Below, in pieces: positions 1 to 64,000 of a stretch of 64,000 bases of DNA. The notes under the pieces were generated by a model. The model did not search any database. It had not been told where the DNA came from and worked only from the letters and a program-made list of their open reading frames with translations. Location: the NCBI GenBank assembly GCA_016184105.1, contig JACPDI010000022.1, positions 124,001 through 188,000 of the forward strand. Reading direction: 5' to 3'. Position 1 is the first letter of the stretch. Every line of letters starts with the position of its first letter. The DNA comes from Acidobacteriota bacterium. Its GTDB lineage: Bacteria; Acidobacteriota; Vicinamibacteria; Vicinamibacterales; 2-12-FULL-66-21. The position numbers and the translations under genes were made by a program.

Positions 1-555
1 CTCGGCCTCGCCACCGTCTACGGCATCGTCAAGCAGAGCGGCGGGAACATCTGGACGTACAGCGAGTCCGGGCACGGCACGACCTTCAAGGTCTACCTGC
101 CGCAGGTGCAGGAGAGTCCGGAAGCGGCGGTGCCGGCGCCGGCCGCACTCGTGGCTGGCGGCCACGAGATCATTCTTCTCGTCGAAGACGACGAGCGGCT
201 GCGCGAGCTGGCGCGCAAGGCCCTCGTTCGCGACGGCTATTCCGTGTTGGCCGCGCCCGATCCGGCCACGGCCCTCGAACTCTCCGAGCGGCACGAGAGC
301 CCGATTGCCCTGCTCTTGACCGACGTCGTGCTGCCGCAGATGAGCGGCCGGATCCTGGCCGAGCGGCTGCTGGCCCTGCGCCCGCACATGCGCGTGCTCT
401 ACATGTCCGGCTATACCGACAACGCGATCGTTCACCACGGCGTGCTCGATCGCGCGACGGCATTCCTCCAGAAGCCGTTCACGCCGGCCGCGCTGACGAG
501 GAAGGTGCGGGAGGTGCTTGGCGCGCCAGCACCGCGTCAAGCCGGCCCCGAGTAA
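1..555 (+). CDS. Hybrid sensor histidine kinase, C-terminal part (5' end outside window)
   Basis: The open frame enters at base 1. Its first codons read [18 protein letters not shown], the G2 box and last strands of an HATPase_c domain, so this is the tail of a histidine kinase rather than a free response regulator. After a short Pro/Ala linker (codons 35-52) a complete receiver domain follows: acidic VEDDE near codon 63, phospho-acceptor Asp in [12 protein letters not shown], and Lys in FLQKPF. The ATG at base 106 lies inside the linker and is not the true start. Input signal and partner are unseen. The hybrid design suggests a phosphorelay or self-regulation. Confidence 0.85.
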
Positions 556-569
556 CACCGGAAGCCTGC

Positions 570-1019
570 TCAGTGCTTCATGCCGCCCATGTTCTTCACC
601 ATGGGGCACTGCATCATGCCCTGCGCACCCGCCTGCATGTGCTCCATCATGTGCTGCATCATGCCGCCCTGCATCTTCTCCATGCCGTCGCGCATGGCTT
701 TGCGCTGCGTCACGAGCTCATTGACCACAGCGGCGGTGGCATCCACCTTCGCCTGACCCGTCGCGCTGTTCATCGTCTGGGCGAGCGTGTCGAGCCCGGC
801 GTCCATTTCCTTCATGTGCGCCATCATCTTCTGGCGCGCGGCCATCATGGCCTGGCAGTCGGTCGTCATCTTGCCCTGCATGCCCGACGTTTGCGGTTGC
901 GGCGGCTCGGCTGGATGCTGGTGCTGCGCGGCCTGGGCGAGACGTGCCGCGTGCGCCACTGGAGCACCCGCAATGCACACCAATGCGGCCATCAGCAGGG
1001 ATCCTTTCAGCATGCGCAT
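570..1019 (-). CDS. Met/His-rich exported protein of unknown function
   Basis: A 149-residue protein with a Sec signal peptide (about residues 1-24, ending VAHAA). The mature part is exceptionally rich in methionine, with runs such as MMAARQKMMAHMKEM and a C-terminal third in which Met, Gln and His dominate (GGMMQHMMEHMQ). One CPM sits near the end. Such Met/His clusters are known in periplasmic copper-handling proteins, but no family is recognised, so metal binding is inference. The start at 1019 is chosen because GGAGG lies about 8 bases upstream and the signal peptide begins there. It runs away from the lgt operon, with a 46-base gap. Confidence 0.75.
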   Translation of the reverse strand: MRMLKGSLLMAALVCIAGAPVAHAARLAQAAQHQHPAEPPQPQTSGMQGKMTTDCQAMMAARQKMMAHMKEMDAGLDTLAQTMNSATGQAKVDATAAVVNELVTQRKAMRDGMEKMQGGMMQHMMEHMQAGAQGMMQCPMVKNMGGMKH

Positions 1020-1065
1020 GTGACGTGACCTCCGTGAGAAAAACGTTCTGTTCAGTATGCTCCTG

Positions 1066-1818
1066 TCAGTATCCTCCCGCCGCGCGCCGGGGGCGTGGAA
1101 AATTGCGGCAGAGTTGCACCAGCCCCGCTCCAATGGCCGCGAGGGATGCCCAGTGGGCGACACTCATGCCCAGCGCCACCGGAGGATTCACCCTGATCCA
1201 TTCGATGGCAAACCGGATGGCACCGGCGCCGATGAGATAAGCGCCCAGCACGGCGCGATCGGGGACGCCGTTGCGGCGCAACCGTCCGAGAGCCCAGGCG
1301 AGCGGCAGCAACGCAAGGCATTCGTAAAGCTGCGTGGGATGGACGGGAACATCGGTCGGCGGCAGCCCTTCCGGGAACGCGACGGCCCACGGCACGCCGG
1401 ACGGACGGCCGTAATCGTCGCCGACCAGGAAACAACCAATCCTTCCTATCGCATGGCCGATGGCCAATGCCGGCGTCGCCGCCGCCAGAACCGGAATGAC
1501 GGGCAGGCGTTTCGCGACGATCGTGATCAGTCCTGCGGCGAGCCCGCCGGCGAGCCCGCCGTACCAGCTGAGCCCTCCGCGGGACAACAGCAGGCCGCGC
1601 CACGGCTCCTCGCCAAAATGTTCGGCGAACCACAGGAGCTTTGCTCCCGCAAGCCCTCCAACGACACCCGAGATCGCGGCATCCACGGCCCCTGGTGCAA
1701 GGTTCGAGCGGCCCAATTCCCTGGAGAAGATCCAGAGCCCAATCAGCGCTCCCAGCGCCACCATCACGCCGAAGCTGGTCACGACGAAGTCGCCGAAGCG
1801 CACGAGCTCTGGATACAT
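1066..1818 (-). CDS. lgt: Prolipoprotein diacylglyceryl transferase
   Basis: Transfers diacylglycerol from phosphatidylglycerol to the lipobox cysteine of prolipoproteins in the inner membrane. The 250-residue protein has seven hydrophobic segments. It carries the family signature GHAIGRIGCFLVGDDYGRP near residues 121-139, the SWYGGL motif near 84 and VHPTQLYE near 160, so it looks active. It is the last gene of a leftward run (TupA-like lipoprotein, cytochrome c, small exported protein, lgt), 8 bases after its neighbour. Lipoproteins encoded here, such as the TupA-like protein and the L,D-transpeptidase, are typical substrates. Confidence 0.95.
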   Translation of the reverse strand: MYPELVRFGDFVVTSFGVMVALGALIGLWIFSRELGRSNLAPGAVDAAISGVVGGLAGAKLLWFAEHFGEEPWRGLLLSRGGLSWYGGLAGGLAAGLITIVAKRLPVIPVLAAATPALAIGHAIGRIGCFLVGDDYGRPSGVPWAVAFPEGLPPTDVPVHPTQLYECLALLPLAWALGRLRRNGVPDRAVLGAYLIGAGAIRFAIEWIRVNPPVALGMSVAHWASLAAIGAGLVQLCRNFPRPRRAAGGY

Positions 1819-1826
1819 CGAACGCG

Positions 1827-2153
1827 TCAGCGCTTCGGCCGATTGGCCAGTCGCACTTCCCTGGCGACCAGGGTTTCCTTACCCGCGGCATCTTTCTCAG
1901 TCATCGCCGTCACGACGACGCGGTCGCCAACCTTGATCTCCGATCGCGTGGCGGTCGTCTTTTCGCGCAGGATCTTCGTCTTTTCGTTCACCACCACCAT
2001 CGAGACCTTGCCGTCCCTGGCGGCTTTGACCTCGAATCCATTCTCGTGAATCACCGACACGGTCCCCATGATTCTGTGATCGTGTCCCTCGTGTGCGATG
2101 GCGGGCGTGCCAACGCAGGCAAGCAGCGCGAGCGCCAGAACAATCCGTCTCAT
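1827..2153 (-). CDS. Small exported beta-barrel-like protein (DUF5666-like)
   Basis: A 108-residue protein with a signal peptide ending AIAHEG, then a His-rich start (HEGHDHR) and a compact all-beta stretch. The pattern MGTVSVIHENGFEVKA, TKILREKTTATRSEIKVGDRVVV resembles DUF5666/OB-like periplasmic proteins that often sit beside metal-efflux or cytochrome genes. Function unknown. The HEGHDH segment could bind metal (inference). Its ATG overlaps the stop of the upstream cytochrome c gene (ATGA), so translation is probably coupled. Confidence 0.65.
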   Translation of the reverse strand: MRRIVLALALLACVGTPAIAHEGHDHRIMGTVSVIHENGFEVKAARDGKVSMVVVNEKTKILREKTTATRSEIKVGDRVVVTAMTEKDAAGKETLVAREVRLANRPKR

Positions 2154-2782
2154 TGATGCTCTCCATGCCTATGACGCGGCCGCGGGGGCGCAGGGGCGTT
2201 GTCTTCCTCCGACAGGAACCGGCGCGTCTCTTCTTCCTCGCGCCATTGGTCCGCGCTCTTCGGGTTCAAGCCTTTCATCTCCTCCAGCTCGGCGTCGGTG
2301 AGTTTCGGCAGGTGCCGGATGAACTGGACGAGGTGCCAGCTCGCCGTTTCACCCTCAGAAGTACCCGTCGCCCACGCCGGCATGCCTGTGAAGCGCACGC
2401 CGTTTTCGATGATGTAGAAGAGCTCGCCGTCGGTGAGATCCTGCGTCGCCCCCTTACGCATGTCCGGCGCCGGCGGATACAGGCCCTTGCCCATTTCCGC
2501 GTCGCCGCTGCCGTCGTTCGCGTGGCACACCGCGCAGTGATCGGCAAAGTGCTCCAGGCCGCTCCGGAGGGATTCGCGGGTCTGCGCCACCGGTGCGCGC
2601 AGATCGCGGGCGGCGCGAGGGATGGCCGCGGCGCGCAAGCGGCGGGCGACAACCGTTTCCGCACGGCCCGGCGTCGCGCGCGCGCTGATCCCGCCCGCGG
2701 CAAACCAGGCCGCCGCGGTCACCGCGAGAGCCCCGACGAGGGCGAGCAGGACCACCACCACACGGAGCAGAACTTGAAGCAC
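2150..2782 (-). CDS. Membrane-anchored monoheme cytochrome c
   Basis: A 210-residue protein with one N-terminal membrane helix (VLLRVVVVLLALVGALAV), a linker and a class I cytochrome c domain: heme-binding CAVCH at residues 83-87 and a probable axial Met in FTGMPAW near 134. The C-terminal tail is charged, Pro-rich and ends in HRHGEHQ. The GTG at 2782 is preferred because GAGGAGG lies four bases upstream. An ATG at 2809 overlapping the upstream stop is the alternative. It follows the TupA-like gene and overlaps the next gene by four bases. It probably carries electrons in the periplasm. A link to the nearby decaheme conduit is only inferred. Confidence 0.88.
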   Translation of the reverse strand: MLQVLLRVVVVLLALVGALAVTAAAWFAAGGISARATPGRAETVVARRLRAAAIPRAARDLRAPVAQTRESLRSGLEHFADHCAVCHANDGSGDAEMGKGLYPPAPDMRKGATQDLTDGELFYIIENGVRFTGMPAWATGTSEGETASWHLVQFIRHLPKLTDAELEEMKGLNPKSADQWREEEETRRFLSEEDNAPAPPRPRHRHGEHQ

Positions 2783-2808
2783 GCTGCCTCCTCGGTCGCG
2801 GGCGCCCA

Positions 2809-3645
2809 TCACCGCGGCAGGTCGAACGGCCGGCTACCCTCGCGGTCCGACGGCCACGCGGTAAAGGCCGCCGCGTCCCTGACTCGATATCCGGCAATCA
2901 CATCACGGCCGGGGCCGCGGCACAACCACTCGGCAAAGCGTCGCGCCGCCGGCGAGGCGTTGCGCGGGAGAATGACCGCGTACGTATTGATCAGCGCCGG
3001 ATCGCCGCCGAAGAGGATCTGCACGGACACTGCGGGGGCCAGCTGCACCACGGTGGCCCGATCGCAGAGAGTGTAGGCGCCGATCTGCGACGCCACGCGC
3101 AGCGTGCCGGCCATGCCCTGCCCTGCCACGATCAGGCGGCTTCCCGTGGGGCGCGCTGCCGCCGCGCGCCACAGGTCTTCCTCCCGCTCGTGCGTTCCCG
3201 AGCTGTCGCCGCGTGAAACAAACGTGGCGTCGAGCCGCGCGATTCGCGCCATCGCTTCTCTCGCCGTCCGGGCGCCGCCGACCCCGGCGGGATCGGCGGG
3301 TGGACCGGTGAGAACGAAGTCATTGAACATGATCTTGCGGTAGGACCAGCCGGCGTTGCGCGCGAGGAATTCCGCTTCGCGCTTCGGGGCATGGCTGATG
3401 ACCACCGCCACGTCGCCGCGCTCGAGCATCCTCAGGGCTTGTCCGCTGCCGACCAGGTGAGCGCGAAGGGTGATCCCCGTCCGAACGCGAAAGGCGGGCA
3501 CCAGGGTGTCAAGCAGGCCGCTATGCCCCACGCTCGTGGTGGTCGCAAGGACGAGGAGCGGCGGGGCATCGTCGCGGCAGCCGGCAGAGGCCAGGAGGAG
3601 GACCAGGCAGGCGGCCGCGCGAGTCGTGATGGTCACGTCGATCAC
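2809..3645 (-). CDS. TupA-like oxyanion-binding lipoprotein (tungstate/molybdate type), orphan
   Basis: About 278 residues: lipoprotein signal with lipobox LASAGC, then LVLATTTSVGHSGLLDTLVP and FVSRGDSSGTHERE, both diagnostic of the TupA/PBP-like-2 family that binds tungstate or related oxyanions. No TupB permease or TupC ATPase gene is nearby, so it may serve a transporter elsewhere or act as a sensor. The GTG at 3645 (or 3636) fits the signal peptide and leaves a proper divergent spacer before the regulator at 3749. The longer open frame would overlap that regulator. Tungstate/molybdate enzymes often feed respiratory chains, which suits the cytochrome neighbour. Confidence 0.8.
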   Translation of the reverse strand: MIDVTITTRAAACLVLLLASAGCRDDAPPLLVLATTTSVGHSGLLDTLVPAFRVRTGITLRAHLVGSGQALRMLERGDVAVVISHAPKREAEFLARNAGWSYRKIMFNDFVLTGPPADPAGVGGARTAREAMARIARLDATFVSRGDSSGTHEREEDLWRAAAARPTGSRLIVAGQGMAGTLRVASQIGAYTLCDRATVVQLAPAVSVQILFGGDPALINTYAVILPRNASPAARRFAEWLCRGPGRDVIAGYRVRDAAAFTAWPSDREGSRPFDLPR

Positions 3646-3684
3646 AAGCCTATAACGGACTTCGCGGATCTTCCTGACGCCACT

Positions 3685-3702
3685 CTTCAGGAATTCTTCA
3701 GG
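3685..3702. promoter_or_regulatory. Putative OmpR-family operator, copy 1 (CTTCAGG-4-CTTCAGG)
   Basis: Two perfect CTTCAGG heptamers separated by AATT, an 11-base period as in PhoB-type boxes. It lies 47 bases before the ATG of the response regulator and about 40 bases from the divergent TupA-like start. A near copy occurs at 5851-5868, so the regulator probably binds its own promoter (inference). Confidence 0.6.
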
Positions 3703-3748
3703 TTCGTCACCGGCGCAATCGGAGTTACCCTTGGGCTGACAGCCATCC

Positions 3749-4432
3749 ATGCGAGTGCTGATTGTCGAGGACGACGCGAAGGTTGCGGCGGCGGTCAAGG
3801 CGGGGCTGGCGGCCGAGGGCTACGATGCGGTGGTGTCTCGCAGCGGCGAAGACGGCTACTTCCGCGTGACAACCGAGCCGTTCGACGCGTTGGTCCTCGA
3901 CCTGGGCCTGCCGGGACGGAGCGGGCTCGAGGTTCTCTCGGGGCTCCGCGGGCGCGGGTTGGCGATCCCCGTCCTGGTGCTGACCGCCCGGGACAGCGTC
4001 GATGACCGCGTGGTCGGCCTGGACGCGGGGGCCGACGATTATCTGGTCAAGCCGTTCGCCTTCGCGGAGCTCGTCGCACGCCTGAGAGCCCTGCTGCGGC
4101 GCGGCCGGCCCGACGAAACCCATCGGCTGCGGCTCGCGGACCTCGAGCTCGATGCCGCGACGCGCACGGTCGATCGCGGCGGCCAGGCGATCGAGCTGAC
4201 CGCTCGCGAGTTCCAGTTGCTCGAGTACCTCCTGCGTCACCAGGGACAGGTCGTGTCCCGGGAGATGCTGGCGCGCGACGTGTGGAAGGAGGTCGCGCGC
4301 GCGACGCCGCTCGACAACGTGATCGACGTGCACATCACCAGGCTGCGGAAGAAGGTCGACCTGGGATTCTCCGCGCGCCTGATCCACACGGTCCGGGGCG
4401 TGGGATTCCTGGTCAAGGAGGAAGAGACGTGA
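3749..4432 (+). CDS. OmpR/PhoB-family response regulator
   Basis: A 227-residue two-domain regulator. The receiver domain (1-120) has acidic VEDD at 7-10, phospho-acceptor Asp in ALVLDLGLPG at about residue 51, and Lys in LVKPF. The C-terminal winged-helix domain (about 130-225) shows ELTAREFQLLEYLL and the DNA-recognition and wing segment VIDVHITRLRKKVD. It is followed by its kinase with a GTGA overlap. The paired operators at 3685 and 5851 suggest it controls itself and the decaheme cytochrome operon. The signal is unknown; the locus suggests redox or terminal-acceptor sensing. Confidence 0.93.
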   Translation: MRVLIVEDDAKVAAAVKAGLAAEGYDAVVSRSGEDGYFRVTTEPFDALVLDLGLPGRSGLEVLSGLRGRGLAIPVLVLTARDSVDDRVVGLDAGADDYLVKPFAFAELVARLRALLRRGRPDETHRLRLADLELDAATRTVDRGGQAIELTAREFQLLEYLLRHQGQVVSREMLARDVWKEVARATPLDNVIDVHITRLRKKVDLGFSARLIHTVRGVGFLVKEEET

Positions 4433-5844
4433 CCGTGTGGCGGCTGCGCACGCGCCTGACGGCGTGGTTCGCCGGGTCGATCATGGCGATCCTGGTGCCG
4501 TTCCTCGCCGGCATCCTCGCCCTCGAATGGCGCTCGATGCGCGCCGCGCTCGACCACCATCTGTCCGAGGATCTCGAGGTCGCCGCGCAGATGCTCGTGC
4601 GGTTCGACTCGGTCGTCGGCTGGCGGTCGACCATGGACACCGACCCGGGGTACGACGCGGGTCCCCAGCGGTGGGTCGAAGTGTACAACTCGGGCGGGGA
4701 GCCGCTGTTTCTCCGCGGCGTGCCCAGGAGTGCCGCGATCCGTGCCGCGATCGCGCCGCCGCCGCCCGGCTCGCAGGGTTTTCGCACGCTGAAGACCCCG
4801 GCCGGAGCCCACGTCCGCACGCTGACCGTTGAGCGCGACTTCGGCGACCACCGCTTGTGGGTTCGCGTCGCGCGGAGCGAAGACGGGCTGCGGCAGGACC
4901 TGAGCGATCTCATCCTCCTCTTTTCCATCGGCGCACCGCTCGGCGTGCTGGCGGCGGCCTTTGCCGGCCATCTCATCGCCGGACGCGCGCTCGCGCCCCT
5001 CGGACGGATGGCCGAGCGTGCGCGCTCCATCAGCGCCGAGCACCTCGCCGAGCGACTGCCGGTCGAGAACGCCGACGACGAGCTGGGCCGGCTCGCCACG
5101 GTGTTCAATGACACCTTCGCGCGGCTCGAGTCGTCTTTCGAGAGGCTGAAACGCTTCACGGCCGATGCCTCCCACGAGCTGCGCACGCCGCTGACCGCGA
5201 TCCGCAGCGTGGGCGAGGTGGCGCTGCGCGAGGCCCACGACGAGGCCGCATACCGCGAGATCATCGGAAGCATGCTCGAGGAAGTGGAGCGCCTCTCGCG
5301 AGTCGTCGAGACGCTGCTCATGCTCTCGCGGTGGGAGAGCGGCGGCGCCAGGCCCGCCCTGGAGACGGTGGACCTTCAGGCCATTACCGACGACGTGGTT
5401 GGCCAGGTCGCGGTGCTGGCCGAGGAGCGCGACGTGACCATCGACGTTCGGCTCGCGGGGCCGCTCGTCGTGGTCTGCGACCCGGTCATGGCCCGGCAGG
5501 CGATCCTGAACGTCGTCGACAACGCGATCAAGTTCACGCGCCCGCGCGGACGCGTCACGATCTGGTCCCGCACGACGGCAGAGGGGCAGGAGCTGATCGT
5601 CGACGACGAGGGCGCCGGGATCCCGCCGGACCAGCGGGAGCGCGTGCTGCAGCGGTTCTACCGGATCGGCGAGGGACGTGGCCGCGCCGAAGGGGGTGCC
5701 GGCCTCGGCCTGGCCATCGTCCACTGGGCGCTCACCGCGAACAAGGGGCGCATTGCGATCGACGGGAATCCGGCCGGAGGCGCGCGGATCGTCCTGTCCC
5801 TGCCCCCTCCCGACGCGTCCCGCGCCGCGCAGAACCGATCCTGA
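4429..5844 (+). CDS. HAMP-containing sensor histidine kinase
   Basis: Membrane kinase of 471 residues. A first TM helix (about 14-35), a periplasmic region of about 130 residues and a second TM near 165-185 precede a HAMP segment. HisKA follows with His249 in DASHELRTPLTAIR, then HATPase_c with N box NVVDNAIKF, DDEGAGIP and GAGLGLAIV. The start GTG at 4429 overlaps the TGA of the response regulator gene, so the pair is translationally coupled. The sensory domain matches no family I recognise. It presumably phosphorylates the adjacent regulator and so controls the cytochrome-porin genes downstream. Confidence 0.92.
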   Translation: MTVWRLRTRLTAWFAGSIMAILVPFLAGILALEWRSMRAALDHHLSEDLEVAAQMLVRFDSVVGWRSTMDTDPGYDAGPQRWVEVYNSGGEPLFLRGVPRSAAIRAAIAPPPPGSQGFRTLKTPAGAHVRTLTVERDFGDHRLWVRVARSEDGLRQDLSDLILLFSIGAPLGVLAAAFAGHLIAGRALAPLGRMAERARSISAEHLAERLPVENADDELGRLATVFNDTFARLESSFERLKRFTADASHELRTPLTAIRSVGEVALREAHDEAAYREIIGSMLEEVERLSRVVETLLMLSRWESGGARPALETVDLQAITDDVVGQVAVLAEERDVTIDVRLAGPLVVVCDPVMARQAILNVVDNAIKFTRPRGRVTIWSRTTAEGQELIVDDEGAGIPPDQRERVLQRFYRIGEGRGRAEGGAGLGLAIVHWALTANKGRIAIDGNPAGGARIVLSLPPPDASRAAQNRS

Positions 5845-5850
5845 ACGCGA

Positions 5851-5868
5851 ATTCAGGAACTCTTCAGG
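5851..5868. promoter_or_regulatory. Putative OmpR-family operator, copy 2 (ATTCAGG-4-CTTCAGG)
   Basis: ATTCAGG and CTTCAGG separated by AACT, the same 7-4-7 geometry as the site at 3685. It lies between the kinase stop and the decaheme cytochrome ATG (66 bases upstream of it). A possible -10 (TAGACT) begins at 5890, so the second half-site lies just upstream of where a -35 element would be expected, as in class II activation. Confidence 0.62.
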
Positions 5869-5933
5869 TCCACTCCAGCCGCCAGTTCCTAGACTTGGAC
5901 CTGACGTCATTTCTATCAGGAGTCATTCAAACA

Positions 5934-6854
5934 ATGCTGCGACATCGCTGGACCTGGCTCGCAGGAGCCACCGGTACGCTTGCTCTGGCCATCGGCTGGA
6001 GCGTCGTATCGGCCAAGACGCCCGCAAAGCCGGTCGATTGGGCTGCGCTCAACCCCGCGTTTGCCGGCGCGACGTTCGTCAACAACCCGGAAACGTGCCG
6101 GACGTGCCACGAGGACGCCATGGCGCCCTACGCGCACACGACGCACGCGCTCGCGTTCGGGACGACGCCCCCCGAGACCAGCGGCGAGTGCGAAAGCTGC
6201 CATGGGCCGCGGAGCGCGCACGTGGAGAACCCGACGGCGGAACTGCGGATCGACCGATCCTCGAAGGCGGGGTCCGCCATCTGCCTGCAGTGCCACCAGG
6301 GCAAGTCACGCTTCGGCTGGAAGGCGGGCGCGCACCACTCGAACGACGTGAGCTGCTCGTCGTGCCACGCCGTGATGGCGAAGAAGAGCGAGCGGGCGCT
6401 CCTCGTGAAAGCGACGGTGACCGAGACCTGCTACCAGTGCCACGGCGAGGTCCGGGCCGAGACGAACAAGATGTCTCACCACCCGGTGCGCGAGGGGCGC
6501 ATGGACTGCGCGGCGTGCCACAACGCGCACGGGGGGACGCCGCGCCTGCTGATCAAACCGACGGTCAACGAGACGTGCGTCACGTGCCACGCCGAGAAGC
6601 GCGGTCCGTTCGTATGGGAGCACGCGCCGGCGCGTGAAAGCTGCGCGACGTGCCACACGCCGCACGGCTCCAACCAGCGCAACCTCCTGACGGCCAAGGA
6701 CCCGTTCCTGTGCCTCAGCTGCCACAACTACGGCGGGCACATCAACCTGCCGCGGTACAACCGCGTGAGCAACCCGTACGGCAACGGCTGCTCGAACTGC
6801 CACCTGAGCGTGCACGGATCGAACCATCCGTCCGGCGCGAAGCTGACTCGATAA
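5934..6854 (+). CDS. DmsE/MtrA-like decaheme c-type cytochrome
   Basis: A 306-residue exported cytochrome with ten CxxCH motifs (CRTCH, CESCH, CLQCH, CSSCH, CYQCH, CAACH, CVTCH, CATCH, CLSCH, CSNCH) and many extra histidines for bis-His ligation. The N-terminal signal is GTLALAIGWSVVSA. Size, heme number and the barrel gene 11 bases downstream match the DmsE/MtrA family, which sits inside an outer-membrane barrel and passes electrons through it. The open frame extends far upstream inside the kinase gene. The ATG at 5934 is chosen for the signal peptide and AGGAG upstream. It probably receives electrons from inner-membrane or periplasmic donors and is regulated by the adjacent two-component system. 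Confidence 0.93.
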   Translation: MLRHRWTWLAGATGTLALAIGWSVVSAKTPAKPVDWAALNPAFAGATFVNNPETCRTCHEDAMAPYAHTTHALAFGTTPPETSGECESCHGPRSAHVENPTAELRIDRSSKAGSAICLQCHQGKSRFGWKAGAHHSNDVSCSSCHAVMAKKSERALLVKATVTETCYQCHGEVRAETNKMSHHPVREGRMDCAACHNAHGGTPRLLIKPTVNETCVTCHAEKRGPFVWEHAPARESCATCHTPHGSNQRNLLTAKDPFLCLSCHNYGGHINLPRYNRVSNPYGNGCSNCHLSVHGSNHPSGAKLTR

Positions 6855-6865
6855 GGAGGATCGCC

Positions 6866-9325
6866 ATGAGACGGATCATCGTGACCCTGGCGGTCCTCTG
6901 CGCCGCCCCCGCATTCGCCCAGACACCGCCGCCGCCAGCGCCGAGCGTGGCCGCCCCGGCCTCGCCGCGCGTTGGGGGCAGCGTGACCACCGGCGTCCAG
7001 CAGTTCGACAACTCGTCCAACTCGAGCAAGCTCGGGGAGTATCGCGACCTGCGCGACGACTTCTTCCTCCCGAACGCCTCCATCAGCGGCAGCAACGCGG
7101 CGACCGGCTGGTTCTTCAACCTGAGCGCGTTCAATCTCACGCGGGACGACCAGACGATTCTCGCGCGCGGCGGCCGTCCGGGCGCGTGGAGCTTCCAGGC
7201 GGACTGGAACGAGACGCCGCACAACTTCAGCAACAAGGCGGTGACGCCGTACATCCGCCGCGGCCCCGGGCTCTTCGAGCTGCCGGCGACGGTTCCGATC
7301 GCGTTCAAGAAGCTCGCGACCGGCGCGGCTGACGCGAACGGCGTGCTCGCGAGCGATGCGCTCGTCGCCGCCTACCAGTCCACGTTTCTCGCGGCGACGC
7401 CGCTCGCGACGCAGACCAACACCGGGCATTTCGCGCTTGGCTGGAGCGAGTCCGACGCGATCAGCCTCGCGGTGGTCTACGACCGCCGCGAGAAGACCGG
7501 CCTGAAGGCCGCGTACGGACCAATCGGCGACCGTCCCCCGCGGACCCTCAACATCCAGTTGACCGAACCGGTGGACTACCGCACGAACGACATCACACTC
7601 TCCGCCGAGCACGACGGCGGCCGCTATCAGCTGCGGGCCGAGTATCTGTTCTCCGACTTTGCGAACCAGATCGACACGCTGCGCTGGCAGAACGCCTTCA
7701 CCACGGCGCCAGCCGGCGCCGAGTTCGACGTCTGGGATCGCCGCGTGGGGACGTACGGCGCCCGGCCCCTGCCGCCGGACAACCGCTATCACAACGCCAC
7801 GGCCAGCGCCGGCATCGACATGCCGCGCGACAGCCGCCTGACCGCGACCGTGTCGTACGGGCGTCTCGAACAGGACGAAACCCTGCTGCCGTACGCCACG
7901 TTCAACGCCATTGCCAATCCGGCGTTGCCGCGGAGCACGGCGGAGGCGCTCATCAAGACCACGCACCTCGCCGCCGACTACGTGATCGCGCCGGCGCCCC
8001 GGCTGAACGTCCGTGCGTTCTTCCGGCGCACCGATCTCGACAACGAGACTCCGTCCGACCGATGGCAGTACGTCACGTCGGACACCACGAGCCTCACCGG
8101 CACGGTGTCGTACGTGAACAAGCGCGTGAGCCTGCCCTACGCGTGGGACCGGCAGAACGCCGGGGCGGAGACGACGTGGCGGCTGCCGGCGCGCAGCACG
8201 TTCACGCTGGGATACGAGCGGGAGTCGATCGGCCGCGATTTCCGCGAGGCTGACACGACCGAGGACATGCTGCGCGCGACGTGGCGGATGCGGCCGGCGC
8301 GCGGCGTCTCCGTGCAGGGGCGCTACGTATACGGCACCAGGGACGGCGGCACCTACAACGGCACGGTCACACACGAAGGCTACTGGTACGCGCCGTCGGA
8401 GGCGAATGACAACAACAACCCGCTGCTGACGTTCGACAACCATCCCGATACGCGCCGCTACGACGTCTCCGACCGGGAGCGGCAGCAGTTCGACCTGACG
8501 CTCAACCTGACGCCGGGCGATCTGTACGCCGTCTCCGCGTTCGTACGCTATCGCAACGACGACTTCGCATCGGACGTCGTACCGACGCAGCCGCTGGCGG
8601 GCACCACGCTCGCCGACCGCAATGCCACCACGCCCGGCGATCAGCTCGGGCTGCTCGAAGACAGGCGGCTGCGATACGGCGTGGACCTCTTCGCGCAGCC
8701 GGGCGCGCGCGTCATGCTGAACGCGTTCCTGAACTTCGACGAGGGCACCAGCCTGGAGCGGTCGATCGAGTTCAATGAGAACAACAAGGCGAATCCGAGC
8801 GCCATTGCCAACTCGGTGCTCGGGCCGTGGACACGGGCGAGCAGCCAGTGGACCGCCGACTTCGACGATCGGACCTGGAGCGGCGGCCTGGGCGCAACGC
8901 TTCAGATCGTTCCTGAACGCCTGGTGCTGATCGCCGACTACACGGCTTCGCTCGCCGAGGTCGACATCACCTACGGGGGCTTCGGGCTCACCAGCTTCGA
9001 CGGCGCGCCGCTCGCGCCGAACCACGAGTTTGCGTTCTCGACGCCGCCGGTGATTCGCGAAGATCTCCAGGTCCTGAACCTGCGCTTCGAGATTCCGATC
9101 CGGTCAATCGTGCTGATCGCCGGCTACAGCTACGAGACCTACACGCTCGAGGACTGGCAGCAGGGATCGAGCGCGCCGTGGGTGGAAGCAGTCGGGAGCG
9201 GCACGTTCCTTCGGGACAGCTCGCGGTCCCATCAGTGGGGCAACCGGCTGTTCACCCTGGGCACGTACCTGGCGCCCAGCTACGACGCGCACGTGGGCTT
9301 CGCGGGGTTTAGGTACCGATTCTAG
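6866..9325 (+). CDS. MtrB/PioB-family outer-membrane beta-barrel partner of the decaheme cytochrome
   Basis: An 819-residue protein with a clean signal peptide (ending APAFAQ) and a perfect AAGGAGG 5 bases before ATG. The remainder is alternating polar/aromatic beta strands typical of a large porin and ends in FAGFRYRF, the C-terminal aromatic signature for BAM insertion. Position after the DmsE-like gene and the repeated NLTRDDQ and DRRVGTYG features fit MtrB/PioB proteins, which sheath MtrA-like cytochromes. It is longer than the roughly 700-residue Shewanella protein. No N-terminal CxxC is seen. No outer-surface MtrC/OmcA-type cytochrome follows, so the final acceptor is unknown. Confidence 0.88.
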   Translation: MRRIIVTLAVLCAAPAFAQTPPPPAPSVAAPASPRVGGSVTTGVQQFDNSSNSSKLGEYRDLRDDFFLPNASISGSNAATGWFFNLSAFNLTRDDQTILARGGRPGAWSFQADWNETPHNFSNKAVTPYIRRGPGLFELPATVPIAFKKLATGAADANGVLASDALVAAYQSTFLAATPLATQTNTGHFALGWSESDAISLAVVYDRREKTGLKAAYGPIGDRPPRTLNIQLTEPVDYRTNDITLSAEHDGGRYQLRAEYLFSDFANQIDTLRWQNAFTTAPAGAEFDVWDRRVGTYGARPLPPDNRYHNATASAGIDMPRDSRLTATVSYGRLEQDETLLPYATFNAIANPALPRSTAEALIKTTHLAADYVIAPAPRLNVRAFFRRTDLDNETPSDRWQYVTSDTTSLTGTVSYVNKRVSLPYAWDRQNAGAETTWRLPARSTFTLGYERESIGRDFREADTTEDMLRATWRMRPARGVSVQGRYVYGTRDGGTYNGTVTHEGYWYAPSEANDNNNPLLTFDNHPDTRRYDVSDRERQQFDLTLNLTPGDLYAVSAFVRYRNDDFASDVVPTQPLAGTTLADRNATTPGDQLGLLEDRRLRYGVDLFAQPGARVMLNAFLNFDEGTSLERSIEFNENNKANPSAIANSVLGPWTRASSQWTADFDDRTWSGGLGATLQIVPERLVLIADYTASLAEVDITYGGFGLTSFDGAPLAPNHEFAFSTPPVIREDLQVLNLRFEIPIRSIVLIAGYSYETYTLEDWQQGSSAPWVEAVGSGTFLRDSSRSHQWGNRLFTLGTYLAPSYDAHVGFAGFRYRF

Positions 9326-9484
9326 GGGGTTCGAGGGGGTCGAAGGGGTCGAGGGGTTCGAAGGGGTTCGAAGCGAGGGGTTCGAGAAGTTCGACGGGTT
9401 CCGGCTCCCGGCTCGCTGGAACGCATCGAACCATCGAACCTCTCGAACCCTTCGAACCCCCTCGAACCCCTCGAACCTTTCGAT
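9326..9484. repeat. TTCGA-rich inverted array between convergent genes
   Basis: Left half (9326-9398) is built of G-tracts joined to TTCGA (units of the GGGGTTCGA type). The right half (9426-9484) carries the complementary TCGAACCCC units, so the whole can fold into a long hairpin around a roughly 25-base loop. It starts at the base after the barrel stop codon and ends 4 bases before the stop of the convergent regulator gene. It may act as a bidirectional terminator. The array is irregular and has no CRISPR-like spacers. Confidence 0.8.
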
Positions 9485-9488
9485 TCAC

Positions 9489-10541
<1,053 letters not shown>

Positions 10542-10556
10542 AGGTCGTCCCTCCTC

Positions 10557-10781
10557 CTACACGACTTCGAGCTGCTCGAACTCGCGGATCTCGTCTCGCA
10601 GCGCCATCTCGACGCCCAGATACAGCGTCATATGGGCGCTGGGACACCCGGCACACATTCCCGTGAGCCGCACCCGCGCGTTGTTGCCGTCTACCCCTAC
10701 CAGCTCGATGTCGCCCCCATCTGCCTGGAGCAGCGGCCGAATCCGCTGCAGCACCGTTTCCACGCGCTCGCGAGAAACCAT
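10557..10781 (-). CDS. NifU C-terminal-like Fe-S scaffold protein
   Basis: A 74-residue stand-alone Nfu domain with the cluster-binding CxxC at Cys43 and Cys46 (GMCAGCPSAHMTL) and the family opening VLQRIRPLLQADGGDIELV. Such proteins carry or transfer [4Fe-4S] clusters in the cytoplasm. GAGGGG precedes the ATG. It lies first in a two-gene operon with the cysteine-containing sigma-54 activator, behind a consensus sigma-54 promoter at 10826-10840. This suggests delivery of a cluster to that activator or a shared response to Fe-S/redox state. That link is inferred from context only. Confidence 0.9.
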   Translation of the reverse strand: MVSRERVETVLQRIRPLLQADGGDIELVGVDGNNARVRLTGMCAGCPSAHMTLYLGVEMALRDEIREFEQLEVV

Positions 10782-10825
10782 CAGTCGCCCCTCAGTAATT
10801 TATGATTCCTGCCGACTTTCCGGCA

Positions 10826-10840
10826 GCAACGCCTGTGCCA
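10826..10840 (-). promoter_or_regulatory. Consensus sigma-54 (-24/-12) promoter of the nfu/activator operon
   Basis: Read on the minus strand: CTGGCAC, five bases, TTGCT, a full match to the TGGCAC-N5-TTGC consensus with correct spacing. The predicted start near 10814-10815 gives a leader of about 34 bases to the ATG at 10781. Because the second gene of the operon is itself a sigma-54 activator, autoregulation is likely. Confidence 0.72.
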
Positions 10841-10866
10841 GTGAACTTTTCGTCGATTTTCTGAGT

Positions 10867-10889
10867 AAAACGCGCTGGTCGCGCGTTTT
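10867..10889. terminator. AAAACGCGC/GCGCGTTTT inverted repeat: terminator or activator site
   Basis: Perfect 9-base arms around a 5-base loop. Read leftward it follows the NtrC-like gene that stops at 10941 and ends in TTTT, which suits an intrinsic terminator. Its centre is also about 64 bases upstream of the predicted sigma-54 start, so it could be an upstream activator site. The sequence alone cannot separate the two. Confidence 0.5.
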
Positions 10890-10940
10890 GCAATGGGGGC
10901 AGTCCACGGAGCGGGGAATTTTCCGCAGCGGGCCGGGGAA

Positions 10941-12302
<1,362 letters not shown>

Positions 12303-12307
12303 AGCCA

Positions 12308-12350
12308 CAATTATAGGCACAAGGCCCGAGGCTGCAGGCACGAGGGGGTG
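12308..12350. repeat. GCACAAGG/GCACGAGG heptamer element, short copy
   Basis: A run containing GGCACAAGGC, GAGGC and GGCACGAGG units in the gap between the two regulator genes. It is related to the larger element at 50013-50072, where CTCGTGC heptamers repeat in tandem. No coding role is seen. Confidence 0.5.
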
Positions 12351-12362
12351 ACTGGTGTCTGG

Positions 12363-12857
12363 TTAGGCTTCGCCCACCGCGTCTTCGACCAGCGTCACGA
12401 TGTGGTGGAGGTCGAACGGCTTGCTGACGACGTGGAAGGCGCCGAGGCGGAGGGCGTCCTCGGTGGTTTCCGGCGAGCCGTAGGCGGTCATCATGATGAC
12501 CGGCGTGGCGGGCGCGAGCTGCCGGATTTGCCGCAGCAGCCCGAGGTCCGCGCTGTCGGGCAGGCGCAGGTCGAGCAGGACGGCGTGGACCGCCGGCGCG
12601 TCCGGCGTGAAGCGCTGGAGCGCGCCGCGGGCATCCTCGGCTTCGACCACCTCGAAACCGGCCCTGGCGAGCCCCTCGTTGAGCGACCACCGGATCAGCA
12701 GCTCGTCATCGACGACGAGAACCCGGCGTGTGGGGGTTTTTTCGCGCCTTTCGGTGAATTTTCCGCCTTCCGCCGCGACGGGCGCGGGTGGCTGCGGGGT
12801 CGCGTTTTCGGCCGCGATTCCGGCGTCGTTGCGGTGCGGAAATGAAACTACTACCAT
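12363..12857 (-). CDS. Single-domain response regulator
   Basis: A 164-residue protein: a disordered, Pro-rich N-terminal 40 residues and one receiver domain (VVDDE at 48-52, Asp96 in AVLLDLRLPDSADLG, Lys in VVSKPF). There is no output domain, so it probably relays phosphate or acts by protein contact. The phrase RWSLNEGLARAGFEV closely resembles the receiver of the neighbouring NtrC-like protein (RWSLSERLSQDGHRV), pointing to a duplicated receiver. It is divergent from the histidine kinase at 12918, with 60 bases between starts. Confidence 0.88.
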   Translation of the reverse strand: MVVVSFPHRNDAGIAAENATPQPPAPVAAEGGKFTERREKTPTRRVLVVDDELLIRWSLNEGLARAGFEVVEAEDARGALQRFTPDAPAVHAVLLDLRLPDSADLGLLRQIRQLAPATPVIMMTAYGSPETTEDALRLGAFHVVSKPFDLHHIVTLVEDAVGEA

Positions 12858-12917
12858 GAGCGGAAGCTTGGTCCGACCCTCTCCCTACAAGTTCCGCGCC
12901 ACGAGGACCTGCACGCC

Positions 12918-14669
12918 ATGACACTCCCGCGGTCGGTGTGGCCGCTCGTCGGCTTTGCGACCGCGGCGGTCATCTTCCTGCTCGATATCACCCAGCCCGG
13001 GGGGATCGCTGTTGCGATCCTCTACGTTGTCGCGATCCTCATCGGCATGTGGACGCCGCAGGCGTACTACTCGCTCCTGGTCGCGGCCCTGGCGACGGCC
13101 CTGACGTGGATCGACATCCCGCTCTCGCCGCAGGGAGAGTACCGGATCGCGTTCATCAACCGCATGCTCGTGGTGATCTCGCTCTGGGTGACCGCCGTCC
13201 TCGTCGTGCAGCGGCGCGTGGCGCAGGAAGCGCTCGCCGAGCGCACGCGCCATGCCCAGCTGTATCTCGACGTCGCCGGGGTGATGCTCGTGGTGCTCGA
13301 TCGCCGGCAGCGCGTGCTGCTGCTGAACCGCAAGGCGCGCGAGCTGCTGCAGGTCTCCGAGCGCGACGTGCTCGGCCGGGACTGGTTCGACCTGTTCGTC
13401 CCCGAACGGGTGCGCGACGCGGTGCGTGCCGGCCACCTGCACTTCGTCGAGGGGGACGCCTCGCTCGAGACGGCGGATTACACCGTGCTGACGCGCGGCG
13501 GCGGCGAGCGGATGATCCACTGGCACCGCGCGATCATCCGCGACGCGTCGGGCGCCGTCATCGGATCGATCGGGTCTGGGGAGGACATGACCCCGACCCG
13601 CACGGCCGAGTCCGCCCTGCGCAAGACGATCAAGGACCTCCAGGACATCAAGTACGCGATCGACCAGGCGGCGATTGTCGCCACGACCGACGTGCACGGG
13701 AAGATCACGTACGCGAACGACAAGTTCTGTGAGATCTCGAAGTACCGGCGCGAGGAGCTGATCGGGCAGGATCACCGGATCATCAACTCCGGGTATCACT
13801 CCAAGGAGTACATCCGGGACCTGTGGCGGACGATCGCGCGCGGCCAGGTCTGGCGCGGCGAGATCAAGAACCGCGCGAAGGACGACACGACCTACTGGGT
13901 TGACACGACGATCGTCCCGTTCCTCGACGAGCGCGGGAAGCCGTACCAGTACATGGCCATCCGGTCGGACATCACCGACCGCAAGCGGCAGGAGGAACGG
14001 CTGCGCGAGCAGGCGGCCCTCGCGCGGCTCGGCGAGATGGCGGCCGTCGTCGCGCACGAGGTGAAGAACCCGCTCGCGGGCATCCGCGGCGCGCTCCAGA
14101 TCATCGGCACGCGGCTGCCGGCCGACACGCGCGATCGGTCGGTCATCGGCGACATCCTCACGCGCCTCGACTCGCTCAACAACATCGTCCAGGATCTGCT
14201 GCTGTTCGCGCGCCCGCGCACGCCGCGCGCCGACAAGGTGCCGCTCGGCACGCTCATCATGAGCACGCTCGAGCTGCTCAAGAAGGACCCGAATTTCGCG
14301 CGCGTCGAGGTCGCCGTGCACGGCAACGACCCGGTCGTCGAAGCCGACGCCGAGCAGCTGCAGACGGTCTTCACGAACCTGCTGCTGAACGCGGCGCAGG
14401 CGTCCGGAGGGTCAGGGCGCATCGACGTCGTGCTGGAGCCGCGCGATGGATGGTGCGACGTGAAAGTGCGCGACCACGGTCCGGGCATTCCGGCCGAGGT
14501 GCGCGAGCGGATCTTCGAGCCGTTCTTCACGACGAAGCACCGCGGCACCGGCCTTGGACTGCCGACCGCGAAGCGCGTGGTGGAGCTGCACCGCGGGACG
14601 ATCGCGGTCGCGGCGGCGGCCGGGGGCGGGACGGAAGTGACGGTGACGCTGCCGGCTCAGAGACAGTGA
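12918..14669 (+). CDS. PAS-domain sensor histidine kinase, NtrB-like
   Basis: A 583-residue membrane kinase. Three hydrophobic helices occupy residues 5-95. Two PAS domains follow (about 115-225 and 245-360), the second with ITYANDKFCEISKYRREELIG. The phospho-acceptor is His380 in VVAHEVKNPLAGIRG, and HATPase_c has LLLNAAQAS, DHGPGIP and GTGLGLPTAKRVVELH. The VAHEVKNPL form is typical of NtrB/AtoS-type kinases that pair with NtrC-type regulators, here encoded divergently. Its TGA is the outermost part of the palindrome at 14667-14735. Confidence 0.92.
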   Translation: MTLPRSVWPLVGFATAAVIFLLDITQPGGIAVAILYVVAILIGMWTPQAYYSLLVAALATALTWIDIPLSPQGEYRIAFINRMLVVISLWVTAVLVVQRRVAQEALAERTRHAQLYLDVAGVMLVVLDRRQRVLLLNRKARELLQVSERDVLGRDWFDLFVPERVRDAVRAGHLHFVEGDASLETADYTVLTRGGGERMIHWHRAIIRDASGAVIGSIGSGEDMTPTRTAESALRKTIKDLQDIKYAIDQAAIVATTDVHGKITYANDKFCEISKYRREELIGQDHRIINSGYHSKEYIRDLWRTIARGQVWRGEIKNRAKDDTTYWVDTTIVPFLDERGKPYQYMAIRSDITDRKRQEERLREQAALARLGEMAAVVAHEVKNPLAGIRGALQIIGTRLPADTRDRSVIGDILTRLDSLNNIVQDLLLFARPRTPRADKVPLGTLIMSTLELLKKDPNFARVEVAVHGNDPVVEADAEQLQTVFTNLLLNAAQASGGSGRIDVVLEPRDGWCDVKVRDHGPGIPAEVRERIFEPFFTTKHRGTGLGLPTAKRVVELHRGTIAVAAAAGGGTEVTVTLPAQRQ

Positions 14670-14735
14670 ATAAGTGGGACAGTCACACTTTTCCGCCGCG
14701 AATCAGCGGAAAAGTGTGACTGTCCCACTTATTCA
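14667..14735. repeat. Palindromic element copy 1, containing the stop codons of two convergent genes
   Basis: Perfect 30-base arms (14667-14696 and 14706-14735) around a 9-base loop. The arm reads TGAATAAGTGGGACAGTCAC then ACTTTTCCGC. The kinase stop (14667-14669) and the synthetase stop (14733-14735) are the two ends of the palindrome. It can form a long hairpin in either transcript. Copies of the same core lie at 22919, 27133, 45328 and 52517. Confidence 0.95.
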
Positions 14736-17405
14736 GTACACCACCCGCCTCGACAGCTGGCCGGCCCGCTTCTCGACGCGGATTCTCGCGTCGAGGATCT
14801 TGCCACCGCACTCGAGCACTTTGATCGGGTTGATGTCGAGTTCCTGGATCTCGGGGCACAGCTCGACCAGCGCGGACACGCGCAGCAGGGCCTCCCGCAG
14901 CGCGGGCTCGTCCACCGGCGCCGAGCCGCGATAGCCGCGCAGCAACTTCGCGCCGCGCACCTCCTGCAGCATCTCGGCGGCGTCGCAGTCGGTCAGCGGG
15001 TGGAGGCGGAACACCGAGTCCCGCAGCAGGTCCACGAGGATCCCCCCGCTGCCGCACGCCAGCACGGGCCCGAACGACGCGTCGTGCAGCGCCCCGATGA
15101 ACATCTCGACGCCGCCGGTGACCATCTCCTGCACGAGCACGCCGGACAGATCGACGCCGAAGTGTTCCTCGAACGATTCGTACGTGCGCCACGCCTCCTG
15201 CGGCGTCGCGATGCCGAGCCTGACCGCGCCGGCGTCGCTCTTGTGGACGATGTCCGGGCTGATCGCCTTCATCACGAGCGGGAAGCCGATCTCCTTGGCC
15301 GCCTGGACCGCTGCGTCCTTGTCGGTGACGAGGCGGCTTGCCGCCGCGGCGAGCCCGACGGCCCCGAGCATGGACGAGACTTCGGGCGGTGTGAGCCAGC
15401 CGCCGCCGCGCGCGAGCGCGCGCAGCATGATGGCCCGCACCGCGTCGCGGTTGATGCCCGGCAGCGCCGGCGCCACGCCCTCTTCACGCGCGCGCCACTC
15501 CGCGAAGCCCGCCACGCGCGACAGCGCGATCGCGGCCGACTCCGGGAACGGGTAGCACGGCACCGGCGTGAGCACGGTCGGCGCGCCATCGATCTGCATG
15601 AACGTCGCGACAATCGGCTTGCTCGCGCCCTTCGCGGCGCCCACAATCGCCCGCGCCACTGCTTCGGCTTCCGTCACGAGCGGCGGGATGAAGATCGTCA
15701 TGATCGCGTCGACGCGCTCGTCGGCCAGCAGGATGTCGAGCGCCCGCCGGAAGTGCTCGGCCGGCGCCGACGCCAGCATGTCCACGGGGTTCCCCACGCT
15801 CGCCGCCTCCGGGAGGAAGTGACGCAGCGCGGACTTGGTCTTCTCGGAGAGCGCGGGCAGCTCGAGCCCGTTCGCCTCGCACGCGTCCGCCGCGAGGATG
15901 CCGGGGCCGCCCGCGTTCGAGAGAATGGCCACGCGCCGGCCGCGCGGCAGCGGCTGGTTCGCGAGCAGCGCGGCCACGTCGAACATCTCGTCCAGCGTGT
16001 TGGTGCGGATGACGCCCGCCTGGCGGCACAGGGCGTCCACCACCGCGTCGCTCGTCGCGAGCGCGCCGGTATGCGACGAGGCCGCGCGAATCCCCGCACG
16101 CGACCGGCCGGATTTCACCGCCACGATCGGCTTGCGCCGCGAGATGCGCCGCGCGATCTGGCTGAACTTCTTCGGGTTCCCGAAGCTCTCGAGGTACAGC
16201 AGGATCACGTCCGTCCGGGGATCGTCGTCCCAGTACTGCAGCAGGTCGTTGCCCGATACGTCCGTCTTGTTGCCGATCGACGCGAAGCTCGAGATCCCGA
16301 TGTTCAGGCGCCGCGCCGAATCGAGAATGGCCACGCCAAGCGCGCCGCTCTGCGTGGACATCGCCACGCGCCCCGCGGGCGGGAACACCTGCGAAAAAGT
16401 GGCGTTCAGGTTCAGCGCCGGATCGGTGTTCAGGATCCCCATGCAGTTCGGCCCGATCAGGCGGATGCCCGCGGTGCGGATCTTCTCGAGCAGCTTCCGC
16501 TCGCGCTCCTTCCCTTCCGCCCCCGCCTCGCCGAACCCGGAGCTGATGACCAGGACGCCGCGCACCCCCTTGTCGATGCAGTCGTCGGCCGCATCGAGCA
16601 CGTCGGCCGCCGGCACGCAGATCACCGCCAGGTCCACCGGCCCCGGGATGCTCGCCACGCTCGGGTAGCTGCGCAGCCCCTCGATCTCCGAGGCGTACGG
16701 GTTGACCGGGTAGATTCCCCCGGTGAAGCCCGTACTCTTCAGGTTGTGCAGCACCTCGGCGCCGATCTTGCCGCGCGCGCGGTTGGCGCCGACCACGGCG
16801 ACGCCGCGCGGCTCGAAGAAGGCCTTCATCGACGCGACCGCCGCGTGCTGCGATCGCTCGGCCGCGCGCTCCTCGTACTCCGCCGTCCGTTCGAGCGAGA
16901 GGACGACGTGATACACGCCGCCGTCCACGTGGCGCTGCACGGCGAATCCGCACTCGAGGAACACTTCCATCATCCTGCGGTTTTCGCCGAGCACGTACGC
17001 GTTGAAGGTGCGGACGCCGCGCGTCGCCGCAATGTCGGCGAGCCGCTCCAGCATCCGCGTCCCGACGCCCCGCCCCTGGAGCCTGTCGGCGATCGCGAAC
17101 GCCACCTCGGCACGATCGGGCGTGGACGGCAACCGGTAGAACCCCGCCAGCGCCACGATGCCGCGGTGCGATTCGCCGACAATCGCGAACTCGTTCTCGT
17201 AATCGACCGTCGCCAGCGCCTTCACCCTGTGGACGTCAATGCGGGGCACCGCCATGAAGCGGAAGTACAGGCTCTCGGGCGACAGGCCCCGGAAGAATTC
17301 CAGGAGCGGCGGTTCATCCTCCGGTCGTACCGGGCGCAGCCGCAGCGTGGAGCCGTCGCGCAGAACGACATCTGACTCGAACTCGACAGGGTAGGTGAGG
17401 GGCAT
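14733..17405 (-). CDS. GNAT / ADP-forming acyl-CoA synthetase fusion (Pat/AcdAB-like)
   Basis: An 890-residue protein. The N-terminal GNAT acetyltransferase domain (about 1-170) has the acetyl-CoA loop DRLQGRGVGTRML. A CoA-binding Rossmann domain (GVAVVGANRARGKIG) and two succinyl-CoA-ligase-like domains follow, with the phospho-His region in SSHTGALATSD. A C-terminal ATP-grasp domain (FPLVMKAISPDIVHKSDAG) completes it. This is the Pat-like or NDP-forming acetate-CoA ligase architecture, used either for lysine acetylation of acyl-CoA synthetases or for acyl-CoA/acid conversion. Which activity dominates cannot be told. The ATG at 17405 starts just before the GNAT domain; upstream frame is not conserved-looking. 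Confidence 0.9.
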   Translation of the reverse strand: MPLTYPVEFESDVVLRDGSTLRLRPVRPEDEPPLLEFFRGLSPESLYFRFMAVPRIDVHRVKALATVDYENEFAIVGESHRGIVALAGFYRLPSTPDRAEVAFAIADRLQGRGVGTRMLERLADIAATRGVRTFNAYVLGENRRMMEVFLECGFAVQRHVDGGVYHVVLSLERTAEYEERAAERSQHAAVASMKAFFEPRGVAVVGANRARGKIGAEVLHNLKSTGFTGGIYPVNPYASEIEGLRSYPSVASIPGPVDLAVICVPAADVLDAADDCIDKGVRGVLVISSGFGEAGAEGKERERKLLEKIRTAGIRLIGPNCMGILNTDPALNLNATFSQVFPPAGRVAMSTQSGALGVAILDSARRLNIGISSFASIGNKTDVSGNDLLQYWDDDPRTDVILLYLESFGNPKKFSQIARRISRRKPIVAVKSGRSRAGIRAASSHTGALATSDAVVDALCRQAGVIRTNTLDEMFDVAALLANQPLPRGRRVAILSNAGGPGILAADACEANGLELPALSEKTKSALRHFLPEAASVGNPVDMLASAPAEHFRRALDILLADERVDAIMTIFIPPLVTEAEAVARAIVGAAKGASKPIVATFMQIDGAPTVLTPVPCYPFPESAAIALSRVAGFAEWRAREEGVAPALPGINRDAVRAIMLRALARGGGWLTPPEVSSMLGAVGLAAAASRLVTDKDAAVQAAKEIGFPLVMKAISPDIVHKSDAGAVRLGIATPQEAWRTYESFEEHFGVDLSGVLVQEMVTGGVEMFIGALHDASFGPVLACGSGGILVDLLRDSVFRLHPLTDCDAAEMLQEVRGAKLLRGYRGSAPVDEPALREALLRVSALVELCPEIQELDINPIKVLECGGKILDARIRVEKRAGQLSRRVVY

Positions 17406-17561
17406 AGCGCTGCGGACAGCGCCTGCGAACGTCGCGCCGCGCGCAGATGGGCGTAATTTCAATGGTTTGCGGGCCAACCTCGGCGGCGGCTGCCGGAAAT
17501 CCGGCACCTGTGCGAAGAGCACGAGGCCTCTGCGCGTTTCGCGCCTTCCGCGGGGAAGACT

Positions 17562-19031
17562 CTAGCGGCCTGGCTCCCGGTGGTTCTTTCGCCGCTCGCG
17601 CCCTTCGAGGTACAGCCGCAGGGAGCGGATCAGCAGCGACAACCCCCACCAGCCGACGATCAGCGCGAAGGGCCACGCGATCGCGCGCGGCCATTTCACC
17701 GCGGCGACGGCCAGCAACAGCAGCACGAGCGCCATCGGCCCGAGCAGCCGTGCCTCGGACGGCCCAAAGCCGCGCCGGTTCCGGATCGCGGCGCCGACCG
17801 CGCTGCCGATGCCGATCGCGCCCGCCGTGGCGCGTCCCGCGCTGCCGCGGCGGCGCCAGCGCACGCGGCGCCTGCCTGGAAACGGCGCGGGATGCAGCGG
17901 TTTGACGCGCTGCCGCGGCGTGAGCACCACTTCGGTGGCCTTCTCGAGATCGGACTCGTACTGCTGCTCCATCGCCGCCGCGAACGCGTCATCGTCTATG
18001 GCGACGTCGAGCTCCCAGTTGCCGAGCCAGCTGAACGGGTTGAGATTGGTCGAGCCGACGCGCGCCCAGCGACCGTCGGCCACGGCCGTCTTGGCGTGAA
18101 GCATCGAACCGTTCCACTCGAAGACGCGCACGCCCGACTCGAGGAGCGGTCGGTACGCTGAGATCGACAGCGCGCGCAGGCCAGGAACGTCGCTGGAGCC
18201 GGGGACGAGAATCCGGACGTCCACGCCGTCGGCGGCCGCCGCGCGCAGGGCCTGCACGTACGGGGTGGTGGCGACGAAGTAGGCGTCGGTGATCCACAGG
18301 CGCTCGCGGGCCGCGGCGGTGACGATCTGATCGAGGCGATAGAGCGCCGCGCTGGACGGCACGGTCGCGATGACCCGAACCGGGAGGTCGCCGGCAGAGG
18401 GGATCGACTCGAGCGTGGGGCGCTCCTCCTCGGGGAGCGGCGCTCCGGCCTCGGCCCACATGGACGCAAACGCCTGCTCCACCTCGGCAACCGCCGGGCC
18501 CGCGAGCTCAATCCCGGTGTCCCGCCACGGGTCGATCTTCCTGCTCTCGTTGCCGACCCAGGCGCTGCCGATGCACAGTCCGGTGACGAACGCGACGTGC
18601 CCGTCGACGCCGATCACCTTGCGATGATCGCGGCTCGCCCACGCGAGCGGGCTGTCGAACCGCGGCGGATTGAAGCAGCGGACGTCAACCCCCGCGTGGC
18701 GCAGGACGCGAACGAAGCGGCGCGGGCGCGGCTTGAACGTGCCCCACCAGTCGTAGAGCACGCGCACGCGCACCCCGTCGCGGGCGCGCGCGGCGAGCGC
18801 GTCCGCGAACTGCAGTCCGACCTCGTCGTCGTGGATGATGTAGGTTTCGAAGTGGATCCAGTGCCGCGCGGCGCCGATCGCGTCGAGCCAGGCCGGGTAG
18901 TTCTCGCGCGCGTCGCAGAGCAGGCGCGCGCGATTGCCCGGGATCGGTTCGGCGCCGCTCGCGCGCGTCAGCGCCTGCTGGATGACGCTGTCGACCGCGT
19001 GCTGCCGGGAGGCGGCCTGGCTCGGGGACAT
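17562..19031 (-). CDS. Phospholipase D-family protein, cardiolipin synthase-like
   Basis: A 489-residue protein with two HKD motifs: His136-Lys138-Asp143 (DHRKVIGVDG) and His312-Lys314-Asp319 (LHAKTAVADG followed by GSTNLNP). This indicates phosphatidyl transfer, probably cardiolipin synthesis. Unlike typical cardiolipin synthases it lacks N-terminal membrane helices. Instead, two hydrophobic segments lie near the C-terminus (about 425-475) after a basic linker, so it is C-terminally anchored. It follows the small basic protein at 19040 by 8 bases and is probably in one operon with it. Confidence 0.88.
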   Translation of the reverse strand: MSPSQAASRQHAVDSVIQQALTRASGAEPIPGNRARLLCDARENYPAWLDAIGAARHWIHFETYIIHDDEVGLQFADALAARARDGVRVRVLYDWWGTFKPRPRRFVRVLRHAGVDVRCFNPPRFDSPLAWASRDHRKVIGVDGHVAFVTGLCIGSAWVGNESRKIDPWRDTGIELAGPAVAEVEQAFASMWAEAGAPLPEEERPTLESIPSAGDLPVRVIATVPSSAALYRLDQIVTAAARERLWITDAYFVATTPYVQALRAAAADGVDVRILVPGSSDVPGLRALSISAYRPLLESGVRVFEWNGSMLHAKTAVADGRWARVGSTNLNPFSWLGNWELDVAIDDDAFAAAMEQQYESDLEKATEVVLTPRQRVKPLHPAPFPGRRRVRWRRRGSAGRATAGAIGIGSAVGAAIRNRRGFGPSEARLLGPMALVLLLLAVAAVKWPRAIAWPFALIVGWWGLSLLIRSLRLYLEGRERRKNHREPGR

Positions 19032-19039
19032 GGATCCGT

Positions 19040-19255
19040 TCAGCGGCGCTTGCGCGACGCGCTCTCGCGTTTCGGCCCGCCGCCCTTTCGGGAACGCGAT
19101 CCTCTGGTCTCGCCCGCCTGGCGCCGCTGCTTGTTGACGGTGGCGGCCGCAATCCGTTTCGCGGTCTTCGCGCTGCGGCCGCGCTTCAGAGCTGAAGCCT
19201 TGATCTTTTCGTACTGGCGCCCGCGCTTGGCGCTCTTCACACCACGTGGCGGCAT
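19040..19255 (-). CDS. Small basic protein of the 'plasmid stabilization' type
   Basis: A 71-residue, Lys/Arg-rich protein beginning MPPRGVKSAKRGRQYEKIK and continuing RGRSAKTAKRIAAATVNKQR. This matches a widespread group of small chromosomal proteins often labelled plasmid stabilization protein, whose function is not established. The basic, unstructured C-terminus suggests nucleic-acid or membrane contact. GGAGG lies 5 bases before the ATG at 19255; the longer frame adds an unlikely leader. Confidence 0.75.
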   Translation of the reverse strand: MPPRGVKSAKRGRQYEKIKASALKRGRSAKTAKRIAAATVNKQRRQAGETRGSRSRKGGGPKRESASRKRR

Positions 19256-19316
19256 GGCGTCCTCCGCGGGCGAGAAGTGCAAGATCCGGTCCCCGCTGAG
19301 CCTGACCGGCGGGGCA

Positions 19317-20255
19317 TCACCCGCGCCCGCCGAGCACGTTCTTCACGACAAACCCGATGTTGGCGGGCCGCTCGGCGAGCCGCCGCATGTACCAGGGGAA
19401 CCAATACTCGCCGTAGCTGATGAGCACGCGCAGCCGGCGCCCGCAGGATGCGAGCCGCTGTTGGAGCGGCCGGCCGATGCCGTAAAGCATCGCGAACTCA
19501 TACGCCTGCGGCGGCACGCGGTTCTCGTCGATGAACCGCAGCAGGCGATCGACGAGCGCCGCGTCGTGCGTGCCGATGTGCAGGAGGGTGCCATGCTTCT
19601 GCGCGTCGGCGTCCAGCATGCGGGCGGACAAGGTGTAGAAGCTCTCGTCCACGTCACGCTTGTCGGGAAACGCGACGTCCGGCGGCTCCAGGTACGCCCC
19701 CTTGACAAGCCGGATCGCGCATCCGAGCGGCAGCAGCGCCTCGACGTCCTGCGCGGTGCGCCGCAGGTACGCCTGCAGCGCGATCCCGACCCGGCTCGAT
19801 CGCGCGCGCGCGGCGCGGAACAGCTTCAGCGTGGGATCGACGTACGGGGAGCTTTCCATGTCGATCCAGATGAAGTTGTTGCGCCCGGCGGCGCGATCGA
19901 GCAGGCGATCCAGGTTGCGCCCGCACAACGCGGGGTCGAGATCGAGGCCGAGCTGCGTGGGCTTGATCGAAATCTGCGCGTCGAGGCCGGATGCTGCCAC
20001 GCGATCGAGCAGCGTCAGGTAGTGTTGTGTGACCTCCTCCGCCTCGGCCGCCGCCGTCAGGTTCTCACCGAGATGCGTCAGGATCGTGGTGATCCCCTCC
20101 GGCTTCAGCGTCGCGGCGGCCGCCAGCGCGTCCTCCATCCGCTCGCCTGGCATGAACCGGGACACCGATCGCCTGACGAACGCCCGCTGCGTCGCCTGTT
20201 TCCGGAGCCACGGGCTCGTCGAGCCCGCCAGCAGGATCTTCCGCATAATCGACAT
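19317..20255 (-). CDS. Proline dehydrogenase (monofunctional)
   Basis: Oxidises proline to pyrroline-5-carboxylate with FAD, passing electrons to the respiratory chain. The 312-residue length fits the monofunctional Thermus/Deinococcus type. Recognisable elements are GITTILTHLGEN, ISIKPTQLGLD (flavin/strand 2 region), FIWIDMESS, LVKGAYLE (conserved Lys/Glu) and the C-terminal RRLAERPANIGFV with the proline-carboxylate-binding arginines. The start at 20255 is supported by GGAGG 8 bases upstream. No P5C dehydrogenase gene is nearby. It is divergent from the Nramp gene. Confidence 0.93.
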   Translation of the reverse strand: MSIMRKILLAGSTSPWLRKQATQRAFVRRSVSRFMPGERMEDALAAAATLKPEGITTILTHLGENLTAAAEAEEVTQHYLTLLDRVAASGLDAQISIKPTQLGLDLDPALCGRNLDRLLDRAAGRNNFIWIDMESSPYVDPTLKLFRAARARSSRVGIALQAYLRRTAQDVEALLPLGCAIRLVKGAYLEPPDVAFPDKRDVDESFYTLSARMLDADAQKHGTLLHIGTHDAALVDRLLRFIDENRVPPQAYEFAMLYGIGRPLQQRLASCGRRLRVLISYGEYWFPWYMRRLAERPANIGFVVKNVLGGRG

Positions 20256-20344
20256 GATGGCGTCCTCCGCCTGATGTGAAACCGCCGACATTCTCGCACA
20301 CGACTGGACGGAAACGCGCCGGGGCCGTAGCATGACGGCGTCCC

Positions 20345-21691
20345 ATGCTTCGACGACCACGTCTTCCCACGCTCCGCCGGGTGCCCGAGCCCTATGACGC
20401 GGACACGCGCAGCCTGTCGGAGGTCCATGGCACCATCGCGATTCCGCTGGCCGGGTTCTGGCGCAAGCTCTTTGCGTTTGCCGGCCCGGGCTACCTCGTG
20501 GCGGTCGGCTACATGGATCCGGGCAACTGGGCAACCGATCTGGCCGGCGGATCCCGGTACGGGTACCGCCTGCTCAGCGTCATCCTGATTTCGAATTTCA
20601 TGGCGATCCTGCTGCAGGCGCTCGCGGCGCGCCTGGGGATCGCCACCGGCCGCGACCTCGCGCAGGCGTGCCGCGACGCGTACTCGAAGCCGGTCACGGT
20701 CAGCCTGTGGATCCTCGCGGAGCTGGCCATTGCCGCCACCGATCTCGCGGAAGTGGTGGGCGCGGCGATCGCGCTGGAGCTGCTCTTCGGGATCCCGCTC
20801 GCCTGGGGCGTGTCGCTGACCGCACTGGACGTGCTCGTCGTGCTCTACGTCCAGCGCCTCGGCTTCCGCTACGTCGAAGCGATCGTCGTCGCACTCGTGG
20901 TGGCCATTGCGGGCTGCTTCGCCATCGAGCTGTCGATGGCGCGCCCCGACATGGCGGGGATCCTCAGCGGCTTCGTGCCGCGCGGCGAGATCGTCCGCGA
21001 CCCCGCGATGCTCTATATCGCCGTCGGCATCCTCGGCGCGACCGTGATGCCGCACAACCTGTACCTGCACTCCTCCATCGTGCAGACGCGGAAGTACTCG
21101 GATGCCCTCGAGAGCCGCCGCGAGGCGATCGGCTTCGCGACCATCGACTCGACGATCGCGCTGATGTCGGCGCTGGCGGTCAACGCCGCGATTCTCATCA
21201 TGGCGGCGGCGACGTTCCACGGCACGGGATACGGGGATGTCGCCGACATCTCGGTGGCCTACCAGCTGCTCACGCCGCTGCTCGGCACGGTGCTCGCCAG
21301 CAAGCTGTTCGGCGTCGCGCTGCTCCTCGCGGGACAGAACGCGACGCTGACCGGCACGCTGGCGGGCCAGATCGTGATGGAGGGGTTCCTGATGTGGCGC
21401 ATCCGGCCGTGGCTCCGCCGCATCATCACGCGGCTCGCCGCTGTCGTCCCGGCGCTGCTCGTCGTGATCTACGCGGGGGATCGCGGCGCCGGCCAGCTGC
21501 TGGTGTTGAGCCAGGTCATCCTCAGCATGCAGCTGCCCTTCGCGATTTTTCCCCTGATCCGTTTCGTGTCCGACCGCCGCAAGATGGGCGAGCTCGTTCC
21601 GGGCCGCGCCACGATGGCACTTGCCTGGACGACCGGTGTCATCATTGCCGCGCTCAACGTGTGGCTGCTGTACCAGAGCATCGCGTTGTAG
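20345..21691 (+). CDS. Nramp-family divalent metal transporter
   Basis: A 448-residue inner-membrane transporter with about 11 TM helices. TM1 carries the metal-binding Asp58-Pro-Gly-Asn61 (GYMDPGNW) and TM6 has TVMPHNLYLHSS, the two signature metal-site motifs of proton-coupled Mn2+/Fe2+ importers. The MPH form (Met before Pro-His) is retained, consistent with transition-metal selectivity. It is followed after 14 bases by a universal stress protein gene, probably co-transcribed, with a clear intrinsic terminator after that gene. Confidence 0.93.
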   Translation: MLRRPRLPTLRRVPEPYDADTRSLSEVHGTIAIPLAGFWRKLFAFAGPGYLVAVGYMDPGNWATDLAGGSRYGYRLLSVILISNFMAILLQALAARLGIATGRDLAQACRDAYSKPVTVSLWILAELAIAATDLAEVVGAAIALELLFGIPLAWGVSLTALDVLVVLYVQRLGFRYVEAIVVALVVAIAGCFAIELSMARPDMAGILSGFVPRGEIVRDPAMLYIAVGILGATVMPHNLYLHSSIVQTRKYSDALESRREAIGFATIDSTIALMSALAVNAAILIMAAATFHGTGYGDVADISVAYQLLTPLLGTVLASKLFGVALLLAGQNATLTGTLAGQIVMEGFLMWRIRPWLRRIITRLAAVVPALLVVIYAGDRGAGQLLVLSQVILSMQLPFAIFPLIRFVSDRRKMGELVPGRATMALAWTTGVIIAALNVWLLYQSIAL

Positions 21692-21705
21692 GTGAGGACC
21701 GGGCC

Positions 21706-22140
21706 ATGTATTCGCGCATCCTCGTTGCCGTCGAACACTCACCCGCGGACCGGACGATCATCCATCACGTCCGCCAGCTCGCACGGCTGTGCGGGTCGGA
21801 ACTGCTGCTCGTCCACGTCGCCGATGGCTGGGCGGCGCGGAACATCGAGCAACTCGACCTGAGGGACTCCGAGGAGATTCGCGACGACCGCGACTACCTG
21901 GAGAAGCTCGTCGTCGAACTGAATGGTGAGGGATTAAAGACCGCCGGGCGACTGGCGTTCGGCGATCCCGCGACCGAGCTCGTACGGGTCGCCAGGGAGG
22001 AACGGGTGGATCTCGTCGCCATGGCCACGCATGGCCACCGCTATCTCGCCGACATCGTGCACGGCGCCACGGCCGACCGCGTCCGCCACGCGCTGGACAT
22101 CCCGGTCCTCATGCTGAGAGCTGCCAAGGAGCCCGCGTGA
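21706..22140 (+). CDS. Universal stress protein (UspA family)
   Basis: A 144-residue cytoplasmic USP domain: ILVAVEHSPAD at the N-terminus, LLLVHVAD, and the nucleotide-loop region LVAMATHGHRYLADIVHGATADRVRH followed by IPVLML. The G-2x-G-9x-G pattern is only partly kept (HGHRY in place of the usual G-rich start), so ATP binding is uncertain. The start at 21706 is chosen by fold. It is probably in one transcript with the Nramp transporter, ending at the terminator whose stem includes the last codons of this gene. Confidence 0.88.
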   Translation: MYSRILVAVEHSPADRTIIHHVRQLARLCGSELLLVHVADGWAARNIEQLDLRDSEEIRDDRDYLEKLVVELNGEGLKTAGRLAFGDPATELVRVAREERVDLVAMATHGHRYLADIVHGATADRVRHALDIPVLMLRAAKEPA

Positions 22141-22157
22141 TCCGCGGGCTCCTTTCT
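22126..22157 (+). terminator. Intrinsic terminator of the Nramp-usp transcript
   Basis: A 10-base perfect GC-rich stem (GGAGCCCGCG, 22128-22137, with 22143-22152), a 5-base loop and a TTTCT tail. The left arm overlaps the final codons of the universal stress protein gene. Confidence 0.82.
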
Positions 22158-22168
22158 CCAACACCGTC

Positions 22169-22630
22169 TCAGTAGACGATCGCGCCAGTCGCCTTGATCC
22201 GATACTCCGGTGCCTTGGGCGTGGTCGCGTCCTTCGCGCCGGCGGCCTCCTGCGCGTGTTCCGCCTCGCGTGCATCGCCCGGGCCAATCCGTTCGAAGGC
22301 CCCCTCGGCCGACGCGCGCTTCCCTTTCGCGTCTTTCGGGAACACGATGCCGCCGCCGTGGTCCACCTTGAACTGGATCCCGTCGCTCTGCTCGCTGTCG
22401 GCGATCTGGATCCAGCAGCCCATGCTCTGGCAGACGGCGCGGACGGTGCCGTCCACGCGAACGGTCTTGCCCACGTAGTCGTCCGGCTTCGCCAGCGGGT
22501 CGGCGACCTTGGCGCTCGTCGTGAGCGTCACGCCCCCGCCGAACGACGTGCCCTTGGCCGCCTCCTGTGCGGAAACAGCGAGCGAGGCGACGGCAGCCAT
22601 CGCGGCGGCCACCAGGAACATCCGTTTCAT
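22169..22630 (-). CDS. Exported DUF4920 protein
   Basis: A 153-residue protein with a signal peptide (ending AVSAQ) and one DUF4920 domain showing the conserved VRVDGTVRAVCQSMGCWIQIADSE, with two cysteines six residues apart, and FKVDHGGGIVFP. The family is periplasmic and functionally undefined. The cysteine pair may bind metal or form a disulfide. The C-terminal half after residue 100 is Ala/Glu-rich. GGGAGG precedes the ATG at 22630. Confidence 0.82.
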   Translation of the reverse strand: MKRMFLVAAAMAAVASLAVSAQEAAKGTSFGGGVTLTTSAKVADPLAKPDDYVGKTVRVDGTVRAVCQSMGCWIQIADSEQSDGIQFKVDHGGGIVFPKDAKGKRASAEGAFERIGPGDAREAEHAQEAAGAKDATTPKAPEYRIKATGAIVY

Positions 22631-22680
22631 GAGTCCTCCCATGGTGAGATGCCCACCATCATATGATGAAGGGCATCGCC

Positions 22681-22923
22681 ATGGCTCGGTGGACCCGTCG
22701 ACGCGTGGCCTGGATCGCGGCCAATCTCGTTGCCGCCGTCACGATGCCGCTCGTCATTGCCCTGTGGAGTACCTACCTGGTGAGCGGCGACGAGTCGTCA
22801 CTGCCCGAGGGGTTCTCGGCGTCGACCTTCGTGGTTGCGTTCACCGGGGCGTGGCTGGTGTTTCTCGCGCTGCTGAACGTGACGGGGCTGCTGTTCGTGT
22901 GGCTGTCCCGGCGAGGGGAATAA
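22681..22923 (+). CDS. Small two-helix membrane protein, unknown
   Basis: An 80-residue protein with two hydrophobic segments (about 12-32 and 48-70) and basic ends. I recognise no family. The ATG at 22681 has AAGGG 7 bases upstream; an earlier ATG pair at 22663 would add six residues. Its stop TAA (22921-22923) lies within the left arm of palindromic element copy 2 (the AATAAG motif), so the original C-terminus may have been longer. Confidence 0.6.
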   Translation: MARWTRRRVAWIAANLVAAVTMPLVIALWSTYLVSGDESSLPEGFSASTFVVAFTGAWLVFLALLNVTGLLFVWLSRRGE

Positions 22924-22982
22924 GTGGGACAGTCACACTTTCCGAAGCCGCCGCCCAGGAAAGTGTGACTGTCCCCCTTATT
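22919..22982. repeat. Palindromic element copy 2, abutting tRNA-Leu
   Basis: Imperfect 25-base arms (22919-22943 and 22958-22982; one CCCAC/CCCCC difference) around a 14-base loop. The left end supplies the TAA stop of the small membrane protein. The right end coincides with the discriminator base of the tRNA gene, so the tRNA transcript runs straight into the hairpin. Confidence 0.93.
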
Positions 22983-23065
22983 GCCGGGGGTGGGGATCGA
23001 ACCCACACGGCCTTGCGGCCAGGGGATTTTAAGTCCCCAGCGTCTGCCAGTTCCGCCACCCCGGC
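22982..23065 (-). tRNA. tRNA-Leu (anticodon UAA)
   Basis: Read on the minus strand the sequence starts GCCGGGGTGGCGGAACTGGC and closes with CCCCGGC plus discriminator A. The 7-base acceptor stem pairs fully. The anticodon loop is ACTTAAAAT with anticodon TAA. A long variable arm (GGCCGCAAGGCC region) marks a class II tRNA, and the T arm has GGTTCGATCC. The CCA end is not encoded. Confidence 0.97.
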
Positions 23066-23073
23066 GTCCCTTT

Positions 23074-23101
23074 ATTATCACTTCGATTGCAGGAACGTCA
23101 T
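23074..23101 (-). promoter_or_regulatory. Probable promoter of tRNA-Leu
   Basis: On the minus strand ATGACG, 16 bases, GATAAT. The start would fall near 23067, two bases before the mature tRNA 5' end. The surrounding AT-rich stretch is unusual for this genome. Confidence 0.55.
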
Positions 23102-23196
23102 CGCCTCGCACGCGGTTTCGCGGTTTGACACGGGAAAATGCGGACGCCTCGCGGGAACGCTCTTTGCCCCTGCCCCCGCCGTCCGGAGGCACAAGT

Positions 23197-23535
23197 ATGG
23201 CGCTCGGGAACTCGGTCTACGTCAAGGGTGACATCATTGCCGGCGAAGATTTGACGATCTCCGGCCACGTCGAGGGGCGCATCGAGGCGGCGGGACATGT
23301 CCTGACGCTCGCCCCGGGGTCCCACGTCGTCGGGAACGTCGAGGCCGCCGCCGTCGATGTTCACGGGCACGTCGAGGGGGAGATCATCGCGACCGATCGC
23401 CTGAGCGTGGGCGCTGGGGGCGAGGTGGACGGCAACGTCATCACCGCCCGCCTGGCCATCGCCGAGGGAGGGCGCGTGCAGGGACGCGTCGAGATGTCCG
23501 CGCCGCAGCACGCGCTGCACGCCGCCGCGAGCTAG
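23197..23535 (+). CDS. Bactofilin (DUF583)
   Basis: A 112-residue bactofilin, a polymer-forming beta-helix cytoskeletal protein. Short repeated strands follow the pattern ITISGHVEGRIEA..GHVEGEI..GGEVDGNVI..GGRVQGRVEM. The hydrophobic N-terminal NSVYVKGDIIAGEDLTI is typical, and the tails are short. GGAGG lies 8 bases before the ATG. It may shape the cell or localise partners. Its neighbours, tRNA and SYLF protein, give no further clue. Confidence 0.9.
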   Translation: MALGNSVYVKGDIIAGEDLTISGHVEGRIEAAGHVLTLAPGSHVVGNVEAAAVDVHGHVEGEIIATDRLSVGAGGEVDGNVITARLAIAEGGRVQGRVEMSAPQHALHAAAS

Positions 23536-24233
23536 GTTCCGGCCGAGAGGTTCTTTGGCGACTGCCGGTTGAGCAGGTCCACCAGCGGCCGCCCGGCTGG
23601 CGCCGGCTCAACGCCGCCCCGCACGATTTCCTTCGCGCCAACCCGGTTTCCGTACACCTTCTCGTTCGCGTCGTTGTCGGCCCTGAGCGTCGAGCCTTCG
23701 AGCGACACTCCCGCGAACAGGCCGCGCGATCTCGAGTAGGTGAGGATCTCCGCGCGCATGGCCGCGTCGGTCGCGGCCCCCGCCGCGCGGCCCTTGGGGC
23801 CTGCCGCCGCCGACGCGTCGGCGCCCAGCTTGACCTTGCTCGCCAGCACGGACGAGGCGCCGCGCTCGTTCATCACGAGCAGCACGAAATCGGTCGCCTG
23901 CCCGCCGAGCTGCAGACCGAAGCTGCCGCCTTCGAGCGCCATCAGCGAGGGGGCGCTCCACGGCTGATCGAAGTTCTCGCCCGTGCGGCAGAGCATCGCC
24001 CCGCGGCCGTAGCTGCCGCCGACGCCGAGCGCGAACTTCTTGACCGACGGGAACACGACGACGCACTCGGCGCGGTCGAGCAGGCTCTTCGGGACGCCGT
24101 CCGGAATGTCGAGCACTTCCTTCAAGACGGTCGCGGCCTCGCGCAACCGGTCTTCCTCTTTGCCCTGCGCGTCTGCCGGCGCGGCGCCGGCCAGGACGAT
24201 GAGCGCAAGAACGAATGGAACGATCTGCTTCAT
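23532..24233 (-). CDS. Exported SYLF-domain protein (lipid-binding, Ysc84 type)
   Basis: A 233-residue protein: signal peptide ending APADAQ, then a SYLF domain (about 25-215) with [50 protein letters not shown] and [16 protein letters not shown]. The family binds phosphoinositides in eukaryotes; the bacterial role, probably envelope-associated, is unclear. The short TGGAGGC directly precedes the ATG at 24233. It ends convergently with the bactofilin gene (4-base overlap) and is divergent from pdxH with about 30 bases between starts. Confidence 0.88.
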
Positions 24234-24264
24234 GCCTCCATTGTATGATGGCGTACGCGCCAAC

Positions 24265-24843
24265 ATGGCATCCTCTAATCCGATCACCGAATTCCTCGAT
24301 GCAGCCGAGCGCGCGCGGGCGCACCAGGTGGACACCGCGCCGGCGGCGCTCGCCACGGCCGACCGGGCGGGGCGCCCGTCGGTCCGCATGGTCCTGTTGC
24401 GCGGCGTAGACGAGCGTGGCTTCGTATTTTTCACGAATTACCACAGCCGCAAGGGACGCGAGCTGGATCAGAACCCGCAGGCGGCGTTGTGTTTTCACTG
24501 GATCGCGCTCGACGAGCAGATCCGCATTGAAGGCACGGTCGAGCGGCTGAGCGGGGCCGAGTCTGATGACTACTTCGCGTCGCGGCCGCGCGGCAGCCAG
24601 CTCGGCGCGTGGGCGTCGGACCAGAGCGCGCCGCTCCCCTCGCGCGAGACGCTCGAAACGAAGTACCGGGAGGTGGAGGCGCGCTTCGGCACCGGCGCCA
24701 TCAGCCGCCCGCCGTTCTGGGGAGGCTATCGCCTGGTCCCGCGCGCGATTGAGTTCTGGTACGGCCGCCCGGACCGCCTGCACGACCGCGTGCTCTACAC
24801 ACGCGACGGCTCCGGCTGGACGATTACCAGGCTCTATCCGTAG
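24265..24843 (+). CDS. pdxH: Pyridoxamine 5'-phosphate oxidase
   Basis: FMN enzyme converting pyridoxine/pyridoxamine 5'-phosphate to PLP. The 192-residue protein shows family motifs: [21 protein letters not shown] (FMN phosphate contact Arg), [44 protein letters not shown] and C-terminal [24 protein letters not shown]. The ATG at 24265 fits the domain; an in-frame ATG at 24232 would overlap the divergent SYLF start. All key residues appear present. Confidence 0.94.
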
Positions 24844-24852
24844 CCTCTTGGA

Positions 24853-25770
24853 TCACGCCGTCCTCTTCGCCACGTTGGTCGCCATCGCGATCATCGACCC
24901 CAGGTCGGCGACGTTGGCTGGCAGCACGACGGTGTTGGTCTCCTTCGCCAGCTCGCCGAACTGCGTGATGTACTGCTCGGCGATCCGCAGCTGCATCGCG
25001 TCCATCCCGCCCGGCACACGCAGCGCCTCCGCCACGCGGCGCAGCCCTTCGGCCGTCGCCGCCGCCACGGCGAGGATCGCGGCCGCCTGGCCTTCCGCCT
25101 CGTTGATCTGCTGCTGCTTGTTCGCCTCCGACGCCTTGATGACCTCCTGCTTTGCGCCCTCGGCGGTGTTGATCGCCGCGTCGCGCGTGGCCTCGGACGT
25201 CAGGATCGTCGCGCGCTTCTCGCGCTCGGCGCGCATCTGCTTTTCCATGGCCGCCAGGATGTCGGACGGCGGCGTGATGTTCTTGATCTCGTACCGGAGC
25301 ACCTTGACGCCCCACGGCTCCGACGCCTTGTCCAGCTCGCTCACCACCGCCTGATTGATGTTCGCGCGCTCCTCGAACGTCCGATCGAGATCAATCTTGC
25401 CCACCTCGCTCCGCAGCGTCGTCTGCGCGAGCTGCGAGATGGCGAATGCATAGTCCGAGATGCCGTAGGAGGCGCGCTCCGGGTTCAGCACCTTCAGGTA
25501 CAGGATGCCGTCGACGCCCACCTGGACGTTGTCGCGCGTGATGCAGACCTGCGCGGGAATGTCCGCCGCCTGCTCTTTCAGGCTGTGGCGGTAGCGGATC
25601 ACGTCGATGAACGGCATGAGCACGTGGAAGCCGGCGCCCAGCGTCGCGTGAAACCGGCCGAGCCGCTCGACCACGAAGGCGCTCTGCTGCGGCACGACCA
25701 CCGCAGTCTTCGCGATGACGACCAGGACGAAGAACGCCAGCACCATCAGGACGATCAGGCTGCCGGTCAC
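24853..25770 (-). CDS. SPFH/band-7 membrane protein, QmcA-like
   Basis: A 305-residue protein: N-terminal TM (LIVLMVLAFFVLVVIA), SPFH domain with VPQQSAFVVERLGRFHATLGAGFHVLMPFID, then a long Ala/Glu-rich coiled coil (about 190-265). It forms membrane rings or microdomains with NfeD-type partners. The GTG at 25770 overlaps the stop of the NfeD gene (GTGA) and has GAGGAGG upstream, so the pair is coupled like ybbK-ybbM (qmcA) of other bacteria. Confidence 0.9.
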   Translation of the reverse strand: MTGSLIVLMVLAFFVLVVIAKTAVVVPQQSAFVVERLGRFHATLGAGFHVLMPFIDVIRYRHSLKEQAADIPAQVCITRDNVQVGVDGILYLKVLNPERASYGISDYAFAISQLAQTTLRSEVGKIDLDRTFEERANINQAVVSELDKASEPWGVKVLRYEIKNITPPSDILAAMEKQMRAEREKRATILTSEATRDAAINTAEGAKQEVIKASEANKQQQINEAEGQAAAILAVAAATAEGLRRVAEALRVPGGMDAMQLRIAEQYITQFGELAKETNTVVLPANVADLGSMIAMATNVAKRTA

Positions 25771-26222
25771 GATTGAGCCTCCTCGCGAATGAACAACATG
25801 AGACCAGAGACGCTCTCGATCACGCACCGCGCTCCCCGCGGCAGCGTGCGATCGCCGGCGTTGCGCGCCTGCCAGATCGTGCCGCGGCATTCGGCACGGC
25901 CGACCGCGCCGGGCGCGATGTCGTCGAGCGGCAGCGCGATCTCCCCCGCCAGCGTGTCCACGTCCGGCTTTCCCTGATCCAGCTTCAACCAGCGGATCAT
26001 CGGGTTGCGGAACAGCACGAGCGACCCGACCGACAACACGGAGAACAGCAGCAGCTGCATCCACAGCGCGTCGACGGCGCCCACCATCCGCAGCGCGCCG
26101 ATGGCCAGCGCGGCCACGCCGAAGAAAATGACGTAGAAGCCGCCGGATGCGGCCATCTCGAGCAGCACCAGCACCAGGCCGAGCACGAGCCACTGCCACC
26201 AGGCGATGTTCAGAATGTCCAT
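25767..26222 (-). CDS. NfeD-family membrane protein
   Basis: A 151-residue protein with three to four TM helices (to about residue 70) and a C-terminal OB-fold domain (GEIALPLDDIAPGAVGRAECRGTIWQARN, RGARCVIESVSGLMLFI). This is the short NfeD1b type, partner of the SPFH protein encoded immediately downstream with overlapping stop/start codons. Its role is in membrane organisation or quality control. Upstream lies the decayed hydrogenase locus on the other strand. Confidence 0.9.
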   Translation of the reverse strand: MDILNIAWWQWLVLGLVLVLLEMAASGGFYVIFFGVAALAIGALRMVGAVDALWMQLLLFSVLSVGSLVLFRNPMIRWLKLDQGKPDVDTLAGEIALPLDDIAPGAVGRAECRGTIWQARNAGDRTLPRGARCVIESVSGLMLFIREEAQS

Positions 26223-26373
26223 GGGTGTACGGGGTAACGCGCGTATTCTCGCACGGAACCGCTCGAAGTTTCAGCGCCCGTTGCGCGGTGCCGCCGGATT
26301 GCCGGAACTTCGCGCTGCCGCCGGGACTCCGGCGGTTGGCCCGTCGATTCCGGGCTGAAACGGCCCGATCGCG

Positions 26374-26388
26374 TGGCACTTCGATTGC
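26374..26388 (+). promoter_or_regulatory. Sigma-54-like promoter at the head of the hydrogenase relic
   Basis: TGGCAC, five bases (TTCGA), TTGC: correct -24/-12 spacing on the plus strand. The predicted start is near 26400, so the GTG at 26402 would have almost no leader. The true 5' end of the old gene may be lost. Confidence 0.4.
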
Positions 26389-26401
26389 GTCAATCCGCTC
26401 C

Positions 26402-26770
26402 GTGCCGGTTCCCCAAGGTCCAGTACTTCTCGCGCTCGCCGATGTCGGTCTGCTGTTCGACACGCTGCGCAGGCGCGCGGACGATTCGCTCTTCGCGTAC
26501 GCCGCCGGGTTCGTGTCGCTGAAACGGTACCTGCGCCCACCGAGCGAGGTCCTCTGGCGCGCCCGCCGTGAACGAGGCGCGATCCGGTTTCTCCCCGCCG
26601 ACAGCGCGCCGCCGAAGCTGGCGCTCATCGGCGTGCGCTGCCTGCGTGGCAAGTGCGACGCCGACCCCGCGCTGGGTTACGAGCTGCTCAAGCGGTTCTC
26701 CCAGGTCATGAAACAGCGCCTCGAGGGCACGCGCCTCCAGCTCCTGGACCTGTACATCAATGCCCAGCCG
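26402..26770 (+). pseudogene. Relic fusion of [NiFe]-hydrogenase beta subunit and cyclic-nucleotide-binding protein
   Basis: The first part (to about 26650) resembles the N-terminal region of the beta (4Fe-4S) subunit of group 3 hydrogenase operons: DDSLFAYAAGFVSLKRYLRP, then PPSEVLWRARRER and FLPADSAPPKLALIGVR. All cluster cysteines and about 250 further residues are missing. The frame then switches at LIGVR to CLRGKCDADPALGYELLKRF..RLQLLDLY, the C-terminal end of the Crp-like protein usually encoded next in such operons. A segment between LRRR and ADDSLF also looks deleted. So two internal deletions appear to have fused two genes. Family assignments are from memory of the operon type and need a search. 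Confidence 0.6.
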
Positions 26771-27236
26771 CCGCGTCGACCCGATGCGCCCGCGGACCTA
26801 CGCGATCCGCCACGTGCGGGAGGAGACGGACGACACGTCGACCGTCGAACTGGCTCCAAACAACGGCACGCGCGTCATGACGTTCGCGCCGGGCCAGTTC
26901 AACATGGTCTACATCCCCGGCTGCGGTGAGATCCCGCTCTCGATCAGCGGCGATCCCGCGACCCGCGGCCGGCTGCTGCACACGGCCCGCGCGGTCAGAT
27001 CGGTGACCAGTGCCATGCGCCAGCTTGCCGCCGGCGACGTCGTCGGCGTCCGTGGTCGCTTCGGTGTGGGGTGGCCCACCGAGGAGGCCGCCGACGGGAA
27101 GGACGTCGTGATCGTTGCCGGCGGCATTGGCCGTGAGAAGTGGGACAGTCACACTTTCCGATTCGCTGAGCTGGAAAGTGTGACTGTCCCACTTCTCACA
27201 CCGGCGGCCCGCCCGTTGTGGCGATCGCGCGGGTGA
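26760..27236 (+). pseudogene. Truncated FAD/NAD-binding gamma subunit of hydrogenase, cut by a palindromic element
   Basis: From the ATG at 26760 the frame reads a normal FAD domain of the hydrogenase/sulfite-reductase gamma family: TFAPGQFNMVYIPGCGEIPL, SISGDPA, LLHTARAVRSVTSAMRQL and VIVAGGIG. Right at the glycine-rich start of the NAD domain (27132) palindromic element copy 3 begins. The frame continues through it as noise and stops at 27236. The NAD domain and Fe-S cysteines are lost, and so are the delta, alpha and maturation genes that should follow. It is non-functional as a hydrogenase diaphorase subunit. Confidence 0.68.
27133..27199. repeat. Palindromic element copy 3, inside the gamma-subunit relic
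   Basis: Perfect 27-base arms (27133-27159 and 27173-27199) around a 13-base loop, core GTGGGACAGTCACACTTTCC. The right arm contains the TGA (27196-27198) of the convergent small gene. The left arm begins at the break point of the hydrogenase gamma relic. Confidence 0.95.
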
Positions 27237-27540
27237 CGAGCGCGTCGAGGGCGGTGCGGCCGATCGCGAACGGCCCGGCGATGGCGGCGCCCATCGGAAT
27301 CTCGAGCGCGATCACGACCCGCCCCTCGTCGAACGGCTCCACGATCCAGGAGAACCCGCGCAGCGCCACAACCGGGTCCGGGGCGCCCGGATTTCCCACG
27401 CGGTTCAGGGCGAGGAGGATCTGCCGCAGAACATCGCGCACGTCCTCCTCGTCCCATTTGTGCGGATCGCGCGGGTGGACCGCGCGTTCGACGGCGGCGT
27501 CCTTCTCGTTGCGGAGCACGATCTCGATATCGAACGTCAC
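27196..27540 (-). CDS. Hypothetical protein downstream of the DUF255 gene
   Basis: A 114-residue cytoplasmic protein, no recognised family. It has an acidic helix around PHKWDEEDVRDVLRQILLALNRVG and a hydrophobic beta/alpha C-terminal half (SWIVEPFDEGRVVIALEIPMGAAIAGPFAIGRTAL). AAGGTGA precedes the ATG, and it lies 21 bases after the DUF255 gene, so they probably form an operon. Its stop codon lies inside palindromic element copy 3, so the last residues may differ from those of intact homologues. Confidence 0.62.
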   Translation of the reverse strand: MTFDIEIVLRNEKDAAVERAVHPRDPHKWDEEDVRDVLRQILLALNRVGNPGAPDPVVALRGFSWIVEPFDEGRVVIALEIPMGAAIAGPFAIGRTALDALVTRAIATTGGPPV

Positions 27541-27561
27541 GGCGTCACCTTGCGAGCGCAG

Positions 27562-29694
27562 TCAGTCGAGCAGCGCTCGAAGCGCCGCGGCATCGTGCAC
27601 CGGCGCCTCGCAGCGGAAATCGTGGCAGACGTACGCCGCCGGACGCCCGTCACGCGGGCGCATGCCGGCGGTCAATGGCAGCAGCCGCGCCACGCCTTCG
27701 ACATCCGCGGGACGCGTCAGCGGCACCAGCACGGTAAACGGCTGATACCGTGACGCAACGGCCTCCTGCAGCGCGCGGGCGTCCTCGCCGGCAATCACGA
27801 TCTGGCGCACGCCGGCATGATACGCCGAGAGCGCGGCGCACATGAAGGGAGACACGCGCGCCGCCTCCGCGCCACGATCCGACAGCCGCGCCAGCGCGCG
27901 CTCCGCCAGCGCGCGATGCGCGGCCTCGCCGGTGAGGTGCGACAGCGTGAGCACGTTCATGACGCTGACCGATCCGGCGGCCGGCTCGGCGCCGTCGTAA
28001 TCCTCTTTCAGCCGTAACAGCACCGTGGGGTCGTCACCCGCAGTGCTGAACCAGCCACCCGCCGGATCGCCGAACAGGTCGTCCTGCCGCTTCTGCAGTT
28101 CGATCGACCACTCGAGCCACTGCGGGTCGCCGGTCGCCTGGAACAGTTCCAGCAGGCCGAACACCAGGTACGCGTAGTCCTCGCAGTAGCCGTCGATTGC
28201 CGCCTCGCCGTCGCGGTACCGGCGACGCAGCACGCGGCGCGACGCGTCCCACAGGGTCTGGCGCAGGAACGCCGCCGCGTGGCGCGCGGTTTCCACGTAC
28301 TGCGGCGCCCGGCCGCTCGCGAGCAGCACCCGCCCGGCACGCGCAAACGCCGCGATCATCAGGCCGTTCCACGCGGTGAGCACCTTGTCATCGAGGTGGG
28401 GCCTGGGGCGTCCGGCGCGGGCGTAGAACAGCGCCGGACGGGCGCGTGCCAGCACGTCCACCACCTCCGCCGCCGCGCGCCCGGTCTGCTGCGCGACTTC
28501 TTCGACCGTGGCCGCGGTGTACAGGATGTTCCACCCGGCGAACTCGCCGTGCGGATCCTCCGGCGCGTTGCCCGCCGGCAGCACGCCGAACCGGGTCTTC
28601 ACCACCGCGGCTTCGTCGCCGAGCAGGCGATCGATTTCTTCCGCGGTCCAGAGATAGAACGCCCCTTCGGACTTGCGCGCCCCGGGCGCGCCCGCGAGCT
28701 CGGGCGGCACGCTGTCCGCGTCTTCCGCCGAGAAGAATCCCCCGGCGCGATCGGTCAGATCGCGCCGCACGTACTCCAGCGTGTCCTCGGCGACGACGGC
28801 ATAGAACTCGTCGCCTGCCGCCTGGTGCGCCTCGGTGTAGGCGAGGACCAGCTGTGCCTGGTCGTAGAGCATCTTCTCGAAATGCGGCACCCGCCACTCG
28901 CGATCGACCGAGTAGCGATGAAACCCGCCGCCGACGTGGTCGCGCATTCCGCCAAAGGCCATCGCGCGCAGGGTCGCGACCGCCATGTCCAACGCGGTGT
29001 CGCTGCGCTCCGCATCGCCGCGGGTGCGCGCGTGCTCGCGCATCAGGAACAGCAGCTCCGACGGGCGCGGGAACTTCGGAGCGTCGCCGAAGCCGCCCGC
29101 GCGGCGGTCGAACGTGCGTTGATACTGCTCGACGCCCTGGTCGAGCACCGCGGTGCCGGGCGCCCGGCCGTCGGTGCCCGGGCCGTCGCGCTCGGTGGCC
29201 GCCCGCAGCCGATCGATCAGCGTTCCCGCGATGTTCTCGATCCTGATCCGGTCAGTGCGCCATCCCTGGGCGATCTCTTGCAGCACGTCGATGAAGCCGG
29301 GACGCCCCCAGCGGGAGGTTGGCGGAAAGTACGTCCCGCCGAAAAACGGCTTCAGCTCTGGTGTGAGGAAGACGCTCATCGGCCATCCGCCGGCGCCCGT
29401 GGTCGCCTGCACGAACAGCATGTACACACGATCCACATCCGGCCGCTCCTCGCGATCGACCTTGATGGACACGAACGAGTCGTTCAGCGCCGAAGCCACG
29501 TCGGGCCGCTCGAACGACTCGTGCTCCATCACGTGACACCAATGGCAGGTCGAGTAGCCGACGGAGAGAAAGATGGGCTTGCCGTCCGCGCGCGCCCTCG
29601 CGAACGCCTCCTCGCCCCACGGGTACCAGTCAACGGGATTCGAGGCGTGCTGCAGCAGGTAGGGGCTCCGCTCGGCCGCGAGGCGATTCGGCAT
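27562..29694 (-). CDS. Thioredoxin-domain DUF255 protein (YyaL/SSP411 family)
   Basis: A 710-residue protein. The N-terminal DUF255 thioredoxin-like domain (1-170) starts [29 protein letters not shown] and holds the redox-like motif [15 protein letters not shown]. The rest is an (alpha/alpha)6-barrel similar to N-acyl-glucosamine epimerases and glycosidases ([40 protein letters not shown]). The family is conserved from bacteria to man; its reaction is unknown. It is full length and apparently intact. The small gene at 27196 is downstream in the same direction. Confidence 0.93.
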
Positions 29695-29726
29695 CCGTAC
29701 AACTTATCACCGCGTCGGCGTCACTC

Positions 29727-30017
29727 TTGCTTCCACCTCAGGCGGAGGACGCTTATGGAAAGCAGAGCGGGCTCGGCAACGTCGTCGTGGTGGCGCTGTT
29801 CGCGGCCAGCTGGTGGATGCGGTACGAAGTCGGCGGGTACTTCCCTTCGCTTGCGGCGATGCTCGTCGCCGCGGCCGGCCTGGTTCTCGGCGCCGTCACC
29901 GCGTGGCTGGGTGGGGAGCTGGTGGATCGTCTCGGCGTCGGCGTCGACGATGGGGCGCACCTGGACGCCCCGAGTTCGCTGCGCGAGCGTTCGGCCCGGG
30001 GGCGCGTGGGCGCATAA
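29727..30017 (+). pseudogene. 3' fragment of a DUF2231 membrane protein gene
   Basis: The 96-residue frame contains NVVVVALFAASWWMRYEVGG and AWLGGELVDRLGVGVDDGAH. These match the last two membrane helices and the conserved GWLGGELVYRHGVGV end of DUF2231 proteins, which normally have four helices and about 150-170 residues. The first half is absent, and the upstream bases belong to the DUF255 gene promoter region. It is likely a truncated remnant, though a short functional protein cannot be excluded. Confidence 0.55.
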
Positions 30018-30043
30018 CCATGGGATAGTAGAATGCGGCGCAG

Positions 30044-30805
30044 ATGTTGCTCGCCATTGAAACGAGAGCACTGCGCCGCGTGTTCGGCGACACGCCGGCG
30101 GTGGACGGCATCGATCTGGCGGTCCCGTCCGGCAGCTTTTACGGTTTTCTCGGCCCGAACGGCGCGGGCAAGTCCACCACCATCAAGTGCCTGACGGGGT
30201 TGCTCCGTCCCACGTCGGGGGCCATGCGGATCCTCGACCTCGATCCGGTTCGCGATCCAGTCGCCGTGAAAACGCGCATCGGCGTCGTGCCGGAGGATCT
30301 CGCGCTGTTCGATCGGCTCACCGCGCGGGAAACGCTGGCCTTCGTCGGCCAGGTGCACGCCGTGGCGCACGCGGAGCTGCAACGCCGCACCGACGAGCTG
30401 CTCGAGTTGATGGATCTGCGGGGCGCGGGCGACACGCTCGTCGCCGATTATTCCCACGGCATGCGCAAGAAGCTGTCGCTCGCCGCGGCGCTGCTGCCCG
30501 GGCCCAGGGTGCTCTTCCTCGACGAACCGTTCGAGGGCATCGACGCCATCGCGTCGCGTCAGATCCGGACGTTGCTCCAGGGCTTCGTCTCGCGCGGCGG
30601 GACGATCTTCCTCACGTCGCACATCCTTGAAATCGTCGAGCGCCTCTGCGACCACATCGGCATCATCGCGAACGGAAAGCTCGTGGCGCAGGGCCCGATG
30701 GCGGATCTGAAGGCAGGGGGCGCCGCGGCCGGCACGCTCGAGGAGACGTTCCTCGGACTGGTGGGCGCCGGGGCCGCGGGCGACGTGTCGCTGGACTGGC
30801 TGTGA
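30044..30805 (+). CDS. ABC transporter ATP-binding protein
   Basis: A 253-residue ATPase: Walker A GPNGAGKST, Q-loop region IGVVPEDLALFD (Pro-Glu in place of the usual Gln position), signature YSHGMRKKLSLA (YSHGM form common in ABC-2 exporters), Walker B VLFLDEPFEG and switch His in LTSH. It pairs with the permease encoded next (ATGA-type overlap at 30802-30805). The C-terminal tail is short and specific. The exported substrate is unknown. Confidence 0.93.
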   Translation: MLLAIETRALRRVFGDTPAVDGIDLAVPSGSFYGFLGPNGAGKSTTIKCLTGLLRPTSGAMRILDLDPVRDPVAVKTRIGVVPEDLALFDRLTARETLAFVGQVHAVAHAELQRRTDELLELMDLRGAGDTLVADYSHGMRKKLSLAAALLPGPRVLFLDEPFEGIDAIASRQIRTLLQGFVSRGGTIFLTSHILEIVERLCDHIGIIANGKLVAQGPMADLKAGGAAAGTLEETFLGLVGAGAAGDVSLDWL

Positions 30806-32511
30806 GCGCCGCATCCTCTCTCCGGATTCTTCGCGCGCTCGCGTGGCTGCGGTGGCGCGTGCTGATCAACACGATCACGCGGAGCGGGGCGCGCGACATC
30901 ATCGAGCGAGTGTCGCGCACCGCCGAATCTCTCCTGCCCATCGCCATTGCCGTGCTCCTGACGCCTGCGGCGGTTGGGCTGGCCGTGTTCGGTGTGTGGA
31001 CCGGATGGTCGCTGACGGGCGATCCGCTTCAGTCCGCCTTTCCGCTGCAGGTCATGAGATGGACGCTGGCCGTGGCGCTGCTGCTCACGCTCATGGGCCC
31101 GATCCTCCTCTCCACGGGCGCGCAGGCTGCTGGACTGATCCGGCTGATGCTGCTGCCGATCCCGGCGCGAACGCTCTATTTCGCGCACACGGTCTCCGGC
31201 CTCTCCGATCCGTGGGTGTTCCTGTCCGTGCCGCTGCTGGCTGGTGTCGCGGTTGGCGGCGCCGTTCGGGGGACCGCTCTGCCTGCGCTCGCGGCGCTCG
31301 CTGCGGGCGTCGCGTTTCTCCTTCTCCTCCTGGGCATTGCCTCGCTTTCGAGCGCGACGCTGCAGCTCATCGTGCGCGACCGGCGACGCGCCGAGTCGCT
31401 GGTACTCGTCGGACTCGTGTTCGTCGTCGTCGTATCGCTCCTTCCGAGCGCGTTCATCCCGAAGGACGCGGGCCGGCGCCGCGGCCCGCGGCACCGCGGG
31501 GAGGTCGGCCTGGCTGTCCCCGGCTGGATGCAGACGACTGTCGCGGCGATCCCTTCCGAGATCTACGTTCGCGCGATGCGCGAGGCTGCGATGGGACGCG
31601 GCGACGCGACCGCCGCACGCTGCGCCGGCCTGCTGATCTGGGCTGCGCTGGCGCACGGGCTGACGTGGCCGGTCTATCAACGGATGCTGCGCACGCCGGC
31701 ATCGAGCGGACGCGCGCGCCGGATCGCGGGGCACGGTGGGTTCGCGACGGTGCCACTGGCCGGCCCGCGCACGTCGGCGGTCGCGGTGTCGTTCGTGCGC
31801 CTCGCGCTCAGAACGCCGCGCGGCCGCGCGATCGTGCTGATGCCGATCGTGATGCTCGCGGTGTTCACGGTGCTGTTCGTCGTTCGCGACAATGCCATTC
31901 CCATCGGGCCGGTGAACATTGGCGCCGGCTACTCGCTCGGCATCTTCGGCATCGTCCTGGCGTTGTTGGCCATCGCGCCATTTGCATTCAACCAGTTCGC
32001 CGTGGATGGCGCGGGGCTCACGCTGGAGTTTCTCTCGCCGATCAGCCCGCGCGAGCTGTTGTACGGGAAGGCGGCCGGCGGAGCGCTCATTGCCGCCGTA
32101 CCCTGCGCGCTCTCGCTCGCCGTGGGAGCTGGCACCGGCGCCCACTCCGCCGTGCTGTGGAGCGCGGTCATCTTCGGCGCGCTTGCCGCCTACGTCGTGC
32201 TCTCCCCTGTCGCCGCGATACTGTCCCTGCTGTTCCCGCGCGGTGTGGATCTGTCGAGTGTGGGCAACGCGGGAAATGCTCATCAGGCCGCCGGCCTGCT
32301 GGGCGTGCTGGCGTTCGTCGTGTCGTGCGCCCCTCCGGCCGCCATCGCGGCCTTCGCGCTCCGCGCGCTCGACAGCCCGGCGGCCGCTGCCGCGCTGCTT
32401 GCCGCGTGGCTGCCCGTCGCCACGGCGCTCGCGTACGCCGGCTTCACACTCGCGGAGCGGCTGATGGAGGCGCGACGAGAAAACCTGCTGATGGTTGCCT
32501 CGGGCAAGTGA
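30802..32511 (+). CDS. ABC-2-type permease, large
   Basis: A 569-residue integral membrane protein with about 12 hydrophobic segments, first near residue 45. The centre (LQLIVRDRRRAESLVLVGLVFV) separates two halves. Conserved-looking phrases of the acidobacterial type are FNQFAVDGAGLTLEFLSPIS and RELLYGKAAGGALI, resembling DUF4162-associated exporters. The GTG start overlaps the ATPase stop, so translation is coupled. Function: export of an unknown substrate with the preceding ATPase. Confidence 0.85.
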   Translation: MSAASSLRILRALAWLRWRVLINTITRSGARDIIERVSRTAESLLPIAIAVLLTPAAVGLAVFGVWTGWSLTGDPLQSAFPLQVMRWTLAVALLLTLMGPILLSTGAQAAGLIRLMLLPIPARTLYFAHTVSGLSDPWVFLSVPLLAGVAVGGAVRGTALPALAALAAGVAFLLLLLGIASLSSATLQLIVRDRRRAESLVLVGLVFVVVVSLLPSAFIPKDAGRRRGPRHRGEVGLAVPGWMQTTVAAIPSEIYVRAMREAAMGRGDATAARCAGLLIWAALAHGLTWPVYQRMLRTPASSGRARRIAGHGGFATVPLAGPRTSAVAVSFVRLALRTPRGRAIVLMPIVMLAVFTVLFVVRDNAIPIGPVNIGAGYSLGIFGIVLALLAIAPFAFNQFAVDGAGLTLEFLSPISPRELLYGKAAGGALIAAVPCALSLAVGAGTGAHSAVLWSAVIFGALAAYVVLSPVAAILSLLFPRGVDLSSVGNAGNAHQAAGLLGVLAFVVSCAPPAAIAAFALRALDSPAAAAALLAAWLPVATALAYAGFTLAERLMEARRENLLMVASGK

Positions 32512-32931
32512 GCCGCGGCCGCCCCGCGAGGAGAAGGAGCCCGCCGCATGCCACGGTCGCTGGCGGAGTCGCCAACCGAACGACCACGATCCTCACAGTA
32601 GGCCGCCCGCGAGGAAAAACAAAGACAAGGCAGGGAGCGTCTTTCGACCCTCCCTGCAGCCTCATGGCAGGCAGTCGTGGCAGGTGTGTTTCCCCAGCTG
32701 AACACCGGGGAGGATGGCCCGACGCGCCGTGCGCTTCGGTCACCATCCACCAGAGCAACCGGGGTGCCATCTCCGGGCGCTGACAGATGCCCCTGTTTAT
32801 CGTGTTCTTGCGGCTGTGATGGAGGCGGGCTTACGGCTGCGCCTCTCGAGTGGAACCTCACGGCCCAGTTGTGAGTGTAATCGACTACCCATCTCTCGAG
32901 TTCGCGCGTGGGCTATCCCGCAGTGGTCGTG
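32512..32931. other. 420-base intergenic region with two hairpins
   Basis: No convincing gene. A stem of GCAGGGAG (32630-32637) with CTCCCTGC (32650-32657) is followed, reading leftward, by a T-rich run, so it may terminate the leftward operon ending with the M48 gene, 275 bases away. A second imperfect hairpin pairs GGGGTGCCATCT with AGATGCCCC near 32760-32795. No known riboswitch or small RNA was recognised. Confidence 0.4.
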
Positions 32932-33732
32932 CTACCTGCGCATCCTCCGCGCTGGTGCCAAACGGCCGAGCCGTTGGCGCACCTGCTGGAACCGGGAGCT
33001 GTCACGCCGTCCGCCGCGTTGCACGATCCGCCGCAGGCCGTTGATGCGTCCGGCGGGCGCGGGGTGCGTCGAGCGAAACACCTCAACGTGGGAGGGGTCG
33101 CGCCCCTGCGTCTCGCGGAGGATCTGCATGAACTCCAGCATTCCGCGGTTGTCCCAGCCCGCACGCCGCATGATCCGGGCACCCACGCGGTCGGCATCGA
33201 GTTCGTCCTCGCGGCTGAATTTCAGCATGTAGCCTCCCGCGATGAAGCGGGCGGCGATTTGCGCCGAGCGCGCGCCGCCGTCGTTGCCGAGGACGGCGCC
33301 AAGCAGCGCGAGCAGGCCGTTGGCCACCATCGATTTCGTCAGTTGGTCGGCGGCGTGCCGCTGGGCGATGTGCGCCGTTTCGTGGGCCAGCACGCCGACG
33401 ACCTGCGACTCGTTGCGCGCCGCCTGCATCGCGCCGCGATTGATCCACACGGGACCGCCCGGCAGGGCAAACGCGTTGATCTCGCGGTAGTTCGCGATCG
33501 AGTAGGAGTACGGGTATTTCGGCCCTCTGGCCTGCCGCGCGAGCTGGCGTCCGATGTCGCTGAGGTAGCCCGCGATCGCGGGGTCGGTCACCTCCGGCGT
33601 TTCCGCCTTCACCTGCGCGTGTGCCTGCCGTCCGATGTCGATCTCCTGCTCCACCGAGATCAGCGTCACGGCGCCGGCCACGCTCACCGCCAACGCCAGC
33701 CCCGCCAACACGATGACGGCCTGATGTCTCAC
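32932..33732 (-). CDS. M48-family zinc metalloprotease, membrane-anchored
   Basis: A 266-residue protease with an N-terminal hydrophobic signal/anchor (AVIVLAGLALAVSVAGAVTL). Zinc is bound by His117-Glu118-x-x-His121 (HETAH) and a downstream Glu in REDELDADRVG. Similar to BepA/LoiP/YggG periplasmic quality-control proteases but lacking TPR repeats. The start GTG at 33732 has GGAGG upstream and lies one base after the BrkB stop, so it is the last gene of a leftward operon of envelope proteins. Confidence 0.92.
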   Translation of the reverse strand: MRHQAVIVLAGLALAVSVAGAVTLISVEQEIDIGRQAHAQVKAETPEVTDPAIAGYLSDIGRQLARQARGPKYPYSYSIANYREINAFALPGGPVWINRGAMQAARNESQVVGVLAHETAHIAQRHAADQLTKSMVANGLLALLGAVLGNDGGARSAQIAARFIAGGYMLKFSREDELDADRVGARIMRRAGWDNRGMLEFMQILRETQGRDPSHVEVFRSTHPAPAGRINGLRRIVQRGGRRDSSRFQQVRQRLGRLAPARRMRR

Positions 33733-33733
33733 C

Positions 33734-34678
33734 TCAGACCTCCGTTCGCGGTGCCGGCGCCGCCGGCATGTCTTCAGGCCTTCGCCGCCGCAGTCGCGCG
33801 TACGCGGCGGTCAACTCGGCGCCGTAGAGCAGAATCACCGCCGACACGTAGATCCAGATCAGGAACGCCACCACCGCCGCGATCGATCCATGGACGCTCA
33901 GCCGCGAGAGGTCCTTCATGTACCACGAGAACCCCTTCAACGCGCCGCGCCAGAGCAGCCCGGTCATGACGGCACCCACCCACACGTCGCGGAAGCGCAC
34001 GTTCGCGTTCGGAACGAAGTAGAAAATCAACCCGACTACCACGATGAAGAGCACCGTCGGCGCCCACTGCAGCGCGACGCCGCGCAGCACGAGCAGCGCG
34101 GGGGTGCGGTTCACCACGCCGGCGAACCAGGAGGCCCCGACCACGGACGTCGCGCTAAGCAGGGCGAGTGCGGCCAGCAGCAGCAGGCTCGCCGTGATGA
34201 GCATCAGCAGCGCAATCAACTTGTGTTTCAGGTAGCTGGGCTGCTTGTCGACGCCCCACGCGTAATTGACGGCGTTGCTGATGGCGCCGAAGAACCCCAT
34301 CGCGGCCCACGTCATGAGGATCGAGCCGGCGATGCCCAGCGGCACGGACGAGCGGTGCATCTGCTGGAGCTGCTGGTTGACGAAGTCGAACTGCCGGGGG
34401 AAATACTTGAAGACAAACTGCAGCACGGCGTCCTGGCCGACGCTGTCGGAGACAACCGACCCGAGGATCGAGAACACGATCAGGAAGAACGGGAAGAGCG
34501 ACAGCAGCGCGTAGTACGCAATGGACGAGGCGAACGTCAGGTTGCTGCTGTCGTAGAAGCTCGTGAAGCCTCGCCACAGGGCCAGCGCGGTGAGGTTCAC
34601 CTCGAAACGCACGCGCCCGGCCACCTGCGCGAACAGCGTCAGCGCGCGCGCACCGGGCGCGCGCGTGTCGGTCGTCAC
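33734..34678 (-). CDS. YihY/BrkB-family inner-membrane protein
   Basis: A 314-residue protein with six TM helices and YihY signature phrases: LTFASSIAYYALLSLFPFFLI, GSILMTWAAMGFFGAISNAVNYAWGV and YVSAVILLYGAELTAAYAR. Family function is not settled (envelope-related). The GTG at 34678 overlaps the stop of the preceding small gene (GTGA). Longer frames run into that gene and lack a signal for initiation. Confidence 0.9.
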   Translation of the reverse strand: MTTDTRAPGARALTLFAQVAGRVRFEVNLTALALWRGFTSFYDSSNLTFASSIAYYALLSLFPFFLIVFSILGSVVSDSVGQDAVLQFVFKYFPRQFDFVNQQLQQMHRSSVPLGIAGSILMTWAAMGFFGAISNAVNYAWGVDKQPSYLKHKLIALLMLITASLLLLAALALLSATSVVGASWFAGVVNRTPALLVLRGVALQWAPTVLFIVVVGLIFYFVPNANVRFRDVWVGAVMTGLLWRGALKGFSWYMKDLSRLSVHGSIAAVVAFLIWIYVSAVILLYGAELTAAYARLRRRRPEDMPAAPAPRTEV

Positions 34679-34887
34679 CTGCCCATGATACTGCGCCGGC
34701 CGCTTGCCTCCCATGCCGCGCGCAGCTCGTGGACGAACAGCGCGGGGAGCGGCCCGATGACGAACCCCTTCGCCATGCGGAAGGCAGCGCGGCGCCGCGC
34801 GGGATCGCGAAGCACGATCCACGCGGCAGCCGCCCCGGCCGCAACGAGCAGGAGGTCCGCAATGGCCGTCGCCCGGCGCTCGTTCAT
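34675..34887 (-). CDS. Small membrane-associated protein, unknown
   Basis: A 70-residue protein with one N-terminal hydrophobic helix (TAIADLLLVAAGAAAAWIVL) and a basic amphipathic remainder. No family recognised. It is translationally coupled to the BrkB gene by a GTGA overlap and lies 16 bases after the YtxH-like gene, so it belongs to the same envelope operon. Confidence 0.6.
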   Translation of the reverse strand: MNERRATAIADLLLVAAGAAAAWIVLRDPARRRAAFRMAKGFVIGPLPALFVHELRAAWEASGRRSIMGR

Positions 34888-34903
34888 TGGCTCGTCGACA
34901 CGC

Positions 34904-35284
34904 TCAGACGCCGGTGTTGCCCGTGTTGCCCGCGCCCGTGCCGTACCCGGCTCCGGTCGTTCCGAAGTTCGAACCGGTGGTCCCGGTCGCGCCGCTCGCC
35001 GGCTCACCGGTCGTCCCGGTCGCGACGCTGCTGCGCGCCCGGTCGTAGGCCTCGCGCCCGCGCTCGGCAAACTGCGTCACTTTCTCCGAGACCTGCTGGT
35101 AGGCATCTGTCGCCGTGTTCCGCAGCCGCCCCGCCTGGTCCGAAAGCTGCGTGCGAAGCTCGGCGCCGGCGCGCGGCGCGAACAACATACCCAGCCCCGC
35201 GCCGAGCACCGTGCCCGCGAGCAGCCCCATCAAAAACGCGCCGCTGCCTTCCTCGCGCTCGAAACGGTCGTATTCGTACGTCAT
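34904..35284 (-). CDS. YtxH-domain protein with Gly/Thr-rich tail
   Basis: A 126-residue protein. Residues 15-40 form the YtxH membrane helix (FLMGLLAGTVLGAGLGMLFAPRAGAELR), a coiled-coil region follows (to about 85), then a low-complexity tail of Gly-Thr-Thr-Gly units. YtxH proteins are linked to stress response; function unclear. AAGGAG lies 8 bases before the ATG at 35284. Confidence 0.82.
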   Translation of the reverse strand: MTYEYDRFEREEGSGAFLMGLLAGTVLGAGLGMLFAPRAGAELRTQLSDQAGRLRNTATDAYQQVSEKVTQFAERGREAYDRARSSVATGTTGEPASGATGTTGSNFGTTGAGYGTGAGNTGNTGV

Positions 35285-35400
35285 CGAGTGTCTCCTTTTC
35301 TCCTTCTCGCCGACGACCGGTTGTCGCGCCGGGCTGGTTCGCCGAGCGCTCTCATCCGGGCCGCCGTTGCGCCGGTTCGTCCCCCGCAAACGGTCCGTTG

Positions 35401-35838
35401 TCAGTACGTGCCCGTGCCCGCGTACGGATCGGCCGCGGCCGGACGTGCCCGGTGGCCGCCGTTGCCGCTCACCATCGACGCCACGGCGGCGCGCACGCCG
35501 CGCACCAGCCCCAGCACACGCGCGACCTGTTCTCTCACGGTGTGTTTCATGCGCTCGGCGGTGACGTCCACGCGGTCCATCGTGCCGGCAATCGCGTGGT
35601 CCACCCGCTCGGCCTGGAGCTGCGCCTTGGCCGTGATGCCCTTGACGTCGTCCAGGATCGTGTTGACTTTCGTCGTCAGCGGCACGAGGTGGCGCCGCTC
35701 GAGGTCGGCGACGACCGCCATGATGCGCCGGTACGCGATGAACGCGCCCACACCGAAGCCGATCGCGACGAGCGCCTCGAGCACGGCGACCACCGCCATG
35801 ATGCCGAGGAACGTGTTCGTAGTGCCCAGATCTGCCAT
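35401..35838 (-). CDS. DUF948-like membrane protein
   Basis: A 145-residue protein: one TM helix (FLGIMAVVAVLEALVAIGFGVGAFIAY) then a long amphipathic coiled coil (about 40-125) of the DUF948 type and a short Gly/Ala tail. Its ATG overlaps the TAA of the preceding gene (TAATG). Probably a structural envelope protein acting with the YtxH-like proteins around it. Confidence 0.7.
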   Translation of the reverse strand: MADLGTTNTFLGIMAVVAVLEALVAIGFGVGAFIAYRRIMAVVADLERRHLVPLTTKVNTILDDVKGITAKAQLQAERVDHAIAGTMDRVDVTAERMKHTVREQVARVLGLVRGVRAAVASMVSGNGGHRARPAAADPYAGTGTY

Positions 35839-36098
35839 TAGTGTGCAACCCCCTCGCCCCAGCGGCCGCCCGGTCCCCCGGTGAGATCGCTGAGCGACCG
35901 CCAGCCTTCATCGGCGGCCGTCCGCGCCTTGTCGATCGTCCCGCGCAGACGCCGGAGCTCACCGACGAAATCGTCGAGCTTCGGTTCGATCTGCGCGCGC
36001 ACGCGCTGGCCGCCCGCCGTCAGGTACAGATAGCCCCAGACCGCCCCGGCGGCCGCGCCCACGAGCGCGGCCAGCATGACCCGCGATCGATCGTCCAC
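35838..36098 (-). CDS. Small YtxH-like membrane protein
   Basis: An 86-residue protein with one helix (VMLAALVGAAAGAVWGYLYLTAGGQRVR) resembling the YtxH anchor, then an amphipathic helix and Gly-rich end. The GTG at 36098 is chosen because AAGGAGG lies 5 bases upstream; a longer frame from 36179 has no such signal. It appears to be the first gene of the leftward envelope operon that ends with the M48 protease. Confidence 0.7.
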   Translation of the reverse strand: MDDRSRVMLAALVGAAAGAVWGYLYLTAGGQRVRAQIEPKLDDFVGELRRLRGTIDKARTAADEGWRSLSDLTGGPGGRWGEGVAH

Positions 36099-36241
36099 AG
36101 TTCCTCCTTCGGTGCGTACTGACATCGGCGTACTTCTATCCATACGGCATGCCAGCGACTGGACCGTGCAGGGGGGCACCGTGATGTGGAACGCGAGTGC
36201 TGAGCTGCAAGGCCCTGTAGGGAATCCTGACGCCGCGTCCG

Positions 36242-37588
36242 TTACCGTGGGGCGAAGAGCGCCAGCGCCACGCCGCGCCAGCTCGTTCCTGTCGGGCTGT
36301 CTGGGGCGTCCGTGCCGAGCGCGATCACGCCGACGCGGTTCGAGTCGAGGCCATATTTCACCGTGACGTACTCCGCAACGATGGAGGCGCGGTAGCGCGA
36401 AGCCAGGTACCGCACGTCTTCCGTGTCCCCCTCCGCGTAACCTTCAACGACGAGCGGGCTGCTGGGCGGGTACTTCACAAACTGAGACATGACGGAGTCG
36501 ATCCTGGCCTTGCCAGCCTCGGTCAACCGCTCCACGCCGTGTTCGTCGGGGCCAAACAGGTACGACGCGTCCAGCCAGATGCGGAGCGCCTTGCGATCCT
36601 TGCCCTCGAGCGCGCCCTTCCGATATGTCGCGGCGTCGATGTCGTCCAGATCGAAATAGCCTCGCCGGTTGAAGAATCCGCGGAAGAGGAAGTTCCGCTT
36701 CAGCGCTTCGGCATTGGCGGCCAGATCCGCCATCGCGTCGCGCGCGTGCGTGATGGTCTGGCGCAGGTCGGCCGCCAGCCCCTGTGCGGGACCGTCCTTG
36801 CTGCTCACACTGCTGTTGAAGTCTGCGACAGCCTTGCGCGCCTGGCTCGCCACCTCGCGCAGATTGGCGACAACCCCCTCCGCTTCGGCCGCGATGCGCC
36901 TCGCATCGCGGTAGAGCGCATCGTCGTGCACCAGCCGGCCGAAGGTGCCGCGCCCGGCACGCACGTTGTCGATGATGAGGCGCATGTCCTCGGCCACGCG
37001 CCGCCCGTCGCGCGCGATCGCTTCCACGTCGTCGCGCGAGGAGGTGAACATCGCCTTGGCTTCCACCGCCGTGTCGGACACCGCCTGGATCGCAACCTGG
37101 ACGTCCCCCTTGAGTTCGTCGACCGTCCGGGTCACCAGGTCGAGCGTCTCGCTCATCTGCTGGAACAGGTCCGCGATGTCGACCGGGTCGCGGCTCTGGA
37201 TCGTGCTGCCGCCCGGCGCGCGGGGCGAGTGCTCCGATCCGCCCTCGACCTGCACGAACTTGTTGCCGACCAGCCCCTCGTTCTGAATCGACGCAATCGA
37301 GTCGGTGCGAACGACGCCATGGAGGTCTTCGCGGATGCGGATGTGTACGCGGAAGCGCGCGCGCGGACTGTCCGGAACGCGGATCGCGGTGACCTCGCCC
37401 GCATCAAGTCCGGCGACGCGAACGCTCGCGCCGTTCTCGAGGCCCGCGAGCTTCGAGAACTCCGCGTAAACCTCGAACGACTCTTTGAACAGGCCGCGCC
37501 GGTCGCCGATGAGGAACAGCCCCGCAGCAAACAGCACGACGCCGCCGATGACGAAGGCGCCGACGCCCAGGAGCTTGGAAGGCGGCAT
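36242..37588 (-). CDS. MlaD-type MCE protein with C-terminal OmpA-like domain
   Basis: A 448-residue protein: N-terminal TM helix (VGAFVIGGVVLFAAGLFLIG), MCE domain (about 30-115; LAGLENGASVRVAGLDAGEV), long helical coiled region (115-330) and a C-terminal OmpA/MotB-like domain (SPLVVEGYAEGDTEDVRYLA, SRYRASIVAEYV). The MCE ring carries lipid between membranes for the Mla ABC transporter; an OmpA-like end could hold it to peptidoglycan (inference). It follows mlaE-mlaF but is separated from mlaF by a 70-base palindrome. The ATG at 37588 fits the TM start. Confidence 0.88.
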   Translation of the reverse strand: MPPSKLLGVGAFVIGGVVLFAAGLFLIGDRRGLFKESFEVYAEFSKLAGLENGASVRVAGLDAGEVTAIRVPDSPRARFRVHIRIREDLHGVVRTDSIASIQNEGLVGNKFVQVEGGSEHSPRAPGGSTIQSRDPVDIADLFQQMSETLDLVTRTVDELKGDVQVAIQAVSDTAVEAKAMFTSSRDDVEAIARDGRRVAEDMRLIIDNVRAGRGTFGRLVHDDALYRDARRIAAEAEGVVANLREVASQARKAVADFNSSVSSKDGPAQGLAADLRQTITHARDAMADLAANAEALKRNFLFRGFFNRRGYFDLDDIDAATYRKGALEGKDRKALRIWLDASYLFGPDEHGVERLTEAGKARIDSVMSQFVKYPPSSPLVVEGYAEGDTEDVRYLASRYRASIVAEYVTVKYGLDSNRVGVIALGTDAPDSPTGTSWRGVALALFAPR

Positions 37589-37617
37589 CGTTGAGCTGGC
37601 TTGCAACTTCCGCACCG

Positions 37618-37687
37618 GAAAAAAGGGGTCGGGAGCCTTTTTCGGAGCGGGGAGAGGGACCGAAAAAGGCTCCCGACCCCTTTTTTC
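37618..37687. repeat. Second-family palindrome (AAAAGGGGTCGGGAGCC core) between mlaF and mlaD
   Basis: Perfect 28-base arms (37618-37645 and 37660-37687) around a 14-base loop. The right arm overlaps the TGA stop of the MlaF-type ATPase gene (37686-37688). It differs in sequence from the GTGGGACAG family but has the same stop-codon placement. Confidence 0.93.
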
Positions 37688-38438
37688 ACCCCGCGTGCGT
37701 GGAACGCATGAAAGATTTCACCAGGGGGTCGTCGCTCTTTTCGAACTCCTCGGCCGAGCCGCGTGCCACAATCCGTCCTTCGTGCAGCATGACGAAGGTG
37801 TCGGCCAGCTTGCGCGCGCTGGGGATGTTGTGGGTCACGACGATCAGCGTGGTGCCCTCCGTGGTTTTCAGGTCCAGGAGCAGGTCGTCGATCTCTTCCG
37901 AGGTGATGGGGTCGAGCCCGGCGCTGGGCTCATCAACGAGCAGGATCGGCGGATCCAACGCCAGGGCGCGCGCCAGGCCGGCCCGCTTGCGCATCCCGCC
38001 GGACAGGTCGGCAGGCAGCTTGGCGTAATCGCGCTCCAGCCCCACGCGCGCCAGCTTCTCGGCCGCCCTGCTCCGAATCTCAGCGTCGCTCAACCTTGTG
38101 TGGCGGCGCAGGACAAAGGCGACGTTTTCGCCGATCGAGATCGAGTCGAACAGCGCGCCATTCTGAAACACGAAGCCCATCCGTCGGCGCACCGGGGTCA
38201 GCTCGGCGCTCGACATCGGCGTGATCTCGGTGCCCTCGACGAACACCCGGCCCTCGTCGGGCTTCACCAGCCCGACGATGTGCTTGAGCGTGAGGCTCTT
38301 CCCGGTTCCGCTGCGGCCGAGGAGGCAGAAGCCTTCGCCCTGGGCCACCTCGAAGGTGACGCCGTCCAGGACGCGACGCGGGCCGAAGGACTTCGTCACC
38401 GCGTCCAGCCGAGCGGCCGGTGTCGTCTGGCCGCCCAT
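37686..38438 (-). CDS. MlaF-type ABC ATPase
   Basis: A 250-residue ATPase: Walker A LGRSGTGKS, Q-loop GFVFQNGALFDSISI (typical of MlaF), signature LSGGMRKRAGLARAL, Walker B ILLVDEPSAGLDPI and switch VVTHN. It powers phospholipid movement with MlaE and MlaD at the inner membrane. The ATG at 38438 overlaps the stop of mlaE (TGATG). Its own stop is inside a palindromic repeat, which probably lowers expression of the following mlaD gene or separates the transcripts. Confidence 0.94.
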   Translation of the reverse strand: MGGQTTPAARLDAVTKSFGPRRVLDGVTFEVAQGEGFCLLGRSGTGKSLTLKHIVGLVKPDEGRVFVEGTEITPMSSAELTPVRRRMGFVFQNGALFDSISIGENVAFVLRRHTRLSDAEIRSRAAEKLARVGLERDYAKLPADLSGGMRKRAGLARALALDPPILLVDEPSAGLDPITSEEIDDLLLDLKTTEGTTLIVVTHNIPSARKLADTFVMLHEGRIVARGSAEEFEKSDDPLVKSFMRSTHAG

Positions 38439-39202
38439 CAGCCGCCGGAGCCGGGGAGGAAAAAGAAGATCAGCTTGACGAGCAGGACGTTGATGGCGAT
38501 GAGGCCGATCGAAGAGAGCACCACGGCGCGCGTCGAGGCGCGTCCCACGCCCGCGGTTCCTTCGGTCGTCTGGTACCCGAGGTAGGACGAAATGATGGCA
38601 ATCAGGTAGCCGAACACCATCGTCTTCAGTGTCGCCGGCACGTAGTCGGAGTAGTTGATCAACGAGAACGCGCGGCGCACGTACAGCGGCAGCGACATGC
38701 CCGTAATGGCCGCCTCGGCCACGTAGCCCCCGAGGATGCCGGAGAAGTTCAGGATGGTGGTCAGGATCGGCACCGAGATCACGCACGCGATCGCGCGCGT
38801 GACGACGAGGTATTTGAAGGCATCGACGGCGGTGGCCTCGAGCGCGTCGATCTGCTCGGTGACGCGCATCGCCCCCAGCTCGGCTCCGATGCCGGCACCG
38901 ATCCGGCCCGCCAGGAGCAGCCCGCAGGTGAGCGGGCCGGTCTCGCGGACGAGCGCCATCGCCAGCCCCGCGGGAATCATCGATTCGGCGCCGAACCGCT
39001 CGAGCGACGCCCGCGTGTGCATGGAGAGCACGACCCCCACGGCAAATCCCGCGACGGCAACGAGCGGCGCCGAGCGCAAGCCAAGCTCGTAGAGCTGCCG
39101 CGAAATCTCCCTGAACTCGAACGGAGGCCGGAACGCCGCGACCACGGCGCGCGCGCCGAACAGCGACAGGTCTCCGACCGCGGCCACGGCACGTAGCATC
39201 AT
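38438..39202 (-). CDS. MlaE-type ABC permease
   Basis: A 254-residue inner-membrane permease with the MlaE/YrbE pattern: FRPPFEFREISRQLYELGLRS, VGVVLSMHTRASLERFGAES, LLLAGRIGAGIGAELGAMRV (conserved Glu/Gly cytoplasmic loop) and TEQIDALEA. About five to six hydrophobic helices. Opens the leftward mlaE-mlaF-mlaD cluster for phospholipid transport between membranes. ATG codons at 39202 and 39199 are both possible starts. Confidence 0.93.
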   Translation of the reverse strand: MMLRAVAAVGDLSLFGARAVVAAFRPPFEFREISRQLYELGLRSAPLVAVAGFAVGVVLSMHTRASLERFGAESMIPAGLAMALVRETGPLTCGLLLAGRIGAGIGAELGAMRVTEQIDALEATAVDAFKYLVVTRAIACVISVPILTTILNFSGILGGYVAEAAITGMSLPLYVRRAFSLINYSDYVPATLKTMVFGYLIAIISSYLGYQTTEGTAGVGRASTRAVVLSSIGLIAINVLLVKLIFFFLPGSGG

Positions 39203-39279
39203 CGTCAAGGCCAAAGGCCCTCGGGTGCGCCCGTCAGAGCCGACGGCCAGAAGCGTCGGCCGTCAGCGCCCGGCCGTCG

Positions 39280-40674
39280 TTACGAAACGGCGCGTCGTGC
39301 GCCCTTGCCGGGATCCGTGATGGCGTGCTTCTTCATCTTGCTGTAGAGCGTCGGCCTGTACAGGCCGAGGATCTGCGCCGCCTCCTGCTTGTTCCAGTTC
39401 GTGCGGTGCAGCGTCTGCAGGATCGCCATCCGCTCGATCTCGGCCAGCGTGCGATGCGGCGGAATGGTGAACTCCGCCTGCGTCTGCGAGTCGCTGCGCA
39501 TCGTGTCCGGCAGGTCGTTGACGGTGATCTCGCTCGACTTGGCCACGAGCACGCCGCGCTCGAGGATGTTCTCCAGCTCGCGCACGTTCCCGGGCCACCG
39601 GTGGCGGATCAACAGGTGATACGCGTCGGGCGTGATCCCTTTCAGGTTGCGGTCGGGGCGCTTGTTGTACTTCTCGCGGAAGTACTCCGTCAGCAGCGGA
39701 ATGTCCTCGGTCCGCTCGCGCAGCGGCGGGACCCGCAGCGTGATGGTGTTGATACGGAAGTACAGGTCCTCGCGCAGCTTGCCGTCGCGCAGCGCCGTAT
39801 CGACGTCGACGTTGGTCGCGCAGATGAGCCGAAAATCCACCCGGACGATCCGGTCGCTGCCGATCGGCCGGTACTCACGCTCCTGCAGGACGCGAAGCAG
39901 CTTCGTCTGCAGGTACGGCGGCATCTCTCCGATCTCGTCGAGGAGCAGCGAGCCCCCCTCCGCCATCTCGAAGAGCCCTTCCTTGTCCGTCATCGCGCCG
40001 GTGAACGCGCCCTTCTTGTAGCCGAACAGCTCGGACTCGATCAGGTCCTTGGGAATCGCCGCGCAGTTGATCTTGATGAACGGCCCCTTCGCGCGCTTGC
40101 TGTTGTAGTGGATCGCGTTGGCGATGGGCTCCTTGCCCGTGCCGTTCTCCCCCTGGATGAGGATGTTGGCGTCGCTGCCCGCCACGCTGGCGACCAGCTC
40201 GAGCAGCTCGTGCATCTTCTTGCTCTTGCCGATGATGTTCTCGAAGCGGAACTCGCCGCGCAGCTTGCGGCGCAGTTCCTCGTTTTCATCAAGCAGCGTC
40301 CGGCGCTCGAGCGCGCGTCGCAGCCGCGTCAGCAGCGCCTCGGGGTCGGTGGACTTTTCCACGAAGTCGAAAGCCCCGGCCTTCACCGCCTCGACCGCCT
40401 TGTCGAGGGCGGGATGCCCCGTAACCACGATCATTTCGCAGTCGCTCGGGACCTGCTTGAACCGCCGGAGCAGCTCGAGACCGTCGATGTCCGGCAGCAT
40501 CATGTCGACGACGACGGCGTCGGGCCGCCAGGTCTTGTACAGCTCCTCACCCCGCACGCCGACCATCGCCGTCCGTACCTCGTAGCCTTCCTGCTCGAGG
40601 ATGATCTTGAGCCAGTCGATCATCTGCGGCTCATCGTCGATCGCCAGGACGCGGAATTTGCGTTTGGTCGTCAT
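39280..40674 (-). CDS. NtrC-family sigma-54 response regulator
   Basis: A 464-residue regulator: receiver (VLAIDDEPQM, phospho-acceptor Asp in AVVVDMMLPDIDG, Lys in FVEKS), AAA+ domain with Walker A GENGTGKE, intact GAFTGA loop (YKKGAFTGAMTD), Walker B LLLDEIGEMP and R finger YFRINT, and a Fis-type HTH (WNKQEAAQILGLYRPTLYSKM). All parts for sigma-54 activation are present, unlike the two other activators here. No kinase is adjacent. A palindrome (CAACATGTTG) lies upstream of its start and could be its binding site. Confidence 0.93.
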   Translation of the reverse strand: MTTKRKFRVLAIDDEPQMIDWLKIILEQEGYEVRTAMVGVRGEELYKTWRPDAVVVDMMLPDIDGLELLRRFKQVPSDCEMIVVTGHPALDKAVEAVKAGAFDFVEKSTDPEALLTRLRRALERRTLLDENEELRRKLRGEFRFENIIGKSKKMHELLELVASVAGSDANILIQGENGTGKEPIANAIHYNSKRAKGPFIKINCAAIPKDLIESELFGYKKGAFTGAMTDKEGLFEMAEGGSLLLDEIGEMPPYLQTKLLRVLQEREYRPIGSDRIVRVDFRLICATNVDVDTALRDGKLREDLYFRINTITLRVPPLRERTEDIPLLTEYFREKYNKRPDRNLKGITPDAYHLLIRHRWPGNVRELENILERGVLVAKSSEITVNDLPDTMRSDSQTQAEFTIPPHRTLAEIERMAILQTLHRTNWNKQEAAQILGLYRPTLYSKMKKHAITDPGKGARRAVS

Positions 40675-40715
40675 CGTAGCACCCGAAACTGTCTTCAAGG
40701 CAAACGCTCAAGGCG

Positions 40716-40725
40716 CAACATGTTG
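40716..40725. promoter_or_regulatory. CAACATGTTG palindrome upstream of the NtrC-like gene
   Basis: A perfect 10-base palindrome flanked by partly symmetric TCAAGGCG and GGCTTGA, about 42 bases upstream of the regulator start at 40674. A candidate autoregulatory site; evidence is symmetry and position only. Confidence 0.35.
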
Positions 40726-40816
40726 GCTTGAAGCGTTGGAAGATTATACACAGCCGCAAATGCTGTCAAGTGTGGAGACAAATATGTCACGCCAGAACCC
40801 ACCGGGTGCGCGGAAG

Positions 40817-41470
40817 TTAAAGATCCGGCGTGGATTGCCAACCGAACCGGCCCAGAAGGGGCACGAACGCGCAGGCGTCCCTTGATTCCATCCTGAATTC
40901 GTCGCCGTGCCGTGTCAGGATGGTGAGCACTTGCTGATGATGGGAGCCGACGGGAATGACGAGGCGGCCTCCTTCGGCGAGCTGAGCCTTCAGCGGCTCG
41001 GGCACCGACGGTGCGCCGGCTGTCACGATGATCCCGTCGAACGGGGCTTCGGACGGCAGTCCTTCGCTGCCGTCGCCGACGATGACGCGCACGTTGGCCG
41101 CCGCCGACTCGGCCAACGCGCGGCGCGCGTGCGCGGCGAGCGTTTCGTGTCGCTCGAGGCTCACCACCTCGCGGACGAGCGCCGCGAGGACGGCCGCCTG
41201 GTATCCCGAACCGGTTCCCACTTCGAGCACGCGATCCCCGGCCGAAGGACGCAGGGCCTCGGTCATGATCGCCACCATCAGCGGCTGCGAGATCGTCTGC
41301 CCTTCGCCGATCGCGAGCGGCCGGTCCTCGTACGCCGACGCCTCGCTGCCCGGCGGCACGAACAGGTGGCGCGGCACGGCGCGCATCGCCGCGAGCACGC
41401 GAGGGTCGCGCACACCGCGACCCTCGATCTGCGTGGCGACCATCCATTCGCGGGCCGCCTCGAAACCCAT
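40817..41470 (-). CDS. pcm: Protein-L-isoaspartate O-methyltransferase
   Basis: SAM-dependent repair enzyme methylating isoaspartyl residues. The 217-residue protein shows MRAVPRHLFVPPGSEASAYED, the GQTISQP motif, and SAM motif I VLEVGTGSGYQAAVLA. Then VSLERHETLAAHAR (motif II), GDGSEGLPSEAPFDGIIVTAG and LVIPVG follow. The ATG at 41470 gives the usual family length. It is divergent from the leucine-degradation operon, whose putative -10 (TATAAT at 41480-41485) lies in the 68-base spacer. Confidence 0.94.
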   Translation of the reverse strand: MGFEAAREWMVATQIEGRGVRDPRVLAAMRAVPRHLFVPPGSEASAYEDRPLAIGEGQTISQPLMVAIMTEALRPSAGDRVLEVGTGSGYQAAVLAALVREVVSLERHETLAAHARRALAESAAANVRVIVGDGSEGLPSEAPFDGIIVTAGAPSVPEPLKAQLAEGGRLVIPVGSHHQQVLTILTRHGDEFRMESRDACAFVPLLGRFGWQSTPDL

Positions 41471-41538
41471 CGGAAATACTATAATTCGCGCATGTCCTGC
41501 GCGGTCCACCCGCGGCCCCTCGAGCGGCTTCCCAGCTG

Positions 41539-43143
41539 ATGGACGTCCTCGACACCCATATCGACCCCGGATCGCCCGAATTCCGCCAGAACCGCGCGCG
41601 GATGGAGGGGCTCGTGCGCGACCTCCGGGAGCGGCTGGCGCGCGCGCGCGAGGGAGGGGGCGCAAAATACGTCCAGCGCCACCGCGAGCAGGGCAAGCTG
41701 CCCGTGCGGGAACGTATCGAGCGGCTGCTCGACCCGGACTCCCCGTTCCTCGAGCTGTCGCCGCTTGCAGCGTGGGACCTCTACGACAATGATGCGCCGT
41801 CGGCCGGGATCGTCACCGGCGTCGGGCGCGTGAGCGGGCGCGAGGTGCTGATCGTCGCCAACGACGCGACGGTGAAAGGTGGCACGTACTATCCGCTGAC
41901 CGTCAGGAAACACGTCCGGGCGCAGCAGGTCGGTCTGGAGAACCGGCTGCCCTGCGTGTACCTGGTCGACTCGGGCGGCGCCTTCCTGCCGCTGCAGGCA
42001 GAGGTGTTCCCGGATCGGGAGCACTTCGGCCGGATCTTCTTCAACCAGGCGCGCATGTCGGCGGAGGGAATCCCGCAGATAGCCGTGGTCATGGGCTCCT
42101 GCACGGCCGGGGGTGCGTACGTCCCGGCGATGTCCGACGAGACGATCATCGTCAAGGGGACCGGAACGATCTTCCTGGGCGGGCCACCGCTCGTGAAAGC
42201 CGCAACCGGCGAGGAAGTCAGCGCCGAGGACCTCGGCGGCGCGGACGTGCACACCCGCCTCTCAGGGGTCGCCGATTACTTCGCGGACGATGACGAGCAC
42301 GCGTTGCACATCGCGCGCACGATCGTGTCCACGCTGCACACGCGGAAGACGCTGCCCGAGGTGACGACGCCGGAAGAGCCGCGGTACGATCCGGAGGAGA
42401 TCTACGGGATCGTCTCCGCAGACGTGCGGAAGCCCTACGACGTGCACGAAGTCATCGCGCGCCTCGTGGACGGCTCCCGGTTCGACGAGTTCAAGGAGCG
42501 CTACGGCAGCACGCTCGTGACCGGCTTCGCGCGGCTGCACGGATTCCTCGTCGGCATTCTCGCCAACAACGGCGTGCTGTTTTCCGAGTCGGCGCTCAAG
42601 GCCGCGCACTTCATCGAGCTGTGCAACATGCGCGGCGTCCCCCTGATCTTCCTGCAGAACATCACCGGCTTCATGGTCGGCAAGCAGTACGAGCGCGCCG
42701 GCATCGCGAAGGACGGCGCGAAGATGGTGCACGCCGTGGCGAACTCCGTCGTGCCGAAGTTCACCGTCATCGCGGGGGGCTCGTTCGGTGCGGGCAACTA
42801 TGGGATGTGCGGCCGCGCCTACGAGCCGCGGCTGCTGTGGATGTGGCCGAACGCGCGGATCTCCGTGATGGGAGGAGAACAGGCCGCGGGTGTCCTGACC
42901 ACGGTGAAGCGCGACCAGCTCGCGCGCGAAGGGCGCCCGTTTGCCAGCGGCGACGAGGCGGCGATCCGCGGCCCGATCCTGGAGAAGTACGAGCGCGAGG
43001 GCTCGCCGTACTACTCCACCGCACGCCTGTGGGACGACGGGATCCTCGATCCGGCGCAGACGCGGCAGGCCCTCGCGCTGGGGATCTCGATGGCCTGGAA
43101 TGCCCCGGTGCCTCCCGCCCGCTTTGGCGTGTTCAGGATGTAG
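41539..43143 (+). CDS. Methylcrotonyl-CoA carboxylase beta subunit (carboxyltransferase)
   Basis: A 534-residue carboxyltransferase that moves carboxyl from biotin to 3-methylcrotonyl-CoA (leucine breakdown). Family features are [53 protein letters not shown] (oxyanion glycines), [14 protein letters not shown] and [16 protein letters not shown]. The assignment to the methylcrotonyl rather than propionyl or acetyl type rests on sequence style and on the following liuC and mvaB genes. First gene of a tight operon; a possible TATAAT -10 begins 59 bases before the ATG. Confidence 0.93.
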
Positions 43144-43145
43144 CG

Positions 43146-43919
43146 ATGCTCGACATCCGTCACGACGGCGCCGTCACCCGCCTGACCCTGAACCGGCCGG
43201 AGGTGCGCAACGCGTTCAACGACGAACTGATCGAAAGGATGACCGACGCCGCGCGCGCGATCGGCGCGCGGCGCGAGACGCGCGTGGTCGTGCTGCAGGG
43301 GGCCGGGAGCGTGTTCTGCGCGGGCGCGGACCTGAACTGGATGTCACGAATGGTCGCGTACTCGCGCGAGCAGAACTCGCTCGATGCCTCGCGGCTCGCC
43401 ATCATGTTCCACGAGCTGGACACGCTCCCGCGGCCGGTCGTCGCGAAAGTCCACGGCGCCGCGCTCGGCGGCGGCGCCGGCCTGGCCGCCGTGGCGGACA
43501 TCGTCGTGTCGGACGAGGCTGCGGTATACGGGTTTACCGAGGTGAAGCTCGGGATTCTCCCTGCCGTCATTGCGCCCTACGTAGTGGCGAAGATCGGCCG
43601 GTCCGCGGCGCGCGAGCTGTTCCTGACCGGCGCCCGCTTCTCTGCCGCGCGCGCGCGCGAGATCGGCCTGGTGCACTACGTTGAGAGCAGCGCGAAGATC
43701 GAGGACCGGATCGAGGCGCTGGTCGGCGACCTGGTGTCCTCCGGCCCCACCGCGATGGCGCTCGCGAAAGACCTGATCCGGCGGGTCGCGTGCGAAATGC
43801 CGGACAACGTCATCGGGCTCACGAGCGACACGATTGCGCAGCAGCGCGTCTCCAAGGAAGGCCAGGAGGGGATGCGCGCGTTCCTCGAGAAGCGGAAGCC
43901 GGACTGGAGCGCGTCGTAG
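43146..43919 (+). CDS. Enoyl-CoA hydratase/isomerase, probable methylglutaconyl-CoA hydratase
   Basis: A 257-residue crotonase-fold enzyme. Oxyanion-hole segments are FCAGADLNWM and HGAALGGGAGLAAVADIVV; the catalytic Glu region is FTEVKLGILPAVIAPYV. Placement between the carboxylase beta and alpha genes matches liuC, hydrating 3-methylglutaconyl-CoA to HMG-CoA. It starts 2 bases after the mccB stop. Substrate assignment is from context. Confidence 0.9.
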   Translation: MLDIRHDGAVTRLTLNRPEVRNAFNDELIERMTDAARAIGARRETRVVVLQGAGSVFCAGADLNWMSRMVAYSREQNSLDASRLAIMFHELDTLPRPVVAKVHGAALGGGAGLAAVADIVVSDEAAVYGFTEVKLGILPAVIAPYVVAKIGRSAARELFLTGARFSAARAREIGLVHYVESSAKIEDRIEALVGDLVSSGPTAMALAKDLIRRVACEMPDNVIGLTSDTIAQQRVSKEGQEGMRAFLEKRKPDWSAS

Positions 43920-43921
43920 TC

Positions 43922-55196: not shown

Positions 55197-55877
55197 ATGA
55201 GCGCACGCGACCGCTTCGGACCGAACCTGCGCCGCATCCGGGAACAGCGCGGCATCTCGCTCGAACACCTCGCCGACCGCACCAACGTGGACGTGGAACT
55301 CTGGGCGGCGCTCGAACGGAACGATGTCTCGCGCTGGCCGTCCGGCATCTTCGCGCGCGCGTTCATCCGCGAGTACGCGCGAGCGATCGGCATGGATCCC
55401 GAGAGCACGGTCGATGAATTCTGCCGGTGCTTCCCGAACGGCGACCGCCGGCGCGGGCACATTCTCCGCGCCGAGGCGGAGCTGCTGGGGCTCGAGTCCG
55501 AGTGGCAGGAGGATCTCGTGGAACCGCTCGAGGATCGGCGCCGCGCGCCATCCGCTCCGGCGGCGCCGAAGCCCGACTCCGGCCGTGAGTCGCTGCTCGC
55601 GCGGCGTTCCCGGCTCGCGGCTGCCGGCCTGGACCTCGTGGTGGCGGCGGCCGGTGGCGCGCTCGTCGCGCGGGCCGACGACGCGCCGATCTGGCCGGTG
55701 GTTGGCGCCGTTGCCCTCGCGTATCACACGATCGGGCTCATCTTCCTCGGATCGACCGCCGGGTCCGCGGCTGTTTCCCTGTGGCTGCGCCACTCGGCGG
55801 GCGCCGAGCTCAAACGCATTCCGCCGGTTGCGTTCCCGCGGCTGCGGCGGCATGCCCGCGCCGCCGCGCGCTCATAG
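55197..55877 (+). CDS. RodZ-like helix-turn-helix membrane protein
   Basis: A 226-residue protein. The N-terminal HTH_25/Xre-type domain (3-75; FGPNLRRIREQRGISLEHLA, DVSRWPSGIFARAFIREYARAIG) resembles RodZ cytoplasmic domains. A linker (125-145) and two hydrophobic segments (about 148-200) follow, but no RodZ periplasmic domain is seen. Function unknown: either a membrane-bound regulator or a RodZ relative. ATG at 55197 is preferred over the longer frame from 55140. Confidence 0.8.
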   Translation: MSARDRFGPNLRRIREQRGISLEHLADRTNVDVELWAALERNDVSRWPSGIFARAFIREYARAIGMDPESTVDEFCRCFPNGDRRRGHILRAEAELLGLESEWQEDLVEPLEDRRRAPSAPAAPKPDSGRESLLARRSRLAAAGLDLVVAAAGGALVARADDAPIWPVVGAVALAYHTIGLIFLGSTAGSAAVSLWLRHSAGAELKRIPPVAFPRLRRHARAAARS

Positions 55878-55986
55878 GTGTGCGGACGGCGCGCGACCGC
55901 ACGCACACGCCCGTCCAGAGGTCTCGAAACCCCCGTAAAACCGCGAGGCGCCGGGCGGCCCAACCGTTGCAGTACTTCGGTACGCT

Positions 55987-56199
55987 ATGGTCTGGTTTCT
56001 GGAACGCAACGACGATGTCATGGCCTGCGAGGTCCGCAAGGCGCCTGACGGCACGTTCGTGTACGAAGTCACGGTGTCAGGCGGGCAGACGCGAGTGCGT
56101 CGCTTCGACCGTCCCACCCCCTTCATCGACGGGTATCTCCAGGAACAGCAGGATTTTCGGCGCCAGGGCTGGCGCCCCCGGCTGCTGACGATGCGCTAG
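55987..56199 (+). CDS. Hypothetical 70-residue protein
   Basis: MVWFLERNDDVMACEVRKAP opens a compact all-beta protein (FVYEVTVSGGQTRVRRFD) ending in a basic helix. No family recognised, but codon use is like its neighbours and the sequence is not low complexity. It lies between the RodZ-like gene and crcB in the same direction with no clear operon signal. Confidence 0.6.
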   Translation: MVWFLERNDDVMACEVRKAPDGTFVYEVTVSGGQTRVRRFDRPTPFIDGYLQEQQDFRRQGWRPRLLTMR

Positions 56200-56239
56200 G
56201 CCGTTCGGCCGCTTTCGCCTTCCTGTTACGATAGCAGGC

Positions 56240-56620
56240 ATGCTCTGGAGGCATGTCGCGCTCGTGGCGCTCGGCGGCGCCATTGGCTCGGCGTCGCGAT
56301 ATCTGCTCGCCGGTGCCGTGCACCACGTCGCTCCCTCCACCTTTCCCTACGGAACGTTCGTCGTCAACGTGATGGGCTGCCTCGCGTTCGGTCTCCTCGC
56401 GGGCGTATCGGAGGAGCGTGCCCTGGTGCTGCCGCCGGTACGCGTGTTCCTGCTCGTGGGGATTCTTGGCGGCTTTACCACCTTCTCGTCGTTCACCTAC
56501 GAGACGTTCTCGCTGATGCGTGACGGGCAGGCGGGCGCGGCATTCGCCAACGCCGCCGGGCAGGTGCTGGCCGGATTCGCCGCGCTCTGGGCGGGCTACG
56601 TGCTGACGCGCATCGGCTAG
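56240..56620 (+). CDS. crcB: Fluoride exporter CrcB/Fluc
   Basis: A 126-residue, four-TM fluoride channel subunit. Signature motifs are ALGGAIGSASRYLLA, YGTFVVNVMGCLAFGLL (conserved Asn) and GGFTTFSSFTYETF (TTFSSF core with Na+/F- site residues). Active as an antiparallel dimer. It is followed 11 bases later by a DUF190 gene, a frequent partner. No fluoride riboswitch could be seen in the 40 bases upstream. Confidence 0.95.
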   Translation: MLWRHVALVALGGAIGSASRYLLAGAVHHVAPSTFPYGTFVVNVMGCLAFGLLAGVSEERALVLPPVRVFLLVGILGGFTTFSSFTYETFSLMRDGQAGAAFANAAGQVLAGFAALWAGYVLTRIG

Positions 56621-56631
56621 CGAGGTTCAAC

Positions 56632-56976
56632 GTGTCGATTCCAACCGAGGGCAAGCTGCTCCGCATCTTCATCGGCGAAAGCGATCGGTGGCATGGCAAA
56701 CCGCTGTACGAAGCGATCGTCGAAGAGGCGCGCCGCCGCGGGCTCGCCGGGGCGACGGCGTGGAAGGGATTCATGGGATTCGGCGCCCACAGCCGGATGC
56801 ACACCGCGAAGATTCTTCGCCTGTCCGAGGATCTGCCGGTGCTGATCGAGATCGTGGACTCAGCGGAGAAGATCGAGGCCTTCCTGCCGGATCTCGACGC
56901 GATGGTGACCGAGGGGCTGGTCACCCTGGAGCGCGCCGAGGTCATTCTGTATCGGGCCCCGCAGCAGCCCCGTTGA
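56632..56976 (+). CDS. DUF190 protein (PII-like, CrcB-associated)
   Basis: A 114-residue ferredoxin-like protein of the DUF190 family: GKLLRIFIGESDRWHGKPLYEAIVEEARRRGLAGATAWKG, then GAHSRMHTAKILRLSEDLPVLIEIVDSAEKIEAFLPDLD. The family often neighbours crcB and is thought to have a sensory or accessory role in fluoride tolerance. GTG start 11 bases after crcB. Confidence 0.9.
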   Translation: MSIPTEGKLLRIFIGESDRWHGKPLYEAIVEEARRRGLAGATAWKGFMGFGAHSRMHTAKILRLSEDLPVLIEIVDSAEKIEAFLPDLDAMVTEGLVTLERAEVILYRAPQQPR

Positions 56977-57017
56977 GAGACGGGCCGCTGGGACACGGGA
57001 GTTCGCCGGGAGAAACG

Positions 57018-57236
57018 CTACCGGCACTCCTCGTTCGAGCAGCAGCAGCTGTCCGCGCGGTCGCGGGCCTGCCAGCGCTCGCACGTGCGGCACACCCGGG
57101 TATCCGGGATCGGACGGAAGCTGCCCGACGAGCGGCAGCTCCAGGGATAGTCCCACGCGTCGAGCCACTGCGGTGCGGCCAGGAACAGGGTCGCCTCAGC
57201 CCAGCGGCACTGCTGCACGTTGCGATCGATCTTCAT
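57018..57236 (-). CDS. Small cysteine-rich protein, unknown
   Basis: A 72-residue protein MKIDRNVQQCRWAEATLF onward, with nine cysteines concentrated in the second half (YPWSCRSS, RVCRTCERW, SCCCSNEECR). The pattern suggests zinc or Fe-S binding. No family recognised. It is probably a separate gene; the adjacent 57237-57406 region has hairpins but no frame. Confidence 0.6.
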   Translation of the reverse strand: MKIDRNVQQCRWAEATLFLAAPQWLDAWDYPWSCRSSGSFRPIPDTRVCRTCERWQARDRADSCCCSNEECR

Positions 57237-57406
57237 GCGAACGACTCCCCGTGACCCACCCGGGTTCGCAAGCCCAGTACCGCGCGGATTTCGGCAGTAA
57301 TCCGCGCCCCGGGGAGCCCCCCCGGGCGAACACGCCGGAATCCCGGCAGGCGCCCCGATTATCCTCCAGATGCCAGCCCGGCACGCATCAACGTTCGGGC
57401 CCGGCG

Positions 57407-58650
57407 TCAGGCGACCGCCGGGACGCGCAGCCTGGCGTTCATGAGCTCCGCCAGGTCCGGCTGCCCGATCTCCTGCAGCTCGTAGCGAACGCGCACCGTC
57501 GGCTTCTCGATCTTCAGGACCCGGGTCAGGTCGATCGGGGTGCCGATCACCACGACATCGCACGGCACCGTGTTGATCGTCGCCTGCAGGTCCGCGATCT
57601 GTTCCTCGCCGTACCCCATGGCCGGCAGCAGCGTGCCGATCTCCGGGTATCTCCGGAACGTCTCGGTGATCGTGCCGACCGTGTAGGGCCGCGGATCGAC
57701 GATCTCGCGCGCCGGCCGGCAAGGCGATCGGGGTGGTCCAGGAACACCGGGGAGGCGGCCTCCACGATCGGTGCGTCCCTGTTGACGCGGCGGATGTTCT
57801 CGCGCAGCCGGTTGACCGAGTCCAGGTCCGCCGAGTCCACCTTGTTGATCACGACCACGTCCGCCATCCGGAGGTTGGTCTCCCCTGGGTAGTAGGTCAG
57901 CTCGTTTCCCACGCGGAGCGGATCGGTCACGACGATCGCGAGATCCGGTTTGTAGAACGGCGTGTCGTTATTGCCGCCGTCCCAGATCACGACGTCCGCC
58001 TCGGCCTGCGCCTGCTCGAGGATGGCGCGGTAATCGACCCCGGCGTAGACGATCGTGCCGCTGACGATGTGGGGCTCGTATTCCTCGATCTCTTCGATGG
58101 TGCAGTCGTGCCGCTTCAAATCTTCGAGCGTGGCGAAGCGCTGGACCCGTTGCTTCGCGAGATCCCCGTACGGCATTGGATGCCTCACCGCCGCCACCTT
58201 CAGCCCGCGGCCGCGCAGCAGCGCCGCGACCCGGCGCGTCGTCTGGCTCTTGCCCGAGCCCGTCCTGACGGCGCAGACCGACACGACCGGCCTGGTGCTT
58301 TTAATCATCGTGGTCGTCGCCGACAGCACCTTGAAATCGGCGCCTGCCGCGTTGACGAGCGACGCGCGGTCCATGACGTAGTTGTAGGCCACGTCGCTGT
58401 AGGCAAACACCACTTCGCTGACGCCGTGCGCCCGGATGAGCGCCTCGAGCTCGCTCTCGGCGTGGATCGGGATGCCCTCCGGATAGAGCCGGCCCGCCAG
58501 CCCCGCGGGATACCGGCGGTCGTCGATGTTCGGGATCTGCGTGGCCGTGAACGCGACGACCTCGTAGCGGTCGTTGTCACGATAGAGCACGTTGAAATCA
58601 TGGAAGTCGCGCCCGGCGGCGCCCATGATGATCGTCCTGGTCCGCTCCAT
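57407..58650 (-). pseudogene. Cyclic 2,3-diphosphoglycerate synthase-like protein, frameshifted
   Basis: From ATG 58650 the frame reads an N-terminal Rossmann domain (IIMGAAGRDFHDFNVLYRDN) and a P-loop (VSVCAVRTGSGKSQTTRRV). WDGGNNDTPFYKPDLAIVVTDP, GETNLRMADVVVINKVDSAD and VFLDHPDRLAGRR complete this part. Homology then switches to another frame (EIVDPRPYTVGTITETFRRY, MGYGEEQIADLQATINTVPC, to the stop at 57407). A single-base loss in the GC-rich tract near 57715-57730 explains it. Either a real pseudogene or a sequence error. ATG overlaps the stop of the aminotransferase gene. Confidence 0.8.
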
Positions 58651-59852
58651 CACAGCACCTTCCGCAGTTTGTCGACTGCCCAGTCGATTTCCTGTTTCGT
58701 AATCACGAGCGGCGGCGCGAGGCGAATCACGCGGTCGTGGGTTTCCTTGCAGAGCATGCCTTCGCTCTTGAGCCGCTGGCAGTAAGGACGCGCGGCGCCG
58801 TGCAGCTCGATGCCAATCCAGAGCCCGCGCCCGCGGATCTCTTTCACCGCGTTCGACTGAATCGTGTGGAGCTGCTCGAGGAGGTACGCGCCGAGCTGGG
58901 CGGAACGCTCGACGAGGTGCTCGTCCACCAGCACGCGCAGCGCCGCGCGGGCGACGGCGCACGCCAGCGGGTTGCCGCCGAACGTGCTGCCGTGGTCGCC
59001 CGGCTTGAACACGCCGAGCACCTCCTTGCGCGCGAGGACGGCGGACACGGGGTAGAAGCCGCCGGAGAGTGCCTTGCCAACGATGATCGCGTCGGGTTCG
59101 ATTCCCTCGTGCTGGTACGCGAAGAGCCGGCCGGTGCGGCCGAGGCCCGCCTGGATCTCGTCGGCGATGAACAGCACGTTGTGCTCGCGGCACATCTGCT
59201 CCGCCTGCTTCAGGAAGCCGTCAGGCGGAATGACGATGCCCGCCTCCCCCTGGATCGGTTCGACGAGAAACGCGCACGTGTTGGGGGTGATCGCCTCCCG
59301 CAGCGCGTCAGCATCGCCATACGGAACGACGCGGAAGCCGGGCGTCAGGGGGCCGAACCCCGCGCGGTACTGCTCGTCGGTCGAGAAGGAGATGATCGCA
59401 ATCGTCCGGCCGTGGAAGTTGCCGGCGCAGACGATGATCTCCGCGCACCCGTCCGGGATGCCCTTGACCGTGTATCCCCACTTGCGCGCCGCCTTGAGCG
59501 CGGTCTCCACCGCTTCGGCGCCCGAGTTCATCGGCAGCGCCATGTCCATTCCGGTGAGATCGTGCAGGTCCTTGCAGAGCAGCGGCAGCTGATCGTTGCG
59601 GAACGCGCGCGAGGTCAGCGTGACGCGCCTGGCCTGCTCGACGAACGCCGCGAGAATCCGCGGATGGCAATGCCCCTGGTTGACCGCCGAGTACGCGGCG
59701 AGGCAGTCCAGGTATTTCTTCCCGTCGACGTCCCATACCCACGCGCCCTGGGCGCGCTCGACGATGACGTCGAGGGGGTGGTAGTTGTGCGCGCCGAATT
59801 CCTCTTCGAGACCGATGTAATCGACCGTCTGCATGGGGACCCCACTGGTCAT
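58650..59852 (-). CDS. rocD: Ornithine aminotransferase
   Basis: PLP enzyme converting ornithine and 2-oxoglutarate to glutamate semialdehyde and glutamate. About 400 residues: [63 protein letters not shown], and PLP-binding Lys in [17 protein letters not shown]. Starts at 59852 or 59834 are both possible. The gene overlaps its neighbours on both sides (stop/start codons), so it belongs to the carbamoyl-phosphate/ornithine operon. Confidence 0.94.
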
Positions 59853-59853
59853 G

Positions 59854-60771
59854 TCACGACACGCCGTCAAACAACATCGACAGCAGCGCCATCCGGACGT
59901 AGAGCCCGTTGGTCGCCTGCTGGAAGTACCGCGCGCGCGGATCCTCGTCGACCGTGCGGTCCAGCTCGACGGTGCGCGGCAGGGGATGAAGGATCCGCGC
60001 GTCCTTCTTCATCGCGCGCACGAGGCCGGCGTCGATCGCGTAGCGCCGCAGGCTGGCACGCTCGCGAACGCGGTCCGGCATGATGCGCGTCTGGTAGATC
60101 ACGTCCGCCTCGCCGATCACCCGGGTGATGTCCGGCTGCTGCTCGTACCAGGTGCCGTGGCGCTCCAGGTGCTCGAGGATGTCGGGCTGCATCTGCACTT
60201 CCGGCGGGCTCACGAAGTGGATCTTCACGCGATCGAACTTGCTGAGCAGGTACGCGAGCGAGCGCACGGTGCGCCCGCGATCCAGCTCGCCGATCATGGC
60301 GATCGAGAGCCCGTCGAGCGCGCCTCGCTCGCGCCAGATCGTGTAGAGGTCGAGCAGCGCCTGGGTCGGGTGCTGCCCGCCGTTGCCGTCGCCGGCGTTG
60401 ATGACGGGAACCGGCGAGACGGCCGCGGCGCGCGAGGCGCCGTCCTGCTCGCTGTGCCGGAGCACGATGACATCCGAGATGCCGCCGATGATCCGGATCG
60501 TGTCCTCGAGCTGCTCCCCCTCGATTTCCGACGAAAAGGCGCGCGGCTGCTCGGTCGAGAGGACCTGCCCGCCCAGCCGGTGCATCGCCGCCTCGAACGA
60601 GAGGCGCGTGCGCGTCGACGGCTGGTAGAACAGCGTCGCCATGATGCGGTCGCGGTAGTCCAGCGTGCCGCCGCGCGCCACGACGCGCTCCATGCGGCGC
60701 GACCGCTCGAACAGCTCGAGGAGCAGCGGCACGGTGAACTGCTGCGACTCGACGACGTGCGTCAGCGGCAT
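59854..60771 (-). CDS. Aspartate-carbamoyltransferase-like enzyme with altered active-site residues
   Basis: A 305-residue transcarbamoylase most like PyrB catalytic chains: STRTR carbamoyl-phosphate motif ([20 protein letters not shown]), LRHSEQDGA (equal to Arg105), [14 protein letters not shown] (His134), GRTVRSL (Arg167), LHPLPR and [20 protein letters not shown]. In the 80s loop the catalytic Lys (Lys84 in E. coli) is Glu ([12 protein letters not shown]). In the aspartate loop TRVQ is TRIM, so Gln231 becomes Met. It may use another amino substrate than aspartate (inference). It lies between carbamate kinase and ornithine aminotransferase genes. Confidence 0.85.
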
Positions 60772-60773
60772 GG

Positions 60774-61733
60774 TCAGCGCCTCCCCGTCACCGCACGGGC
60801 CCGCACCACGTGCGTGCCCGCTTTGCCGTGAATGCCGTCGAGCAGCCGCTCGTACGACGTGATCAGCGCGCGCCCGCTCCCCTGCTCGACGAACGCCAGG
60901 GCGGCGGCGATCTTCGGGCCCATGTTGCCCGGCGGAAAGTGTCCGGCGTCGTACAGCTGCCGCAGCTCCGCCGCGTCGATTTCGTCGAGCGCGCGCTGCC
61001 CGGGCCTGCGGTAGTCCACGTACACGCGGTCCACGCCGGTCGCCATCACGAGCAGGTCGGCCTGCAGCCTCAGCGCGAGGAGCCGCGAGGCGCTGTCCTT
61101 GTCGATCACCGCGTCCACGCCGGTGAAATGGCCGTTCTCGCGGACGACGGGAATGCCGCCGCCGCCGCAGGCAATCACGAGGGCGCCGGACCGCACGAGC
61201 GTGCGGATCGCCGACTCCTCGATGATCTCGATCGGCCGAGGCGAGGGCACGACCCGGCGCCATCCGCGGGCGGCATCGTCCACGACCGCCCAGCCGAACT
61301 GCGCGCGGCGCACCTCGGCATCGCGCTGCGTGTAGAAAGGACCAATCGGCTTGGTCGGGTTCGTCATCGCCGGGTCGTCCTTGGCGACGACCACCTGGGT
61401 GAGCAGCGACACGACGGGCCGCTTCAATCCGGCGAACGAGAGCCGCTCGGCCAGCGCCTGCTGCAGGAGGTACCCGATCTCTCCCTGCGTGGCGGCGACG
61501 CACACGTCGAGCGGTAGACGGTAGGCCTCGTCGGCCGCCCGTTCCGAGCGCAGGAGGGCCGCGCCCACCTGCGGGCCGTTGCCGTGCGTGATGACGAGGT
61601 CGTAGCCCTCGGCAATCAGCGCCACCAGCGCGTCGGCCGTGCGCCGCACGTTCGCCATCTGCTCGGCGATCGTCCCCTTCTCGCCGGCGCGAATGAGCGA
61701 ATTGCCGCCGATGGCGACGACTGCCGTAGGCAT
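60774..61733 (-). CDS. arcC: Carbamate kinase
   Basis: Makes ATP from carbamoyl phosphate, or the reverse. The 319-residue protein: VVAIGGNSLIRAGEKG, VITHGNGPQVGAALL, the C-terminal kinase region with IACGGGGIPVV, VDAVIDKDSASRLLA and HFPPGNMGPKIAAAL. All nucleotide-binding motifs look intact. ATG at 61733 overlaps the stop of the OTC gene (TGATG). Between OTC and another transcarbamoylase, it consumes the carbamoyl phosphate pool. Confidence 0.95.
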   Translation of the reverse strand: MPTAVVAIGGNSLIRAGEKGTIAEQMANVRRTADALVALIAEGYDLVITHGNGPQVGAALLRSERAADEAYRLPLDVCVAATQGEIGYLLQQALAERLSFAGLKRPVVSLLTQVVVAKDDPAMTNPTKPIGPFYTQRDAEVRRAQFGWAVVDDAARGWRRVVPSPRPIEIIEESAIRTLVRSGALVIACGGGGIPVVRENGHFTGVDAVIDKDSASRLLALRLQADLLVMATGVDRVYVDYRRPGQRALDEIDAAELRQLYDAGHFPPGNMGPKIAAALAFVEQGSGRALITSYERLLDGIHGKAGTHVVRARAVTGRR

Positions 61734-62650
61734 CAGCGCATCACCGAGTACAGGATGGCCTTCTGCGCGTGAAGGCGGTTCTCCGCCTGCTGGAACACGA
61801 CGGACCGCGGCGAGTCGATCACCTCCGGGGCGACTTCCTCGCCGCGGTGCGCCGGCAGGCAATGCATGAAGATGGCGTCATTCCCGGCCTTCGCCATCAG
61901 CGCGGCGTTCACCTGGTACGGCGCGAAGATGCCCTTCCGCTGCTCCGCCTCCGCTTCCTGCCCCATGCTCGCCCACACGTCGGTGTAGACGACATCCGCG
62001 CCGCGCACCGCCTCGAACGGATCGTTGGTGACCGTGCAGATCGAACCGGTCGCCGGGGCGTTCTCCTGCACCCAGGCCATCACCTCGGGGGCAGGCTCGT
62101 AGCCGCGCGGCGTGCCGACGCTCACGTGCGCGCCGAACCGGGCGCCGGCAAACAGCAGCGAGTTCGCCACGTTGTTGCCGTCGCCGACGTAGGCCACCTT
62201 GATGCCGCGCAGGCGCCCTTTCAGTTCGAGGATGGTCAGGTAGTCGGCCATCGCCTGGCACGGATGGCTGAAATCGGTGAGCCCGTTGATGATCGGCACC
62301 GCGGCGTGCTGCGCCATGGACTCGACGATCTCGTGGGCGAAGGTGCGGACCATGATGGCCTGCACCATCCGCTCGAGGTTCTTCGCGACGTCGTACGCCG
62401 ACTCGCGCTTGCCGAGATTGATTTCGGCGGGCGAGAGATACACGGAAAACCCGCCGAGCTGCTGGATGCCGACGTCGAACGAGACGCGCGTGCGCAGGGA
62501 CGGCTTTTCGAAAATGAGAGCGAGGGTCTGCCCCTTCAGCGAGGCGGTGTACTGGCCCGGCTGTGCCTTGATCTCACGCGCAAGGGTCAGCAGGCCGGAC
62601 AGCTCTTCGGAAGTAAACTGGCGAATCGAAAGGAAATCTCTCCCGCGCAC
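61733..62650 (-). CDS. argF: Ornithine carbamoyltransferase
   Basis: A 305-residue transcarbamoylase: carbamoyl-phosphate site FEKPSLRTRVSFDVG, HPCQAMADYLTI, ornithine-binding DVWASMGQE and catalytic HCLPAHRGEEV. Because carbamate kinase and ornithine aminotransferase follow, it probably works catabolically (citrulline to ornithine plus carbamoyl phosphate), although an anabolic role cannot be excluded. No arginine deiminase gene is in view. The GTG at 62650 is preferred for AGGAG upstream. First gene of the operon. Confidence 0.95.
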   Translation of the reverse strand: MRGRDFLSIRQFTSEELSGLLTLAREIKAQPGQYTASLKGQTLALIFEKPSLRTRVSFDVGIQQLGGFSVYLSPAEINLGKRESAYDVAKNLERMVQAIMVRTFAHEIVESMAQHAAVPIINGLTDFSHPCQAMADYLTILELKGRLRGIKVAYVGDGNNVANSLLFAGARFGAHVSVGTPRGYEPAPEVMAWVQENAPATGSICTVTNDPFEAVRGADVVYTDVWASMGQEAEAEQRKGIFAPYQVNAALMAKAGNDAIFMHCLPAHRGEEVAPEVIDSPRSVVFQQAENRLHAQKAILYSVMR

Positions 62651-62816
62651 GGTGCTCCTCACGTCTTCTGCGCGCACCGGCCGCTCCGGCCGCCGCGCGC
62701 AAAAAAGTGGCCGCGTGTGGCGGGCTGACCGTGCGCGGCTCTGTTGAAAATTGTAACGTCGCTTTTTAAAATAGCCGGTTTTCTGGGGAAATCGTTCAGG
62801 TATTCACCGGCGCGGA

Positions 62817-62854
62817 GTGCATATGCACAAGAGTATTCACGGTGCCGGAATACT
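62817..62854. promoter_or_regulatory. Symmetric sites upstream of the OTC operon
   Basis: The palindrome GTGCATATGCAC (62817-62828) is followed by AGTATTC, 9 bases, GAATACT (62832-62854). The half-site GTGAATAC occurs twice reading leftward, once here and once near 62800-62807. The region is AT-rich and precedes the OTC start by about 170-200 bases. Arginine-regulator binding is possible because TGAATA resembles an ARG-box half, but unproven. Confidence 0.4.
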
Positions 62855-62874
62855 TATCCAGCGCTTGCCAAGGG

Positions 62875-63912
62875 TTACGCGCGTTCGGTCAGTGTCTCAT
62901 CGCCTGGATGGTGCGGCCGCAGCGCCGCCCGCGCCCGGTTGATGGCGGCGCCCACGCGCAGCGACGCCTGGTAGATCGCGCCTACGCGGATGTGGCCGGG
63001 CAGCCGATGCTGCGCGACCGCTTCGAGCGCCGCGGAGGCCACGCATCCGCAGTTGGCGCAATCCGGCCGCCCGCCAAGCTGGCACGGCACGACGTGCGTG
63101 GCCAGGTCCGCCGAATAGCACGCCGTCGTCCGGGCGAACGTGCAGGCGGCCGGCTCGGTGGGGGGCGATGCGTAGGCCTTGATGAGCCCCTCGGGCAAAT
63201 CGAGCCTGGGGAACAGCGGCCTGAGGCGCAGCAGCTCGGCGACCACGCGCGCGCGGTCCGCCTTCGTGAGGCGCTCGTCCGAGATCTCGCCGATCTGCGG
63301 CGTGTAGAGGCTGATCCAGACGCGCTTGGTTTCCGGGCGATCCGACCAGAAGCGCAGGAACTCCTCGATGTAGCCGTCGCGGCGCACCTGCTGGCGCGTC
63401 ACCGTGCAGTGCACGGTGACCTGGTGCCCCTCGATGTGCTTCAGGATCCGGGCGTAGGTCGCGGGCGCGCGGCGCGCGTCGTGCTCCGGCTGCAGGCCGT
63501 CGATTGACACCGTGACGTTCAGGCGGGGAATGCGCGCCCAGCGTTCGGGAATCGGCCGCACGGCGCTCGTCACCACCTGCGTGTGGATGCCCATCTCCGC
63601 CAGCTGCGGGAGCAGCGCGTCCAGCTCGCGGTAGCGCACGAGCGGCTCGCCGCCGATGATCGAGAGGTGGACCGGATCGTGACGACGGACGAGCGCGAGC
63701 ACGCCGTCGATCAACTCCTGGCCTTTCAGGTCACGCACCTGCCGGAGCGTGACGGCGCCGCCGAGGTGCTCGTCGCCATAGGCGTAGCAGCCCGGGCAGC
63801 GAAGCGGGCACTCCTTCGTGATCTCGATCGAGACCGTGGGCGCCCGTCCGGCCAGGATCTTTCCCCATGCCCGGATCACGCCCCGTGCAAGATCGGTCTT
63901 CCCCGTCCCCAT
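62875..63912 (-). CDS. Radical SAM protein with C-terminal cysteines
   Basis: A 345-residue radical SAM enzyme: cluster motif Cys35-x3-Cys39-x2-Cys42 (KECPLRCPGCYAYG), GGEPL motif (IIGGEPLVRY) and later TVSIDGLQPEHDARR. The C-terminal region has an extra cysteine set (CTFARTTACYS, VVPCQLGGRPDCANCGC), perhaps a SPASM-like auxiliary cluster. Substrate unknown; similar proteins modify peptides or prepare cofactors. No obvious precursor peptide is adjacent. Starts at 63912 or 63936. Divergent from the frame that begins at 63960. Confidence 0.88.
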   Translation of the reverse strand: MGTGKTDLARGVIRAWGKILAGRAPTVSIEITKECPLRCPGCYAYGDEHLGGAVTLRQVRDLKGQELIDGVLALVRRHDPVHLSIIGGEPLVRYRELDALLPQLAEMGIHTQVVTSAVRPIPERWARIPRLNVTVSIDGLQPEHDARRAPATYARILKHIEGHQVTVHCTVTRQQVRRDGYIEEFLRFWSDRPETKRVWISLYTPQIGEISDERLTKADRARVVAELLRLRPLFPRLDLPEGLIKAYASPPTEPAACTFARTTACYSADLATHVVPCQLGGRPDCANCGCVASAALEAVAQHRLPGHIRVGAIYQASLRVGAAINRARAALRPHHPGDETLTERA

Positions 63913-63959
63913 GCGGACTAGGGTATCACCATGCATCGGGAATGATAGGATGTGCTGCC

Positions 63960-64000
63960 ATGGCGCCGGACAGCGAGCGCAGAGAAACGCGGGATCGCCG
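63960..64000 (+). CDS. 5' end of a gene leaving the window
   Basis: An ATG at 63960 begins MAPDSERRETRDR and continues to the last base without stop. Only 13 codons are visible. AGGA lies about 11 bases upstream. Product unknown. Confidence 0.3.
   Translation, partial: MAPDSERRETRDR

What the first reader, a model, noticed from the sequence alone, without database searches (positions are those of the whole stretch)
5934..9325. Porin-cytochrome conduit (decaheme plus barrel) without an outer-surface cytochrome
Ten CxxCH motifs in a 306-residue exported protein and an 819-residue barrel with a C-terminal aromatic signature follow each other with a perfect ribosome site. Known: MtrA/DmsE and MtrB form trans-outer-membrane electron conduits. 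Here no MtrC/OmcA-like cytochrome or DmsAB reductase is adjacent, so the terminal acceptor or donor is open, and the barrel is longer than known MtrB proteins. This implies extracellular electron transfer or a cell-surface reductase.
Basis: partly seen in the sequence, partly recalled or inferred. Interest (0 to 1): 0.72.

Follow-up and report, generated by a model that had tools for sequence, protein, structure and literature searches.

The report
Regulated MtrAB-type outer-membrane electron conduit
This Acidobacteriota genome encodes a heme protein and an outer-membrane barrel that very probably carry electrons across the outer membrane; such pairs are already known without an outer-surface partner, but this one comes with its own sensor-regulator and a matching DNA switch conserved in relatives.

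Summary
Window 5934-6854 encodes a 306-aa exported decaheme cytochrome (10 CxxCH, DmsE/MtrA family). Window 6866-9325 encodes an 819-aa MtrB/PioB-type barrel whose predicted fold best matches MtrB of the solved Mtr complex (6r2q). No OmcA/MtrC-type surface cytochrome lies next door, and none reaches the family cut-off anywhere in the assembly. That absence is ordinary: PioAB and MtoAB also lack MtrC, and ~800-residue barrels are normal in this clade. (1) The genome has five MtrAB pairs; this one belongs to a separate clade found in Acidobacteriota and Gemmatimonadota. (2) It sits in a cassette, response regulator - histidine kinase - MtrA - MtrB, with the two-component genes adjacent in 10 of 12 informative loci. 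(3) A direct repeat TTCAG-N6-TTCAG lies upstream of mtrA in 9 of 9 Acidobacteriota loci with the adjacent regulator and in none of three without it; another copy precedes the regulator gene. Best reading: a signal-regulated, MtrC-less outer-membrane electron conduit. Direction and extracellular partner are undetermined. A NapC-type pentaheme/b561/11-heme module elsewhere in the genome is the best candidate inner-membrane partner. New member of a known kind.

The parts
3686..3701 (+). TTCAGGAATTCTTCAG box upstream of the response-regulator gene, between it and the divergent TupA-like gene
   Evidence: second copy of the box; an exact TTCAG-N6-TTCAG also precedes the regulator gene in L034 and L057, and one-mismatch copies do in L058 and L060
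3749..4432 (+). OmpR/PhoB-type response regulator, nearest to the heavy-metal CopR/CzcR/SilR subfamily (226 bits, below the 279-bit cut-off)
   Evidence: orthologs adjacent to MtrAB
4429..5844 (+). sensor histidine kinase (HAMP-HisKA-HATPase), nearest to the heavy-metal CopS/CzcS/SilS subfamily (259 bits, below the 292.6-bit cut-off)
5852..5867 (+). TTCAGGAACTCTTCAG direct repeat (11-bp period), candidate response-regulator operator of mtrAB
   Evidence: same box upstream of mtrA in 9 of 9 Acidobacteriota loci with the adjacent regulator; 1 of 13,500 dinucleotide shuffles of those regions has it
5890..5895 (+). TAGACT, candidate -10 element 22 nt after the box; similar hexamer at the same spacing in several orthologs
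   Evidence: inspection of aligned upstream regions
5934..6854 (+). MtrA/DmsE-type exported decaheme c-type cytochrome, 306 aa
   Evidence: TIGR03508 238 bits, cut-off 192; 6r2q_A, 5.8e-56
6853..6859 (+). AAGGAGG ribosome-binding site of mtrB
6866..9325 (+). MtrB/PioB-type outer-membrane beta-barrel, 819 aa
   Evidence: PF11854 308.7 bits, cut-off 23; 6r2q_B best fold match
2150..2812 (-). monoheme cytochrome c with N-terminal membrane anchor, second gene of the divergent group; possible periplasmic partner (inference)

Best explanation
A two-gene MtrAB-type porin-cytochrome conduit. The decaheme MtrA is exported, threads through the MtrB barrel and carries electrons between the periplasm and the cell surface, without an MtrC-type surface cytochrome, so the outermost heme of MtrA is itself the exchange site (inference from the solved Mtr complex and from PioAB/MtoAB). 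Transcription is switched on by the adjacent two-component system: the histidine kinase senses an envelope signal (perhaps a metal ion, from family resemblance only) and the OmpR-type regulator binds TTCAG-N6-TTCAG repeats upstream of mtrA and of its own gene (inferred from footprinting). Periplasmic partners are probably the membrane-anchored monoheme cytochrome of the divergent genes and/or a NapC-type pentaheme + cytochrome b561 + 11-heme module encoded elsewhere on the same contig. The most likely direction is outward, to soluble Fe(III), shuttles or conductive solids; inward flow as in PioAB/MtoAB is not excluded.
For: MtrA: TIGR03508 238.4 bits above its 192.2 cut-off; aligns over residues 31-305 to MtrA of the solved complex, 5.8e-56; 10 CxxCH plus 11 invariant non-motif His among four orthologs, enough for ten bis-His hemes. 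MtrB: PF11854 308.7 bits over 49-819; AlphaFold model (mean pLDDT 64) has 26 strands of 7 or more residues in its strand list and its best PDB match by far is 6r2q_B, E 4.4e-27, TM 0.74 on the target; the next is 1.2e-8. MtrA and MtrB are adjacent in every ortholog locus where both are visible. Regulator genes adjacent in 10 of 12 informative loci. Box upstream of mtrA in 9/9 Acidobacteriota loci with an adjacent regulator and 0/3 without; absent within the 20-kb stretches around the four other MtrAB pairs; a perfect match to the consensus occurs once in the genome. Partner module: next to the mtrAB ortholog in L061, its 11-heme and b561 parts also near it in L036; pentaheme gene present in 11 of 12 mtrAB-bearing genomes versus 65 of 181 others, Fisher p = 1.8e-4, not corrected for phylogeny.
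Against: No biochemical data. MtrB misses the curated TIGR03509 cut-off (208 versus 240 bits). The MtrB model is only moderate and the MtrA model failed (pLDDT 30), so cytochrome-in-barrel fit is not tested. The Gemmatimonadota locus L037 has a regulator pair but no box. The pentaheme module also occurs in many genomes without this conduit. The divergent cytochrome c is not adjacent to the conduit in relatives.
Confidence: 0.72

Rival explanations
1. Same conduit, opposite direction: electron uptake from Fe(II) or minerals, a PioAB/MtoAB analogue.
For: PioAB and MtoAB lack an MtrC and are proposed to run inwards (PMC6831781, PMC8805035). No OmcA/MtrC reaches a cut-off here. Relatives L036 and L061 carry Rieske/cytochrome b genes near mtrAB.
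Against: No PioC/HiPIP or MtoD gene next to it and no PioA-like long N-terminal extension in this MtrA. MtoA/PioA do not form a function-specific clade, so sequence cannot tell direction (PMC8805035).
Confidence: 0.3
2. A DmsEF-type module whose terminal reductase is encoded elsewhere: MtrAB hands electrons to a surface molybdoenzyme.
For: Another MtrAB pair in the same genome (C51) has a molybdopterin oxidoreductase and an NrfD protein next to it.
Against: No molybdoenzyme next to this pair or next to the orthologs in the calls inspected, except one about 4.5 kb downstream in L034/G001 with unrelated genes between. The C51 enzyme belongs with its own MtrAB.
Confidence: 0.08
3. A metal-resistance or detoxification device: the kinase/regulator are nearest to copper/heavy-metal systems, and neighbouring genes encode a Met/His-rich exported protein, so the pair would dump electrons on toxic metals rather than respire.
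For: Nearest NCBIfam models of the pair are cztR/silR/copR and cztS/silS/copS. A Met/His-rich protein at 570-1019 has a 50% identical relative about 2 kb upstream of the L057 cassette.
Against: Both regulator scores lie below the curated cut-offs, and OmpR-family resemblance does not fix the ligand. The Met-rich gene is not conserved near the other orthologs.
Confidence: 0.12

Closest known systems
MtrCAB of Shewanella oneidensis (structure 6r2q, MtrA and MtrB chains)
   Same: Decaheme MtrA homologous over its whole length; MtrB-type barrel; adjacent genes
   Different: No MtrC/OmcA; longer barrel (819 versus 695 residues); dedicated two-component pair with operator boxes
PioAB(C) of Rhodopseudomonas palustris TIE-1
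   Same: MtrA/MtrB homologs without an extracellular decaheme cytochrome
   Different: PioA has a long processed N-terminal extension, absent here; no PioC next to it; pio is controlled by FixK (PMC3050613) rather than by an adjacent OmpR-type pair
MtoAB of Sideroxydans/Gallionella
   Same: Decaheme plus about 26-strand porin, usually without MtrC
   Different: No mtoD/cymA-type genes next to it; different phylum; adjacent regulator
Group-2 porin-cytochrome complexes of karst MAGs, partly Acidobacteriota (PMC13264449)
   Same: Small decaheme next to a 25-36-strand porin, often with NapC/NirT-type inner-membrane cytochromes, some with petBC
   Different: The section read describes no two-component pair or operator
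GSU2203/GSU2204 of Geobacter (NF041028, NF041027)
   Same: Related decaheme/porin pair (231 and 90 bits)
   Different: Both far below those models' cut-offs (325 and 350)

Membership tests
MtrA/DmsE decaheme cytochromes (TIGR03508) | score above the curated cut-off | tested here: met
   238.4 bits versus 192.2
MtrA/DmsE decaheme cytochromes (TIGR03508) | ten CxxCH motifs and ten possible distal His | tested here: met
   10 motifs; 11 invariant non-motif His among 4 orthologs
MtrB/PioB barrels | Pfam PF11854 gathering score | tested here: met
   308.7 bits versus 23, residues 49-819
MtrB/PioB barrels | NCBIfam TIGR03509 curated cut-off | tested here: not met
   208.1 bits versus 240.05; three of the four paralogous barrels of the genome also fall below it
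MtrB/PioB barrels | fold of MtrB | tested here: met
   best match 6r2q_B, E 4.4e-27, TM 0.74 on the target; model of moderate confidence
MtrCAB | adjacent extracellular decaheme MtrC/OmcA | tested here: not met
   none in the window or above the cut-off in the genome
DmsEFAB | adjacent DmsAB reductase | tested here: not met
   neighbours read
PioABC | long processed N-terminal extension of PioA; PioC next to it | tested here: not met
   first heme motif begins at residue 55; no such gene among the annotated neighbours
MtoAB | adjacent mtoD/cymA | tested here: not met
CopRS/CzcRS heavy-metal two-component systems | TIGR01387 and TIGR01386 curated cut-offs | tested here: not met
   226.4 versus 279.2 and 259.1 versus 292.55 bits
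MtrAB-type conduit | MtrA inserted in MtrB and transfer of electrons across the outer membrane | not testable with these tools
   no complex prediction; MtrA model failed

The most novel reading that the evidence does not exclude
A distinct clade of MtrC-less MtrAB conduits, shared by Acidobacteriota and Gemmatimonadota, that is switched on by its own envelope-sensing two-component system through a conserved TTCAG-N6-TTCAG operator, so that the ligand of the kinase would reveal the extracellular electron partner.
Probability: 0.4. Interest if true: 0.45.

Novelty: new member of a known kind. Interest (0 to 1): 0.3.

Why it matters
Acidobacteriota are abundant soil bacteria whose use of extracellular electron partners is poorly known. 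A genome with five MtrAB pairs and no recognised MtrC suggests several parallel outer-membrane conduits. The conserved regulator and operator give a concrete handle: finding the signal of the kinase would point to the substrate of this conduit.

Tried and rejected
1) MtrA structure: the AlphaFold run with four sequences failed (mean pLDDT 30), so no fold search was made with it. 2) Regulon search: besides the two boxes beside the regulator, other genome matches carry 1-2 mismatches; those in L067 and L068 lie inside called genes, and the rest were not followed up, so no further target is claimed. 4) MtrC elsewhere: TIGR03507 and PF22113 gave only sub-cut-off hits. Among 100 genomes of the class only two have a TIGR03507 match at 1e-20, one of them over the cut-off. 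5) 'Unusually long barrel': rejected, orthologs have the same length. 6) Conserved role of the divergent TupA-like/cytochrome genes: not found near the orthologs. 7) Literature: no description of an MtrAB-linked two-component cassette was found in the held library, which is not proof of absence.

Full report
Observation. All 20 Cys of the cytochrome lie in heme motifs; none of 20,000 shuffles of the same residues reaches ten motifs.

Identity. The cytochrome passes the curated cut-off of the DmsE/MtrA family (TIGR03508, 238 versus 192 bits) and aligns over residues 31-305 with MtrA of the solved Mtr complex 6r2q (5.8e-56). Eleven non-motif His are invariant among four orthologs, enough for ten bis-His hemes. 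The barrel matches Pfam MtrB_PioB over residues 49-819 (308.7 bits) but misses the stricter TIGR03509 cut-off (208 versus 240), as do three of the genome's four other barrels. Its AlphaFold model (seven sequences, mean pLDDT 64) is a large barrel with 26 strands of seven or more residues in the tool's list. Foldseek places 6r2q_B far ahead of all other PDB chains (4.4e-27; next 1.2e-8).

Genome context. The window lies on a 207-kb contig of a 4.24-Mb, 96%-complete assembly. Record titles of relatives are Acidobacteria and Gemmatimonadetes MAGs. The genome has five MtrAB pairs: C7 (followed by two small proteins with CxxCH or CxxxCH), C51 (with a pentaheme cytochrome, a molybdopterin oxidoreductase and NrfD), C65 (alone), C22:92 kb (with NrfD, a ferredoxin-type protein and a tetraheme cytochrome) and the window copy. 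No OmcA/MtrC model reaches its cut-off anywhere. In the tree of MtrA the window copy groups with orthologs from other genomes, apart from the four paralogs (100/100).

Conserved cassette. P0002 orthologs occur in 12 of 193 genomes of the class and in Gemmatimonadota. MtrA and MtrB stay adjacent. In 10 of 12 informative loci an orthologous response regulator and/or histidine kinase is adjacent: upstream in the window, L034, L055 (kinase only, contig edge), L057, L058, L059, L060 and L065; downstream in L062 and L037. It is missing in L038 and L061. L036 begins too near mtrA to judge the upstream side and has none downstream.

Operator. The sequence TTCAG-N6-TTCAG (11-bp period, as in PhoB/OmpR-type operators by general knowledge) lies upstream of mtrA in all nine Acidobacteriota loci with the adjacent regulator, including L062 where the regulator is downstream, and in none of the three loci without one. 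The divergent Gemmatimonadota locus L037 lacks it. One of 13,500 dinucleotide shuffles of these regions has such a box. Several loci show TAGACT or a similar hexamer about 22 nt after the box. A second box precedes the regulator gene in the window, L034 and L057, with one mismatch in L058 and L060. The full consensus matches without mismatch once in the genome, at mtrA, and the box is absent within 20 kb stretches around the four other MtrAB pairs. I infer that the regulator controls mtrAB and itself; binding is not shown. The nearest named families of the pair are heavy-metal regulators, but both score below the cut-offs, so the signal is open.

Partners. In L061 the mtrAB ortholog lies directly beside an 11-heme cytochrome, a b561-type protein and a NapC-type pentaheme cytochrome, with Rieske and 8-heme genes nearby; L036 has mtrAB, Rieske/cytochrome b and 9-, 17- and 11-heme genes in one run. 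The window's genome has the pentaheme, b561 and 11-heme genes together at C22:37-41 kb. The pentaheme gene is present in 11 of 12 genomes with this mtrAB and in 65 of 181 others (Fisher p = 1.8e-4, uncorrected for relatedness). This is the best candidate quinone-side partner, by inference. The divergent monoheme cytochrome c (2150-2812) is a second candidate, without support from synteny.

Comparison with the known. MtrC-less MtrAB homologs are well established: PioAB (PMC6831781), MtoAB (PMC8805035, PMC10734462). MtrA/MtoA/PioA do not cluster by direction (PMC8805035). PMC13264449 reports decaheme plus 25-36-strand porin clusters, some with NapC/NirT-type and petBC genes, in MAGs that include Acidobacteriota. 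PMC10654088 lists PioAB homologs in Acidobacteria. This locus is thus a new member of a known kind. What I did not find described is the two-component cassette with its operator; pio is controlled by FixK (PMC3050613).

Verdict. Shown: the genes, their families, the barrel fold, absence of a recognisable MtrC, five pairs, the cassette and the conserved box. Inferred: conduit function, regulation by the adjacent pair, partners. Unknown: direction, substrate, signal.

Noticed in passing
window 9326-9490: Intergenic run of TTCGA-centred 9-10-bp repeats forming a very long hairpin between the convergent mtrB and sigma-54 activator genes (-112.9 kcal/mol, z -8.9). Probably a bidirectional terminator or repeat element.
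   Followed up: partly
L022 2898-12671 (G000:C51): Another MtrAB pair in a cluster with a pentaheme cytochrome, molybdopterin oxidoreductase, NrfD and a monoheme cytochrome: a possible DmsEF-like system with an enzyme.
   Followed up: partly
L021 6573-10952 (G000:C7): MtrA with a long acidic, Pro-rich N-terminal stretch, followed by MtrB and two similar small proteins, one with CxxCH and one with CxxxCH.
   Followed up: no
L036 1-13702: Gemmatimonadota run of mtrAB, three monoheme cytochromes, Rieske/cytochrome b and 9-, 17- and 11-heme cytochromes, with a further barrel-like ORF at the end that is similar to MtrB.
   Followed up: partly
L064 9743-12328 (G087): OmcA/MtrC-type decaheme protein over the family cut-off, with no MtrAB in the 20-kb stretch read; neighbours look like TonB-dependent receptors.
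   Followed up: no
window 570-3798, minus strand: Divergent genes: TupA-like binding protein, membrane-anchored cytochrome c, small exported protein, prolipoprotein diacylglyceryl transferase and a Met/His-rich exported protein.
   Followed up: partly
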